From Cinnamomum chago (Eukaryota > Streptophyta > Magnoliopsida > Laurales > Lauraceae): a DNA stretch of 64,000 nucleotides. The DNA lies in NCBI GenBank assembly GCA_038049695.1, contig CP142455.1, positions 66,288,501 to 66,352,500 on the forward strand, given 5' to 3'. Shown here one piece after another: positions 1 to 64,000 of this stretch. The notes under the pieces were generated by a model, which saw only the letters and a program-made list of their open reading frames with translations, did no database searches and was not told the DNA's origin. Both the position numbers and the translations under genes were made by a program. Positions within the stretch are counted from its first letter, which is position 1. Each line of letters opens with the position of its first letter.

Positions 1-1499
1 ATCTTTACTTAATTAGAGCCTTGATTAAGGCATCATATCAATATAAATATGATAGTCGATGCTCTGTGTTGGCACGACCTTCTCTCCACTCTTCTTCTTC
101 TCATTCTTCTTCCTCCTTCATATCTTCTAACAATAAGAAGTCTCTCTGCTGTCTTTCGATCCTCTTTATCATTGAGGCCGGACATCTAAAGATGGAGAAG
201 TAATAGACTGGCAGGTTCGATAGGACAGATTTGATCAAGGTAACCCTTCCTCCCATAGATAGGTACTTAGCTTTCCAGGAAGACAGCTTTCTCTCTACCC
301 TTTCCATGACTAGGTTCCAAAGAGATTTCGTTACCCGCCCCGAGCACAAAGGCATGCCTAAGTACGAAAATGGAAGATTCCCAATCTTACATCCCAAGAT
401 CTCAGAACATTTGAGGAGCTAAGGCTTCTTAGATTTTATCCCAATCACCTCACTCTTGTAGAAGTTCACTTTTAGGCCTGACACTACTTCAAAACATAGG
501 ATTGTGGCTTTAACATTTCTAACTTGATCTTCTTCTGCTCCACAGAATATAAGAGTGTCATCAGCATACTGCAAGTGGCTGATTTCTGGGGAGTTTCGAG
601 CCACTCTGAAGCCTTCAAATAAACCAACACTCACTACCTTCTTTATCATTTTTCCAAATACTTCAGCTACAATTAGGAATAGAAAAGGAGAGAGAGGATC
701 CCCTTGTCTTAGCCCCCTTGCAGCTTGGAAGTAGCCCTTAGGAGACCCATTCACCAAAATAGAGAACCAGGCTAAAGAAATGCACTCCTGATTCCACATC
801 CGCCATTTTTCCCCAAACCCCATTCTTCCTAACATGTAATGAAGAAATTTCCAGTCCACCCTATCTAGCTTGCAGATGATCCCCGGATTCCGCTCCTTGA
901 GTCTTGAATGCACACGCTCGTTGGCCACCAAGATGTCATCCAAAATTTGCCTTCCTTCTACAAAAACACCTTATTTGTTAGAGATTATCTTTGGCAAAAT
1001 CTTTTGCATTGTCCGTGCTAGAACTTTGGTGAGGATTTTATAGACTTCCCAGGAGACTAATCGGTCTACAATCCTTGATCCCAAGTTCTCCTACCTTCTT
1101 CGGGATTAACGCAATGAAAGAAGCCCCCAAACCTTTGGACAATTTACCCCTTTACGAGAATTCACCCACAAAATCCATAACATCCTTTTTCAACATCTAC
1201 CCGAATCACTGAAAAAAAGCTATCGGAAACCCATCTGGGCCTAGAGCCTTGTCACCTGCAAGGTCAAAGACTGCTTGACGAACTTCCTCCTCGAAATTTC
1301 TTTCAAGCCACTTTGCCTCTTCTTCTCCAATTCCTTCAATGTCTAAATTTCCCAGATGAGGTCTCTCCCAACCTTCAACAGTGAAAAGCGATTGGAAGTA
1401 GTCTATTATGTGGGAAATTATCTCATCCTTATTCTCCAGCCTTTTTCCATCATCCATTATACTTTGAATTATATTTGCCTTTCTTCTCGATGAAGCCAT
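1..1499 (-). pseudogene. LINE ORF2 reverse transcriptase domain, broken and cut by window edge
   Basis: 1206-1499 carries the N-terminal finger region ending in DKALGPDGFPIAFFQ. 419-943 carries LRQGDPLSPFLF and the catalytic YADD box (codons at 557-568, followed by TLIF). 101-397 carries the thumb-side block LSMGGRVTLIKSVLSNLP typical of L1 reverse transcriptases. The three pieces are in different frames or separated by stops, so the enzyme is dead. About 260 bases between 944 and 1205 are too decayed to read cleanly. Confidence 0.93.
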
Positions 1500-1597
1500 A
1501 CCATGAAAAAACTTTGTATTTTTATCCCCTTCTTTTAGCCAATTATCTATATCTTTGTTTCCATCTTATCTCCTCCTCCCTCACTTTTCTTTGAAAA

Positions 1598-2567
1598 TCA
1601 TCTTTTAGCTCCAACCTTTTTTTTTTCTTCATCACTGGACAGCTGATCACTTTCCTCCTTCCCATCTAAAGTTTGGATATCTGCTAGAATCTTTGACTTT
1701 TGGAGATTCACGTCCCCAAAGTGCTCCTTTGCCCACTCCTTCATTTTGATTTTCAGCAGCTTTAGTTTTGTAGCCAGTCTATGACCCGCCCATCCTTCCA
1801 CTCTAATCTCCTCCCACCATTCTTGAACCAACTTACGGAAATGCTCTTCCTCTAGCCACATTAGTTCGAAGCGGAAGGGTGAAGGTCCCCATCTTTCATT
1901 TTCTGATTGTAGCAAAATCAGGCAATGATCTGAAACTGGCTTAGGTAAAGCCATCTGGGAGACCCCCCAGGTAGATATCCAACCAATCTGTGGAGACCAA
2001 AAATTTATCCAGCCTGGACATAGTCGGATTGCTTTGGTGGTTCGACCAAGTGAATGAAGCTCCACCCAATTGCAAATCCACCAAAGAGTGAGAGTTGATC
2101 CAGTCAGAGAAGCGTCTCATTTCACCCGTTAGATTTTCCCTCGTTTTTCACTTGGGAATCTGATCCCACCAATACACCACGCACCACTCCATCTTCCCCT
2201 TATCATGTCCAGCTCTTTCCAGAACTCATCCCTTCTCTAACTGTTATTAGGACCATACACCGCGGTGAGAAGCCATTTTTTGGAGTTCAGAAGGTCCTCC
2301 ACCAGAACTGAGGGAGAAAACTTCTAACCACAGACACTGACCCTGTGTCCCAAAGAGTCAGCAGCCCTCCTGAAGCACCCACTGCTTCTGCAGCAACCCA
2401 ATCAACCTGTCTTCTTCCCCATACTTCTTTAACTGCTCTTTCAGAGGCTTCCTTCAATTTGGATTCTTACAGGATAACTATTTGAGCCTTCTGACTTCTA
2501 ACCATTTCTTTTACCATCAGTGTGCGCGCGACTCCCCCAAGACTGCGGACATACCATGAAAGCACCT
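1598..2567 (-). pseudogene. LINE ORF2 endonuclease (EEP/APE-like) domain, broken
   Basis: ORF2 appears to begin near 2567 with MKVLSW followed by a segment matching the usual 'NVRGLGG...VK...IV.LQESKL' start of plant L1 endonucleases. The frame shifts several times. The later part (1598-2065) contains LPKPVSDHCLILL, the conserved SDH motif that supplies a catalytic His of the exonuclease-endonuclease-phosphatase fold, then a Trp- and Glu-rich linker towards the reverse transcriptase. This domain nicks target DNA to prime reverse transcription. Stops and frameshifts make it non-functional. Confidence 0.85.
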
Positions 2568-2579
2568 TCATTTAGAACG

Positions 2580-4176
2580 AGGAAGAGCAAACCCCCCCCC
2601 CCCGGATAGCCTTGTCATAGTTCCCCTTTTTTGTGGACTTGTTGCCCTCCCTTTCTTCTCGGTTTTGCCTCTCCCTGGCTTGTACAAATTTTACTAATGG
2701 ATTCCCTCCATTTTCTGATCCCTCTACTGTTACTCCCACAGAATTGCCACATTGATTCCTGGGGTGTCCACTGCGACTCAGCCTTATCATCTTCCCCAAA
2801 GGAACTCCCTTCGAGACTGTTGAGGTCATCCCCTTCCCCAGAAAACCCTCCAAAACCAAACATACCTGGGCCTGTCTCAGTAATCCATTGCTCTTGGCAA
2901 AAGGTGAGAGCTCTCTCTGTTCCCTGGGATTCGATGGCTTGCTGAGACTTTGATCCTTGACCAAGAGGAGTTGACCTGGATCCCCGTGTTGCAAGTTGCT
3001 TGCATTCTCGCTTCTGTAGAATGGAGATCCAGCCCTCCGAATCTCTGGTAAGGGTTCGGACTAGGGCATCATCCTTCTTCCCTAATCGGCAGCCATCTCC
3101 CTTCCCTAATGCCACTGTTACAGATCGCTGGCTCTCTTATCCCTTCCCCCTCTGGTTTGTTATTCTATGTGCTCCCTTTTTTATGCTCCTGTCTCGAAGG
3201 TGCTTCTCGATGTCGAGGCCCATTCCCTTGATAACTCCCTCTTTAGCGAACATTTGATTGTGTCTACCAAAGCCCTTGAGTCCTCGACTAACTACTCGCT
3301 TTCTTCTCCATCGACGGAGCTTCCCTAGATGGTAGCCGCCTCTGCGTTGGTGAAATTCCCCTCTGTGTCGAAGTCGTCTGGCCATGTCGCTATTTCCTTA
3401 TACTCTTTCGCCTTACTTGGCAGGAGCTCCAGCTCTCCTCCTTCAATTTCGACATTAGCCCTTGAAACGAGCCCTAGCCCTTTAAAACACTAATCATTTT
3501 CGTCAGATCCTCCAGCCCCAACACGATGCAATCCACAGGCTTTAAGTGAGTGGCAGCCCAAATGACCATCCTAGTCCATTACAACCTGATTCGAGACTGG
3601 CCCTTCCTTCTCCAGCGAAAAGGCGGGCATTTTGAAATTTGAAATGGGGCTACTGATGTCACCATCTTCCTCCAACAAACACTGTTGAGCTTTGCAACTG
3701 CAACTAGGAACCTCCTTCTGCTCCTTCCTTCTCATCCCTTGTCTTGCCTCTTCCCCTTCCAGATTGTCTTCTTCCTCCTTCTCCATAGACACCATGAACT
3801 TCTGATCATCCACCCAAATTAGCACCTGCAAAGGCAGTATGGTGGAACTGTTGGGCAGAATCTGCACCCTCCCTTCCTTGAGAACCTCCTTTTCTCGGGT
3901 TCTAGCATCTACTTCCACTGTTTTCCCAACACAGTCACCTATGAGCCTGAACACCCCTTCTTGCCAAGCCTGTAGAGGAACTCCTTTAACTTTAACCCAG
4001 ATGGGTTTTGGTGGCAAGCCCAGCACCTCCATCCATCTCAATCTTTTTTTTTTTTTTTTTGGTTTTGAGCACTGAAATGAGGGCTGGTCCGACTCGCTTG
4101 AGATGGCCGAGTTGCTAGGAATCAGCCCTGGGCGAGTCAGGTCCCGAGTCTGGGTTTTAAACCATGGTGCCACCAT
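2580..4176 (-). pseudogene. LINE ORF1 (DUF4283-type nucleic-acid-binding protein), broken
   Basis: The first open stretch (3571-4176) contains the block WVKVKGVPLQAW followed by a GDCVGKTVEVD-like segment. This resembles the DUF4283 domain that begins ORF1 of plant L1 elements, which is thought to bind the element RNA. Downstream pieces at 3137-3385 and 2572-3115 lie in other frames, are rich in Lys, Arg, Ser and Gly, and look like the variable C-terminal half of ORF1. A run of T at about 4047-4064 reads as a lysine stretch and may have slipped. No intact zinc knuckle is visible. The assignment rests on position upstream of ORF2 and the DUF4283-like block. Confidence 0.75.
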
Positions 4177-4180
4177 CCAC

Positions 4181-6978
4181 TAAAGAACATAGTAACAACT
4201 CTGAAGCTTATTAAGATTCTTATCAAATAATAATAATAATGTGATGATCAATATTTACAAGAGAGGGAGTCTAGTCTAATACAATATTTTTTTTACTTAA
4301 TTTTTTCTTGTGCCAAAAAAGGAAGGCGAATAAGGCTGCTCACTTTAGCAATACAGAGACTAGCATAATAACTCGCGTTTAGCACAGGTACGGCCACCAT
4401 TGCAAGTTAAATATTCATGCATTAAAAAAATATCCATAAATTTTAGAAAGAAGGCAAAAGAAGAGGAGATTATGAGAGTAGATGTTTATGTAATCTAAGA
4501 GCTAATGGCATAGAAAGGAAAGAGGCTAATTGGAGTAGAAAGGAAATGGTAGAGTTTGGGTAGAAAGGGAGTTCCTGCAGAAATGGAAAAGTGGGGAGTA
4601 GACGTGATTTTCGATAAAGAGATAAAGTAGTTAGTTTGCATGAGATAGGTGGGGAATAATTGACTGTCAAAATTAAAGCCGAAACCCTTGGCTTTAATAT
4701 ATTAGAATTGACGAAGTTGTTAGTTCCACCGCATCTTCTTCAATGTTGTCTTTATTTTATTTCAAAAACTTTCAATACAGAGACAGGAAAAAATATAGCA
4801 GTATAGAGATAAAGACAATAATAAGTTCAATTCTGATGTTTGAGATATTTTGACAAGCAGTAGAACAACAAATTGTACACTGACCTCAAGTCTTTCATCG
4901 ACATACCCTAAACGATGGTATGGCACCCGCTGCACCATAGTCATATCCATCAGCATAAACATAAACCAAACCCAACACATTTAAGGCGCTAAAATCAAAT
5001 TCTATGAATATATAAAAAGATATTCCAATTTAAAAAGTTGTCAGTTTGCAAAAAAAAAAAATCATGTCACTGTTCTTCAAATGCTTTAGAGTTTAGGCTA
5101 GGTGTTTTAACTTCAGAAGTCACTTGGAGAAGCCCCACTTTCTCTGGGTTCCTCAGCTGCAGATACTTAAATTCGATGGTAGTGCATCATGAGAATATAT
5201 TAGAGCAAGGTACTGAAGTTGCACAAGGAATACACAGGGTGGGTGCCCCTGTTCAGATCTTTACAGGGCCAACTCAAGGTTCCTCTTCCATGGAGCTGGT
5301 GTTATGCCTATGCTTGAGTAAGATTACGTGATGTAGTGGCAATTGTCGAGGGAGACTTGGCATGGAACAATCAAATGGGCATCTACTTTTCTGTGGTTAC
5401 TGGTTATCCTTGGCGTATGGCACATCTCCTAAAAGAAATTTGTGCAATAATGATTATAAAAAATCATAGCTGTACTCTACCCAAATAAAAATGCAGCTAC
5501 AGTCATGTTCTTTTACAAAATGCAAGTGTGACCAAAGATGGAACTCAATGACCAATGTTTATTTATGATGTTAACTTGCATTGTGTTGTATCTTTTTAAA
5601 ATTAATATAGTGATTTTTTAATGGTAAATGTAATACAATCATTGCAGAAAGACATGTTAGATTGTGGAGTTACAAAGAGGTATGCTTCACATAGGGTCAA
5701 ATGGAGAAGGAAAACTTACAAGGGCAGTTGTAATTACTAAATAGATGGATAAGGCTTTGATCAAGATGACGTTTACCTCTTGTAACTTAGCCATTCTTGT
5801 CTCTATTATTCTCTTGGGAACTCCTCTTTTTTTTTTTTTCTTTTTTTTTTTTTGTGCACATGAGTTAGACAGAATATATGATAATAACTTGTTTGTTTAT
5901 ATGATTATCATACATTAAGCAAAACCTTGAACAAAATGATAATAACCATCATCATCTTAGTGTTTCACCATCATTTTTTAGCCTTTAATATTGCCATTAT
6001 TCTTAGTTAATAAGAACAGATTAAAATACTTGAAGTTTTTTTTTTTGAATGATTACAATCTTCCTATTTAAAACCTGAGAGAGAGAGAGAGAGGATACAT
6101 ATGCAGTGCACCTCACAAGTTAAATGTGTGGATAAATAGAAATGAAAGTACAATATATGTAAATTTGTGCCATTAACATTTGATTGAAATGACATTTCTT
6201 GAAGTTACCTTATAGATTTTCTTATTTCCTTACTGTTGCTTCAATTTAGTAGTTCCTTATAAAAAATTTATTGACTCTAAAGATACAGTAATATGGAGAA
6301 GAAAAAACAGTTTCAAGTACAGATAGAATAGGCACTGAGGAGAATTGAAAGCTAAGAAGTGGTATTTCTAAAAATTCCCCAAGGATAAATAGAGATGTCT
6401 CCTACGTTACACATAATATGTGGAAGTATCAACATAATTTCGCGGTCATTCGGTTTCAATGCTACATGAAGAACATAAGCCAGACGACATTCTTCAATCC
6501 GCAAATGAAGTGGCAGATGGTTGGCTAAGAATTAGGTGACTAGTGCTGAAGCTCTTGTTATTTCTAATATGTAGTTGGTTTTGTGCTGGTATTTGTTTGT
6601 TTTGTTGGTTGTGTTGAGTACAGTGCTCTTATACCCTGCTTAAAACTTGCAACAAAAGAGCAGGCTATTAAGATAATAGACTCCCATGAAAGGGTAATAA
6701 CTAAATATACAGAGGAATGATAATGTGGCTGTAAAAGGACCTCTGATTCCAAGACAGAGAACACATCCACATATGTTCTCAAAGGAGTTACTGCCTTTCC
6801 ACAATCAGCAGCCTTTTTAAGCACAGGCTAAAACTAAGTTACATCGGTGGCTGATTTGTGATTGCCAATCATATTTGCTTTTGTATTATCTATTCAAATT
6901 CATTGCAGTGTAACATATCTTAGTTCTGTTTATATTACTTCTTTTTTTTATGGGAAAGTATTGAGACTACCAAGATTA
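4181..6978. other. Intergenic, no recognisable gene
   Basis: AT-rich sequence with scattered stops in all frames. It contains T-runs at about 5829-5854 and a short GA microsatellite near 6078-6092. A 97-codon open stretch at 5038-5331 (plus) and an 86-codon one at 6564-6824 (minus) show no domain I recognise. I see no convincing exon chain, TIR or LTR here. Confidence 0.5.
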
Positions 6979-7470
6979 TCAAACTCCTAATGTGAAATTG
7001 ACAGATTTAGTGAACCTATACTGCCAAATTATCCAGAATATAGGGTTATGATTGTAAGATCAATTGAATTGACACACAAATGTGGGCAGCAATAGATAGT
7101 TGACAAAAATGAGGAATAGATAAACAGAGTGGGCTTTACACTGCTAAAATAGTTTTAAAACATCAAGCTAAAATAGTTTTAAAACATCAAGAAGAATACT
7201 TGAGGAATTCATAAACAAAACTTACACGTCCCTTGCTCGAAATTTCTCAAAATCTTGAATGGAACTAATTCTTGCAACAAAATAATATCGATCTTGAACG
7301 TGGAGTAGTAATTGATGCAAAAAATAAGCACCCAACTGGAAATTGTGAATAAATAACTCACATCTCTTTCACCAATTCACATGGTGTTTATTCTAACAGA
7401 CGCATAGCAAGTATGCATGATATTCCAACTAATGATACAATTACTTTTCTACTTGCAAAAGCAGCAAAGT

Positions 7471-9546
7471 TCACCAATAATCTCCACAAGAACATTTCCC
7501 CTCTTTGAAATGGTGAAATCTACTGGCATCTCTCACAATAATTTCCCTAGCAACAATCTGCGATATGAACTTGATTGCAACATGGCAGTCATTGCAGACA
7601 CGCAAGTTCTTCATAACTCGGATCGGAACACCTAGTGGGGCACTGAGAAGTGCAAATGCAATTGCCAGCTTCTCACTGTGATGAGCCAGGCTGTGTTCTT
7701 TCTCTTCATCCTCCATATCATGTAAAACAGATGCACTATCAGGCACATATCCAGATTCTCTCATCCGAGCTGCTAGTTCTTTCAGGTAATCATCTATCTC
7801 CCTCCATCTTGGATGGGATCGGTCTCCCATACGAAATTGATGCACCTGATTTTTTACCTCGAACCAGCTTATTCCAGGCTCTTTCTTCACTTTCCTATCT
7901 TTCATAGCTCTCCTCACCTCTAAAACTTCTCCCCATTTTTGTTCAGATGCATGGATGTTTGAAAGCAAGACATAAGGAGCTGAATCCTTAGGATCAAACC
8001 TAAGAACATCTTCTGCAATCCTTCTAGCCATCTCTGCATTTTTGTGGATCTTACATGCTGATAACAAAGTCTTCCAAATAACTGCATCAGGTTTAACAGG
8101 CATTGATCTAATCAAGCTCTCTGCTTCATCTAGATAGCCTGATCGCCCAAGAAGGTCAACCATGCAAGTGTAATGTTCTAATCTGGGTGGCAACCCATAC
8201 TTTTCTTTCATCAACTGAAATAAGTATCTTCCTTCGTCCTTTAATCCACTATGACTGCAAGCATAGAGCAAGTCTAGAAATGTAACATCGTTTGGCTCCA
8301 TGCCTTCCCTCTCCATCCTTTCAAACAGCTTGATTGCCTCCTGCCCACATCCATGAAACCCATAAGCTCCAATCATTGAACTCCATAAGACAATGTCTGA
8401 ATCTGTGGATTCCGAGAACGCCCTCAAGGAATCGTCCAAACACCCACATTTTGCATACATGTTAACAAGGGAACTTCTCACAGACACCTCGGAATCGACT
8501 CCGGCCTTGATCAACTGTGCATGAACCTGCTGGCCTTGTCCAAGGGTGGCCAATTCAGAACAAGAACTGATAACGCTCACAAATGTGATTTGATCTGGTC
8601 TCAATCCCGCCATCTTCATCAGAATGAATTGATCCAATGCTCCCTCTGCGAACCCATTTTGAGCCCTTCCTGCAATAACTGTATTACAGGCAACTACATT
8701 ATGTACAGGCATCCCTTCAAAAACCTTCTCACCTTCTCCAACACACCCACATTTCATATACATGTGAGCAAGGGCACTCCCCACTACTAAATTCAAGCAA
8801 AACCCAGATTTTATCACATAGACATGAATCTGCATGCCACATTCAAGCGCCTTCAACCCCGCGCACCCTCTCAGTACACTTCCCAAAGTGAATTCATCAG
8901 GCCTCAGTCCCACTCTCTGCATCTGAAACAGCAACTCCAAACCCTCTTCATTAACCCCATGTTGTACCAAACCTGTCACCATAGCGTTCCACGACGAGAC
9001 ATTTCTCTCAGGCATTTCATCAAACAGCTTGCGTGCAGTCTCCAATTCTCCATTTGCAATGTACCCACCAACCAAAATGTTCGAGGACATTACATTTTTC
9101 CTTGGCATTACATCGAACAACATTGCTGCAGTACTCAATTCTCCGCATTTAGCATATATGTTGAGGAGATGGTTGGAGATGAACTTGTCTGAAGAGGAGC
9201 CAGAGGTGATGATGAGGGAGTGGAGCTGTTTGGCTTGAGAAAGGGACTGTTTGGGTATGCAAGCTTGCAGGAGGTGGGTAAAGAGAGATGGGTCTGTCCA
9301 GATATTGGATGTGAATCTTTCAAAGGCTTCTTTTAAGCTTCCAGTGTTGCAGAGGTGAAGGAAATGATGTTTGGATTGTATGGAAGTTTGAGAGGCTGTG
9401 CAGAAAGAGTGGAGCGCTGTGTCAGTGGTGGTGAGGGCTCTGAGCGTGGAGAGATGCTTTTTTAGAGAAGGCTTGCCCATGGATTTGCATGATGCTTTAT
9501 TAGAGAAGGCTTGCCCATGGATTTGCAAGACATGGGCCTTTTGCAT
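7471..9546 (-). CDS. PPR protein, PLS class with E and DYW domains (At2g41080-like)
   Basis: Uninterrupted 691-residue single-exon gene. PPR repeats (P, L and S types, e.g. NVSSWNAMVTGLVQHGVNEE) fill roughly residues 80-500, followed by E and E+ motifs and a complete DYW cytidine-deaminase-like domain. The deaminase signature is present: HSE at 623-625 and CNDC at 651-654, and the protein ends with CSCGDYW. PLS-DYW proteins bind organellar RNA and carry out C-to-U editing in mitochondria or plastids. The whole length resembles Arabidopsis At2g41080. The first Met lies in a 39-bp tandem duplication next to LINE sequence; the Met at about residue 23 (MGKPSL), shared with the duplicate at 59.9-61.9 kb, may be the ancestral start. 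Target RNA and organelle cannot be read from sequence. Confidence 0.95.
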   Translation of the reverse strand: MQKAHVLQIHGQAFSNKASCKSMGKPSLKKHLSTLRALTTTDTALHSFCTASQTSIQSKHHFLHLCNTGSLKEAFERFTSNIWTDPSLFTHLLQACIPKQSLSQAKQLHSLIITSGSSSDKFISNHLLNIYAKCGELSTAAMLFDVMPRKNVMSSNILVGGYIANGELETARKLFDEMPERNVSSWNAMVTGLVQHGVNEEGLELLFQMQRVGLRPDEFTLGSVLRGCAGLKALECGMQIHVYVIKSGFCLNLVVGSALAHMYMKCGCVGEGEKVFEGMPVHNVVACNTVIAGRAQNGFAEGALDQFILMKMAGLRPDQITFVSVISSCSELATLGQGQQVHAQLIKAGVDSEVSVRSSLVNMYAKCGCLDDSLRAFSESTDSDIVLWSSMIGAYGFHGCGQEAIKLFERMEREGMEPNDVTFLDLLYACSHSGLKDEGRYLFQLMKEKYGLPPRLEHYTCMVDLLGRSGYLDEAESLIRSMPVKPDAVIWKTLLSACKIHKNAEMARRIAEDVLRFDPKDSAPYVLLSNIHASEQKWGEVLEVRRAMKDRKVKKEPGISWFEVKNQVHQFRMGDRSHPRWREIDDYLKELAARMRESGYVPDSASVLHDMEDEEKEHSLAHHSEKLAIAFALLSAPLGVPIRVMKNLRVCNDCHVAIKFISQIVAREIIVRDASRFHHFKEGKCSCGDYW
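9463..9540. repeat. 39-bp tandem duplication at the 5' end of the PPR gene
   Basis: The block AGAGAAGGCTTGCCCATGG followed by ATTTGCA occurs at about 9463-9488 and again at about 9502-9527, a 39-bp period. The duplicate locus has it once (about 61896-61921). The duplication adds 13 in-frame codons near the annotated start, so the extreme N-terminus is recent and may alter the targeting peptide. Confidence 0.85.
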
Positions 9547-9559
9547 GACAAACTCTGTT

Positions 9560-10097
9560 TAAAGTCCTCAACTTTTTATTTTCAGGTGGATAGAAGCCCA
9601 AAAAGCGGTGACGAATTTCATACTGTGCATGATATCTTCAGGGGTGGATGCAATACCGTCAAAACATTTGCAGTTTCTCTCGCCAGATTGTCCATGAGCG
9701 CTCCAAAAAGGATAAATGCCACAAATTCTTTCCTTCGGTGGAAAGAGATTGGCAGGTCCATGCGTCAAACAAGCCTATGAAGGACTGAGGGAGCACCCAA
9801 CAGCAGTCAAATTCTCCAAGAAGCCAATCCATAATGCATTTTTCATATCACAATGGATGAGAAGGTGGTCTGCTGATTCCTCGACAGTGAGACAAAGGGA
9901 GCAAGCATTGATGACAATCATCTTACACCGGCAAAGGTTGTTCATAGTAAGAATTCTTCCTTGAATGGCAAGCCAAGAGCCTTAAATCTTCCAAAGAGAG
10001 GACCATCGTCTGGAGGGGGCTGGACTATGAGATAAAGTAGAGAAAAAGGAAGCCACAGAGAAAACTCTGTCAATGTAATAAGATGTTAAATGCCTTT
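9560..10097 (-). pseudogene. 3' end of a LINE ORF2 (zf-RVT zinc-binding region), copy 1
   Basis: On the minus strand this reads as the end of an L1 ORF2. There is a W-rich connector, WLAIQGRILTM, then the reverse-transcriptase zinc-binding pattern CSLCLTVEESADHLLIHCD, then a C-terminal stretch ending in KFVTAFWASIHL near 9585. The reading is broken by stops and frameshifts. It ends about 30-40 bases before the PPR start codon and on the same strand, so the PPR gene sits directly downstream of a LINE tail. The same arrangement is present in the duplicate at 61.96-62.37 kb. Confidence 0.85.
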
Positions 10098-10100
10098 CCC

Positions 10101-10101
<1 letters not shown>

Positions 10102-10139
<38 letters not shown>
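10102..10139 (+). repeat. Poly(A) run of 38 bases
   Basis: An uninterrupted A tract following CTTTCCCC. It lies beyond the duplicated segment and is not in the second copy. It could be the tail of a plus-strand retroposed sequence or a simple homopolymer. No target duplication was identified. Confidence 0.9.
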
Positions 10140-10140
<1 letters not shown>

Positions 10141-11533
10141 AATAAGATGAATACAGATATGGAATCCTCAATGATGAAACTGTTAGATTCTAGGTCAACG
10201 ATACAAGGAATTTAGAGGTAAAGGATCTGAATTTAAAAGATAGCTACCTGTCATGTGTAGTGGATGGAGAAATGTGTCCCTTATTACCCTCTATCTTGCT
10301 GCCTCAGGCAGATTGTCATGAAATTGTTCGTCCAGAAAAGATACACTCCTAGTGACTCCAAACTGGGTAACTGTGCTCCATGGAAGCTGTAAATCACAGC
10401 CGTAATCTTTAGAATTTTTCTTGTAATGAAGATTCTTTTCTTGAATATTGATCAATATTGTTCTAATTTAGTATTATTCTTCTTGTTTTCCCCCCTACTT
10501 GGCCTAATGGCCTAGGGCAGTTATCGAAACCTACCCACTTAGGGATCGATCCCTGTATGGTGTATGGTGAGAGCGGGAGTCTTCTCTATAGAAACATGCC
10601 TAATTCCCAATCATAGTATTCTTTGGTGTTTTAGGCAAGCACTTTTATCATTTGTGAGGCTCCTGACCTAAAGCCATGGGGTAGGCCCATAAGTGGAAAC
10701 TACCCTTGACCAGGCAATGCATATTCTTGAAGAACTGCGATAATAGAAAATGTATGTGCTGTTTTTTTATTTTTTTAACTCTTACATATACTCAACACCC
10801 AATCCCCTATCAAACAGACCCAAGGATCGATCCCAGTTGTATTTGTGGATAGGGAGATGCCTCGCCACGTGGGCTACAAGTGGATTAGCTCATTGCCTTA
10901 TCTGCACTAGTTGCTATATATGTGTACTGATTCTAAAAGCAAATTTAAGGTGTTTTTCTGCAATATATGGTTCATCTTTTAGTTTCTTTATTATTATTAT
11001 ATTTTAATATTGGTATTGAAAATGATGCACTATTTTTACAGGTCATGGAAAGTTTTCATTATAGGTGGGGAACATCAACCTGGAGAGTCTTGTTCTCAAA
11101 ATTTAAGAAGCTTATATTGTTCATTCTTATTTCTAATCGCTCACTTCGTTAATATCAACATTTCATAGGGTTTTTTTCTTTCTTTCTTTCTTTCTCTTTC
11201 CTTTTCATCCGTGTCAATATTATGCTGTTCTCCACTCCCTTTATTACAATTTTGGATTATGTATTAATGAAGAGACCTTTGTCTTTTGTAAAATGCTCTC
11301 CTCATTCAAGACCCATCTGGTGGTCTCGTTGATCTCAACTATCATATATTGCTACCTTTAGGACTTCAACTCATGAGTCACCTCCTTGAGGGGATGGCGT
11401 GGTCACTGCGTCACTGGAATTTCTGAAAACTATCCCCTGTTTTATATAATGCTGAGTTGTGCTCAATGGGAGGGATACATTCTAATGGATTGAGCTCATT
11501 TTCATTACATGTTGATTTTAAGAACTTGTCTTG
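10140..11533. other. Intergenic, no recognisable gene
   Basis: AT-rich DNA with a TTTC microsatellite at about 11177-11200. Short open stretches at 10750-11152 have no domain-like content. Nothing else supportable. Confidence 0.5.
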
Positions 11534-14289
11534 GAGCCTTGTTTGGCATCTTTACTCTTTTTTTGACCGACCATTCAAAATAGAGCTATTAAAAAAGGAT
11601 CTATAAAAAAAAGATCCTAGAACAAAAAAATGTGTTTGGTAATGAACGAGTCTACTTCAAATAGACCGTTTGGTATGCCCTCTATTTACCTATTTTTAGC
11701 AGGGTTTGCCTCTTTCTAGAGGGGTATCTTCTATCATTATGTAAAAAATAAACTTATGCACATTTTTATCAAAATATGTCATCTACACACATACCATACC
11801 ATCATAATCTCTTATCATTTGAAAACTACAATCATTTTCATCAAAATATGGCATGTAACTTGTAAACAATTTAAAAATTACCACAATCAATATTTATTTT
11901 TTTATTCATTTGATTTTTTATTTTTTTTTCCTGTATATACAACAGTACATTATTACAACTTCCCATCCATGTCATATGGAGAAATTGAACTTGTTAATTC
12001 TATCATCGAAGACCAAATCTACTACACACCAACATCCATTTCCATTCCAAAACCACCAAAAAAATAAAACAAGAAAATTCATTCCACTTCATATTAATAT
12101 TCAAACATCCTTCAACAAAATAAACCCAACCCAACAAAACAGTTGGGGGAAAATGAACCCCACCTTAAAAAAAAAACACAAATTTAAAACTATCACTCCA
12201 TAGTTGAAGAAATCGTGCTCAAGTTACATATAATCTCTTCTGGTTCTTTGCTTCAAAAGTTGCTCCGGGCACTCTTATCCTGCAAATAGAAAGGAAGAAT
12301 GTCAGTAAATGACACCATTTGATTCCCTCGATTCCTCAATTTACAAATAGCAAATAATTACCAACCAATGCAAAGGTTGAGATGATTGTAACATCTTCAT
12401 CTAGTTGTCATTTGCATTTGTTCCAGTCTTGTGCTTTTGAGCTTTTTTCACACTTCATCTAACCCTTTCAAATACCTTCACAAGCATCTACAAAAACCCA
12501 ACAAACAAACACCCAACTCTTATCTCACAAACAAGAGCCTAGCTACAAACAACAACATACAACAACATTCATCTCCACAACCCACAAATATCATACACAT
12601 ATTGCTCTTGTTGTTCCTCATTGCTGAGTTATATCACTCTAGTCACTTTAATGTTTTGATATATCACTCTAGTCCCTGTTGTTCCACATTACTGAGTTCC
12701 ACTGGTTATCACATTGCTACAATGCTAGTTGCTGACTCAGGTTACCAGATTGCTTTGGTGGCAGCAGAATTTATTGTGTAGAGTTTTGGTGAACAATGTA
12801 TACTCTAATACATTTTCCAATATAGTCTTTTTGTAGTATTTATAGGTGAAGCTTTCTATCAGAGTCTATATCATTGATCCACCATAGGCTTTTACATTTT
12901 TCAGGTCAATTAACTTTATTTCTCACTTTTGCACTTGTCAATTTTGCATCTATTACTTGTGATGCAACAGCACAACTTAGGGCAGCGTGTGGTGTTGGAC
13001 ATGTAAAGGACTTAATGATGCTAACAAATCACAAATAAACGTATTATCAATATTGCCTACATGCAACAATAACAGAAGGTAAATACTTAAAAAACCTAAA
13101 CAAAAAAAAATAACTAATACCATAATTCAAATGACCAACTAATAGATCGAAACAAAATAAATACTTTAAATGCATAAATCAGAAAGAGTAACCACACAAC
13201 TGCTATAACAAGGCATTTCTATTGAAAGTTGATTACAACATACTGGCTATGACTTGGAGCAGGTTAAATCAGTTTGTGAGGACTAGATTATTTAAATCAT
13301 CATTTCCATGCTTAAATAAATTCAAATGACAAGATTACGTAAAAGGTCTGCCCTGGAATTGCAACCAACTCCAAACCAAAGAAGCACAACAATTCAGTGA
13401 CCCTCTTCAGATAAGTCCCACACCGTCCAAATCATCAGACAAAGGACTTGGTTTTGTTTATTGGGGTTTAACTCACTGCTAAAAATACCCATCCCATGCT
13501 TATCCAAGAAGAGATCTGAAACAGGATTTTTTGCCTATTGGGTTTGAACCCACAGTCAAATACACCTTGTTCATGCATATCTGACAAGGAATTTGAGGCC
13601 TCATTCTTTGGTGTTCGGCAATTTGGGATTAAACCCACCTATGCAAACACCCCAATTCAGCAATGGAGCAACAAAAGAAGGTCTCCAATTCTGATACCCA
13701 AACTCACAAACCCACATGGTAAACAAGAAAAAAAATGAGAATCTCCAATTCTGTTACTGCAGAAAGAATCCCCAATTTCTCAAAGCAAGGGTCTTCAATT
13801 CAAATAAAACAACCTTCACACAGAAAACAAAATGAAAAAAATTTCGAATTTAGTTCCACAAAGGACATTGGCACAAACCCATTTCACCAAATCTATTTAA
13901 TAGGATAACCCATGGCTTTAGAATGAATAAAATTGGAAAACAAAGTCTTTGATTTCTTGAAAATCTGAAATACAAAGAGGTAAAGAAGATTAACGTTTGA
14001 GACGGGGAGAAAGATGAAGGTAACATGATCATGCCTTGGCCAAACGAAGAGGGATGGAGGTGCGGCACGAAGAGAGAAACACAGCGGCGAGGGAACCCGA
14101 GGGTTCACATTTCAACAAAGAGAGGAGGTTGCAGGTGCTGTGATTTTGAGAGAGGAGGAGAGCAGCTAGGGTTTTCGCAGAGAAATGTCCAATGAGAGAG
14201 TCAAGAGGCTAGGTTGTGGGAGAGGATTTTCGTTGACAATAAATCACCGTCTAAGGGTAATTTTGTCTCAAAAAGTAACCTCCGCCTCT
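11534..14289. other. AT-rich non-coding flank of the MULE pair; part shared with the CACTA element
   Basis: Starts with GAGCCTTGTTTGGCATC, which is nearly the reverse complement of 27554-27571 on the other side of the MULE pair. About 11885-12130 is similar to about 47565-47760 just inside the CACTA element (shared words CCAAATCTACTACACACC / CCACATCTACTACACACC and TTCATATTAATATTCAAACA). The stretch 13850-14250 is G/A rich and looks like a minus-strand 5' UTR but gives no coding sequence I recognise. Confidence 0.55.
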
Positions 14290-14298
14290 ATTTTTTTT

Positions 14299-14342
14299 GG
14301 GGTGTGTTATTCGCACAACGAATTTAGCTTTTCCCACACAAT
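14299..14342 (+). repeat. Terminal inverted repeat, outer end of left MULE
   Basis: Begins GGGGTGTGTTATTCGCAC and continues AATTTAGCTTTTCCCACAC. It is more diverged than the other three ends, but the second half is identical. Preceded by A plus eight T at 14290-14298. Confidence 0.85.
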
Positions 14343-14591
14343 TTCTCTCCACACACATAACAAAAATTTAAAAATAACATTTTTTCTTTCCACACACAGC
14401 AGAAATCCCCATTATAGCCCTCTATCCATTTCCCTCTTTCTTCCCACACACACACACGTTTTTCATCCACAGCAGTTTGGGTTTTTCATCCGGCCGATCC
14501 ACCTTGCTTCCGCTCTCTGTCTCCGGCGTCTTTTATCTCTCCGGCATTACTCCGACATTCACAATCCTCTACACCATCTCCTCTTTCAAAG

Positions 14592-14981
14592 GTAAATCTC
14601 TATCTCCACCATTGTCATTTCATTTTTCTTCACCATTCATACTTTACCATTTTATTCATCTTAGATTACCTTTTTTTTCATGAAAACTTGTTATAGGGAT
14701 AGACTCTCATTGAATGTAAGTTTTTACAAACAATGGTGATGATTTTCCTTGCATTTGGGCTGGTTTGTACACCATCATCGCCATTATTTTTCTTAACAGA
14801 AAGCACGGTTTGTTCGGACCTGAAAGTCCGAACAAATTGGATTTGTTCGGATGTTTAGGTCCGAACAAAATGATTTTGTTCGGACTTTCAGGTCCGAACA
14901 AATGGACTTTGTTCAGACCTGAACATCCGAACAGTTTGATGCAAAAACCATAATCCTACAATGTTTGTATTTTTATTTCAG
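14592..14981 (+). other. 5' UTR intron of left PMD gene, carrying palindrome array A
   Basis: Donor CAAAG|GTAAAT at 14591/14592 and acceptor ATTTCAG|AT at 14981/14982, two bases before the PMD start codon. The intron contains palindrome array A. It is a prediction from splice consensus and from the shared layout with the transposase gene, whose first intron also carries an array. Confidence 0.65.
14811..14935. repeat. Palindrome array A, left copy (four TGTTCGG hairpins)
   Basis: Four consecutive imperfect palindromes, each about 28 bp (TTTGTTCGGAC, a short A/G-rich centre such as CTGAAA, then GTCCGAACAAA) separated by about 5 bp. The array lies 512-636 bp from the outer terminus, in the predicted 5' UTR intron of the PMD gene. 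The fourth unit has a TTCAGA variant in one arm. Open reading frames on both strands here are a by-product of the symmetry. Confidence 0.95.
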
Positions 14982-14983
14982 AT

Positions 14984-16853
14984 ATGGACCAACCGAGCTC
15001 TTCTAGGGTGCGACCTACTGCTTCTAACAGAAGGCGTCGCCACCCAGTTGTAGAAGAACCTGTTCTTCGTGAGGAGGACGTTGAAGAACAACCAGAGATG
15101 GAAGAGCAACCATCTCATGGGCCACCAGATAGGTCGTTACTGACCAGCTTTGATACACATATAGCTGGGCATATTTGGAGTGGAGAGGTGTGTTTCGTTT
15201 GTTTCATATGAACTTTGATTGATTGATTAAGTTGTGAATTTATTCGATAATGATGTATCAATTGTTGACTGCAGGATCGAGGAGCATTGAAGTGTCTAAG
15301 CCATGGTCAAAAAGTGTCATTGTGGCAATGGCAATGGAATGGGTCTGATAGGTTCAGGCGATGGATGTCCAGGTCCAGTTTGGCTCCCTTAGTGACTGCA
15401 TCATACCGCAGTGTCAATAAGATTATTGTATCGGGTTTTGTGGAAAGGTGGCAACCTGAGACTAACACCTTTCACATGCCATTTGGTGAGATGACCATCA
15501 CTTTAGATGATGTTGCATCCATCATAGGCATCCCAGTGACAGGGCGGACTGTCTCGTACAATGATAGAATGTCATATGAGGAAGCTCAAGCACTCCTTGT
15601 TGATGCACTAGGAGTAGAAGCCATAGAGGCACATGATGAGTTGATCCAGGTGCGGGGTCAATCTGTTAGATTGGAGTGGCTACGGGAAAGGTTTGGTGGA
15701 ATGTTTGACGATGATGGAGAGGAGATGGTTGACTGTGCAGTCAGAGCTTACCTTCTGTACTTACTGGGATGTACGTTGTTCACAGACAAGAGTGGCACAA
15801 GGGTGCCGATCATATATCTTACACATCTGGTGGATTTGGATAACGTACGTTCATATGCATGGGGTACTGCTGCACTGGCATATTTATACAGGCAGTTGGG
15901 GTTAGCAACGCGGCGTGAAGTTAAACAAATGGTCTGTTACCTGATTCTATTTGAAGCTTGGGTGTACGAGCACTTCGAATGTTTGGCTCCAACTCCAAAC
16001 ATTCACTATCAGCCCTCCCACCTCCGGGTCCATCGATGGGTCTCTCGTAGGGAGTCTGCGCCTTTACAGGCATTACGAGAGAGACTTGATTCCATGAGCA
16101 CTGACTTGGTAATTACGCAAAGTTTTTTACTCATTTTCTATCACATGATGTTATTATTCTGTATTATGTATTTTCATATCTTATACTTGGATTCACTATT
16201 TTCAGGTCACTTGGGACCCATATCGTGATGTTAGGCGCTTTCACCCATTCAACGAGGTTGCATACTACTATGGATGCATCAAGTGCATGGATGTTGTTGA
16301 GCCTTATCATCCGGATAGGGTGCTCAGACAGTTTGGGAGAGTACAAACTATTCCTCCACCGCCATTAGCCCCCATTCGCGCTACGCGAGGTCCGACTGCC
16401 CGTGACTACCATATCGCGTATCAATACATGAATCAAATTTGGGAGGGATGGTCTAATCACCTACTATCTGCATTGAACCGTAGTCAACCGGTAAGGCGTC
16501 TTGCAGATTGTGTTCCCGGGTATATGGATTGGTACAGACGAGTCTCATGGAGGATATTACAAAACCCAAATCATCACTCTAATTTTGCGCCCGGACCCGA
16601 CGAAACACATTCAAGCAATGCGGTGAACTATGAGCATCGTAATTCGGATGCACTATTCATTCTTCATGAAGTCATGGAAAGGGGTGAGGACCATTGGGTT
16701 GAAGATCCACGGGGACTATATACCCATGTGAATCAGGTTGCCCACGTTTTACGGGGAATGTCCATTGCCGATGCTCAACGAACCATTCGACATCCCCACA
16801 TGAGTTCACAGAGTTACACCCGTAGCAGGTCAACAAGGGGAAGGAACAACTGA
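14984..16853 (+). CDS. Plant mobile domain (PMD, aminotransferase-like) protein, TE-borne, intact
   Basis: Three coding exons, 14984-15187, 15275-16108 and 16206-16853, all in phase 0 with GT-AG introns, give 561 residues with no interruption. Residues 1-68 are acidic and Pro/Glu-rich with an RRRR basic patch. The plant mobile domain starts near residue 95, with SGFVERWQPET (ERW at 125-127) and the hallmark GEMTITLDDV (139-148) followed by IIGIPVTG. The C-terminal exon is His/Arg-rich and ends in an SRSTRGRNN tail. PMD proteins include Arabidopsis MAIN and MAIL1, which act in nuclear silencing and genome stability, and many transposon-encoded relatives. Its location inside MULE termini next to a transposase identifies it as TE cargo. 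Possible roles are anti-silencing or transposition support; neither is shown by sequence. Confidence 0.9.
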
Positions 16854-17132
16854 AATGATGAAGAAGTTTAACTAACAAAAACCAATGGTTGTAGTCATTT
16901 TTTTATTATTTTTGTAATTTGGATGGTTGTTATAAGACTTGGAACCTCTTTTAAGTTGTCTTTTATTTGGAAAGTGGTTGTACTTTATTAATTAATTCAA
17001 ATGGTATTTTGTTTACTTTACCTTTGATTTTATGTTTGGAATATGCTTGAATTGTTACAGATGTAGAACCATATATCTTCAATGAAAATCTTCGAAAGGG
17101 ACGAACTGAACATGTTTTGGGAGTTACAGTTA

Positions 17133-17283
17133 ATGTTCGGAAACACAGTGCCGAACGAAACCAGTTTGTTCGGAAACAAAGGTCCGAACCAACCCATTCT
17201 GTTCGGAAACACAGAACCGAACAAAACCATTATGTTCGGCACTGTGTTTCCGAACAGTAACTGTAACCATTCTGTTCGCATTT
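17133..17283. repeat. Palindrome array B, left copy, between the convergent 3' ends
   Basis: Palindromes share the TGTTCGG / CCGAACA arms of arrays A and C but have a different centre (AAACACAGTG in place of ACCTGAAAGT). The array lies between the end of PMD (16853) and the end of the transposase gene (17450), so it probably lies in the 3' UTRs or just beyond them. Confidence 0.95.
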
Positions 17284-17449
17284 AAAAACCTGTCTGTATT
17301 CGGCCGGCAAAACCAATGCATCCTAGTAGTTTTAAAATTTCTTCATACATCAAAGCATTCATTACTAAAATACATTCCAAACTCCATCAAATGTTTAAAA
17401 ATAGTTATTACATGCAACATATTCTCTCACATACACCATGTAGTTCTAT

Positions 17450-20400
17450 TCAATCCAAATCAATTGTCTCACATGTTGTTACATCTGGAGTTACAAGCTC
17501 TTTGAATTGTACAATCCGATCCCTGTATGGAGTCTCCCAACCATTCGCACAAGAGTGATGAAATTGTCTCCACTTATTTGCAATGGGCGGAATTGGATGA
17601 CCAAGTACTAAGAATAATTGAACAAAATGATTCTGATTAACAAAACCTATTGTTCGCTCGTTCCGAGAAGGTGCCGGCACTGGCACAGACCGCAATGGGA
17701 GGAAAGTCAGACACTGTTCTATGCTCAAGTGGTATAACACCAAATTATAACGAGACACTATGAGGTGCCCCATGTCAGACAAAGTCATCCAATAGTCCAA
17801 GCATGGGTTGTCATCATAGTATGATAATGCTTCCACCAATTCCCCAACTCTGTTCTCCACCGCATATAATTGTTTGTAGTGGTCTACATGTGCAAGCAAC
17901 TCTTGTAATAAATCTCTCCTAACTTGTCTCCATTCATCCTCGGCTAGTCCAACCAAACCAGCGATGGTTCTGAATCCACAGTTACCATCAGCTGCGACGT
18001 CCTTTACATGTCGAATGTAAGGCCTCAACCCCACGGGAAATGAGAGAACATAATTATTAATGCTCCTTGACCTCGTACGAATCGCACTAATCTTTTCTCT
18101 TCTCTTTTGTTTGCATTCTAACCGTCCTGAATTAGGAGAGTAGCTATCCTGTGCAGACGATTCCAACTCAAATGTGCTTGGATCTCGTCGGGTTGAGGTG
18201 TCAACTTTCCTACTTGGTCTACCTCTTGTTCTTGATTTTACTTCAGGTTCTATCAAATGAGTACTTTCTGGTTTTGATAGTTCTCGTATCTTCTTTAGAA
18301 GTTGCAGTTTTCTTGTGGAATCATATTCATTGAACCGTTTTTCCAGTAACTGCAAATCTGCCTTACAATCCAGGCCCATAGAAGAACTTGTTGACGGGGC
18401 AGTAGGCAATATATCAAGCTTACACCAATGCGGATGTATGCAACTTAGAGGAATAGGCCGCCCTTGACTTATATATTCAGCAATCTCATGCGCACAAGGT
18501 AATCCATGTGTGCGTCGAATAACACAACCACAAACACTGGCGTCAATTCCAACTACGTTGGCTCTCTTGGTTTCTGTTAAGATTTTCTCAAGTGCATTCT
18601 TAGAGACATTACCGCGAAGCTCTTTGTATTCGGCAGGCTTGAAATTATGTTGCACAATTGTCTTACTTTTCTCAAATGAAGCTTTGATACCGGTATGCTG
18701 CAACTCTAGCAAATTATGGATTTTAGTCCAAACCGCTTCAAAATTTCCTTGACTTGATCCCAGCTGCCTCTTAAGCTGTGCGTGTGAACTCTCAGCCCTA
18801 CATATGATTGTTAAGAGGTGAGACATAGCAATTAATAGGCATAAATCAAATAGAAGGTATTTTTTTAAAAGTACCTGTTTGAAGTAGTATTCCCAAAATG
18901 GATACTATTGTCTGTCCATGCAGAAACAAATCTCTCCTTGTAATGATCTAACCAATTATCCTTCACGTAATTGAGTGCATCAAGATACGTACTGAATTCT
19001 TGATTTAGCTTACGTAGTTGCTCACCAAACTCCTCTTCTGTTGATGAAGACACTAACATATTCCAGCTCATAATAAACCTGTCCCATTTCTCTTTAGTTT
19101 CAAACAACTTTTTGCATCTCGCCAATACGTTTCTATTAATATGCCATTTGCATAATAAATGAGTTGCACTCGGGAATACTCTGTTAATGGCGTTCATGAG
19201 TGACAGTTCTCTGTCCGTCACAATGACATCGGGAAGAATACCATCACCAATAATTTCCCGCAATACACCCAATGCCCATGCATAATTATCTTCGCGTTCT
19301 GCATGAAGGTATGCAAAGCATACAGAAAATGTCATGTCTGTAGATGTGACTCCAACAACCTCCAATAGAGGCATGCGATAACGATCGGTCTTGTAAGTAC
19401 AGTCCATTATTAAAACATGTGGAAATGCACGTAATAAATCTAAACTGCTTGGGTGCGTCCAAATCAAGTCAGTTACAGTATCGCTGTCCTCACAAGTCTT
19501 ATGTCATTCAATGTAATTATGCTCTGTTAGCTTCCCAAACAGTTGTTGCATCTGACTTCTTCCACCCCGATCATTAACTTTATATCTGTAGCGTGCATTG
19601 TATATTGTCTTCATTGTGGTTACGTTTAATTCACTTCTTTGTTTCAACGTAACCAAAATTTCTTTTGGTCTAACCATGCTCTTGGACATATCAACCAGCA
19701 ACTGAGTTTCCTCCTTTGATAATCTGCCTGCAAAAGAATGCCCCTCTAAATGTTCTGCTGCCGAATGATTGTGCACGCCACATGTGACCTCCAACATCCA
19801 ATCATCATTTGAGTCTAACTTTATGCCCTTTAATGCGAAAGGGCATCCACATTTTTTTGAACCGGTTTGTTTGACCCTTTTTCGCTTTAGGCCCTCTTCA
19901 TGCTTATATTGTCCACTTCTCTCGCATGCAAGGAGTACTCTAGGTTTGACACCTATCCGAGCAGCATTTGAAACCTTTATCACAATGACAAATCCGTTTT
20001 CCCGTCCTACACCACGAGCCCAACTGATCAACGAATCGCGAGTGTGAAATATCTACAGTAAACAATTTTAATATGAATTTAGTAACAAATATTTATAATT
20101 TGAGTAATAAATTCACAATCGGACATACCTCTTGAGTTATAAACTCACTGGTATAATCCATGACAAACTCCGATCCAACCTGACTTTCCTGCGTAGAGGC
20201 CTACAAAAAATACATAATAATATGTCAATGTTCGGTATGAAATATCCGAACATATGAAGTGTTCGGAATTTCAGGACTGAACAAAAGGCATTTGTTTGGA
20301 CATTAAAGTCTGAACAAATGCCATTTGTTCGGACTTTAATGGCCGAACAAAATCCATTTGTTCGGACTTTAATGTCTGAACAAAAGCCATATGTTCGGAC

Positions 20401-20562
20401 CTGAAAGTCCGTACATATCGAGAACCTGCAACTCGTTCCAGGTGTGTAAAAAATTAAAAAAAGAGGTAAAATAAATAAAAAACACAAACAAACAAAGGAA
20501 CTGACCTTTCCAATACTACTTTGGTTTAAAGTTACAATTTGATTGTTGTTTTCTTCCTTCAT
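17450..20562 (-). pseudogene. FAR1/MULE transposase with SWIM finger and C-terminal OTU protease; one nonsense codon
   Basis: Four exons with GT-AG introns: 20562-20506, 20200-20129, 20052-18875 and 18797-17450, totalling 884 codons. Residues 50-140 form a WRKY/GCM1-type zinc finger (C86, C111, C113, H137, H139). The MULE transposase has D260 (MDCTYKT), D323 (VTDRE) and E438 (RAESSH), the likely DDE triad. A SWIM finger follows (C525, C527, C537, H539). Then comes a linker and an OTU cysteine protease with D706-G-N-C709 and H826 (NHFVQL), i.e. a complete catalytic signature. The only disabling lesion is TGA at 19504-19506 (residue 226), where the right copy has Trp (TGG). Intron 1 holds palindrome array C. 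It is diverged by a few percent from the right-hand gene. The OTU tail could act as a deubiquitinase. Confidence 0.92.
20229..20417. repeat. Palindrome array C, left copy, inside transposase intron 1
   Basis: About five TGTTCGG...CCGAACA palindromes with centres such as ACTTTAATGT, some with point changes. The array lies 471-659 bp from the inner terminus, mirroring the 512-636 bp distance of array A from the outer terminus. Confidence 0.95.
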
Positions 20563-21185
20563 TGCACTAGAAAGTAGAGGAATGTAAGTGAAGATTAGTA
20601 GAAAAGTGGATGGAGGAAGTAGAGAGTGAGAAGTAGAAAGTAAATTGCTTGAATAGGAGAAGAAAATGGAGGAATGTGAGTGAAGATAAGTTGCCTAGGA
20701 AGGTGGAGGAAGTGAAGAATGAGATGAGTGAGAGAGGAAGAAGCTTGTGTGTGAAAAGAAAATAGGTTTTGAGTTTTTATTGGACTATGTCTATTTTGGT
20801 CATTTCATGAAGGGGCATGAATGTAATAAAAAAAAACAAGTTTCCTTGTGTGGGAAAAGCTAAATTCATTGTGCCAATAGCAAGCCCCATTTTTTTGGGG
20901 CTTGCTATTGGCACACAAAATTTAGCTTTTCCCATACAAGGAAACTTTTTTTTATTACATTCATGCCCCTTCATGAAATGACCAAAATAGACATATTCCA
21001 ACAAAAACTCAAAACCTATTTTCTTTTCACACACAAGCTGGTCTTCTTCCTCTCTCACTCATCTTCACTCACATTCCTCTATTTTCTTCTTCTATTCAAG
21101 CCATTTACATTCTACTTCTCACTCTCTACTTCCTCCATCCACTTGTCTATTAATCTTCACTTACATTCCTCTACTTTCTAGTGCA
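20563..21185. promoter_or_regulatory. Shared divergent promoter region of the two transposase genes
   Basis: The start codons of the two transposase copies lie 623 bases apart, diverging from the palindrome centre. The region holds both inner TIRs and pyrimidine-rich leader-like sequence on each side. Promoter activity is inferred from gene layout; no clear TATA box was assigned. Confidence 0.5.
20845..20940. repeat. Palindrome centre: two inner TIRs around an ATTTTTTT spacer
   Basis: The left element ends ...GTGCCAATAGCAAGCCCC at 20888. The spacer ATTTTTTT is 20889-20896. The right element begins GGGGCTTGCTATTGGCACAC at 20897. The spacer equals the octamer beside both outer ends (14290-14298 with one extra T; 27376-27383). 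This is the arrangement expected if one element inserted into the target duplication of the other. Confidence 0.95.
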
Positions 21186-24100
21186 ATGAAGGAAGAAAAC
21201 AACAATCAAATTGTAACTTTAAACCAAAGTAGTATTGGAAAGGTCAGTTCCTTTGTTTGTTTGTGTTTTTTTATTTATTTTACCTCTTTTTTTAATTTTT
21301 TTTCTCACCTGGAACGAGTTGCAGGTTCTCGATATGTACGGACTTTCAGGTCAGAACATATGCCATATGTTCGGAACAGTAAGTTCGAACATATGGCTTT
21401 TGTTCGGACATTAATGTTCGAACAAATGGCTTGTGTTCGGACTTAAAGTTCCGAACACTTCATATGTTTGGATGTTTCATACCGAACATTGACATATTAT
21501 TATGTATTTTTTGTAGGCCTCTACGCAGGAAAGTCAGGTTGGATCGGAGTTTGTCATCGATTATACCAGTGAGTTTATAACTCAAGAGGTATGTCCGATT
21601 GTGAATTTATTACTCAAATTATAAATATTTGTTACTAAATTCATATTAAAATTGTTTACTGTAGATATTTCACACTCGCGATTCGTTGATCAGTTGGGCT
21701 CGTGGTGTAGGACGGAAAAACGGGTTTGTCATTGTGATAAAGGTTTCAAATGCTGCTCGGATAGGTGTCAAACCTAGAGTACTCCTTGCATGCGAAAGAA
21801 GTGGACAATATAAGCATGAAGAGGGCCAAAAGCGAAAAAGGGTCAAACAAACCGGTTAAAAAAAATGTGGATGCCCTTTCGCATTAAAGGGCATAAAGTT
21901 AGACTCAAATGATGATTGGATGTTGGAGGTCATATGTGGCGTGCACAATCATTTGGCAGCAGAACATTTAGAGGGGCATTCTTTTGCAGGCAGATTATCA
22001 AAGGAGGAAACTCAGTTGCTGGTTGATATGTCCAAGAGCATGGTTAGACCAAAAGAAATTTTGGTTACGTTGAACAAAGAAGTGAATTAAACGTAACCAC
22101 AGTGAAAACAATATACAATGCACGCTACAGATATAAAGTTAATGATCGAGGTGGAAGAAGTCAGATGCAACAACTGCTTGGGAAACTAACAGAGCATAAT
22201 TACATTGAATGGCATAAGACTTGTGAGGACAACGATACTGTAACTGACTTGATTTGGACGCACCCAAGCAGTTTAGATTTATTACGTGCATTTCCACATG
22301 TTTTGATAATGGACTGTACTTACAAGACCAATCGTTATCGCACGCCTCTATTGGAAGTTGTTGGAGTCACATCCACAGACATGACTTTTTCTGTATGCTT
22401 TGCATACCTTCATGCAAAACGCGAAGATAATTATGCATGGGCATTGGGTGTATTGTGGGAAATTATTGGTGATGGTATTTTTCCCGATGTCATTGTGACG
22501 GACAGAGAACTGTCATTCATGAACGCCATTAACAGAGTATTTCCGAATGCAACTCATTTGTTATGCAAATGGCATATTAATAGAAACGTATTGGCGAGAT
22601 GCAAAAAGTTGTTTGAAACTAAAGAGAAATGGGACAGGTTTATTATGAGCTAGAATATGTTAGTGTCTTCATCAACAGAAGAGGAGTTTGGTGAACAACT
22701 ACGTAAGCTAAATCAAGAATTCTGTACGTATCCTGATGCACTCAATTACATGAAGGGTAATTGGTTAGATCATTATAAGGAGAGATTTGTTTCTGCATGG
22801 ACAGACAATAGTATCCATTTTGGGAATACTACTTCGAACAGGTACTTTTAAAAAAATACCAATTATTTGATTTATGCCTATTAATTACTATGTCTCACCT
22901 CTTAACAATCATATGCAAGGCTGAGAGTTCACATGCACAGCTTAAGAGGCAGCTGGGATCAAGTCAAGGAAATTTTGAAGCGGTTTAGACTAAAATCCAC
23001 AATTTGCTTGAGTTGCAGCATACCGGTATCAAAGCTTCATTTGAGAAAAGTAAGAAAATTGTGCAACATAATTTCAAGCCGGCCGAATACAAAGAGATTC
23101 GTGGTAATGTCTCTAAGAATACACTTGAGAAAATCTTAACAGAAACCAAGAGAGCCAACCTAGTTGGAATTGACGCTAGTGTTTGTGGTTGTGTTATTCG
23201 ACGCACACATGGATTACCCTGTGCGCATGAGATTGCAGAATATATAAGTCAAGGGCGGCCTATTCCTCTAAGTTGCATACATCCTCATTGGTGTAAGCTT
23301 GATATGTTGCCTACTGCCCCGTCAACAAGTTCTTCTATGGGCCTGGATTGTAAGGCTGATTTGCAGTTACTGGAAAAACGGTTCAATGAATATGACTCCA
23401 CAAGAAAACTGCAACTTCTAAAGAAGATACGAGAACTATCAAAACCAGAAAGTACTCATTGGATAGAACCCGAAGTAAAATCAAGAACAAGAGGTAGACC
23501 AAGTATGAAAGTTGACACCTCAACTCGACGAGATCCAAGCGCATTTGAGTTGGTATCGTCTGCACAGGATAACTACTCTCCTAAATCAGTTACAATGACA
23601 GAAGTTATAGATAAAGGACGGCTAGAATGCAAACCAAAGAGAAGAGAAAAGATTAGTGCGATTCGTACGAGGTCAAGGAGCATTAATAATTATGTTCTCT
23701 CATTTCCCGTGGGGTTGAGGCCTTACATTCAACATGTAAAGGACGTCGCAGCTGATGGTAACTGTGGATTCAGAGCCATCGCTGGTTTGGTTGGTCTAGC
23801 TGAGGATGAATGGAGACAAGTTAGGAGAGATTTATTACAAGAGTTGCTTGCACATGTAGACCACTACAAACAATTATATGCGGTGGAGAACAGAGTTGGG
23901 GAATTGGTGGAAGCATTATCATACTATGATGACAACCCATGCTTGGACTATTGGATGACTTTGTCTGACATGGGGCACCTCATAGCGTCTCGTTATAATT
24001 TGGTTTTATACCACTTGAGCATAGAACAGTGTCTGACTTTCCTCCCATTGCGGTCTGTGCCAGTGCCAACACCTTTTCGGAACGAGCGAACAATAGGTTT

Positions 24101-24293
24101 TGTTAATCGGAATCATTTTGTTCAATTATTCTTAGTACCTGGTCATCCAATTCCGCCTATTGCAAATAAGTGGAGACAATTTCATCACTCTTGTGCGAAT
24201 GGTTGGGAGACTCCATACAGGGATCGGATTGTACAATTCAAAGAGCTTGTAACTCCAGATGTATCAACATGTGAGACAATTGATTTGGATTGA
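21186..24293 (+). pseudogene. Transposase-OTU gene, right copy, multiply disabled
   Basis: Exons correspond to 21186-21242, 21517-21588, 21665-22841 and about 22919-24293. Lesions compared with the left copy: TAA at 21857-21859 (Ser codon in the left copy), a 1-bp deletion near 22071-22076, TAG for Trp at 22651-22653, TAG for Trp at 22986-22988, and loss of the intron-3 acceptor (TAG became CAA at about 22916-22918). It keeps Trp at the place where the left copy has TGA. The OTU domain is open and retains DGNC and NHFVQL. The linker has 9 extra residues (around 23589-23615) absent from the left copy. Confidence 0.93.
21334..21490. repeat. Palindrome array C, right copy
   Basis: TGTTCGG-type palindromes within intron 1 of the right transposase gene, matching array C of the left copy but with fewer units and different point changes. 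Confidence 0.92.
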
Positions 24294-24495
24294 ATAGAAC
24301 TACCTGGTCATCCAAGCGAATTTATGTTGCATGTAATAACTATTTTTAAACATTTGATGGAGTTTGGAATGTGTTTTAGTAGTTTCTTTTTATTGTATTT
24401 AATGAATGCTTTGATGTATGTACAAATTTTAAAACTACTAGGATGTATTGGTTTTGCCGCCTATTACAGGTTTTTAAAGGTGATGTGAGTTACAG

Positions 24496-24598
24496 TTAAT
24501 GTTCGGAAACACAGGGCCGAACAAACTGGGTTTGTTCGGAAACACAGTGCCGAACAAATGGCATTTGTTCAGCACTGTGTTTCCGAACAAATGTTCAG
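24496..24598. repeat. Palindrome array B, right copy
   Basis: Palindromes with the AAACACAGTG-type centre between the convergent 3' ends of the right transposase and PMD genes. Shorter than the left array B (about 103 against 151 bp). Confidence 0.92.
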
Positions 24599-24863
24599 AG
24601 TTCGTCCCTTTCGAAGATTTTCATATACACTTTTGAAGATTTATGGTCCTACATCTGTAACAATTCAAGCATATTCCAAACAAAAAATCAAAGGTAAAAT
24701 AAACAAAATACCATTTGAATTAACTAAGATAGTACAACCACTTTCCAAATAAAAGACTACTTAAAAGAGGATCCAAGTCTTATAACAACCATCCAAATTA
24801 CAACAAAAAAATCTAAAGAAATACAAGCATTCATTTTTGTTAGTCAAACTTCTTCATATTTCA

Positions 24864-26742
24864 TCAGTTGTTCCTTCCCCTTGTTGACCTGCTGCGGGTG
24901 TAACTCTGTCCACTCATGTGGGGATGTCGAATGGTTCGTTGAGCATCGGCAATGGACATTCCCCGTAAAACGTGGGCAACCTGATTCACATGGGTATATA
25001 GTCCCCATGGATCTTCAACCCAATGGTCCTCACCCCTTTCCATGACTTCATCGAGAATGAATAGTGCATCCGAATTACGATGCTCATAGTCCACCGTATT
25101 GTTTGACTGTGTTTCGTCGGGTCTGGGTGCAAAATTAGAGTGATGATTTGGGTTTTGTAATATCCTCCACGAGACTCGTTTATACCAATCCATATACCCG
25201 GGAACACAATCTGCAGGACGCCTTACTGGTTGACTACGGTTCAATGCAGACAGTAGGTGATTAGGCCATCCCTCCCAAATTTGATTCATGTATTGATACG
25301 CGATATGGTAGTCACGGGCAGTCGGACCCCGCGTAGCGCGAATGGGGGCTAATGGCGGTGGAGGAATAGTTTGTACTCTCCCAAACTGTCTGAGCACCCT
25401 ATCCGGATGATAAGGCTCAACAACATCCATGCACTTGAAGCATCCACAGTAGTATGCAACCTCGTTGAAAGGGTGATAGCGCCTAACATCACGATATGGG
25501 TCCCAAGTGACCTGAAAATAGTGAATCCAATTATAAGATATGAAAATACATAATACAGAATAATAACTTCATGTGATAGAAAATGAGTAAGAAAATTTGC
25601 GTAGTTACCAAGTCAGTGCTCATGGAATCAAGTCTCTCTCGTAATGCCTGTAAAGGCGCAGACTCCCTACGAGAGACCCATCGATGGACCCGGAGGTGAT
25701 CGGGCTGATAGTGAATGTTTGGAGTTGGAGCCAAACATTCAAAGTGCTCGTACACCTAAGCTTCCAATAGAGTCAGGTAACCGGCAATTTGTTTAACTTT
25801 ACGCCGGGTTGCTAACCCCAACTGCCTGTATAAGTATGCCAATGCAGCAGTACCCCATGCATATGAACATACGTTATCCAAATCCACCAGATGTGTAAGA
25901 AATATGATCGACACCCTCATGCCACTCTTGTCTGTGAACAACGTACATCCCAGTAAGTACAGAAGGTAAGCTTTGACTGCACAGTCAACCATCTCCTCTC
26001 CATCATCGTCAGACATTCCACCAAACCTTTCCCGTAGCCACTCCAATCTAACAGATTGGCCCCGCACCTGGATCAGCTCATCATGTGCCTCTATGGGTTC
26101 TACTCCTAGTGCATCAACAAGGAGTGCTTGAGCTGCCTCATATGTCATTCTATCATTATACGAGACTGTCCGCCCCGTCACTGGGATGCCTATGATGGAT
26201 GCAACATCATCTAAAGTGATGGCCATCTCACCAAATGGCATGTCAAAGGTGTTAGTCTCAGGTTGCCACCTTTCCACAAAACCCGATACAATAATCTTAT
26301 TGACAGAGCGGTATGATGCAGTCACTAAGGGAGCCAAACTGGACCTGGACATCCATCGCCTGAACCTATCAGACTCATTCAATTGTCATTGCCACAATGG
26401 CACTTTCTGACCATGGCTTAGACACTTCAGTGGTCCTTGATCCCGCAGTCAACAATTGATACATCATTATCGAAAAAATTCACAACTTAATAAATCAATC
26501 AAACTTCATATGAAACAAACGAAACACACCTCTCCACTCCAAATATACCCAGTGATATGTGTATCAAAGCTGGTCAATAACGACATATCTCGTGGCCCAT
26601 GAGCTGGTTGTTCTTCCATCTCTGGTTGTTCTTCAACGTCCTCCTCACGAAGAACAGGTTCTTCTACAACCTCTTCCACTCGGTAGCGACGCCTTCTGTT
26701 AGAAGCAGTAGGTCGCACCCTAGAAGAGCTCGGTTGGTCCAT
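24864..26742 (-). pseudogene. Plant mobile domain gene, right copy, disabled
   Basis: Exons correspond to 26742-26530, 26442-about 25609 and 25511-24864. The sequence is colinear with the intact left copy. Lesions: the exon-2 acceptor AG reads GG (26443-26444), Trp to TGA at 26386-26388, and Trp to TAG at 25756-25758. Exon 1 has three extra codons relative to the left copy. The exon-3 segment is fully open. Confidence 0.92.
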
Positions 26743-26787
26743 ATCTGAAATAAAAATACAAACATTGTAGGATTATGATGTTTCAAA

Positions 26788-26870
26788 CAAACTGTTCGGA
26801 TGTTCAGTTCCGAACAAAGTCAGGTCCGAACAAATCCATTTTGTTCGGACTTTCAGGTCCGAACAAACCA
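26788..26870. repeat. Palindrome array A, right copy (shortened)
   Basis: Two complete TGTTCGG palindromes and one half unit, against four units in the left copy. The half unit lacks its left arm, so a deletion between repeat units is the simplest explanation. Confidence 0.92.
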
Positions 26871-27331
26871 TGCTTTCTGTGTGGAAAATAAATGGCGATG
26901 ATGGTGTACAAACCAACCCAAATGCATGGAAAAACGTCACCATTGTTTGTAAAAACCTACATTGAATGAGAATCTATCCCCATAACAAGTTTTCATGAAA
27001 AAAAAAAAAGGTAATCTAAGATGGATAAAATGGTAAAGAATGAATGGTGAAGAAAAATGAAATGACAATGGTGGAGATAGAGATTTATCTTTGAAAGAGG
27101 AGATTGTGTAGATGATTGTAAACGCTGGAGTAACGCCGAAGAGATAATTGACGTCGGAGAAGTGGAGAGAGTGGGAAGAAAAATGGATCGGCTGATGTTG
27201 GTGAAGAGAAAGAAAAACGTCTGTGTGTGGGAAGAAAGAGGGAAATGGAGAGAGGGTTAAAATGGAGATTTCTGCTGTGTGTGGAAAGAAAAAATGTCAT
27301 TTTTAAATTATTGTGATGTGTGTGGAGAGAA

Positions 27332-27375
27332 ATTGTGTGGGAAAAGCTAAATTTTGTGTGCCAATAGCAAGATCC
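27332..27375 (-). repeat. Terminal inverted repeat, outer end of right MULE
   Basis: On the minus strand it reads CTTGCTATTGGCACAC then AAAATTTAGCTTTTCCCACAC, matching both inner ends almost exactly. The first bases are changed (GGAT for GGGG). ATTTTTTT follows at 27376. Confidence 0.92.
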
Positions 27376-27383
27376 ATTTTTTT

Positions 27384-29290
27384 GGAGAGCCAGATCCTCT
27401 TATTTTCACATGCAGAATTGGGCCACTTCATTTTAAGAGGTAAAGCCTTTATTTCTCTAAAATGGGCAGACAACTAAAATCTGAGCCAAACACTCTTATT
27501 TTTATTATCTCTGACCGCTTTAAACATTTATACAAGTAGAGGCTGAAAATAGAGATGCCAAACACGGGCTAAGTATCACTCAGACCTGAATGTGGGCCTG
27601 GTGATATTTAAATATTAAGACAACCATCCCAGTAAACTACCTTAATTGTCAAGTTGACTCTATTCCCTAGCTTGCATATGATTCGCCAATCCATTGGTTA
27701 TTTTAGCATCATCAGCCAGCTTGTGTGGGCCCATGAAATGAATGTCTGCTAAATCAAGCCAAAGCCAAGGCTTGGAGTAAAATCAAGGAAAGTTCTAACC
27801 CACATATTACAATGCTCCAAGGGAGTCTGGCTCAATTTGCCACGACCAAGGAGACCATCACAGTAGGTCAAGCTTCAACTCATCACACCCAATGAAAACT
27901 CAAATCAGTCGGATTCACACATTCTTGTTTTGGATCATGAGAAAATTCAAGGAGAAAGTGAGTGCAGTGCACGGCCGAGGTGCGTGCAGTGCACAGTTGA
28001 GTTATAATTTAAACATTCTAGATACAGAGAGGTATGATTATGAATGATGATAACCCTTCAGCAGTATGCAATATTACATGATCATGCTTGTGAAGAACAC
28101 AATGTTATAGGTAAATATAGTTAGTTGCATGTGTGCCATTCAAGCATTTGTATGAAGCCATGGACTAGCCTAAATTAATGTGAGTTTATTATGTCAGTGA
28201 AGACCCAATTCATACCTGATTTTTCACGATTGATTTTTTTTTTCTTTTTTTTGCTGAAGCTCTGTTGGATCATTTGATCATTCAGATTTTGAAGGACCCA
28301 TTTTTATCTTTCCACGATTGGTGATAAAAGATTTTCACCTACAAGCAGACTGCATATGCACATTATGGGGTCTGGGCCTTCTGTCTCATATCCAGCCAGC
28401 CTGACTGAGCACACCTCATATCCAATGGGATTATAGCTGACCGATTCTGGAACCAAACCCAGTACACTATAATGGTGGATTTGAACCCAGACTAATTGCA
28501 TTTTTAGCCAAAATCAAGATCTCTAGTTGATTTCTAGTTGTTTATTAATCAATCTATTTGGACAACTGAGACTAACAATTTAAAAAAAAATCGATAGTAA
28601 GAAAAACCGTAACTCTACAAACCAAATTTTTCTAAAATGATAAATGATGCTTTTGCAATAAAAGGGGTAGCAAGATCATAGGTCAAAAGAAAAATAAAGA
28701 GGCCAAGAGCCTAAGAGCCCAAGACCTAACTGTTGCTCGCCATGTACAGACACACCAAACCGAGAGAAACCCTTGGAGTTTTGGGTAAATCTTGGTGTGA
28801 ATCAGTGAATTGTGCAAGACAGAGGAAAAAAACCTCAACCCAATTCTTCATGCTCGTGATGCCCCTTGATGGTAAGATGGGCTTATGAAGAAACCTATTG
28901 AGAAGAAAGGAAATGAGAGATGGGGCTTATTGATGGAGAGATGGGGTTTGGGGAAAATGAATAAGAAAGAAAAAAAGAGATGGGGTTCGGTACCTCCAAT
29001 AGAACCAGCCCACCCCAACAACAAGAACCAGACTAGCAAGTGTGAAGATTGATCGAAGCAACCAAAGCAATCTGTGGCTCTTGGTCTCACCCTTCTGAGA
29101 TTCCTAGTCAAGGCAGAGGCGTGCTTGAGAAAAAGAGAGCAGGGGGCAGGAGAGAAAGCGGGAGTTGTTAATAGCCGATTTTGACGTATGATGGTTTGAT
29201 ATCCTATGGATCAAAGCCACAGCCAAGGATAATTTATGGATAGATTGATTTTGTGGCCTTTTGTTTGTCGTTGTTTTTAAAGACTTCTAG
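27384..29290. other. Intergenic, no recognisable gene
   Basis: Non-coding AT-rich sequence. 27554-27571 (GATGCCAAACACGGGCTA) mirrors 11534-11550 across the MULE pair. A purine-rich stretch at 29110-29160 and short open frames at 28304-28501 and 28848-29111 show no recognisable domain. Confidence 0.5.
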
Positions 29291-29295
29291 AGAAA

Positions 29296-29860
29296 TCAAT
29301 GCACTCCATAAAATTTACCCTAACTACGAAGAGGGGAAATCCTCGCAATTTATACGTAGCAATAACCAAGATGATTCAAACTCAAATGCAACCTTATCTC
29401 TAATAACCAAACTAACCAACCTAATCCTATCTCCTATCAGAAAAGATGATAACTATCTCCTATTACCTATCAGAAAAAATGATAAATATCTATCATCATG
29501 TCTTCTTGGAGTCTGTCGGTGCCGGTGGCCTACTGGATTAGATTTGTCACGATTTCTTTATTGATGAGTGAGTAGGAGATGATGATCATTTCTTTATTGA
29601 AATAGAAAAATTGACTGTAATTATTGCGGAAGATAGAATCGTGCCACAGCTTGATCGTGAAATATCACTGGGCTCATCTCTGATACTATAAAGACTTTCA
29701 AATAATTTCCATAAAATCACCATAACTATGAAGAGAGGAAATCCTCTCAATTTATACACAGTAATAACTAAGATGATTCAAATTCAAATGCAATCTTATC
29801 CCTAGTAACCAAACCAACCAACCTAATCCTATCTCTAACATCCTATCTCCTATCTCTGAC
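29296..29860. repeat. Direct repeat, two copies about 400 bp apart
   Basis: About 29296-29440 and about 29705-29860 share the series CATAAAAT..ACC.TAACTA, GAGG(G)GAAATCCTC, CAATTTATAC, AAGATGATTCAAA and CCAACCTAATCCTATCT. They look like the two ends of a small degenerate element, but no TG..CA ends or target duplication were found. Confidence 0.7.
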
Positions 29861-29879
29861 AGTTTTTGGAAAATGGTCT

Positions 29880-30560
29880 ATTTATTTGCGTTGAGTTGGA
29901 ATATTTGTAATTCATTGTTAAATGACAGTTTTGTCTGCATGGAGTTGAAATACATAAAAAGTAATTGATTCAAATGGGTATGCAGACAAGCATTTTAAAT
30001 GTGCCTACTCATTTTCATTAATTCATTGTGTCGGAATAAATGGGAAGTGATTGATTCAAATGGTAAATCTGTTTTCATCTCAAATGGACCTACTTAACAT
30101 TGACAAATCTAAGAATTCATTGTCAAATGGGCCTGTGGTTTGCGTAGAATTGGAATAAATAGGGAGTAATTGATTAAAATTGGTGTTCTTGTTGGCATGG
30201 AATATGAGTGCATAGGAATTCGCTCTCCAATGGACCTACTATTTTATAAGGAATTGGGATTACATAAGAAGACTTTGTGAAATGGGCATGCCCATACGCA
30301 TGGATTTGGAAGACATAGGGAGTGATTGATTCCGGTTGCCCTGTTTGTTTGTATATAATTGATTATATAGGAATTCATTCTTTAAATGCCTTGTTTGTTT
30401 GCATTAGATTGAAACGAATAAGAATTTGTTGATGGCTGGGCCAATTTATTTGGATGTAATTGGATTACAAAGGAAGTAACTAATTCAAGTAGGTCTGGTT
30501 GTTTAAATGGAATTCGAAAATGTAGAAATTCATTGTCAAAAGGGTTTGTTTGTTTGTATG
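29880..30560. repeat. Degenerate tandem repeat array
   Basis: Loosely repeated units contain TTTGTTTGCATGGAATTGG-like words, 'ACATAGGGAGTGATTGATTCA' variants and 'GGAATTCATTGTCAAATGGGCC' variants at spacings of roughly 60-120 bp. No open frame crosses it. It is an old satellite-like or subterminal-repeat array. Confidence 0.65.
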
Positions 30561-32824
30561 GGATTGAATACATATGTAAACAAAAAATCAAAATTTTATA
30601 TATAGTTTACACGTAGTTAAAATAAACATTGCAAAAAGAAAATGACTACTAAGTGTCCACATTATGCATGGTGAATTTTTTTTTTTTTGGAGCAAATTAA
30701 TCTTTACTTGATATCACAATTTCATGGGTATTCCCATCTTCTTCAATTATCTTCTACCTATTTCATTCTCCAAAATCCATCGAAACCCCTTAGAAATCCA
30801 AAATCCCCGTCCCTTCATAGGATCAACCCATCCACAACCCATATCCTCTTCACAAAATCACCTCACAGCCAAAATCCAATTTCCTTTTTCTCAAAATCTT
30901 CCCATATCCAAATATCCTCGTAAAATCACTTCTATGCATGGTCTTCATTATATATTTATATAGGGGAGAGCTATACAACGCCCAGATAGTTTTTTAAGGA
31001 GAAAATGCCCATCCTAGTGAGGTCTGAAACTTCCCGATGATGAAATTTTGAAATCTTATGTCGGTAGGTATATATGTCTTACAAATGATTCCATCGTTAG
31101 CTCGAGATATAGGCCTACCATGAATTTTGAGAAATTGAGAAACTTCCCTGGCGATAAATAAGCATGGAGTCCCTAGGCCAAATTTAGACGCATGGAATGC
31201 TTGTGAGCCTGAACTCATGTGGCCATGGGCCTATTGACCCGAAGACGTGGCCGGCTGACTTCTTGATCTTGTGACTAATTATCCCATTAATGGGCACGAA
31301 ACATTTATAATTTGAGTCTCATTCTAACAGAACGAAAGGTATAAAAAAAATTCTATTTTCGATTAGAGTCATATAAGAGAATAAGAAAAACAAACAAATA
31401 TTACCCACATTTTGTCTAATAACTGCCTCAAAAGTAAAAACATTACCATCATTTTCAAGAAAAAACTGGACAGCCTTCAATCACTATCCCTTTAGCGGTA
31501 GGGCAAGTTGCAAGAGGACAGTGATCACCCAATTCCATTCCTCCCCACCAATCCACTCCATTACCTAAAATTTCTCTCTCAAACCTATCATTTCTCTCTT
31601 AAAAAAAATTCAAAAACACTCTTTAAATTTTCAAATTCAAATTCTTAAAAAAGATATTGCATACTATCCTGGCCACATGGATTTCTGATGTTTCTCTTCC
31701 ATCTGAATGTGTAAGATCAATGCACCATGGGTTGTGGCCTAATTACAATGATGAATCATATCCGTCCAACTGTGATCCCGAGAGGCCTTTTGATGCCTCC
31801 AAGGTATGTTTATGAGTTATCAACATCTTTTCTTCACTATCATATATTAGTTTAAACTCGAAAGAGTCTCGGAATGTATCACAAATAGATACGTAAAGAT
31901 CTCTGACGTTCTCGTATATCAATGGACATTAGAATCTGGGTACGTTTACATCAATATCGTACATGTATTGAAATGCTTCAATTGAGAGGTTACTCTTGGG
32001 TATGTTTACTTCATTTTGGGCAAAAGATCAGCATTTGTAGGGTTGTTTATTTTTTTACCAGTTTTTTAAAAATTTAGTTCTTTAGTTGAACCAGTTAATT
32101 TTAAAATTTTGGTTCAGCAGCTTTCTTGGCAACACCAAACCATTGGTCTCCCTAAGATAACATTTTCATACATTAGATTGCCACTTGATTGTATTGGATC
32201 AATATTCATATCTAATCCTAAATCAACAACTATCAAATCTCAAATTTAATCAAAGCAACAGTCAAAGACTCTCAAATTAAAATGTGGAAACTACATTTTG
32301 AGGTCATGTTTAAGAATTGATAATCACATAGGAAAAAGAAAAAAGTAATCACCATCAATAATCACATGGAAAGCATAATAATATGAGCCATTAGATGCAA
32401 CATGTATTCTGCAAATCAAACTTTTGGGTTAGATTTATGGTTTCTTTATTTGCTATCGAACCAGGAGGATTACAACCATCATAATATTTGATACCGAACT
32501 ATGCTAAGGAAAATTACGACCATCTTGAGGCCGTTGTGTTATGCTACGAAGATTGTGATGGAAATGTGAATATAAAAGTGTTATAAAAATTTATTTTTCC
32601 ACAACAACATATTTGAATCTTTAGTTTAACTTTAGATATAAGTTATAGCTATTTAGTTTATAGCTAATCTAAATATTCTAAGTTTTAGTTTAACTTTAGA
32701 TATAAGTTATAGTGTTTTTTTTTATTATAGTTAATTTGAGATTTTATTTGTTGTTCTCTAAAAAAGTTAATTTATGAAGCAAATTCTAATTATTTTTTTT
32801 CGCCCAGGCTTAGCATGAACCTTT
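30561..32824. other. Intergenic, no recognisable gene
   Basis: AT-rich. It includes a C-rich leader-like tract (30740-30930) and a short direct repeat of TAGTTTAACTTTAGATATAA at about 32627 and 32687. No domain or transposon ends were recognised. Confidence 0.45.
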
Positions 32825-33280
32825 GTTGCTAGTATATATTATTTCCTTGAAAAGCAAAGGATTGTAAAAGTGCCAAAAATGCAGGTCCTACATTTAGCGT
32901 TGCTGATATGACGTAGTTATACTTTGCCCACCATTCCTTGGGCCTTCTGAAGACATAAATGTTGAAGAAAATGGCTAGTCCAGCCCATGCCCAAACGTAG
33001 ACTGGGGGTAGCTGGAGGCATAATCAAAGGGGTAGAAAGCAAGATTGGGACATTGATTCCCTGTACCCACTTTTTATGAGGAAAGACTCGAGATAGCTTC
33101 CATGCCGCCACTATTGCTATGATGCCCATGGAAAAAAAGATATAAGCCCACTAATATAGGCCATGCGGGGAAAATAGGAGCGAAGGTCCCACCGCTCCTG
33201 ATTGTACAGTGCCATCAAATACCACATGTTCATTGGGACACGTCCAAGGGCTCCCTTTGGGCAACTTGTCCGGTTCACAA
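32825..33280 (-). pseudogene. Oligopeptide transporter (OPT family) gene fragment
   Basis: On the minus strand, in order: LPKGSPWTCPNEHVVFDGTV, GAVGP, FPHKKWVQGINVPILL, MPPATP and, after a frameshift, a segment reading FRRPKEWWAKYNYVISATLN. These match conserved blocks of the C-terminal half of plant OPT proton-coupled peptide transporters (TCPxDRVF, GxxGP, W..xINxP, MPPAT, WWxxYNYVLSAALD). Stops and at least one frameshift disable it and both ends are missing. No full-length OPT gene is in the window, so the source is elsewhere. Confidence 0.85.
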
Positions 33281-33318
33281 ATGTATATGATCATCATTGT
33301 ATCACTTGTAAATATGTG

Positions 33319-33528
33319 TGTTAGCAACTGTACCCACCTTCAATAGAGATAACTCTGATTTCAAATACATGAGATAAAAATAAGAGTCCACAGGTTTATC
33401 TCCATTTGTAATATTGATATAAGTCTTATTAACTCTACGGATCTCATTTGTACCTTGTACTATAAATATATTGTTGAATGATAAAGAATATACAAAGGAC
33501 TCATACAAACTCTACATGGTATCGGAGC
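33319..33528 (+). mobile_element. Short Copia-type LTR followed by a primer-binding site
   Basis: A TG...CA interval (TGTTAGCAAC ... ACTCTACA, about 198 bp) with a TATAAATATA box at 33461-33470, directly followed by TGGTATCGGAGC (33517-33528), one mismatch from the tRNA-Met primer-binding site TGGTATCAGAGC. The element is cut off about 30 bp later, where Gypsy LTR sequence starts. The left LTR boundary is inferred. Confidence 0.6.
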
Positions 33529-33558
33529 TGCCACTTGGTATTGGATGAAACCCAATAC

Positions 33559-33778
33559 CCTTTCTTATAGCTGGCCGTGCCGGCCTAGGATTGAATAGTT
33601 AGTTTAATTACAAAAAGTAACTTGTAATCCCATAAAGTGAAATAAAATTATAAAGCTTTGTCCGTTTACTTGTTCATATGAGATTCACACTTGATTATAT
33701 TATTGGATTTTCTGCATCTCTAAGGTACTTTCTTGTAGCGTCCCGAGATTCGAGGCGCCCGGATTTTGGGGCGTTACA
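33559..33778 (+). repeat. 5' LTR remnant of the Gypsy element
   Basis: Ends in ATTTTGGGGCGTTACA as does the 3' LTR at 40080. Only the last 220 bp of a 3.6-kb LTR remain. About 20 differences from the 3' LTR over this stretch indicate an old insertion. Confidence 0.88.
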
Positions 33779-33954
33779 TTTTGGTATCAAAGCATTACGG
33801 TTTTCGAACAATTAAAATACTTAGCAACTCTTAGGATTCGATATGAGGATTGGGTAAACTTAGATTGGTAACATGATGGTTGTTTGTTGTTTGTTGTTTG
33901 TTGTTTGTTTGTGTCATTTGTGTTTGCTTGTTCTAAAATGTTTAATTGCATATC

Positions 33955-35100
33955 ATGTCACAACAGCATTGTCCGGATAGGGATAGTCAAGGCACTATAG
34001 AGGACAGATTTGAGCAGTTTGTGCAGACTAGACTAGAATCAACACTCAGATATTAGAGATCCTTAGCTGTATGACCCAGCAGCCGCAGATTTCGCAGTTT
34101 CCACCACGTGTGCTAGATCAGTACGAGCTATTCGAGAGATTCCGTAAGAGGAAACTTTCAGAGTTCAATGGATGTGGAGACCCAATGGAGGCAGATGCAT
34201 GGATTATAGAGGTGGAGCAGATCTTCAAGATGCTTCCATGTATGGGCGGACAACGAGTTTAACTAGTGACCTACATGTTGCGAGATGCAGATGAGTTATG
34301 GTGGATGACAGTGAGAACTCCTTATACAGACATGGACAATACAGTAGCTTGGGAGACGTTCAAGGAGCATTTTCTTCGGAAGTTCATTCCAGCACCCGTC
34401 AGATCTCAGAAGCTTCGGGAGTTTGAGCAGCTACTTCAGGAGGACCTGACAGTGATGAAGTGTGAGGCACAGTTCATCCGTTTATCACGATTAGCCGAAA
34501 GACTTATCACTCCAGAATCAGAGAAGATCAGACGCTTTATAGATGGTCTTCGAGGGAACATCCAGTTGCACATGACTCCTATAGAGCTCCCCACGTATGA
34601 GGCTTATGTGGAACGAGCGATATGGGTTGAAGACGCTCTTCAGAAAGTAGCCTTAGCTCAATGGAGAGCTTCCAGCCAGACGAAGATGATGCAAGTATAT
34701 CCGAAAGGGGACAAAGACGATACAGTCCAAGATGACGAACAATCATGGATTGATTGAGAATTTCAACAGAGACAGCGGCACTATCGCAGAGGTTGTGAGA
34801 CCAGTGAGCACCGAAGGTGGTCAGGAGCATGCTACGTGTGTGGAAATTTTAGACACAAGGCTCGCAACTGTCCAAGGAAGAGGAACCATACTTCAGAACT
34901 CTGCCAGTAGACTCATAGGCTTCCACTACCTAGGTGTACCAGCAGCATAGTACTCGAGGTACAACCTATTCAGCAGTGGTCCCCATACCTGCAGACACAG
35001 GATCAGTTTCAGCCAGCTTGGGATTTTCCGGACAGTTCTGCGGCACTTCTGATTGCTAAAAGACGTCAACCTGATTTCCCTACCGAGCAAAGACTCTGAG
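33955..35100 (+). pseudogene. Gypsy gag (retrotransposon gag domain plus CCHC knuckle), broken
   Basis: The capsid-like region contains WIIEVEQIFKMLPC, then YMLRDADELWW, FLRKFIPAPVRSQKLREFEQ and LSRLAERLI, the standard plant Gypsy gag blocks. The zinc knuckle CYVCGNFRHKARNC (CX2CX4HX4C) is encoded near 34828-34872. In-frame stops at 34263 (after QRV) and 34755 (after SWID), plus a frameshift before 34071, interrupt it. It ends in a short hydrophobic tail without reaching any pol domain. Confidence 0.88.
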
Positions 35101-35239
35101 ATCAGCTTCTCCGGAGGTTTGCTTTATCTCTTATGGTTGGTGTGCTTAGATCCCTTGTTGTTGTCATGCTTAGTATCCTTGTAATGTGTGTGTTCTCATT
35201 ATTGTGTGAATAATTGATTGTTGCTTCTTAGATAACCTA

Positions 35240-35815
35240 ATGTTCCATTTAGGAGTGAGGGGTATGTAATACCCCGAGTTGTCCTTTCTAGAGTCGGGAA
35301 TTGTGAGACATCCCGAGATAGTTCTTTAGGAGTGAGGGGTGTGTGACACCCCGAGTTACCCTTTTTGGAGCTCAAGGTGAGTGGCACCTTGAGTTAACCT
35401 TTTGAGTTAGAGTGTGAGGTTGAGAGACACCGAGTCACCCTTCTTTTAGATCTGAGAGGTGTGAGATACCTCTAGTCAACCCGTTTAGAGTTAGAGGAGT
35501 AGAATACCCGGAGCTAGTCCTATTAGAAGCGAGGAGTGCGAGACACTCTGAGTTAGGTCCTTAGGAATGAGGGGTGTGCGACACCCCTAGTCAGACCTTT
35601 TAGTATCTGAGAAGTGAGACTCCTCAAACTAGTATGGAGAGTGCGATACCCCCCCCCCCTAGTTGACTTTTGGAATTAGGAGTGTGATACACCCTAGTTG
35701 TTCCTTTTAAGTTGAGATGTGAGACACCCATAGTTAGTTCCTAGGAGTGAGGGGTGTGCGACACCCCTAGTCAGTCCTATTGGAGTTAAGAGTATGAGAA
35801 GCCCAAACTGAGCAG
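35240..35815 (+). repeat. Degenerate minisatellite 1 in Gypsy internal region
   Basis: About a dozen imperfect units of roughly 45-50 bp containing GAGTGAGGGGTGTGNGACACC followed by CCNAGTTA and CCTTTTAG. Each unit carries a small inverted repeat (GGTGTG...CACACC-like). It is non-coding and lies where pol would be expected. Confidence 0.85.
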
Positions 35816-36420
35816 AGTTGGATAGCCGACCTTGATTAGAGTACTCGAATGTTAGATCCTACTATCCTACTAGTTGCCTGTTAGTATTCCAGAATGTTAG
35901 ATGTCCAGATCCCATCAACCTATTAGTTGAGGTCTAGTATTCTAGAGTGATTGAGGGTAAACCTTGTTCGTCTTGTTAGCCATTGACTAGTTATTCAAAG
36001 AGTTAGAAGACCAGGTCATGTTGTCCTAACTAGCTACTGACTAGTATTCCTTAGTGTTAGCAGATCGGACCCTATTTTTCCGCTATCTATCTATTTGTAT
36101 TTCAGATTGTTAGTAGATCAGATCCCTTGTACTACTAGCTATTGATTAGTACTTGTAATCCCAAGTGTTAAAAGATTAGACCCTATCGTCCAGCTGCCTG
36201 CTGACTAGCATGCCAGAGTGTTAGAAGGTCAGATTTTATTACCTTACCAGTTGTTGATTATAACTTGTATTGCTGTTTTACTGGTTGTTGATTGTAGTTT
36301 GAATTGTTGTTTTACTAGCTGTTGTTTTTTAACCTGTATTGTTAGAAGAATAGTTCTAGTATCTCTCCTAGTTGTGACTAGCTATTCCGAGTGTTAACCA
36401 GGTAGTTTAACTCCCTTTTT
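35816..36420 (+). repeat. Degenerate minisatellite 2 in Gypsy internal region
   Basis: Imperfect units of about 55-65 bp containing CTAGTATTCCAGAGTGTTAG, then AGATCAGACCCTATT and CTAGCTGTTGACTAG variants. It follows minisatellite 1 directly and has a different unit. Confidence 0.8.
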
Positions 36421-36505
36421 ACAGAGTTGGTTATAATAGAGACCTTAGAAGCTTAGAAGTGGTTGTTTTGCATTTGGGGACCAAATGAGTTTTAGGAGTG
36501 GGGGA

Positions 36506-39500
36506 TGTAAGGATCCGTTCCTAGGAATACCTAGTGGGACCCAATTTGACCGAGCCAACCATATGTTATCCTATTTAATAGACGATTAGTATAAGATGTT
36601 AGTGATTTCCCATTAATTAAGCCTAGTTTATAGGATTGAGACCCTTGTGAGATTAATAGTGCTTTTCTTTGAATTAATTAACCAATTAGAGGCCTTAGTT
36701 GTAATCCTAATTATAGATGTGTTTCCCTTAAAGAGTGGTGCAATTTATCTTAGAATGACCCAACTACTTATGACCAAACTCATTAGCCCATTTATCATAT
36801 GAGGGTACTCTAGTCTTTCCTACCACAAATTTTCCCTCTTTTTTGGAAATCCCAATACCATAAATGACCTTGGCTCCTTTATTCTCTACCAAGTAAACAT
36901 GGGCACTTTTGTCATAATAAATAGCCTACCTTTATTGCCCTTAGGATCCTTTATTCACAACCACTCATTTGAGGATACTTTAGTCATTATATGTGAATAC
37001 CTAAACTACCATAGTCCTTATCCTTTATTTCTATTAGCAACCAAGGACCCTCTGGTCATTCTATTTTAACATTCCTCAAATACCCTCATCCTTATCATAA
37101 ATTTACACTAGCAAGAGAGGGCATTTTGGACTATAATCCAACCAACCCCTATAAAAGAAACCCCTCTCTTCCTTTCATTTCACTACAATTTTCCTCCCAT
37201 CTCTCTCTCTTTCTATGTAAGAGATTAGGGTCTCTCTCTCTAGGTCTTAGCCCTCAAATTACTAGAAGCAAGAGCCCATCTACATCTAGCCATCTACAAG
37301 CTAAGGAGCTCATCTCATCTCCTAGATCTCTCTTTCCTCTCCAAGTAAAGGTAATCCTCATTCACTCTTTCCAATTCCCTTGTAGTATAGCATTTTCTTT
37401 TGAAGTTCGATTTCTTATGCATTTCTCTCTTTGGGAATGGGTGTAGAGATTGTAGATTCAACTATTGGGGTGATCTTAGAGCTGTTGGAGTGGAGCCCAA
37501 GCAATTTGAGGAGATTTCTTCCTAATTAGGCAAGTAAACATGCTTAGATTGCTACTTACTGTCTTTTATGGATATTTGGTTTGATTTCTGTAATGAGATG
37601 GTTGTATGGATGCAATGTTGAGTAGATCTTTCTCTTTTTAAGCCTTTTTATGTGTTGTTGGCCATTGATGGATGAGAATCCCTCATTTGGAAGATCAATG
37701 ACCCATGTGTGATGAGATCATGATGTGGGAGGTGTATTTGATGATTGGTAGTAATTGGTGAAGATATGGGATGTATTTGATGAGGTTTTGATGGAAAATC
37801 GGAGACGACAGAGTCTTGATTTTTAGGGTTTCGTGTGTACCCAGTCGACCTGGTCACTCAGACTGTTGACCGGGCACACAACAGACTGACCCTCAGCTAG
37901 GAGTTGAAATCACCTGCAAGGTACAGAACTCAGTGTACCCGGCCGACCGGTGAAGAGGCCCGGTCGACCGGCCACACTGCAGTACCCCTCACCTGCCAGA
38001 TGTTTGTGGAAATTCCCGCAGTTTACCCGGTCGACCGAGGTACCCTCTAGGTCGACCAGGAACACTGTAAAATGTGATTTCTATCTCCCAGTTAACTGTC
38101 CAGTTCAACAGTGTAGCATGTCGACCCGTGTGCCCATGATGTTGACCCGGTACACTGTAAATAGTGATTTTCCATATTTAGTTTCCTTTTATGATCTAAT
38201 CATGTGTGGGCCCCGTTGACCTTCCATTTGGACTGTTTGAGATACGCGAGACAAGAGTCAAGGGCCGGGCTTAACCTTGACCCGTGTAGCCACCTAAGTA
38301 GGGTCTTGGGTTGTAAAACAGAACCTGATTCAATGGTTATGGAGGTCTTATGATGCTAAATACCTACAGGAGCACCAATGATACTTAATAAGCATCTAGG
38401 ACTCCATGATCATAGTCTTAGGTAAAGTGAGACCCTGGACCTGAAGAGAGGGGCATCGATTACCGATATATTTGTGATATGTGGTACTTATATTGTGAAA
38501 CGGACACTAAGTCTGGCCGGTAAGTCCAAACCTTGGATATAGGCTTCGAGATGTATTATAAATCAGGGCATTGCAATTAAGCTCTGGTCCACGATCACAG
38601 TCCGTATTGGATGAAATGTCTGGACATGGCACTTGAAGTCCTGACCTGTAATATTTGGAACTTAACGGTAGTTACTGATAGACGGACTGTATAATGAGAT
38701 AATACTAACTAAGCGTATAGAGAAGCGGAGTTTATAAGGGTATGCATTATTAGCTGTTGAGAATCACAAGGATGGATTAACTATACCCGAACTTTGTGCC
38801 TCGTACCATTGACTATTATCATCTCATATTAAGGATAATAAGGTTATCCAGTTCGGAGTACCCCCACCTAGTGATCTGTAGGATTTATGGATGTACGATT
38901 GGTCTGCCGAGGGTTATGATGCCGGCATGGATATTGATATTGAGTATCGAGTGATTGAGATGTGGTTGAGTATAGTAGGTACCGATGGTGATCGGGTACC
39001 AAGACCGCCGGCATTCGGACCGGGTATATGTGGATGGATGTTGATGTTCATCTAGCACGTAAGACCAATGACTAAGACTTGGTCGTGGCTATGGATGAGT
39101 GTTGAGATAGATCTAGCACGTAAGACCAATGGCTGGGACTTGGCAGTGGCTATGGACATTGATGGACTCTTGTACGCTCCTATTCGATGTGACGGTAGTG
39201 AAGGGTGGCTATGACCCCCATGGCTAATGTCCATCCACAGTTGTTGGGACAACGGCAATGAGTTGGCTGACGTATCTTTTATATGCTCTTGTGGATGTAT
39301 ATTGGATGTATGATTATTATGTGTCGTGTATGCTGTTATTTATTGTCTTTAACTGTTGACATTGTTACGATTGGGTCTTGATACGATGGTTACGTATATG
39401 GTAATGTTACTTCCTCATGTTATCTATGCTACTGGTGACTCTAATGTGCTTATATGATTTATATGATGTATTGATGATGATGGCTTCTCTTATCTACCTG

Positions 39501-40080
39501 ATATACTACATCAAACATCTGTTAAATAAATATCTCGATTATCGTTCATGCACTACACTCTACACCATTTTCTGTTGCACTTTGATATTCTATATTATTA
39601 TCGAGGTACTAATAACGCAGGTACAGTTGGGATTAGGTATGGTCTTCTTCCCTATCTATTAATATAATGTATTGCCATCTAAACATGCCTATTTGCCTGG
39701 CTCATCGAGCCTAGCCCAATCCTTGGTGTTTTCAGGTATCTTCTCTTCCGCTTTTTTTTATTGGTAGAGTTGCTTGGCGGCTGATCCGTTGCCGCAGGGT
39801 TCAAAGAATGATGCAGTTAGTGCATCGAGAGGCGTCTGACACTAAGATCTCTATTCTTTCCTTTTCTTATAGCTGGCCGTGTCGACCTATGACTGAATAG
39901 TTAGTTTAATTACGGAAAGTACCTTGTAATCCCTTAAAGTGAAATAAAATTATAGGGCTTTGTCTGTTTACTTGCCCATATGAGATTCACACTTGATTAT
40001 ATTATTGGATTTTCCACATCTCTTGGGTACTTTCTCGTAGCGTCTCGAGATTCGAGGCGCCCGAATTTTGGGGCGTTACA
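36506..40080 (+). repeat. 3' LTR of the Gypsy element, 3575 bp
   Basis: Starts TGTAAGGATCCG and ends GGGGCGTTACA, giving TG...CA ends and a TGTAA/TTACA inverted pair, directly preceded by a polypurine tract. It contains a TATA box (TATAAAAG at about 37150-37157), a palindromic CGGTCGACCGG-rich block at 37840-38160, and a tandem repeat of AGCACGTAAGACCAATG at about 39054 and 39115. Open frames inside it have no recognised product. Confidence 0.88.
37840..38160. repeat. CGGTCGACCGG-type palindrome cluster in LTR U5/R region
   Basis: Repeated short palindromes such as CCGGTCGACCGG, CCCGGCCGACCGG and ACCCGGTCGACCG recur every 30-80 bp downstream of the LTR TATA box. Similar words also occur in the other LTR at 42130-42290, so they may be a shared feature of LTR leaders here. 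Confidence 0.75.
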
Positions 40081-40792
40081 ATATCATCCGCTCGAGCAGA
40101 CATGAGAGAATAGCCAAACGCCTTACAGAAGTTCTATTTGCGCTGAGATAAAACCTCATCCGCTCGAGCGAACATGTGGCAGAGTCCTAAGAAATTTAGA
40201 AACTTTGTTCTAATTGTGCCAAAATTGCTTGTTTTAATCATAATCAAGTTAGGCAACCTTAAGCACATCCCGTGGGCTATTTAAAGGACTCAAGAGCTAT
40301 TCCAAAGTTAGACCTCACCTCTCAAAGTTCTGAGTTAGAGACTTAATTGAGAGAATTCTTCTCTAGAGATTTATTAAGAAGTTGTGCTGCCAAGTTCTCT
40401 AGAGCCAGTTTCTTTTGCATCCTTTGTAGAAGATTATCTTCTTGCTAGAAGATTTGAGGAGTCAAGTACTGGATTATGGATTGAGTCTGTTGCAATCAGC
40501 GGTATGAAGTCGTTGAAGTGTGAAGCGACACAAGGTAGCTTCAGTCCTTATGTAGGGGGTATCTGGGGAGGAAATTTGAGTTTCTTGTAATTGAGAGATT
40601 TATAGTGCTTGATTATTGATCCAATTCAGATCCGTGCTTTTTCACTCAGTTAGGGTTTTCCACGCAAAATCTGTTGTCCTTGTGGTGTGTGCTTATGATT
40701 TTATTTCCGCTACATAGTTATTATTTTTGCACACTTTTGGGATGATTTACTGAGTAGATCAATCTAGAGATCTCGAACCCTAAACTTTTAAT
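40081..40792 (+). repeat. Copia 5' LTR (left end uncertain)
   Basis: Non-coding sequence ending just before a tRNA-Met-type primer-binding site. It contains two copies of CATCCGCTCGAGC about 65 bp apart (at 40085 and 40149), typical of promoter-proximal repeats in LTRs, and a TATA-like box near 40271. Confidence 0.65.
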
Positions 40793-41707
40793 TGATATCA
40801 GAGCGGGTTGCACTAAGTTATTGTGTATTGATCCTAAGAAATTTCTAGAATGGTACTTAATCAAAAAGGGACATCAACTACTAAGCCCTAATCGTCGGCC
40901 CCAAGTGCAAGGCCGCGATGTAGTAGTAACTCGGTGATGTTTGAAGTCGATCCACAGAGAGTAATTAATTGCGCAAAACCTATCCTATTGAAAAACTAGT
41001 TCAAGACTAAAAAAAAAAACTATACAAATCAAATGTCCTACTTTAATTTAAAATTAATTACAACCAAAGAAAAAGAAAAACCCTAATCTAGAAACCTAGT
41101 CTAACTACTGCATTCACCTTAAGATTTGTCAGTCCAACCAACTGCAATAATTATTAAGATGCATAAAAATAAAATTAGAGAATAAAAAATGGATTTTAAT
41201 TCTAAAAATTTGCAGAGGTTACTTTGCTTGATGCCATCAAGAAAAACCATAACCACCGCACCAAGTACGCACTGTCACTACGCACAAAGATTCAATGTTG
41301 ACCCATTGGTGAAGACCAAGACCCTATAAACTTGATTTATTAATGAAAGACCCATTACAAGCAAATAACCATTACAAAATTATTTGAATCAAAATAAAGT
41401 GCATCCAACCTTACCCTAGACACATGAAACACCAAACGAAGGAGAAGGACTCGCGGTCTTGAACCGTGATCCAACCGGCTCTCGTTTTGCGATCTGAAAT
41501 CCAAGAAAGGGAAGACCACCATTGGCTGGTCCAATGGTGGAGTGACAGTAGCAACGGCAGCGGCACGACGGTGACGTAGAAATCCAAGTGGTGGGGTGCC
41601 TTAGGGACGGCCTTGGATGAAGTAGTGATGGGAGGAGGAGGAGGGATGAAGAAAAATTAATGAAAAAGGGGGAGGTTTTGTTGCTGGTCGTCCAAGGTGC
41701 GGGGGAG

Positions 41708-43552
41708 TGTTAGGGATTTTGTGTATTGCAATTTGATGGATGCATTATCATATTAGCATCATTTGAATTTTCACACATGCTTTGATTTAGAAATTCTTGA
41801 AATCTTGATTTACACATGCATTGTTTTTTAAGACTTGTAGAAATATTCATTTATGCATGTTTTGATTTTAAACTTGGATGTATTTATTTTTGAAAAGAAG
41901 ATTTTTGAATCAAGCATGTCTATGAGTTTAAACCTTTCAAATAAACTTAGGCATTTTAGGTTTCATGTTTGTTAAAACTCTTAGATTGATTTAAAACATG
42001 TTTCCAGGCATGATTCTATGGCCCAGAACTCCCTTTAGCAAAATACTTTGGAGTAGTCTTTTACTTAATCATTTAAGAAGGCAAAACTTTTTTTGTGCTA
42101 TAGTAATTTTGCTACAGTGATTTTGCTACAGTGTTGTCGATCAGCCGAACTCAAGTTCGGTCAATCGACACTTGACCGAACCCACTTCGGTTCGCATTCC
42201 AGAATGCTCAAAACTAGCTGTTTTATGATCGTTGGGAGTTCGGCTGACCGAACTTGATGTCGGTTGACCGACAATAGAGCCGTTGGACTGTTTTTTCTAT
42301 ATAAACAGATCATTCATAGGCCAAATGTGAGGATCCAAGGGATACTCCTTGAGGTGTTTTGAGGCCAAACAAAGGGGAATGAGCTAAGGGAGGCTAGTTG
42401 GTCAAAAAGGAAAGCTAAAGCTTGGAATCATAAGTAAATCATCTATGTAAGCTTAGTTTTCCTTATCATATGTTTTCATGCTTTGCTTAAATTATTAGTA
42501 AATCTTTTTAGGCATGTTAACTATAATTTGTTGTGTCCTTAATATATATATATATATGTGTTGAATTGATTTATTGTTCTGGATACATCACCTTGATTCA
42601 AACTAAGTAAGATTCAAATTGGTTTGTCTAAGTAAATCATGTTAATGAAAACATCTTTGAAATTATATGTAACATGATTTCTATACTTGGTTGAATCTTT
42701 GGTTGTTGTTTTTCATCATAAGAAAATCACTTTCAAATCTATCTTATGTTTTGGATTCAACAACTTCACAAATCACATATATTTTGTTTTAAAGTTTCAC
42801 ACAACTTGCTTAGCATTGATATACATCATTTACAAGTTGGTTTTTAAATTACATGTGATTTGTTCCTTTACTTCAATCAAATCTATCTTTGTGTTTTACA
42901 CCTTCAAAAGCTTTAATATTTTCAACTTGCATTCATTGAGCTATCATTTTTTAACTTGATTGAAGTTTTTCACACACACACCATGAACACTCATCTTTGC
43001 ATTTCATAGAGTGTTGTGTGAATTTGATTTAAACTTTCATATCAGCCTATTTAAGAGGCAATTGTATTGAGCTTTAATTGTATCTCTTAAAGTGTTTGTG
43101 TAGACACTATTTTGAGAAAATCATATTGTAAAGGTTATTGCTTAGCCTAAGAAAAGCATAGTGTCTAGGTTATTGCTTAGCCTAGAAAAGCATAGTGTAA
43201 TAGGTTGATGTTAAGCCTCGAAAAATATCATTGTTAAAGGTTATTGCTTAGCCTTGGAAAGCATATTGTAAAGGTTATTGCTTAGCCTATTGAAAAGCGT
43301 AAATAGTGGAAATCCGGTGGGGTGTTAGATAACAAGCCGGTAGTAGATGTAGGCATTGAGGCCGAACCACTATAAATCATTGTGTGATGGTGAATGCTTT
43401 GTGATGATTATTTTTGTTAACTTCCGCATTTTAGTTCTATATCATCACTTGTGACTAATTGAATTAAAGAAGTTAAAATTGGTCATAATTGGTCACTAAT
43501 TTAAAGCTCACTCTATTCACCCCCCCTCTAGGATTCGGATCCCGGACTTTCA
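41708..43552 (+). mobile_element. Solo LTR (1845 bp) with perfect GGGAG target duplication
   Basis: Begins TGTTAGGG and ends CGGACTTTCA, flanked by GGGAG at 41703-41707 and 43553-43557. It contains a TATA box (TATATAAAC near 42298), a CACCCCCCCTC tract near the end typical of some Copia LTRs, and a minisatellite at 43120-43310. An inverted relative occupies 63066-64000. No internal region is attached, so it is the product of LTR-LTR recombination. Confidence 0.85.
43120..43310 (+). repeat. GGTTATTGCTTAGCCT minisatellite within the solo LTR
   Basis: Five or so units of about 35-45 bp carrying AAAGGTTATTGCTTAGCCT followed by GAAAAGCAT. The related LTR at 63.3-63.5 kb has the complementary version, so the repeat is part of the LTR family. 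Confidence 0.88.
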
Positions 43553-43624
43553 GGGAGATGGGATTCACGTTCACCCCTCTTAGGGTCTTTTTTATATTTT
43601 TTTTGATGACTTGGGTTGCAAGGG

Positions 43625-44450
43625 ATTTGGGTTTGGAAGGGTTTGAAGTGTGGGGTCCAAGTTTGGATAGGATTTAGAGGGCTGAGATTAAACAATCTCG
43701 GAGTTCCATTGTTTATTGACTTGCCACCAAAAGTCCTTCTGAATTTAAACTTTTCTTTGTAGCTTGCTTCTCTTGGAAAAGATCTCACTTTGGCTAAGAA
43801 ACAATTCAAGTATGAAATTTCATATTTGGAACAAATCTTGGATGCATGTGGTCCCCACCCATCTTGGACGTGTGATTGCTTGCATAGCCTAGTGTTGGCC
43901 GTATGGAACTTGGGATGGGGAGGCTTGAACATGTGATGCTTCTTTTGATAAATCTTAGGTTGCAAACTTCAAATCTTGAAGCCTATCTTTTGGAGCTAAA
44001 TTTAACAACGTAGTGCTAAAATCTTAGACTCTTTGGATTTGGGTTTGGAAGGGTTTGAAGTGTGGGGTCCAAGTTTGGATAGGATTTGGAGGGCTGAGAT
44101 TGAACAATCTCGGAGTTCCATTGTTTATTGACTTGCCACCAAAAGTCCTTCTGAATTTAAACTTTTCTTTGTAGCTTGCTTCTCTTGAAAAAGATCCCAC
44201 TTTAGCTAAGAAACAATTCAAGTCTGAAATTTCATATTTGGAACAAATCTTGGATGCATGTGGTCCCCACCCATCTTGGACGTGTGATTGCTTGTATAGC
44301 CTAATGTTGGATGTATGGAACTTGGGATGGGGGAAGCTTGAACTTGTGATGCTTCTTTGGATAAATCTTAGGTTGCAAACTTCAAATCTTGAAGCCTATC
44401 GTTTTGGAGCTAAATTTAACAACATAGTGCTAAAATCATAGACTCTTTGA
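43625..44450. repeat. Tandem duplication, two units of about 413 bp
   Basis: 43625-44037 and 44038-44450 are about 95% alike, starting from TTTGGGTTTGGAAGGGTTTG and including GGTCCCCACCCATCTTGGAC. It lies inside the Tat-like solo LTR. Confidence 0.9.
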
Positions 44451-47052
44451 ATTTGATCTTCCATTTTTTTTAGAACTCTTCATGGCAGGAAAAATCTCCT
44501 TAGATGGGTCCCAACTTGTTTGCAACAAAGCTTTAAAATTTAGATTTTGCTAGGATGGTGGGACCAATTGGGCGTGTGATACATGGATTAGGGATGCTTG
44601 GACGTCCTCCACCTTCTCATGCAATATCTCTTCTTTTTATTCTTGCTTCTTTGCTTTATCTTCCTTTCCTCTTTTGAATTATATGCTCCTTAGCTATTAG
44701 GACTCCATGATGCTCTTGCCTTCTTTTTTACCTTTTGAATTTCCAAGAATCTTATCTCAAACAGGTAAGGATGATTTCTGAAATTCTACAATATTGTGGG
44801 CTCCATGTTGGCTAAAATAATTCCAAATCTAAAAATCAGATTTGTATTTGCAATTGGAACATATGATGGGCCCCACTTGTGTGTGCAATGCTTGAGTTCC
44901 CATGTCTTCGACGTCCTCCACCTTGGCTAGGAATTATTTTTTTTTGAATTTTTTTCTTCTTTGTTTGGCTTGTTTGAATCTTAGCCATCCATCATGATAT
45001 GTAAGCAATATTTTTTGGAGAGTAGATAGGACACCTCATCACATCGCCCACAAATCTAGAACTTATCTTCAACAGATTAAATTTGAATTTTTGCATATGA
45101 GAGCGGACCCAACCATGGCCGCCCCTACCTTGGAATTCATGCAAAAAGTAGATGGGTCTCATGGTGCATTTACTTCATCAATTCTCTTCCGCGGGCTCCA
45201 ATTTCTGAAATTCCCCTACAAGAATACAAATAATATAATCAATGATCAAAGAATTATATATTTATATAGGAAAAGAACATTACAAAATGCGGGCCCCAAT
45301 TCACACTAATTAGATGCATAAAATGTCACCATTTTATCAAGTTTCCCTTAATTAAATCAATGGTGTAAAGACAATTCATCATTTCATGAGTGAAGAAAAA
45401 AGTTATGAGAAATTTTTGACTTTCAATGCCAAGAAATAGAGAAATTCATTATTTTATGTGAAAATACGATTTTTCAATGAATTTTTACTCGAATTCAAAC
45501 TCTGATGCGCACAAACATAAAATCATGATTTTTTACTAAAATGGTGCAGGATTTGAAGATTAAGTCCTTAATTACTCTAAAATGATGAGGAAATTATGCA
45601 TTTTTAAGGACTTATCAAGCCCCCTTTGCTAGATGGTTCTAATTATGCATATTGGAAGCAAATGATGATTGAGTTCCTTAAGTCCATTGATGATGATGTT
45701 TGGGATATTGTTGAGGAGGGTTATTCCAAACCAACAATTGTGGTTGATGGGAAAACTGTTCATAAACCTGAGGCCCAATGGACTCAAGATGAGAAGCATG
45801 CTTCCAATTGTAATAACAAGGCAATGAATGGAATATAGAATGGAGTGCCTGCTGAAGAGTTCCGTAGGATTTCCACTTGCAAAACTATAAAAGAAGCATG
45901 AGAAGTCTTAAATACAGTTTATGAGGGTACAGACACGGTGAAGCAATCTAAATTGCATAGGCCGACTAAAGAATTTGAAACCATCGTGATAGAAGAAGAT
46001 GAGACCTTTGATCAATTTTATGCAAAGCTGAATGATATTGTCAATTCTGTTTTCAATCTGGGTGAGGAAACTCAAGAAAACAGATTGTCAAGAAAATTCT
46101 GAGCTCTCTACCTTAGAGGTTCGGTTATAAAGTTAATGCTATAGAAGAAAAATAAGAATGTTGATACCCTCAAGGTCAACCAGTTGGTTGGAAATCTTCA
46201 AACATTTGAAGCAAACCATTTGGATAAAGGAAAATCAAAAGAAAAAGGTATTACTATGAAAGTCATCTCAGAATCAAGAAAGAAACTTGAAAAGAAAATT
46301 GAGTCTGGTTCTAAACTCGAGGCTGAAGATAATATGGCTGAGTTTATGAAATGCTTCAAGAAATACATAAAGACAAAACAAGCCAATTGGAAGAATTCCA
46401 AATCTGAGAAGAAGGATCTTTCTAAAGGGACAAAGTTTTTTGAGTGCCAAGGTTATGGACACTATGCTAATGAGTGTGCCAACAAGAAAAAGGGTACAAA
46501 ACAAAAGGCTCTCAATACAACTTGGGATGAAGAATCTTTTGAAGAAGAAAAGGAAGAAGAAAAAAGATATTGAGGATGATCATTCAGATAATGTGAATGG
46601 CAAGTTTGCAGCTTTCATGGCTCAGTATGTGTCTTACAATGATACTGATAATGATGATGAGATGTCATATCAAGAAAAAGATTATGAAGAGTTGTACCAT
46701 ACTATATATGTTGATTGTGTCAAGATGACCAAATATGGTAACAAGATCACTATCAAGTTCAAAGTTGCTCGAGAAGAAAATTCTGCATTAAAGATTGAAT
46801 TAGAGCAAGCGCTTAAACAAGTTTATCTCTTAGAAAGTCAGAAAAATTGCGTTGCTGGAAATTTGACTGCCGATGGTGAAAATTTTGAGAAGGTTGAACA
46901 AGAAATAATGAAACTGAAGAAAGAGATAGTGATTGTGAAAGTTGAAAATAAAGATTTGCAAGAAAGATTGAAGATCACTTTATCTGAGCTTGAAGTAAAA
47001 CAGGTTTCTCTAAACAAGATGAACACTAGTTTGAAGACTCTTACAAATATGC

Positions 47053-47555
47053 ACTTTTGCCGGCGCTAAATAAGCGCCGGGAAAGGTCCATAAAACGTCG
47101 GGAAAAGTTTTTCCCGGCGATTTCTCTTGCGCCGGCAAGGCGCCGGCAAAGGTACGCCAGTAATACCATTTGCCGGCGAAAAAGAGGTAGCGCCGGGAAA
47201 AATCTATCCATTGCCGGCGTTTTATTTCGCCGGAAAAGGAGGTTTATTTCGCCGGGCAAAGACTTTTATTTTTTCAATAATAAATTTTAAAAAACTTTTG
47301 CCGGCGTTTTTTTGCGCCGGGAAAAGATGTTTATTTTTCATAGAAAACTTTTGCCGGCGTTTTTTTGCGCCGGGAAAAGATGTTTATTTTTCATAGAAAA
47401 CTTTTGCCGGCGTTAATTTACGCCGGGAAAAGTGGTTTACTTTTTCAAAAATATATTTAGAAAAACTTTTGCCGGCGTTTTTTGCGCCGGGAAAAGATTT
47501 ACAAATTATGAAAATTATTATTTTTAAATCTTTTTGCCGGCGTCTTTTCTCGCCG
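47053..47555. repeat. CACTA subterminal repeats, left end
   Basis: About fifteen occurrences of TTTGCCGGCG and its complement CGCCGGGAAAA at 20-60 bp spacing, often as convergent pairs. These are expected binding sites for a TnpA-like protein. Confidence 0.93.
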
Positions 47556-47934
47556 GGAATAATTTTTTTTATTTATTTGATTTTTAAATTTCTTTTCCTG
47601 TTTGTCACATTAATAAATTGAAATTTCTAATTCCATTATCCAAGACCACATCTACTACACACCCTACATCCATTTCCATTCCAAAATCATCAACAAATGA
47701 AACAAGAAAATTCATTTCACTTCATATTAATATTCAAACATCCTTACAACATTGAAAACACTTTACCATTACCATTACAAAATTAAAACAAATGCTAACA
47801 TTCTACTATGTACCAACATTCAAATGACCACTAAACACACAAAATTTTATAAGCAAGAAATGACACCCGTGAGTCCGTGACCACCAAACTTCCGTAACAA
47901 GAGCTGCAATACTAGTTGATTTATGATGACAATG

Positions 47935-48043
47935 ATATGAAACAGGTCAAGCACGGCAAGAGGAATAACCCCAGGTTCAGCTGTGGATCCTTGCATGGTG
48001 TGTGTTTTCCCACTATTAGTTTGTCCATATGCAAAAACAGTAC
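47935..48043 (-). pseudogene. Captured kinesin motor exon (P-loop)
   Basis: After an acceptor TTACAG at 48044-48050 the exon reads [19 protein letters not shown] then [21 protein letters not shown] is the kinesin P-loop that binds ATP, and the following EPGVIPLAV is typical of plant KIN-7 (CENP-E-like) motors. No donor site follows the LF, and the next residues (HIIVIINQ) are not kinesin. A single orphan exon inside CACTA ends with no other motor exons recognised points to capture, not a resident gene. Confidence 0.88.
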
Positions 48044-48759
48044 CTGTAACCAAGTGATAAAAAAAATTCATCAAAGTTCATTATGTGGATAAAGGTGAAC
48101 CCACACACAAACATCAAAGTTCATTATGACAGTGTAGGTGCATTTTGGATGTACCACATACATGTAGAGCAACATCAGCAGAATTGATAATTATAAGATC
48201 AGCTTCCTATGCCATTTTCATTGCAACACAGTATACAATACATGTTTCATGATAAACATTGATGCATTAGGCCCGCTTGGATCTTCATAAACCAAATGAA
48301 GATAACTCGGTTTATGCAAAATCAGGATTCTTTCGTTTGAATATCCTGAGTCATATATATGCCCTAATGGCTTTGTTCTTTGCTGCAACTAATTACTTGT
48401 AAACGGAGTTAAAGGTGTTTTTCTTTTCTTTTTTTTCTTTTTTTTTTTTTTTGACTAAGTGAACTGCAACTGATTTCAAGGATCCAAATGGCGCAAGAAA
48501 AATAAAATTCGAAGGAAAGCATCCCTAAGTGCCAAATCCATACATTTGTCACTGGAAACCGTGGGCAGATATATCAATCACTTGATACTCAATAAGGGTC
48601 GTGCGTTGGTTGAGAAAGTCCTCCTGGAAAATTCTATAGCTTAAACTTCTGATATATTTCTCACATCACATGTTTAATGTGATTTTCTTTCACACCTCGA
48701 AGAAGAAGAATTTATGTAACATGTACATTAGCAATAAAGCCTCGTCCCATTTATGCTAG

Positions 48760-48922
48760 AGTCAATTATATGAATTTTGTTTACCCATTCTAATCTATTT
48801 TGATCCAAATCTTCAAATAGATTGCACTTATTCAAATCTATTCTTGTTACTTCTATCCTATTTTTCTTCGGCCTACTATTTCCCCTTGGTGTTAGCTTGC
48901 ATTGGATATGTCCAATCATCAT
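48760..48922 (-). pseudogene. RTE-type LINE fragment (reverse transcriptase C-terminus)
   Basis: On the minus strand GNSRPKKNRIEVTRIDLNKC and then DQNRLEWVNKIHIID match the end of plant RTE-clade reverse transcriptases (RPKKTW.EV...D......L..DRA.WR..IHVAD). Only about 50 residues remain. Confidence 0.75.
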
Positions 48923-50070
48923 AAACGGTTTCTCTTATTTTATCACTTATTGATAGTTAGTTGATACTATCCCAAAAAGAATCTATATAAGAAGCCAACT
49001 TTTATTCTTTCTCACTAATTGAAAAAATAGAAAAATTTTCACATTACATGTACCAGCCAGCAGCCAACTTTTATTCTTTCTCAGTTGTGACAACATAAAG
49101 AAAAGTGATATCCAATGGGTGCTATCATCCTAACATCAAATTTAGCTACTACACATCAATAGTCTAAGGAATCAGGAGGTTAGAGGGGAACTACAAGAGC
49201 CTAATAAAAATAAGCCCAAAAAAGGGCACAACATTCAAATAGTATTTAATGTGAAGCTCAGGTACAATTCCTACCAGAGAAAGACTTCAGGTACAGTTCC
49301 TACCAGAGAACCAAACAGGTGTAACAGGTGCAAGAAATGTGCCATTATAAACCCATCATTTTTCACTTCCACTAGGTGTAACAATTTATTTATTTGCTGA
49401 GAAGCACATACAAGCAGGTAAGAACATTAAAAAAAAATTGTAAAGTACCATTATATAAAGAAAACTGACCGCTGCCTTATAAATTATTATAATAGTCATT
49501 ATTGTTTTGCACAATATATACTTGGTGTTGTCGCTGCTAACATCTCAAAATTCCTGTTATGGCATAAGTTTTTCGAGAAACACAAATTGTAGGCTATCCA
49601 AATCCCAAATATTCCTAATCCAATATACACTATGTGCTACGAGAATCAAGTATTTCAGCATCTAGATTCAGTCATTCTTAGAAAATCAAGAGAACAACCA
49701 TAGCAATATGATAATCTGTATTTGCAATGATAATATGAAGATTCCAAGGAAACAAGAAGTACCACATGAAGTCACGAATAAAAAGTGCACGCGGGACCAT
49801 AAGACCATTTTCGATCATAGCTAGCAGCATTGAAAAAGCTGACAAACCTCTGATGTAGTCCGGGTTGAGAAAACTTGTCCACTGAACAGAAATGCAATAT
49901 TAGGTTTTAGGGTGACATGAAAAGAATGGTTACAACCGTTTATTGTTTTAAGAACCAGAGAGAATGTTTATAGATACCATCTGTGAAACTGGCATCCACA
50001 TGAAGAGTAGAGTGGCAGTCCACCCAGATATTGACCCAACAAATTTTCACCCAACAAAAAGTATTGTTAC

Positions 50071-50145
50071 CTCAATCTTGTACCGGGAAGAAAAATGCGT
50101 GAGCATAATAGATTCATTCCGGATCCATTCAGCATTTTCCAGAAT
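50071..50145 (-). pseudogene. Captured tRNase Z exon 3 of 3 (THFSSRY)
   Basis: A 75-bp exon with acceptor TGTAG|ATT and donor GAG|GTAAC. It encodes 25 residues including ENAEWIRNESIMLTHFSSRY, the conserved plant short-form tRNase Z segment '..ILLTHFSaRY'. Open and in phase 0 with the two exons upstream. Confidence 0.88.
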
Positions 50146-50747
50146 CTACATTTGTTGAACAATGTCATTCAGAAGAAAGCACATCTGCATTAAAATCCTC
50201 AACATGCCAGTAACAGAGTACACTCAAGCTACAAGTGTACTTACATAATACCCTAAGTAGTGTATAGTCCTACCTAATCTGGAGTACAGAAAATCCTTTC
50301 CAATCATATCTTTTAGAAATTGTATTCTGAGTCCAAAATATCAGGAAATAAATATTCTCAGAAATACAAGGAACTAAATGCATCCTCAACCCTGGAAAGT
50401 TTTAAGATGAACAGAGGAAGGAAACGCCAATAAGTGAGAATTTAGATACTTTGGTCATATGCCATTCAATAGCATTTGGCCATTAAGGTTCACTCAGTAA
50501 CTTAATTCAGTTAGTATGTATAGACCAGCCACCAAGCACTTCACTGACAGGATGAAAGCTAAAGAACTGCAGAAATTGGTTTTCCCTAACTATTTGATCT
50601 AGATTGTGGTATTGTATTTTCTTTTTAATACCTATGTGGATCAATCAATAGTTTGTAGGGTGGATAACAAGGACCAAATGGTACTCAAGTACTACATTGA
50701 TACTTTTAGGGAACAAGTTTACCAATAACCTACTATTAAATTCTTAC

Positions 50748-50816
50748 CTCAAACAACTGCATGTGACCATGCTGCCGTGCATGCTCGATACCCATTTCCT
50801 CATCTAAGAAAGTCGC
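50748..50816 (-). pseudogene. Captured tRNase Z exon 2 of 3 (ATFLDEE...EHARQHGH)
   Basis: A 69-bp exon, acceptor CTCAG|GCG and donor GAG|GTAAG, encoding ATFLDEEMGIEHARQHGHMQ. This matches the ESTFLD...VEHARDYGH block of plant tRNase Z (TRZ1/TRZ2 type). That block supplies metal-coordinating residues of the beta-lactamase fold. Confidence 0.9.
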
Positions 50817-51834
50817 CTGAGACCAGCAAAAGATGAAAAATATAAACTTCAGTTGTGAGCAAGCAGGTTCCGCAATTCAAACTAATCGACACAGCCAATT
50901 TAAGTTGGTACAGTTCCTAGTCATTGTGGGGTGTGTCACATTGATGCCTTGGATCAATCAAAGGTGAGCCTCCATGTGTCAAAAAACAGTGGCAGCATGG
51001 AAAGTTCTATGGGTCATCAACACAGAATCATTTCTCTTTATGACATCTGTTGCTTCTCGTAAGTTACGACGGTAGTATGGAGTTATATGTTTAGGGGTGA
51101 GAATGATCATCTTGTAAAGTTGTGCTAGTATATAGATTCCAACATGTACTAAGGTTGATTTTCTGTTGCTTGGCATGCATGAGATTTGTAATAGGCCAGA
51201 TGTCTAAACTATTGATGACATTTCCCAGTCCAAGTTGAAAAGGAGAAGGGCTAGGTGTATAAATTGTTCTCCTGTATTATTCTATTGCCTAGGTCAATTT
51301 AAGGCTGATTTCATTTTCATTTTTATCAATAACAAATAGTCATTAACACATTAAAACTAAAAGAATATGCAATGCACAGAAAAGAATAGAGACAAGATCT
51401 ACACAAAAAACCCAGAACATTTGCAAAACTAAAACTCTCCGTAGTCGTAAAATCCAAGTAATAACCTTCTCGATTTCGTGTTTTTTTTTTCCAGTTGATT
51501 CTAAATTTTTTGTGCATGAAATGATGGCAGCTTGCAAAGAAGAACATTAATCTAGGATTTGCTGCTAGACCTGCATCACTTCCTCCACCTAGACTCTTGC
51601 AAACAAGCTATACATGTCCTCTTCATAATATCTACTAACTCAATGCCCTTCCCCATCAATTATCACCATTTCATAAGGCCAAAACGGAACTTTGGATAAA
51701 CTTGTTTACCCACACCAGCCCTTAAAGGAGGGCCTCTTGGACAGCATTGCTTCTATTTATAGAAAAAAAAAAAGCCAGCATTATCAAGAAAAAAGGTTCC
51801 AAAAGAAAACTTCACACGTGAGAGAGAATGTTAC

Positions 51835-51948
51835 CTCAGTTATAAGAACTTTTGCTCTCAAGGCATCTGCATTCCTTGGGCCAAGTATAAAGTCAGACGT
51901 TGTGTCTCCTGTAAAGGCCACCTCAGGAGACAATATAGTGCCTGTAAT
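51835..51948 (-). pseudogene. Captured tRNase Z exon 1 of 3 (EVAFTGDTT)
   Basis: A 114-bp exon, acceptor TTAG|ATT and donor GAG|GTAAC, encoding 38 residues including SPEVAFTGDTTSDFILGP, the hallmark FTGDT block of tRNase Z, then RAKVLITE. Together the three exons give 86 uninterrupted residues joined by phase-0 introns with good splice sites. The N-terminal metal-binding HxHxDH region was not found, so this is a fragment. Confidence 0.92.
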
Positions 51949-53254
51949 CTAACAAAGAAGGAACTCCAAATTCAAAGAAATATCCGGAAAAAAATTGGAT
52001 ATATTACTCAGAACACAAACAAAATTAGCAATAAAGCAATATAAAAGTAACAATTGACACACTGACTGACATGGATGAAAATCGCGGTCAATGGTTGTAC
52101 CAAATGCGAAGTGGCTATAACACTACACTTGAATGCAAACAAACCGAACATAAGAGAAAAAAAAATTAGAATTGAAGAAGCACACACAAAAAAGCACAAT
52201 TTAAGCTGCACATAGTGGATAACATGTCAGCAGTTTACTCATGTTAAAGTTGCAAAATATAAAACAGTATCGCATTACTAGCATTACATAATTTCACCAT
52301 GGTAATAGGTTTAACAACAAAGAAGAAAAGGCCACAAGGGAACATTAAAATATTAGAGAGAGAGAGAGGGGAGGAGATGGGCAGGGGTTGGGGGGCTGGC
52401 AAGGATTAAAAGGTTTCATTTATACTAATTAATAAGCCTTGAATATACTACTTGATGGCAGTGATAGTTGGACATGTCTGCAAGAATATAAATTGAACCA
52501 ATAATTTTAGGATTGAAGTGACTCTGGATAAATTACAAATTCTGGGGTGCTCAGAAATACAGGATTGTTTCTCTATAAGAAACATATCCACTAGGACCAC
52601 TACCTTATGCTGTTTTGAGTCCTCCCAATAGCAACAGCCAAAAGAAAAAATATTACTTCCATACCTCATTCTCACTGCCATGAACATGGTAGAAAAAATC
52701 ACATAGTTTATTGCAATCTTGGTCTCCCATCTGAAGAGCCATTGGTTCAACCACCTTTGCACGACAGAGGTTCCAGGTTCCCATGGATCTTGCAAAGCAC
52801 CAAACAGAGTGCCCCACGCAAAAGCCTTAGCTCAGGCCAACACTTGGCAAACGTTTCCACTATAATCTTGACATGGCAAAGATAAGACTATATCAGGTGG
52901 AAATACCTCAATGGGCACAAGTGGAAGATTCCAATGAAGATGAATGATCATCGTCTGTCACCCTCAAACGAAAATCCTGGGCCCGCCACTGACTTTTGTG
53001 TCTTCCTGGAGAGAATATCACCATGTGTACTGTGTAGTCCAGCTCTAGGGAAAAAATATGGCAGCTCTTCCATGTATATTTAGAAAGGCGTGGAGAGATC
53101 CATTGACATGTTTGCACCACACATGCAAGTTATCACTGCTTTAAGAGAATAGAAATCAACCAAACACTTGTGATTAATAGATTTCTAGTCATCACCTCAC
53201 ATAAAAATTCCATGAATAGGCACCAAAGAGAGCAGTGAGCATGGTAGTACTTAC

Positions 53255-53350
53255 AGCCTGCATCTCATGGAAAGGTTTCTTCCTAACCAACCTGATCAAA
53301 TAGCACATCTCCTGGCCTCTTTGTGACAATTTCGGAATATCACCTGGCTT
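53255..53350 (-). other. Possible captured exon of unknown origin
   Basis: On the minus strand an open stretch reads DVKPGDIPKLSQRGQEMCYL and then IRLVRKKPFHEMQA, directly followed by a strong donor GCT|GTAAGTAC. It has the composition of a real protein but I do not recognise the family. A plausible acceptor upstream was not settled. Confidence 0.4.
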
Positions 53351-53359
53351 CACATCAAG

Positions 53360-56300
53360 CAGCCATCATCTTGTGGAGAAGCCTTCCTCAACTATCCAAT
53401 TAAATCTTATTTGCCACTCTCTGACCCTTGAGTGACTACCTCATGATCAAGGACAGTCTTCTCTGAGTCATCCTTCAAATCCATGAAACAAGTCAGCCCA
53501 ACAATGCATTTGTGGGGCATTTCCCGTGAAACTTCATGACAGACAGCTCTTAATACTGCTACAAAGACCAGTGACAGGAGCAACCTACAATAGTCACAGA
53601 GTAAGAGAAGTCTCCGCATTCCCTGGGCTATTGGAACCAATTTCAAGATTCCAGCTCTACTTAATTCTGCACAATTATGCAGCCCTGCAGTCTGCAAGAA
53701 AAAAGTTAGGCACAGATACCACTTTCACTACAATGCAGATCCATTCATGTCCAAATGAGCTTCAAGACACAGAAGAATTGAGTGACCAGGAGAGATTACT
53801 CACTGTCCAAGTATGATTGCTACCACCATTGCATGAGCAGCCTCTGATCATGAAGCCAAAAAAAAAAAAACCAATATGCTCAGTGTTCAAGTAAAACCTC
53901 CAAATAAAGCAGATAATCATTCTGACAAAATCCAGCTAAATCAAACTATTGGTTCACATAATTATGTTGTAGGTTAACTATACGTATCACTTAATATACA
54001 GATGGTTTAGAACTCAATCAAGTACAAAGCTGAGTCAACTTAATCAAATTAAAGTCAAGGAGACCACTCAGCTTTTACATTCCAAGCAAGCTAGATTGAG
54101 GAGTCCATACATTTAACAAGTACAAGCACATATGACTTTCTAAAAGTCTAAAAAAAAATCTCTTAATAATGTACTCAATCCAAAAAAAATTCCATTGCAG
54201 ATGTCAAATTTTAACCACTGCCAGCCAATCAAGAACAAATCCATATGAAAAGAATCAAGCCTCCAGGACCTGCAAATGAAAACAGATTTTGGTTTAAACA
54301 ATGTTGTTGAAAGCACAATTTACATACACTGCCTGAATAACATCTGCAAAATGTTACAAATCATGGTAACAATTCCATGACTTCATAATGTTGCAGTGTA
54401 AATGAAGATCTTTTTCAGTAACTTGCAAGCTACAGAAATACATATGAAGTCAGAGCTTGTGCTTGAGATTATGCTCAACCCTCTGTTAAAAATGTAGATA
54501 CTTTTCAGGTCAAAGAGTAGGGCATTTTGTGGTCATGATCGGAAACTTTTAAGTAAACCGTGCATCTTTCTCAATTAAATGGGAATTTGTAATTTGTACT
54601 CTGGTCCTACCTTATAGTTTAATAATATAGGGATGTGCATAAATGAACTTTTCAATACAAAAAAAATAAAGAATTATATGGAAAACGAAAATCAAATTTA
54701 TGCAGATAAATAGGATCTTAGGTTGTAGAAAATGAGAACAGTTTATAAGATAGAATTTCCCAAGAACTATGCATAAATATGAACTAGTCCATCTTATATT
54801 CTTCCAATATAAAAGGGGCAGGCTCCAGCTTCAGGTTTATAAAGGTAACTGTTACCTTAACAGAGTCAAGGTGTTGAAAAGGGAGAACAGGATAGTATCA
54901 GCCAAATGGCAGGATTCTAAAATCAATAAACCCTTGAAATGCAGAAAATGGGAATTTGAGTAGTTGTGGAGGATGAGAATTTGTATATAAGACAGCTATA
55001 TACCAACAGTAGGACAATGCATAAATATGAACACATCCATTGATACTCAGAATCATTATAAAAAAAAAAGGAAAAAGGAAAAAGGAAAAAGTTTTCAATT
55101 GCATACAGGGATTTAAAGCTACACTAATATTCACCAACCTAACAGGTGAGGCGATGAAGTAGGAAAATGAGACAGTATCATCCAAATGGCATACGTCTAG
55201 AATTAGTAACTCTAAAAAGGGTTCCTTTTCTTTCTTCTTCCTTTTTCTTTTAACTTTATTATTTTTTATTCCAATGCTAGAGAAGTCTGAGATACAGTAG
55301 AATATAATTGTACCCAAAATTACAAGAAATGGGAAGTTGCACTGAAAAATTTTCCAATAAAATTTTTTTTGATACCTTTTATTTCCAGAACTGTCATGGA
55401 AAACTTGATTTAATGGACAAGGAAAAACCCACTTAACTATTTGTAATCTAGTACTCATGCAAACAAAACTTGCACCAGTTAGAGAAAAACTATGAATGAT
55501 ATGGTTAGCACAATGTGGAACAGTTGGTTTTCTCCATCTGTTAGAGAGTCCCCACTTCCCTCTGCCTTTATAAATGCAGTATTCATGGCATATTTGTGGG
55601 GTCCAATGTCCCCACCATATACATATAACTAAAGCTCATTGATTAGTTATGTCTACCAAAATTCAGATCTAATAGATGTATATAAACAAATCCAGTCCTT
55701 TAACCTGACCAAAGCCTCATATGGATCAAGTATTTCATTCCCAAACCCCAAGCATATTTAAAAATCTGAACTGAATTAAATTCCATGTTCCCTTTTTCCT
55801 AATTCATGGTTGCTATGTCATCACTTCCGATTACAACATTTCTCCTTAGGATGTCCGACCGATGGTCTGCACCAGTTCTGTAATCAGCTGGTAAGAAATT
55901 ATCTCCATTAATCTATTGGAACTTTGAAAGAAACATGTCAGTAACATTTTCAAGAAGAAGAAGAGGAAATGTAGTGTACCTCCACAGATGTAGCTCACAG
56001 GTTCGGGTTACGGATCCATGGACTGATAAAAGGAAACAAATAGATCAATCATTAACATAAATCAAGATCTGTGCCGTGCAGAAAAAGGGAATCAGAAGAC
56101 GAAATTAGGGTTTTGGGTTGATGTATAGCATCAGAAATTGAAAAAGGGGTTTTGGGTTTCGATTCCTTCGCTCATCGCTGCCACCATTCAAGGGTGGTAT
56201 GAGAGAGAGGCGACATTAGAGAAGTGAAAGGGGAGAAAGAGAGAAGAAGAAGCAGCATACTTGCCTGGTCGCTGGTAGGGTTTGGAGCGTTGGAAATCAA

Positions 56301-56636
56301 ACGCACCAGAACGAGATGATGGAAATCAAACGCGTCGACGCTGGTGGAAGAAATCAAACCCCAAACACTAATGCAAAAAAGAAAGAGGGCTGTAAGAAGG
56401 CAATGCAGTTGAGTTGATGATGAAGAAAGAGAGAGACGCACGATTTAGAGAAAGAGGCAGGGACGCTGAAATGGAAAGGGGGCAGCTTCAAACATGAAGA
56501 CGATTTAGAGAAAGAGGCGCGGGTGCGGGAAAGGATGCAGGAAATGGATATGGGGTTAGAGGAGGTGCGCGGGCGCGGGAAATAGAAAAATAAATTTTTG
56601 GGGCTCCACTTATTTGTTATCTTGCATAGCAGAAGA
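53360..56636. other. CACTA interior without recognised genes
   Basis: AT-rich, intron-like DNA. A 186-codon minus-strand open stretch at 54898-55458 is low in complexity and contains long Phe/Lys/Ile runs, so it is not supported as a gene. The purine-rich 56170-56620 could be a minus-strand promoter or leader for the captured exons, but this is only a guess from position. Confidence 0.4.
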
Positions 56637-56912
56637 CTTTCCCGGCGAAATTTATGCGCCAGCAAAAGTTAAATTGCCAAATGCCTTAAGGGGAGCGAAC
56701 TTTGCCGGCGATAAAAAAATTTCGCCGGTAAAGTACTAATCATTGCCGGCGACAAAAAAATTTCGCCGGTAAAGTACTAACCATTGCCGACGAAACTATG
56801 TCGCCGGGAAAACTCTACCTTTTACCGGCGAAATAAGATTTTTCGCCGGTAAAAGTTATACTTTTCCCGGCGTTTAATGATTGCGCCGGGAAAAAACGCC
56901 GGTAAAAGTGTA
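56637..56912. repeat. CACTA subterminal repeats, right end
   Basis: About ten units of TTGCCGGCGA and TTTCGCCGGTAAA at short spacing, ending about 13 bp before the terminus. Complementary in sense to the left array. Confidence 0.93.
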
Positions 56913-56925
56913 AATTCTTGTAGTG

Positions 56926-57050
56926 GATCATGTGCAGTCAGAAGTCTTCTTTTGACAGAAGCGGTCTCAGTTATGATCATGGTGCATCTACTTCGGGTAC
57001 TAAAGGTAAAATTGATATCGACCCTCTAAAAAAATGGTAAAAAAGGGGTT
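56926..57050 (+). pseudogene. Continuation of Copia gag after the CACTA insertion
   Basis: Directly after the CACTA end the plus strand reads DHVQSEVFF and then, in a compatible frame, a stretch like DRSGLSYDHGASTSGTK. This is the 'SGLGY...STS.T' block found just after the coiled coil of Copia gag. It confirms that the CACTA element sits inside this gag gene. Stops follow and the rest of the element is not recognisable. Confidence 0.8.
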
Positions 57051-57923
57051 TTTGGTCGAATTGCCTTATTTGGTGCATAGTTGGCTAATTTGTATGTTTC
57101 GATCTAATGGCCACAATAAGTGTTTTTTCACGTAAAATCTTATAATTTAAAAATAGATCACTTGCTTATAATATTTTAAATATACATATATTACATGTAT
57201 TAATAAATTGTTAAACTCATTATATTTCAATCAATCATTTTTAAATTACCTTATGAATTAATTACTTATATTTGACTCAGTGTTTCATCAAAATGAGCTG
57301 ACTCATTGAGAGTCAACTTGCTGAGTTTTTCTAACCTTAGTTGAAATAACAAATCACTTATTTTGGAGGGTAATGGACATAGTAAAAAGAAGACAATTAA
57401 ATGGGGAAATTGAAAAAGTGTATGTAACTCTGGGGCTGAGAAATTAGAAGATAATGTTGTAGTGGAATAGTAAGAAAGTTTAAAAACTCAATAGCTCCTG
57501 TAGCAACAAGAAAAGGTCCCTCAAACATCTACTCTAAATAAAAGAAGGGGTTTTCAAGTCCTCCCTAACTTCTAATGACCAATTTTTGTTCACCTCGAAC
57601 GGCGACATGACATCCAGCCAAGCATCAAATAGCATTGACAACAAAGAAGCAAAAAGATGTAGTCGATTTCATTGTTGGACATTGGTGATTTGATGCAACA
57701 TCCCAAAAAGCAGTAACATAATTTTTTTTTTTCAATAGATAACTAATGCACTCAGCTCATTGAGCCAGGGTATAAGAAGATGTCATCTTTTCCGACCTTC
57801 TGGGAAAGATATGGGAAGAACTTATAAAAGAAGCGAATAGTCTCATGGAAGATTATAAGTCATATTAGAGCTTAACTGGATTCTCTATTCTGGTTGATGG
57901 GTGGATGGATAGAAAGCTAAGGA
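57051..57923. other. Non-coding, no recognisable feature
   Basis: AT-rich sequence, perhaps decayed Copia interior, with no domain or repeat I can name. Confidence 0.4.
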
Positions 57924-58142
57924 TACTACAATAAATGTGACTTTTAGTGGTGGAGAAATCCGCCACTAAAAGTGTTGTTTTTTCGCCTTAGACGACACCA
58001 TTTAAGCTTTTTAGGAAGTTTTAATGGCGGGAAACAATTTGTGCCACTAAATATGATTTTTAGTGATGGAAAACACGATGGGGGAAAAACCCGCTCTAAA
58101 ATCAGATTTTTTTCACCTCTAAATATTACATTTCTTATAGAT
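57924..58142. mobile_element. Small CACTA-like MITE
   Basis: About 219 bp bounded by TACTACAATAAATGTGACTT and the reverse complement of ATCTATAAGAAATGTAATAT. Both resemble CACTACAAGAAA ends. Internal repeats of TTTTAGTGGNGG and its complement resemble CACTA subterminal units, with a different motif from the large element at 47-57 kb. Confidence 0.65.
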
Positions 58143-59501
58143 ATATCGTTGCCTTTCTTGTATGATTTGTAAAAGAGGTATTAATCATGAAGTTGTTACA
58201 AGTTCAATTACAAAAAACATAATTTTGACATATGGACCCAACATCTTTTCAATCAAAGCATTTGCAATTGAGATTTTAAGAGAAGTCGCAAAGTTTCTTT
58301 ATAGTCAATCATATGTATTAAATTTAATGAGAAGAGAATACACAAATAGGACATATATGATTCACACCAACTATAAGACCCTGGCCCCTCTTAATCTCGA
58401 TTAGTGTCTAATTAATATGGATAAGATGCTAAATGTGTGTTTTGTATGCTTATAATGTTGGTTGGGTAGATTAGAAAGGGATTTGAACCAAACTGGGGGT
58501 AGTTTGACGACCTTTTTGTAATTTTAGATTTTATGCGAAAGGTATATCGTGGTTTCAGAATTTGAATGAATTTAGGTTAACTGGGTAGAGCATTTCATCT
58601 CGAACGACTTTCGTGCTTGCCCATTCCCAAAAGTCCAGAAATAACCTTTCCCTTAACAATCTGGATCACACTAAAATCACCCCAACCCCATTGATCCTCA
58701 TTTTCTTCCTCTTGTAAAGTGTTAACAGGAACTTTTTATCCACCCCCCTTCCATATTCTTGCTTCGAAATTAAGCTAAGGAGCTCTTGCATGTGAGATTT
58801 CTCAAGTCCATCTTCATCGCCAATTTCATCTTCTTCAAGCCCACATTCTTATCTCATCACCCATTCACCGTATTGGTAAGTAAATCCCTCCCAAATGCTT
58901 CTTAAAGCTTGGGATTAGTTGTTTGATATCAAATTTGTTGCATGCATTATCTTCTAAGTTTGTTTTACTCATTCACCATTGTAGGATTCTTCTTTAACCG
59001 AGACATTTGGGGGGATTTTAGCTATTTGATACTTGTTGAGTTAGATTAGCATGGATTTCGGAATATTTGAGTAAAACACCAAGTTATGGCAAGTTGAATA
59101 CAAATAAAATCATGTGTGCAAGCATGTTTATCTTGATTCATCATGATATTCAAGTTTAGAATACCCAAATGCAAGCTCAATGTATGTTTTTAGCTAGTCC
59201 GTTGAATATGAATGTGAATTTTTTAATGCCTATAAATTTTGTAATTGTATTGAGTTTTGGAAGGTCCATTTGTACACATATAACAGTTGTTGAAGCTTGA
59301 ATGAAGTAAGAAACAAACCCCCTCCCCCTAACCCTCGAACCATCTAATCGTGAGCCAACTGTAAGTTTACTATGGATCTCGTTTGAGCCCCATGGTTATA
59401 ATTCAAGAAGCTTGCATCTTTAGGAAATTTGAACTGCGATTAACTCACGACTAATCATGGAACACCCACGGTGGACCGTGAGCCGACCGTGAAGCACGAT
59501 T
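58143..59501. other. Non-coding, possibly LTR-derived
   Basis: No coding domain. The block at 59340-59500 repeats words such as GTGAGCCGACCGTGA and CACGGTGGACCGTGAGCC, similar in style to the GTCGACC palindromes of the LTRs at 37.9 and 42.2 kb. The PPR duplicate starts abruptly at 59502 within it. No LTR ends were identified. Confidence 0.4.
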
Positions 59502-59950
59502 GTCAAACTCCTAATGTGAAATAGACAGATTTAGTGAACTTATATTGCCAAATTATCTAAAATATTGGGTTATGATTGTAAGATCAATCAGCAACAATAG
59601 ATAGTTGACAGAAATGAGGAATAGATAAATAGAGTGGGTTTTACACTGCTAACATAGTTTTTAAACATCAAGAAGAATACTTGAGGAATTCATAAATAAA
59701 ACTTACACGTCCCATGCTCGAAAATTTCTCAAAATTTTGAACAAAACTAATTCTTGCAACAAAATAAAATGAATCTTGAAGGTGTAGTAATTGATGCAAA
59801 GAATAAGCACCCAACTGGAAATTGTTAATAAATAACTCACATCTCTTTCATCAGTTCACATAGTGTTTATTCTAACAGACGCATATCAAGTTGTATGCAT
59901 GATATTCCAAGAAATGATACAATTACTTTTCTGACTGCAAAAGTAGCAGT

Positions 59951-61944
59951 TCACAAATAATCTCCACAAGAACATTTCCCCTCTTTGAAATGGTGAAATC
60001 TACTGGCAGCTCTCACAATAATTTCCCTAGCAACAATCTGCGATATGAACTTGATTGCAACATGGCAGTCATTGCAGACACGCAAGTTCTTCATAACTCG
60101 GATTGGAACACCTAGTGGGGCACTGAGAAGTGCAAATGCAATTGCCAGCTTCTCACTGTGATGAGCCAAGCTGTGTTATTTCTCTTCATCCTCCATATCA
60201 TGTAAAATAAATGCACTATCAGGCACATATCCAGATTCTCTCATCCGAGCTGCTAGTTCTTTCAGGTAATCATCTATCTCCCTCCATCTTGGATGGGATC
60301 GGTCTCCCATACGAAATTGATGCACCTGATTTTTTACCTCGAACCAGCTTATTCCAGGCTCTTTCTTCACTTTCCTATCTTTTATAGCTCTCCTCACCTC
60401 TAAAACTTCTCCCCATTTTTGTTCAGACGCATGGATGTTTGAAAGCAAGACATAAGGAGATGAATCCTTAGGATCAAACCTAAGAACATCTTCTGCAATC
60501 CTTCTAGCCATCTCTGCATTTTTGTGGTTCTTACATGTAGATAACAAAGTCTTCCAAATAATTGCATCAGGTTTAACAGGCATTGATCTAATCAAGCTCT
60601 CTGCTTCATCTAGATAGCCCGATCGCCCGAGAAGGTCAACCATGCAAGTGTAATGTTCTAATCTGGGTGGCAACCCATACTTTTCTTTCATCAACTGAAA
60701 TAAGTATCTTCCTTCGTCCTTTAATCCACTATGACTGCAAGCATAGAGCAAGTCTAGAAATGTAACATCGTTTGGCTCCATGCCTTCCCTCTCCATACTT
60801 TCAAACAGCTTGATTGCCTCCTGCCCACATCCATGAAACCCACAAGCTCCAATCATTGAACTCCATAAGACAATGTCTGAATCTGTGGATTCCGAGAACG
60901 CCCTCAAGGAATCGTCCAAACACCCACATTTTGCATACATGTCAACAAGGGAACTTCTCAAAGACACCTCTAAATCGGCTCCGGCCTTGATCAACTATGC
61001 ATGAACCTGCTGGCCTTGCCCAAGGGTTGCCAATTCAGAGCAAGAACTGATAACGCTCATAAATGTGACTTGATCTGGTCTCAATCCCGCCATCTTCATC
61101 AGAATGAACTGGACCAACGCTCCCTCTGCGACCCCATTTTGAGCCCTTCCTGCAATAACTGTATTGCAACTACATTATGTACATGCATCCCTTCAAAAAC
61201 CTTCTCACCTTCTTCAACAAACCCACATTTCATATACATGTGAGCAAGTGCACTCCCCACTATTAAATTCAAACAAAACCCATATTTTAACACAGACATG
61301 AATCTGCATGCCACATTCAAGTGCCTTCAATGCCGCCCACCCTCTCAGTACACTTCCTAGAGTGAATTCATCAGGACTAAATCCTACTCTCTACATCTGA
61401 AACAACAACTCCAAACCCTCTTCATTAACCCCATGTTGTACCAAACCCGTCACCATCGCAATCCACGTCGCGACATTTCTCTCATGTGTTTCATCAAATA
61501 GCTTGCGTGCAGTCTCTAATTCTCCATTTGCAATGTACCCACCTACCAAAATGTTCGAGGGCGTTATATTTTTCCTTGGCATTACATCGAACAACATTGC
61601 TGCAGTACTCAATTCTCCACATTTGGCATATATGTTGAAGAGATGGTTGGAGATGAACTTGTCTGAAGAGGAGCCAAAGGTGATGATGAGGGAGTGGAGC
61701 TATTTGGCTCGAGAAAGGGATTGTTTGGGTATGCAAGCTTACAGGAGGTGGGTAAAGAGAGTTTTAAGCTTCTATTATTGCAGAGGTGAAGGAAATGATG
61801 TTTGGATTGTATGGAAGTTTGAAAGGCTGTGCAGAAAGAGTGGAGTGCTGTGTCAGTGGTTGTGAGGGCTTTGAGCTTGGAGAAATACTTTATTAGAGAA
61901 GGCTTGCCCATGGATTTGCATGAAATGGGTCTTTTGCATGACAA
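59951..61944 (-). pseudogene. Pseudogene copy of the PPR-DYW gene at 7471-9546
   Basis: Same gene as at 7.5-9.5 kb, disabled by many lesions read against the intact copy. There is a 43-bp deletion near 61761 and TAG for Gln at about 61391. A 2-bp deletion lies near 61292 and a 4-bp deletion near 61165. TAG replaces Gln at about 60995 and TAA replaces Glu just before 60176. The final DYW reads DYL, and an Asp in the domain is Ala. The deaminase HSE and CNDC residues are still present. It could still be transcribed and give antisense or small-RNA effects on the parent, but nothing in the sequence shows this. Confidence 0.95.
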
Positions 61945-61959
61945 ACTCTATTCAAACTC

Positions 61960-62374
61960 CTCAACTTTTTTTTCAGGTACATAGAAGCCCAAGAAGCGGC
62001 GACGAATTTCATATTGTGCATGATATCTTCAGTGGTGGATGTAATACCATCAAAACATCTTCAATTTCTCTCTCTAGATTGTCCATGAGCACTCCAAAAA
62101 GGATAAATGCCTCAAAATCTTTCCTTTGGCTAAAAGAGATTGGCAAGTCCATGCATCAAACAAGCCTATGAAGGACCGAGGGAGCACCCAACAGTTAGTT
62201 GAATTCTCCGAGAAGCCAATCCATAATGCATTTTCAATATCGCAATGGATGAGAAGGTGGTCTGCTGATTCCTCGACAGTGAGACAAAGGGAGCAAGCAT
62301 TGATGACCATCATCTAACATCGGCAAAGGTTGTCCATAGTAAGAATTCTTCCTTGAATGGCAAGCCAAGGAGCC
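61960..62374 (-). pseudogene. LINE ORF2 3' fragment (zf-RVT), copy 2
   Basis: Reads KAPWLAIQGRILTMDNL, then ACSLCLTVEESADHLLIHCD and the C-terminal tail, as in copy 1 at 9560-9984. This copy preserves APWLAIQGRILTMDNL better, though a stop follows. Its presence in both duplicates shows that the LINE was already beside the PPR gene before the duplication. Confidence 0.85.
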
Positions 62375-63065
62375 TTTTCTGTGAATTGATCCAAAATAGG
62401 CTTACAAGTTACATCCTATTGGAATAAAGTTTCTCATAGAAAAGGGACATTTCTTTTGTTGAGTAATAATGATTTCAAAGCCTCCAAATGTTTACTACAC
62501 AATAGAGAGAAGAAAAAATAATAAATAAATGAAGAGTTCTATAATACTAAGCCCACTTATGAAACATCTAAATCGTTCAAAAATAGCTGTCACATAAAGT
62601 GTATAGTCCCCATCGAATTTCACCAAAATGACTGACGTTATTGATGTTGGAAGTATATGGTCTTTCTAGATGGGTTTCAAAAGCTTTTGACCCACTTAAC
62701 GCAAGGATCAAACACCCAAAAGGCCAAAAACTCTTTTACAAGATCTAAAGACCACAATCTCATGCGTTAAGATTAAAGATCTATGAAAAGACAGATCAAG
62801 AAAACAAGCATAACAAGATCCACCAAAATAAACTAGATGTAGATCTATATATGAGGAACCCGATTGTCCTCAAATCGAGAACTTGAAAAACTTGATTCTG
62901 CGAAACCCTTTCGCAGATTTGATCATTTTAGCTTTTGTGCTATTCCATTCTATTGCCCTCTTGCAGAAAACTTCCCAAAGAGAATGGTGGGATTTTTAAG
63001 GAGAAGAAACCTAGGCACTCTAGAAGGAAACCAAAGGAGAGAAGAGGAGGAAGGAGAGAGAGATT
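62375..63065. other. Intergenic, no recognisable gene
   Basis: An open stretch at 62864-63112 ends in a GAGGAGGAAGGAGAGAG purine run and runs into the LTR. It shows no domain and is not supported as a gene. Confidence 0.45.
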
Positions 63066-64000
63066 TGAAAGTCCGTGATCCGAACGTGAATAGGGTGAGC
63101 TTGAATAAATGACCAATTATGCCAATTTTAAACTTCTTTAAATTAATTAGTCACTAGTGATGATTATGTAACTAAGTGTGGAAGCTAACAAAAACAATCA
63201 CTACAAATCAAACACCATAACACAAAGGTTTATAGTGGTTCGGCCTCAATGCCTACATCTACTACCGGCTTGTGATTCTACACGCTACTGGATTTCCACT
63301 ATCAATGCTTTTCAATAGGCTAAGCAATAACCTTTACAAAATGCTTTTCAAGGCTAAGTAATAACCCTACAATGTGATTTCCAAGGCTAAGAAATAACCT
63401 CTTGGGTTTTATAGTTCACCCTTAACCTTTACACTGATGCTCTTCTAAGGCTTAGCGCTAACCTATAAACCCTAAGTTGGTTTTTCTCTAAAAAGTGTCT
63501 ACAAAACACTAAAAGAGATTACAATTAAAGCTCAAATGCAATGTCTCTTAATTAGGCAAATATGAAAATGTAAATCTAACTCAACACAAACACTATATGA
63601 ATGCAAAGATGAATGCTTTAAGTGTATGCATAAAAACTTCAATAAAGTTGTAAAATGATAGCTCAAAGAATGTAAGCTTAAAGCTTTTAAAAGTTTAAAT
63701 CACAAATGTTTTGGTTGAAATGAAAATACAAATCACATGTAATTGAAATGAACAACTTGTAAAGATTTGGCTTATCAAGTTATGCAAGTTGTATGAAATT
63801 TAAAAACAACTAAAGCATGTGATTTGTGAACTTGTTGTTTACAAAATAAACTAATTGAACTATATGTTTCAAGGATTGAAAAATAACAAGTTAGAGATTC
63901 AACCAAGAGTTAAGATCAAGCAACAAGTGAATTCAAAGATGTTGGCAAAACATGATTTAGAATATAGAAAACAAACTTGGTTTGAATCAAAGTAAAGGAT
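63066..64000 (-). mobile_element. LTR of the 41708-43552 family, inverted, cut by window edge
   Basis: On the minus strand this ends CGGACTTTCA at 63066, like the LTR at 43552, and is similar all along to 42550-43552. It includes GGTTATTGCTTAGCC units, the CCGGTAGTAGATGTAGGCATTGAGGCCGAACC-like block (63240-63275) and the TTGGTCATTTATTC end. It lacks the C-run present in the other copy. No primer-binding site follows the LTR end, so it is a 3' LTR or solo LTR. Confidence 0.85.

What the first reader, a model, noticed from the sequence alone, without database searches (positions are those of the whole stretch)
14811..26870. TGTTCGG...CCGAACA palindrome arrays at three fixed positions in each MULE copy, two of them in first introns
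Arrays at 14811-14935, 17133-17283 and 20229-20417, and mirrored at 21334-21490, 24496-24598 and 26788-26870. A and C lie about 500-650 bp from the two termini and each in the first intron of a gene; B lies between the convergent 3' ends. Symmetry about both termini suggests transposase-binding subterminal sites. Placement in transcribed introns suggests RNA hairpins (small-RNA source, or splicing control). This structure is not explained by the genes.
Basis: partly seen in the sequence, partly recalled or inferred. Interest (0 to 1): 0.85.

Follow-up and report, generated by a model that had tools for sequence, protein, structure and literature searches.

The report
Palindromic protein-binding arrays in plant transposon
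A family of jumping genes in this plant carries clusters of a seven-letter DNA word in strictly alternating directions at three fixed non-coding places, which look like docking sites for one of its own proteins, probably to stay active or to move; similar docking arrays are known in other plant transposons.

Summary
Six arrays lie where stated: alternating half-sites TGTTCGG and CCGAACA at 17 and 16 bp (period 33). Palindromes: 12 in the window, none in 100 shuffles; 1516 genome-wide, 12 for the reversed control. All 50 listed places lie in this Mutator-like family; the rest were not checked. Array A is present in 23 of 23 assessable copies, B in 22 of 24, C in 24 of 24. Two diverged relatives picked by transposase alone keep regular arrays, though not at all three places. 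Half-sites change 1.6-4 times less than spacers. Units are copied in either orientation and are, on average, not ordered for hairpins. Short non-coding elements keep the ends plus an array. This favours double-stranded binding sites over RNA hairpins. Best reading: docking arrays for an element-encoded protein (the plant-mobile-domain protein or the FAR1-type transposase), working like VANC targets in VANDAL or TnpA sites in Spm, to counter silencing and/or support transposition. Binding, methylation and mobility were not testable here. A new variant of a known kind.

The parts
14290..14298 (.). A/T-rich target-site sequence (ATTTTTTTT) left of copy 1
   Evidence: read; ATTTTTTT again at 20889-20896 and 27376-27383
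14299..20888 (+). MULE copy 1 (PMD gene on +, transposase on -)
   Evidence: ends and terminal inverted repeat shared with other copies; 8-9 bp target duplications in other copies
14299..14345 (+). terminal inverted repeat, PMD side
14592..14981 (+). intron 1 of PMD gene (5' UTR intron; ATG at 14984)
   Evidence: GT, AG and ATG each kept in 21 of 22 aligned copies; no RNA evidence
14811..14933 (+). array A, 4 units of 33 bp, alternating half-sites
14984..16853 (+). PMD gene, main exons about 15275-16108 and 16206-16853 by splice signals
   Evidence: PF10536 E=1.2e-51 and 1.8e-11; sub-threshold DUF1985 E about 0.001
17134..17256 (+). array B (regular part), between the convergent 3' ends
17450..20562 (-). 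transposase gene, frame interrupted in this copy
   Evidence: MULE PF10551 E=8e-26, FAR1 PF03101 E=1.3e-6; open frames
20201..20505 (-). intron 1 of transposase gene
   Evidence: splice signals kept in 21-22 of 22 aligned copies; no RNA evidence
20229..20415 (-). array C
20842..20888 (-). terminal inverted repeat, transposase side
20889..20896 (.). ATTTTTTT between the two copies (shared target site)
20897..27375 (-). MULE copy 2, inverted, 94% identical to copy 1 over ungapped columns
21335..21488 (+). array C' of copy 2
24500..24589 (-). array B' of copy 2 (one-mismatch site to 24598)
26793..26865 (-). array A' of copy 2 (shortened)

Best explanation
The arrays are docking platforms on double-stranded DNA for a protein that the element itself encodes. 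Each half-site TGTTCGG is one contact; half-sites alternate in direction every 16-17 bp (about one and a half helical turns), so a dimer or a chain of dimers could load cooperatively. Three platforms (first intron of each gene and the gap between the 3' ends) cover both promoter regions and the middle of the element. Most likely the bound protein keeps the element unsilenced and expressed, as VANC does in VANDAL elements, and perhaps also helps the ends come together, as TnpA does in Spm. Shown: constraint on the half-site relative to its spacers, fixed spacing, fixed places in the sampled copies, restriction to the family in the places checked, presence in miniature elements. Inferred: that a protein binds, that it is the PMD protein (or the FAR1-type transposase), and what binding does.
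For: Strict alternation at 17/16 bp: 473 of 607 pairs. Divergence of half-sites vs spacers 0.050/0.153 (A), 0.036/0.127 (B), 0.050/0.107 (C) over 22 copies; in 16 close copies 9 of 1684 vs 92 of 4167 non-CpG cells changed (p=1e-6), vs 364 of 32725 in other non-coding DNA (p=0.02) and 358 of 55083 in coding DNA (p=0.76). Relatives picked by transposase identity, not by motif: L025 has 7 half-sites in near-perfect 17/16 register at C and 4 at B; L026 has 7 at B. 50 of 50 listed palindromes lie in this family. Internal-deletion copies L037 and L038, picked by their ends, keep A, B and C. Non-coding L029, L030, L034 (1.0-1.1 kb) and the 654-bp L039 family keep an array. The layout matches VANC21 binding regions, and VANC carries DUF1985 (PMC5735166, passages); four of five PMD exons scanned hit DUF1985 weakly at the same place. 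PMC5418596 (passages) speculates that MULE-captured PMD serves anti-silencing.
Against: No binding, methylation, expression or mobility data. DUF1985 hits are far below the curated cut-off (16-19 vs 35 bits) and the L032 fragment had none. In close copies array C half-sites are only 1.6 times slower than spacers. CpG decay at half-sites is lower than in other non-coding DNA (8 of 336 vs 30 of 531, p=0.026) but not than in coding DNA (66 of 1986, p=0.5), so protection from methylation is not shown. In L039 only 2 of 8 half-sites are exact. Array retention in short elements may follow from recombination between arrays A and C, which would leave two ends plus one array (junction within the array in L030 and L034). 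Copies are related, so counts are not independent.
Confidence: 0.55

Rival explanations
1. The arrays are accessory transposase-binding sites that act in synapsis of the ends (like Spm subterminal repeats); array B is a leftover or a spacer. This overlaps with the best explanation, and both could be true.
For: A and C lie 512 and 473 bp from the termini; in deletion copies L037 (495/491) and L038 (491/511) and at 371-537 bp in short elements L029, L030, L034; B is reduced to a remnant in 2 of 24 copies; the transposase has a FAR1-type DNA-binding domain.
Against: Sites are not inside or next to the 45-bp TIR; B is retained in 22 of 24 copies and at its place in L025 and L026 and L032; nothing shows transposase contact.
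Confidence: 0.25
2. RNA hairpins in the introns (small-RNA source or splicing control) are the selected feature.
For: Arrays fold far below dinucleotide shuffles (four arrays, z -10 to -13.7) and below shuffles of spacer bases (25 of 27 arrays from 9 copies with 0 of 60 shuffles as low); array B of L023 is a strong 189-nt hairpin (z -19.6), and 6 of 49 distinct arrays fold better than re-ordered ones (z below -2).
Against: 0 of 91 altered distinct units show a compensating change (weaker than it looks, since a half-site has many possible partners); over 49 distinct arrays flips and permutations of units fold equally well (mean z +0.18); half-sites keep one particular word while spacers change, which pairing alone does not require; B lies outside the predicted genes.
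Confidence: 0.08
3. The arrays are sites for a host transcription factor that the element exploits as enhancers.
For: Arrays A and C sit in first introns next to both promoter regions.
Against: All 50 listed palindromes are in the transposon family, so no host gene array was seen; central array B is not needed for that; no host factor with this spacing is known to me (recall only).
Confidence: 0.12
4. The arrays are neutral tandem repeats that expanded once and are kept by concerted turnover.
For: Units are gained and lost, often as whole 33-bp steps, and inner spacers match in the same or inverted sense (168 vs 201 pairs).
Against: Half-sites change 1.6-4 times less than spacers in the same arrays; regular arrays persist in L025 and L026, where only coding parts align.
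Confidence: 0.05

Closest known systems
VANDAL21 (Hiun) with VANC21, Arabidopsis
   Same: MULE; short motif repeated in introns, intergenic and terminal non-coding regions; repeat units turn over; motif highly enriched in the family; further genes beside the transposase (PMC5735166, passages)
   Different: VANC21 motif is a 9-mer (YAGTATTAY) in tandem repeats; here inverted 7-mer half-sites at fixed 17/16 bp; second protein is PMD without a cut-off-level DUF1985 hit or any DUF287 hit; VANDAL TIRs are called degenerate (PMC10398659), here TIRs are clear
Spm/En with TnpA (CACTA superfamily)
   Same: element-encoded DNA-binding protein recognises subterminal repeats that are needed in cis and used by deletion derivatives (PMC2613891, passages; motifs in both orientations: recalled)
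   Different: different superfamily and protein; here also a central array, and arrays about 0.5 kb inside the ends
MUDR-group MULEs with antisense PMD gene
   Same: MULE transposase plus PMD gene in antisense (PMC6446971 Table 1, passages)
   Different: repeat arrays are not mentioned in the passages read; the SWIM finger of that group was not confirmed here
Muta1 of Aedes aegypti
   Same: MULE with a repeated 12-bp subterminal motif and many non-autonomous copies (PMC5225508, passages)
   Different: tandem repeats inside the TIR, 3-4 bp apart; no PMD gene or internal arrays mentioned in the passages read

Membership tests
MULE, MUDR group with PMD | MULE transposase domain | tested here: met
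   PF10551 E=8e-26
MULE, MUDR group with PMD | TIRs and 8-10 bp target duplication | tested here: met
   TIR about 45 bp; 8-9 bp duplications at both ends in L006, L009, L010, L011, L012, L015, L017, L018, L019, L037 and L038
MULE, MUDR group with PMD | PMD gene antisense to transposase | tested here: met
MULE, MUDR group with PMD | SWIM zinc finger | tested here: inconclusive
   a C-x-C...C-x-H pattern is visible in the frame (recalled signature) but no Pfam hit at E 0.01
MULE, MUDR group with PMD | placement of the transposase in that group on a tree | not tested
   no reference transposases on hand
VANDAL/VANC anti-silencing system | VANC protein with DUF1985 and DUF287 | tested here: not met
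   only sub-threshold DUF1985 (E 0.001-0.015 in 4 of 5 PMD exons), no DUF287 listed
VANDAL/VANC anti-silencing system | motif enriched in the family and repeated in introns, intergenic and terminal regions | tested here: met
VANDAL/VANC anti-silencing system | motif diverges rapidly between related families | tested here: inconclusive
   kept in the two diverged relatives picked without the motif (L025, L026); other relatives were found by the motif; half-sites are altered in L039
VANDAL/VANC anti-silencing system | protein binds motif and removes DNA methylation | not testable with these tools
   no binding or methylation data
Spm/TnpA-type subterminal control | CACTA superfamily element | tested here: not met
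   MULE transposase and 8-9 bp target duplications
Spm/TnpA-type subterminal control | repeated motif near both ends, retained in deletion derivatives | tested here: met
   L037 and L038; works-like only

The most novel reading that the evidence does not exclude
The plant mobile domain carried by many plant MULEs is a sequence-specific DNA-binding anti-silencing factor, distantly related to the DUF1985 part of VANC, and these alternating palindromic arrays are its targets: a second, PMD-based anti-silencing system, whose target word is steadier than that of VANC and which miniature elements exploit.
Probability: 0.28. Interest if true: 0.8.

Novelty: new variant of a known kind. Interest (0 to 1): 0.6.

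Why it matters
[quoted passage not shown] This family offers a concrete, testable DNA target for that question, with at least 150 transposase matches for comparison and short elements that test cis requirements naturally. If the PMD protein binds the arrays, MULE anti-silencing would extend beyond VANDAL elements.

Tried and rejected
RNA-hairpin reading: tested by compensation, base shuffles and unit re-ordering; strong folding is real but follows from inverted half-sites plus copying of units in either orientation. The DOWN motif linked to MAIN/MAIL1 (CATGCAGTTT in PMC9899485) is not this motif. A text search for TGTTCGG or CCGAACA with transposon words matched 20,991 papers; none of the 10 listed was relevant, which is weak evidence of absence. 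Searches on PMD plus MULE and on MULE plus palindromes or subterminal repeats showed no such arrays in their listings. PDB sequence searches: no hit for the transposase N-terminus, one chance-level hit for the PMD exon (E 0.59). The first divergence script covered only part of many copies and was replaced. Not completed: PF10536 across the genome. Of 50 outer-dyad places listed, nine lie outside the clusters and within its range; I examined one (4104868, the L039 element). 25985421 coincides with a scored L039-family hit; 7553992 is the same 23-mer between two L039-type TIR hits; six were not examined.

Changed on re-check: identity ranges, exon borders and array limits were mended; the ascertainment of L027-L036 and L039, the selection and the remnants of B in L014 and L024 are now told; one membership row went from 'not met' to 'inconclusive'.
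Full report
What is there. Each has a plant mobile domain gene (PMD, PF10536) and a convergent transposase gene with MULE (PF10551) and FAR1 (PF03101) domains (run on copy 1). In-frame stops interrupt the transposase frame in both window copies. Ends are about 45-bp inverted repeats; nine fetched copies show 8-9 bp target duplications.

The arrays. TGTTCGG and CCGAACA alternate at 17 bp and 16 bp, giving a 33-bp period. Among 22 oriented sequences, 473 of 607 consecutive half-site pairs (up to one mismatch) have exactly these two spacings. Palindromes number 12 in the window against 0 in 100 shuffles, and 1516 genome-wide against 12 for the reversed pattern. A lies in a 5' UTR intron of the PMD gene, C in the first intron of the transposase gene, B between the 3' ends. 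The introns are inferred from splice signals kept in 21-22 of 22 aligned copies.

Family survey. A transposase query gave 150 scored matches out of 2786 candidates, 73-100% identical, eight with the same score, which suggests a recent burst. With at least three half-sites (up to 1 mismatch) as the criterion, A is present in 23 of 23 assessable copies (L021 could not be assessed for A), B in 22 of 24, C in 24 of 24; B is reduced to one exact half-site in L014 and one unit in L024 (the 24 are the two window copies, L005-L024, L037, L038). The pattern search lists only its first 50 places, all on C1 below 29.4 Mb: 29 lie within 7 kb of a transposase hit and 21 lie in, or (three of them) within 150 bp of, fetched loci that align with the family, so 50 of 50. 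The rest of the 1516 were not checked. Nine further outer-dyad places in the same stretch lie outside these clusters; three are or look like the L039 family and six were not examined.

Diverged relatives. Only L025 and L026 were picked by transposase identity (73% and 80%) without regard to the motif. L025, whose alignable DNA is 75% identical, has seven half-sites in near-perfect 17/16 register at C and four at B; no regular A was seen, and its PMD gene is represented only by a weak fragment match. L026 has seven at B, but none regular at A or C. L027-L036 were fetched because they hold the palindrome, so they show where it sits, not how often it is lost: in L028 (71-73% DNA identity) arrays are at A and C but no exact half-site is at B; L032 (protein segments 51-62% identical) has B in its 3-kb stretch. 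In L025-L036 together, 40 of 56 consecutive exact pairs are at 17, 16 or 33 bp; the 17 is partly built in by the search.

Constraint. Pairwise divergence of half-sites against spacers over 22 copies is 0.050/0.153 (A), 0.036/0.127 (B) and 0.050/0.107 (C); in the 17 closest it is 0.013/0.042, 0.025/0.075 and 0.037/0.058. In 16 close copies (six left out: L014, L020, L022-L024 and window copy 2), 9 of 1684 non-CpG half-site cells differ from the majority base, against 92 of 4167 spacer cells (p=1e-6), 364 of 32725 other non-coding cells (p=0.02) and 358 of 55083 coding cells (p=0.76). The CpG inside the half-site decays less than in other non-coding DNA (8 of 336 vs 30 of 531, p=0.026), but not less than in coding DNA (66 of 1986, p=0.5). 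Copies share ancestry, so these p-values are optimistic.

DNA site or RNA hairpin. Four arrays fold far below dinucleotide shuffles (z -10 to -13.7), and 25 of 27 arrays from 9 copies fold below all 60 shuffles of spacer bases. That stood against my first reading, so I tested it further. If whole units are flipped and permuted at random, folding is on average as strong as observed (49 distinct arrays, mean z +0.18; 6 below -2), and inner spacers match each other in the same or inverted sense about equally (168 vs 201 pairs). So units have been copied in either direction, which leaves the half-site pattern unchanged. Of 169 distinct units, 91 carry a half-site change and none has the compensating change in its partner; this is weaker than it sounds, because a half-site could pair with many partners. 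The stronger argument is that one word and its spacing persist while spacers change.

Short elements. L029, L030 and L034, met in the list of 50, are elements of 1022, 1077 and 966 bp without an ORF above 94 codons, made of the two family ends and an array 371-537 bp from each end, with 8-bp target duplications in L030 and L034 and an imperfect one in L029. L039, found through the outer-dyad pattern, is a 654-bp element with 89-bp inverted repeats and an 8-bp duplication, holding C/T-rich filler and an array of eight half-sites at exactly 17/16 bp, two of them exact and the rest with one or two changes. A genome search scored 40 of 410 candidates; all 40 are 92% or more identical and match across the array, but the best matches to a query that contains the array were the ones scored, so copies without it would be missed. 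This fits a cis role. It also fits a simple origin: recombination between arrays A and C would leave two ends and one array, and in L030 and L034 the junction lies within the array. Deletion copies L037 and L038, picked by their ends, keep all three arrays.

Mechanism. I favour an element-encoded protein loading on the arrays. In VANDAL21, VANC21 binds a short repeated motif in introns, intergenic and terminal non-coding parts and removes methylation (PMC5735166, passages; PMC10398659, abstract and discussion). VANC contains DUF1985 (PMC5735166, figure legend), and four of five PMD exons scanned from this genome match DUF1985 weakly at the same stretch (E 0.001-0.015, below the curated cut-off). 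PMC6446971 Table 1 (passages) lists PMD and/or DUF in half of the VANDAL group and PMD in antisense in most of the MUDR group. PMC5418596 (passages) speculates that PMD captured by MULEs serves anti-silencing. These are leads, not tests. The TnpA-like alternative (subterminal cis sites; PMC2613891, passages) explains A and C and the short elements but not B. Both could be true, since TnpA is also cited for activation with loss of methylation (PMC10398659).

Verdict. The binding-site reading is supported by constraint; the hairpin reading is not. The element belongs to a known MULE kind; I saw no description of such arrays for it in the listings, which cover open-licence papers only.

Noticed in passing
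window 14290-27383: Two copies sit tail to tail with only ATTTTTTT between them and the same 8-mer outside: a 13-kb inverted repeat (94%) that could give a long hairpin transcript. Insertion into or beside relatives is also seen in L015, L019 and L023, so the family may favour its own ends or target duplications.
   Followed up: partly
L039:189-842: 654-bp non-coding element family (40 scored of 410 candidates, all 92% or more identical) with 89-bp inverted repeats and one 33-bp-period array with altered half-sites.
   Followed up: partly
G000 C1:177194, 2633236, 20672344, 24108840, 25217822, 26954151: Outer-dyad matches (CCGAACA-N-TGTTCGG) outside the examined clusters; not examined, so some may be unrelated to the family. 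The reversed control for this pattern is high (328 vs 1178). The 23-mer at 25217822 is the reverse complement of one in L032.
   Followed up: no
window 17450-18250 (minus strand): The C-terminal part of the transposase frame contains ADGNCGFR, which recalls OTU-type cysteine proteases (recall only; no Pfam hit at E 0.01).
   Followed up: no
L005-L024, element ends: Two kinds of PMD-side terminus coexist, TATTCGCAC and TATTGGCAC, in otherwise similar copies.
   Followed up: no
window 43115-43298 and 63304-63402; L026:8219-8387: Another repeat of period about 34-35 (TTGTAAAGGTTATTGCTTAGCC) within a 0.9-kb inverted pair in the window (78%) and also next to a diverged MULE in L026.
   Followed up: no
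window 47220-47559 and 56702-56793: Tandem repeats rich in GCCGGCG / CGCCGG words, possibly another transposon's array.
   Followed up: no
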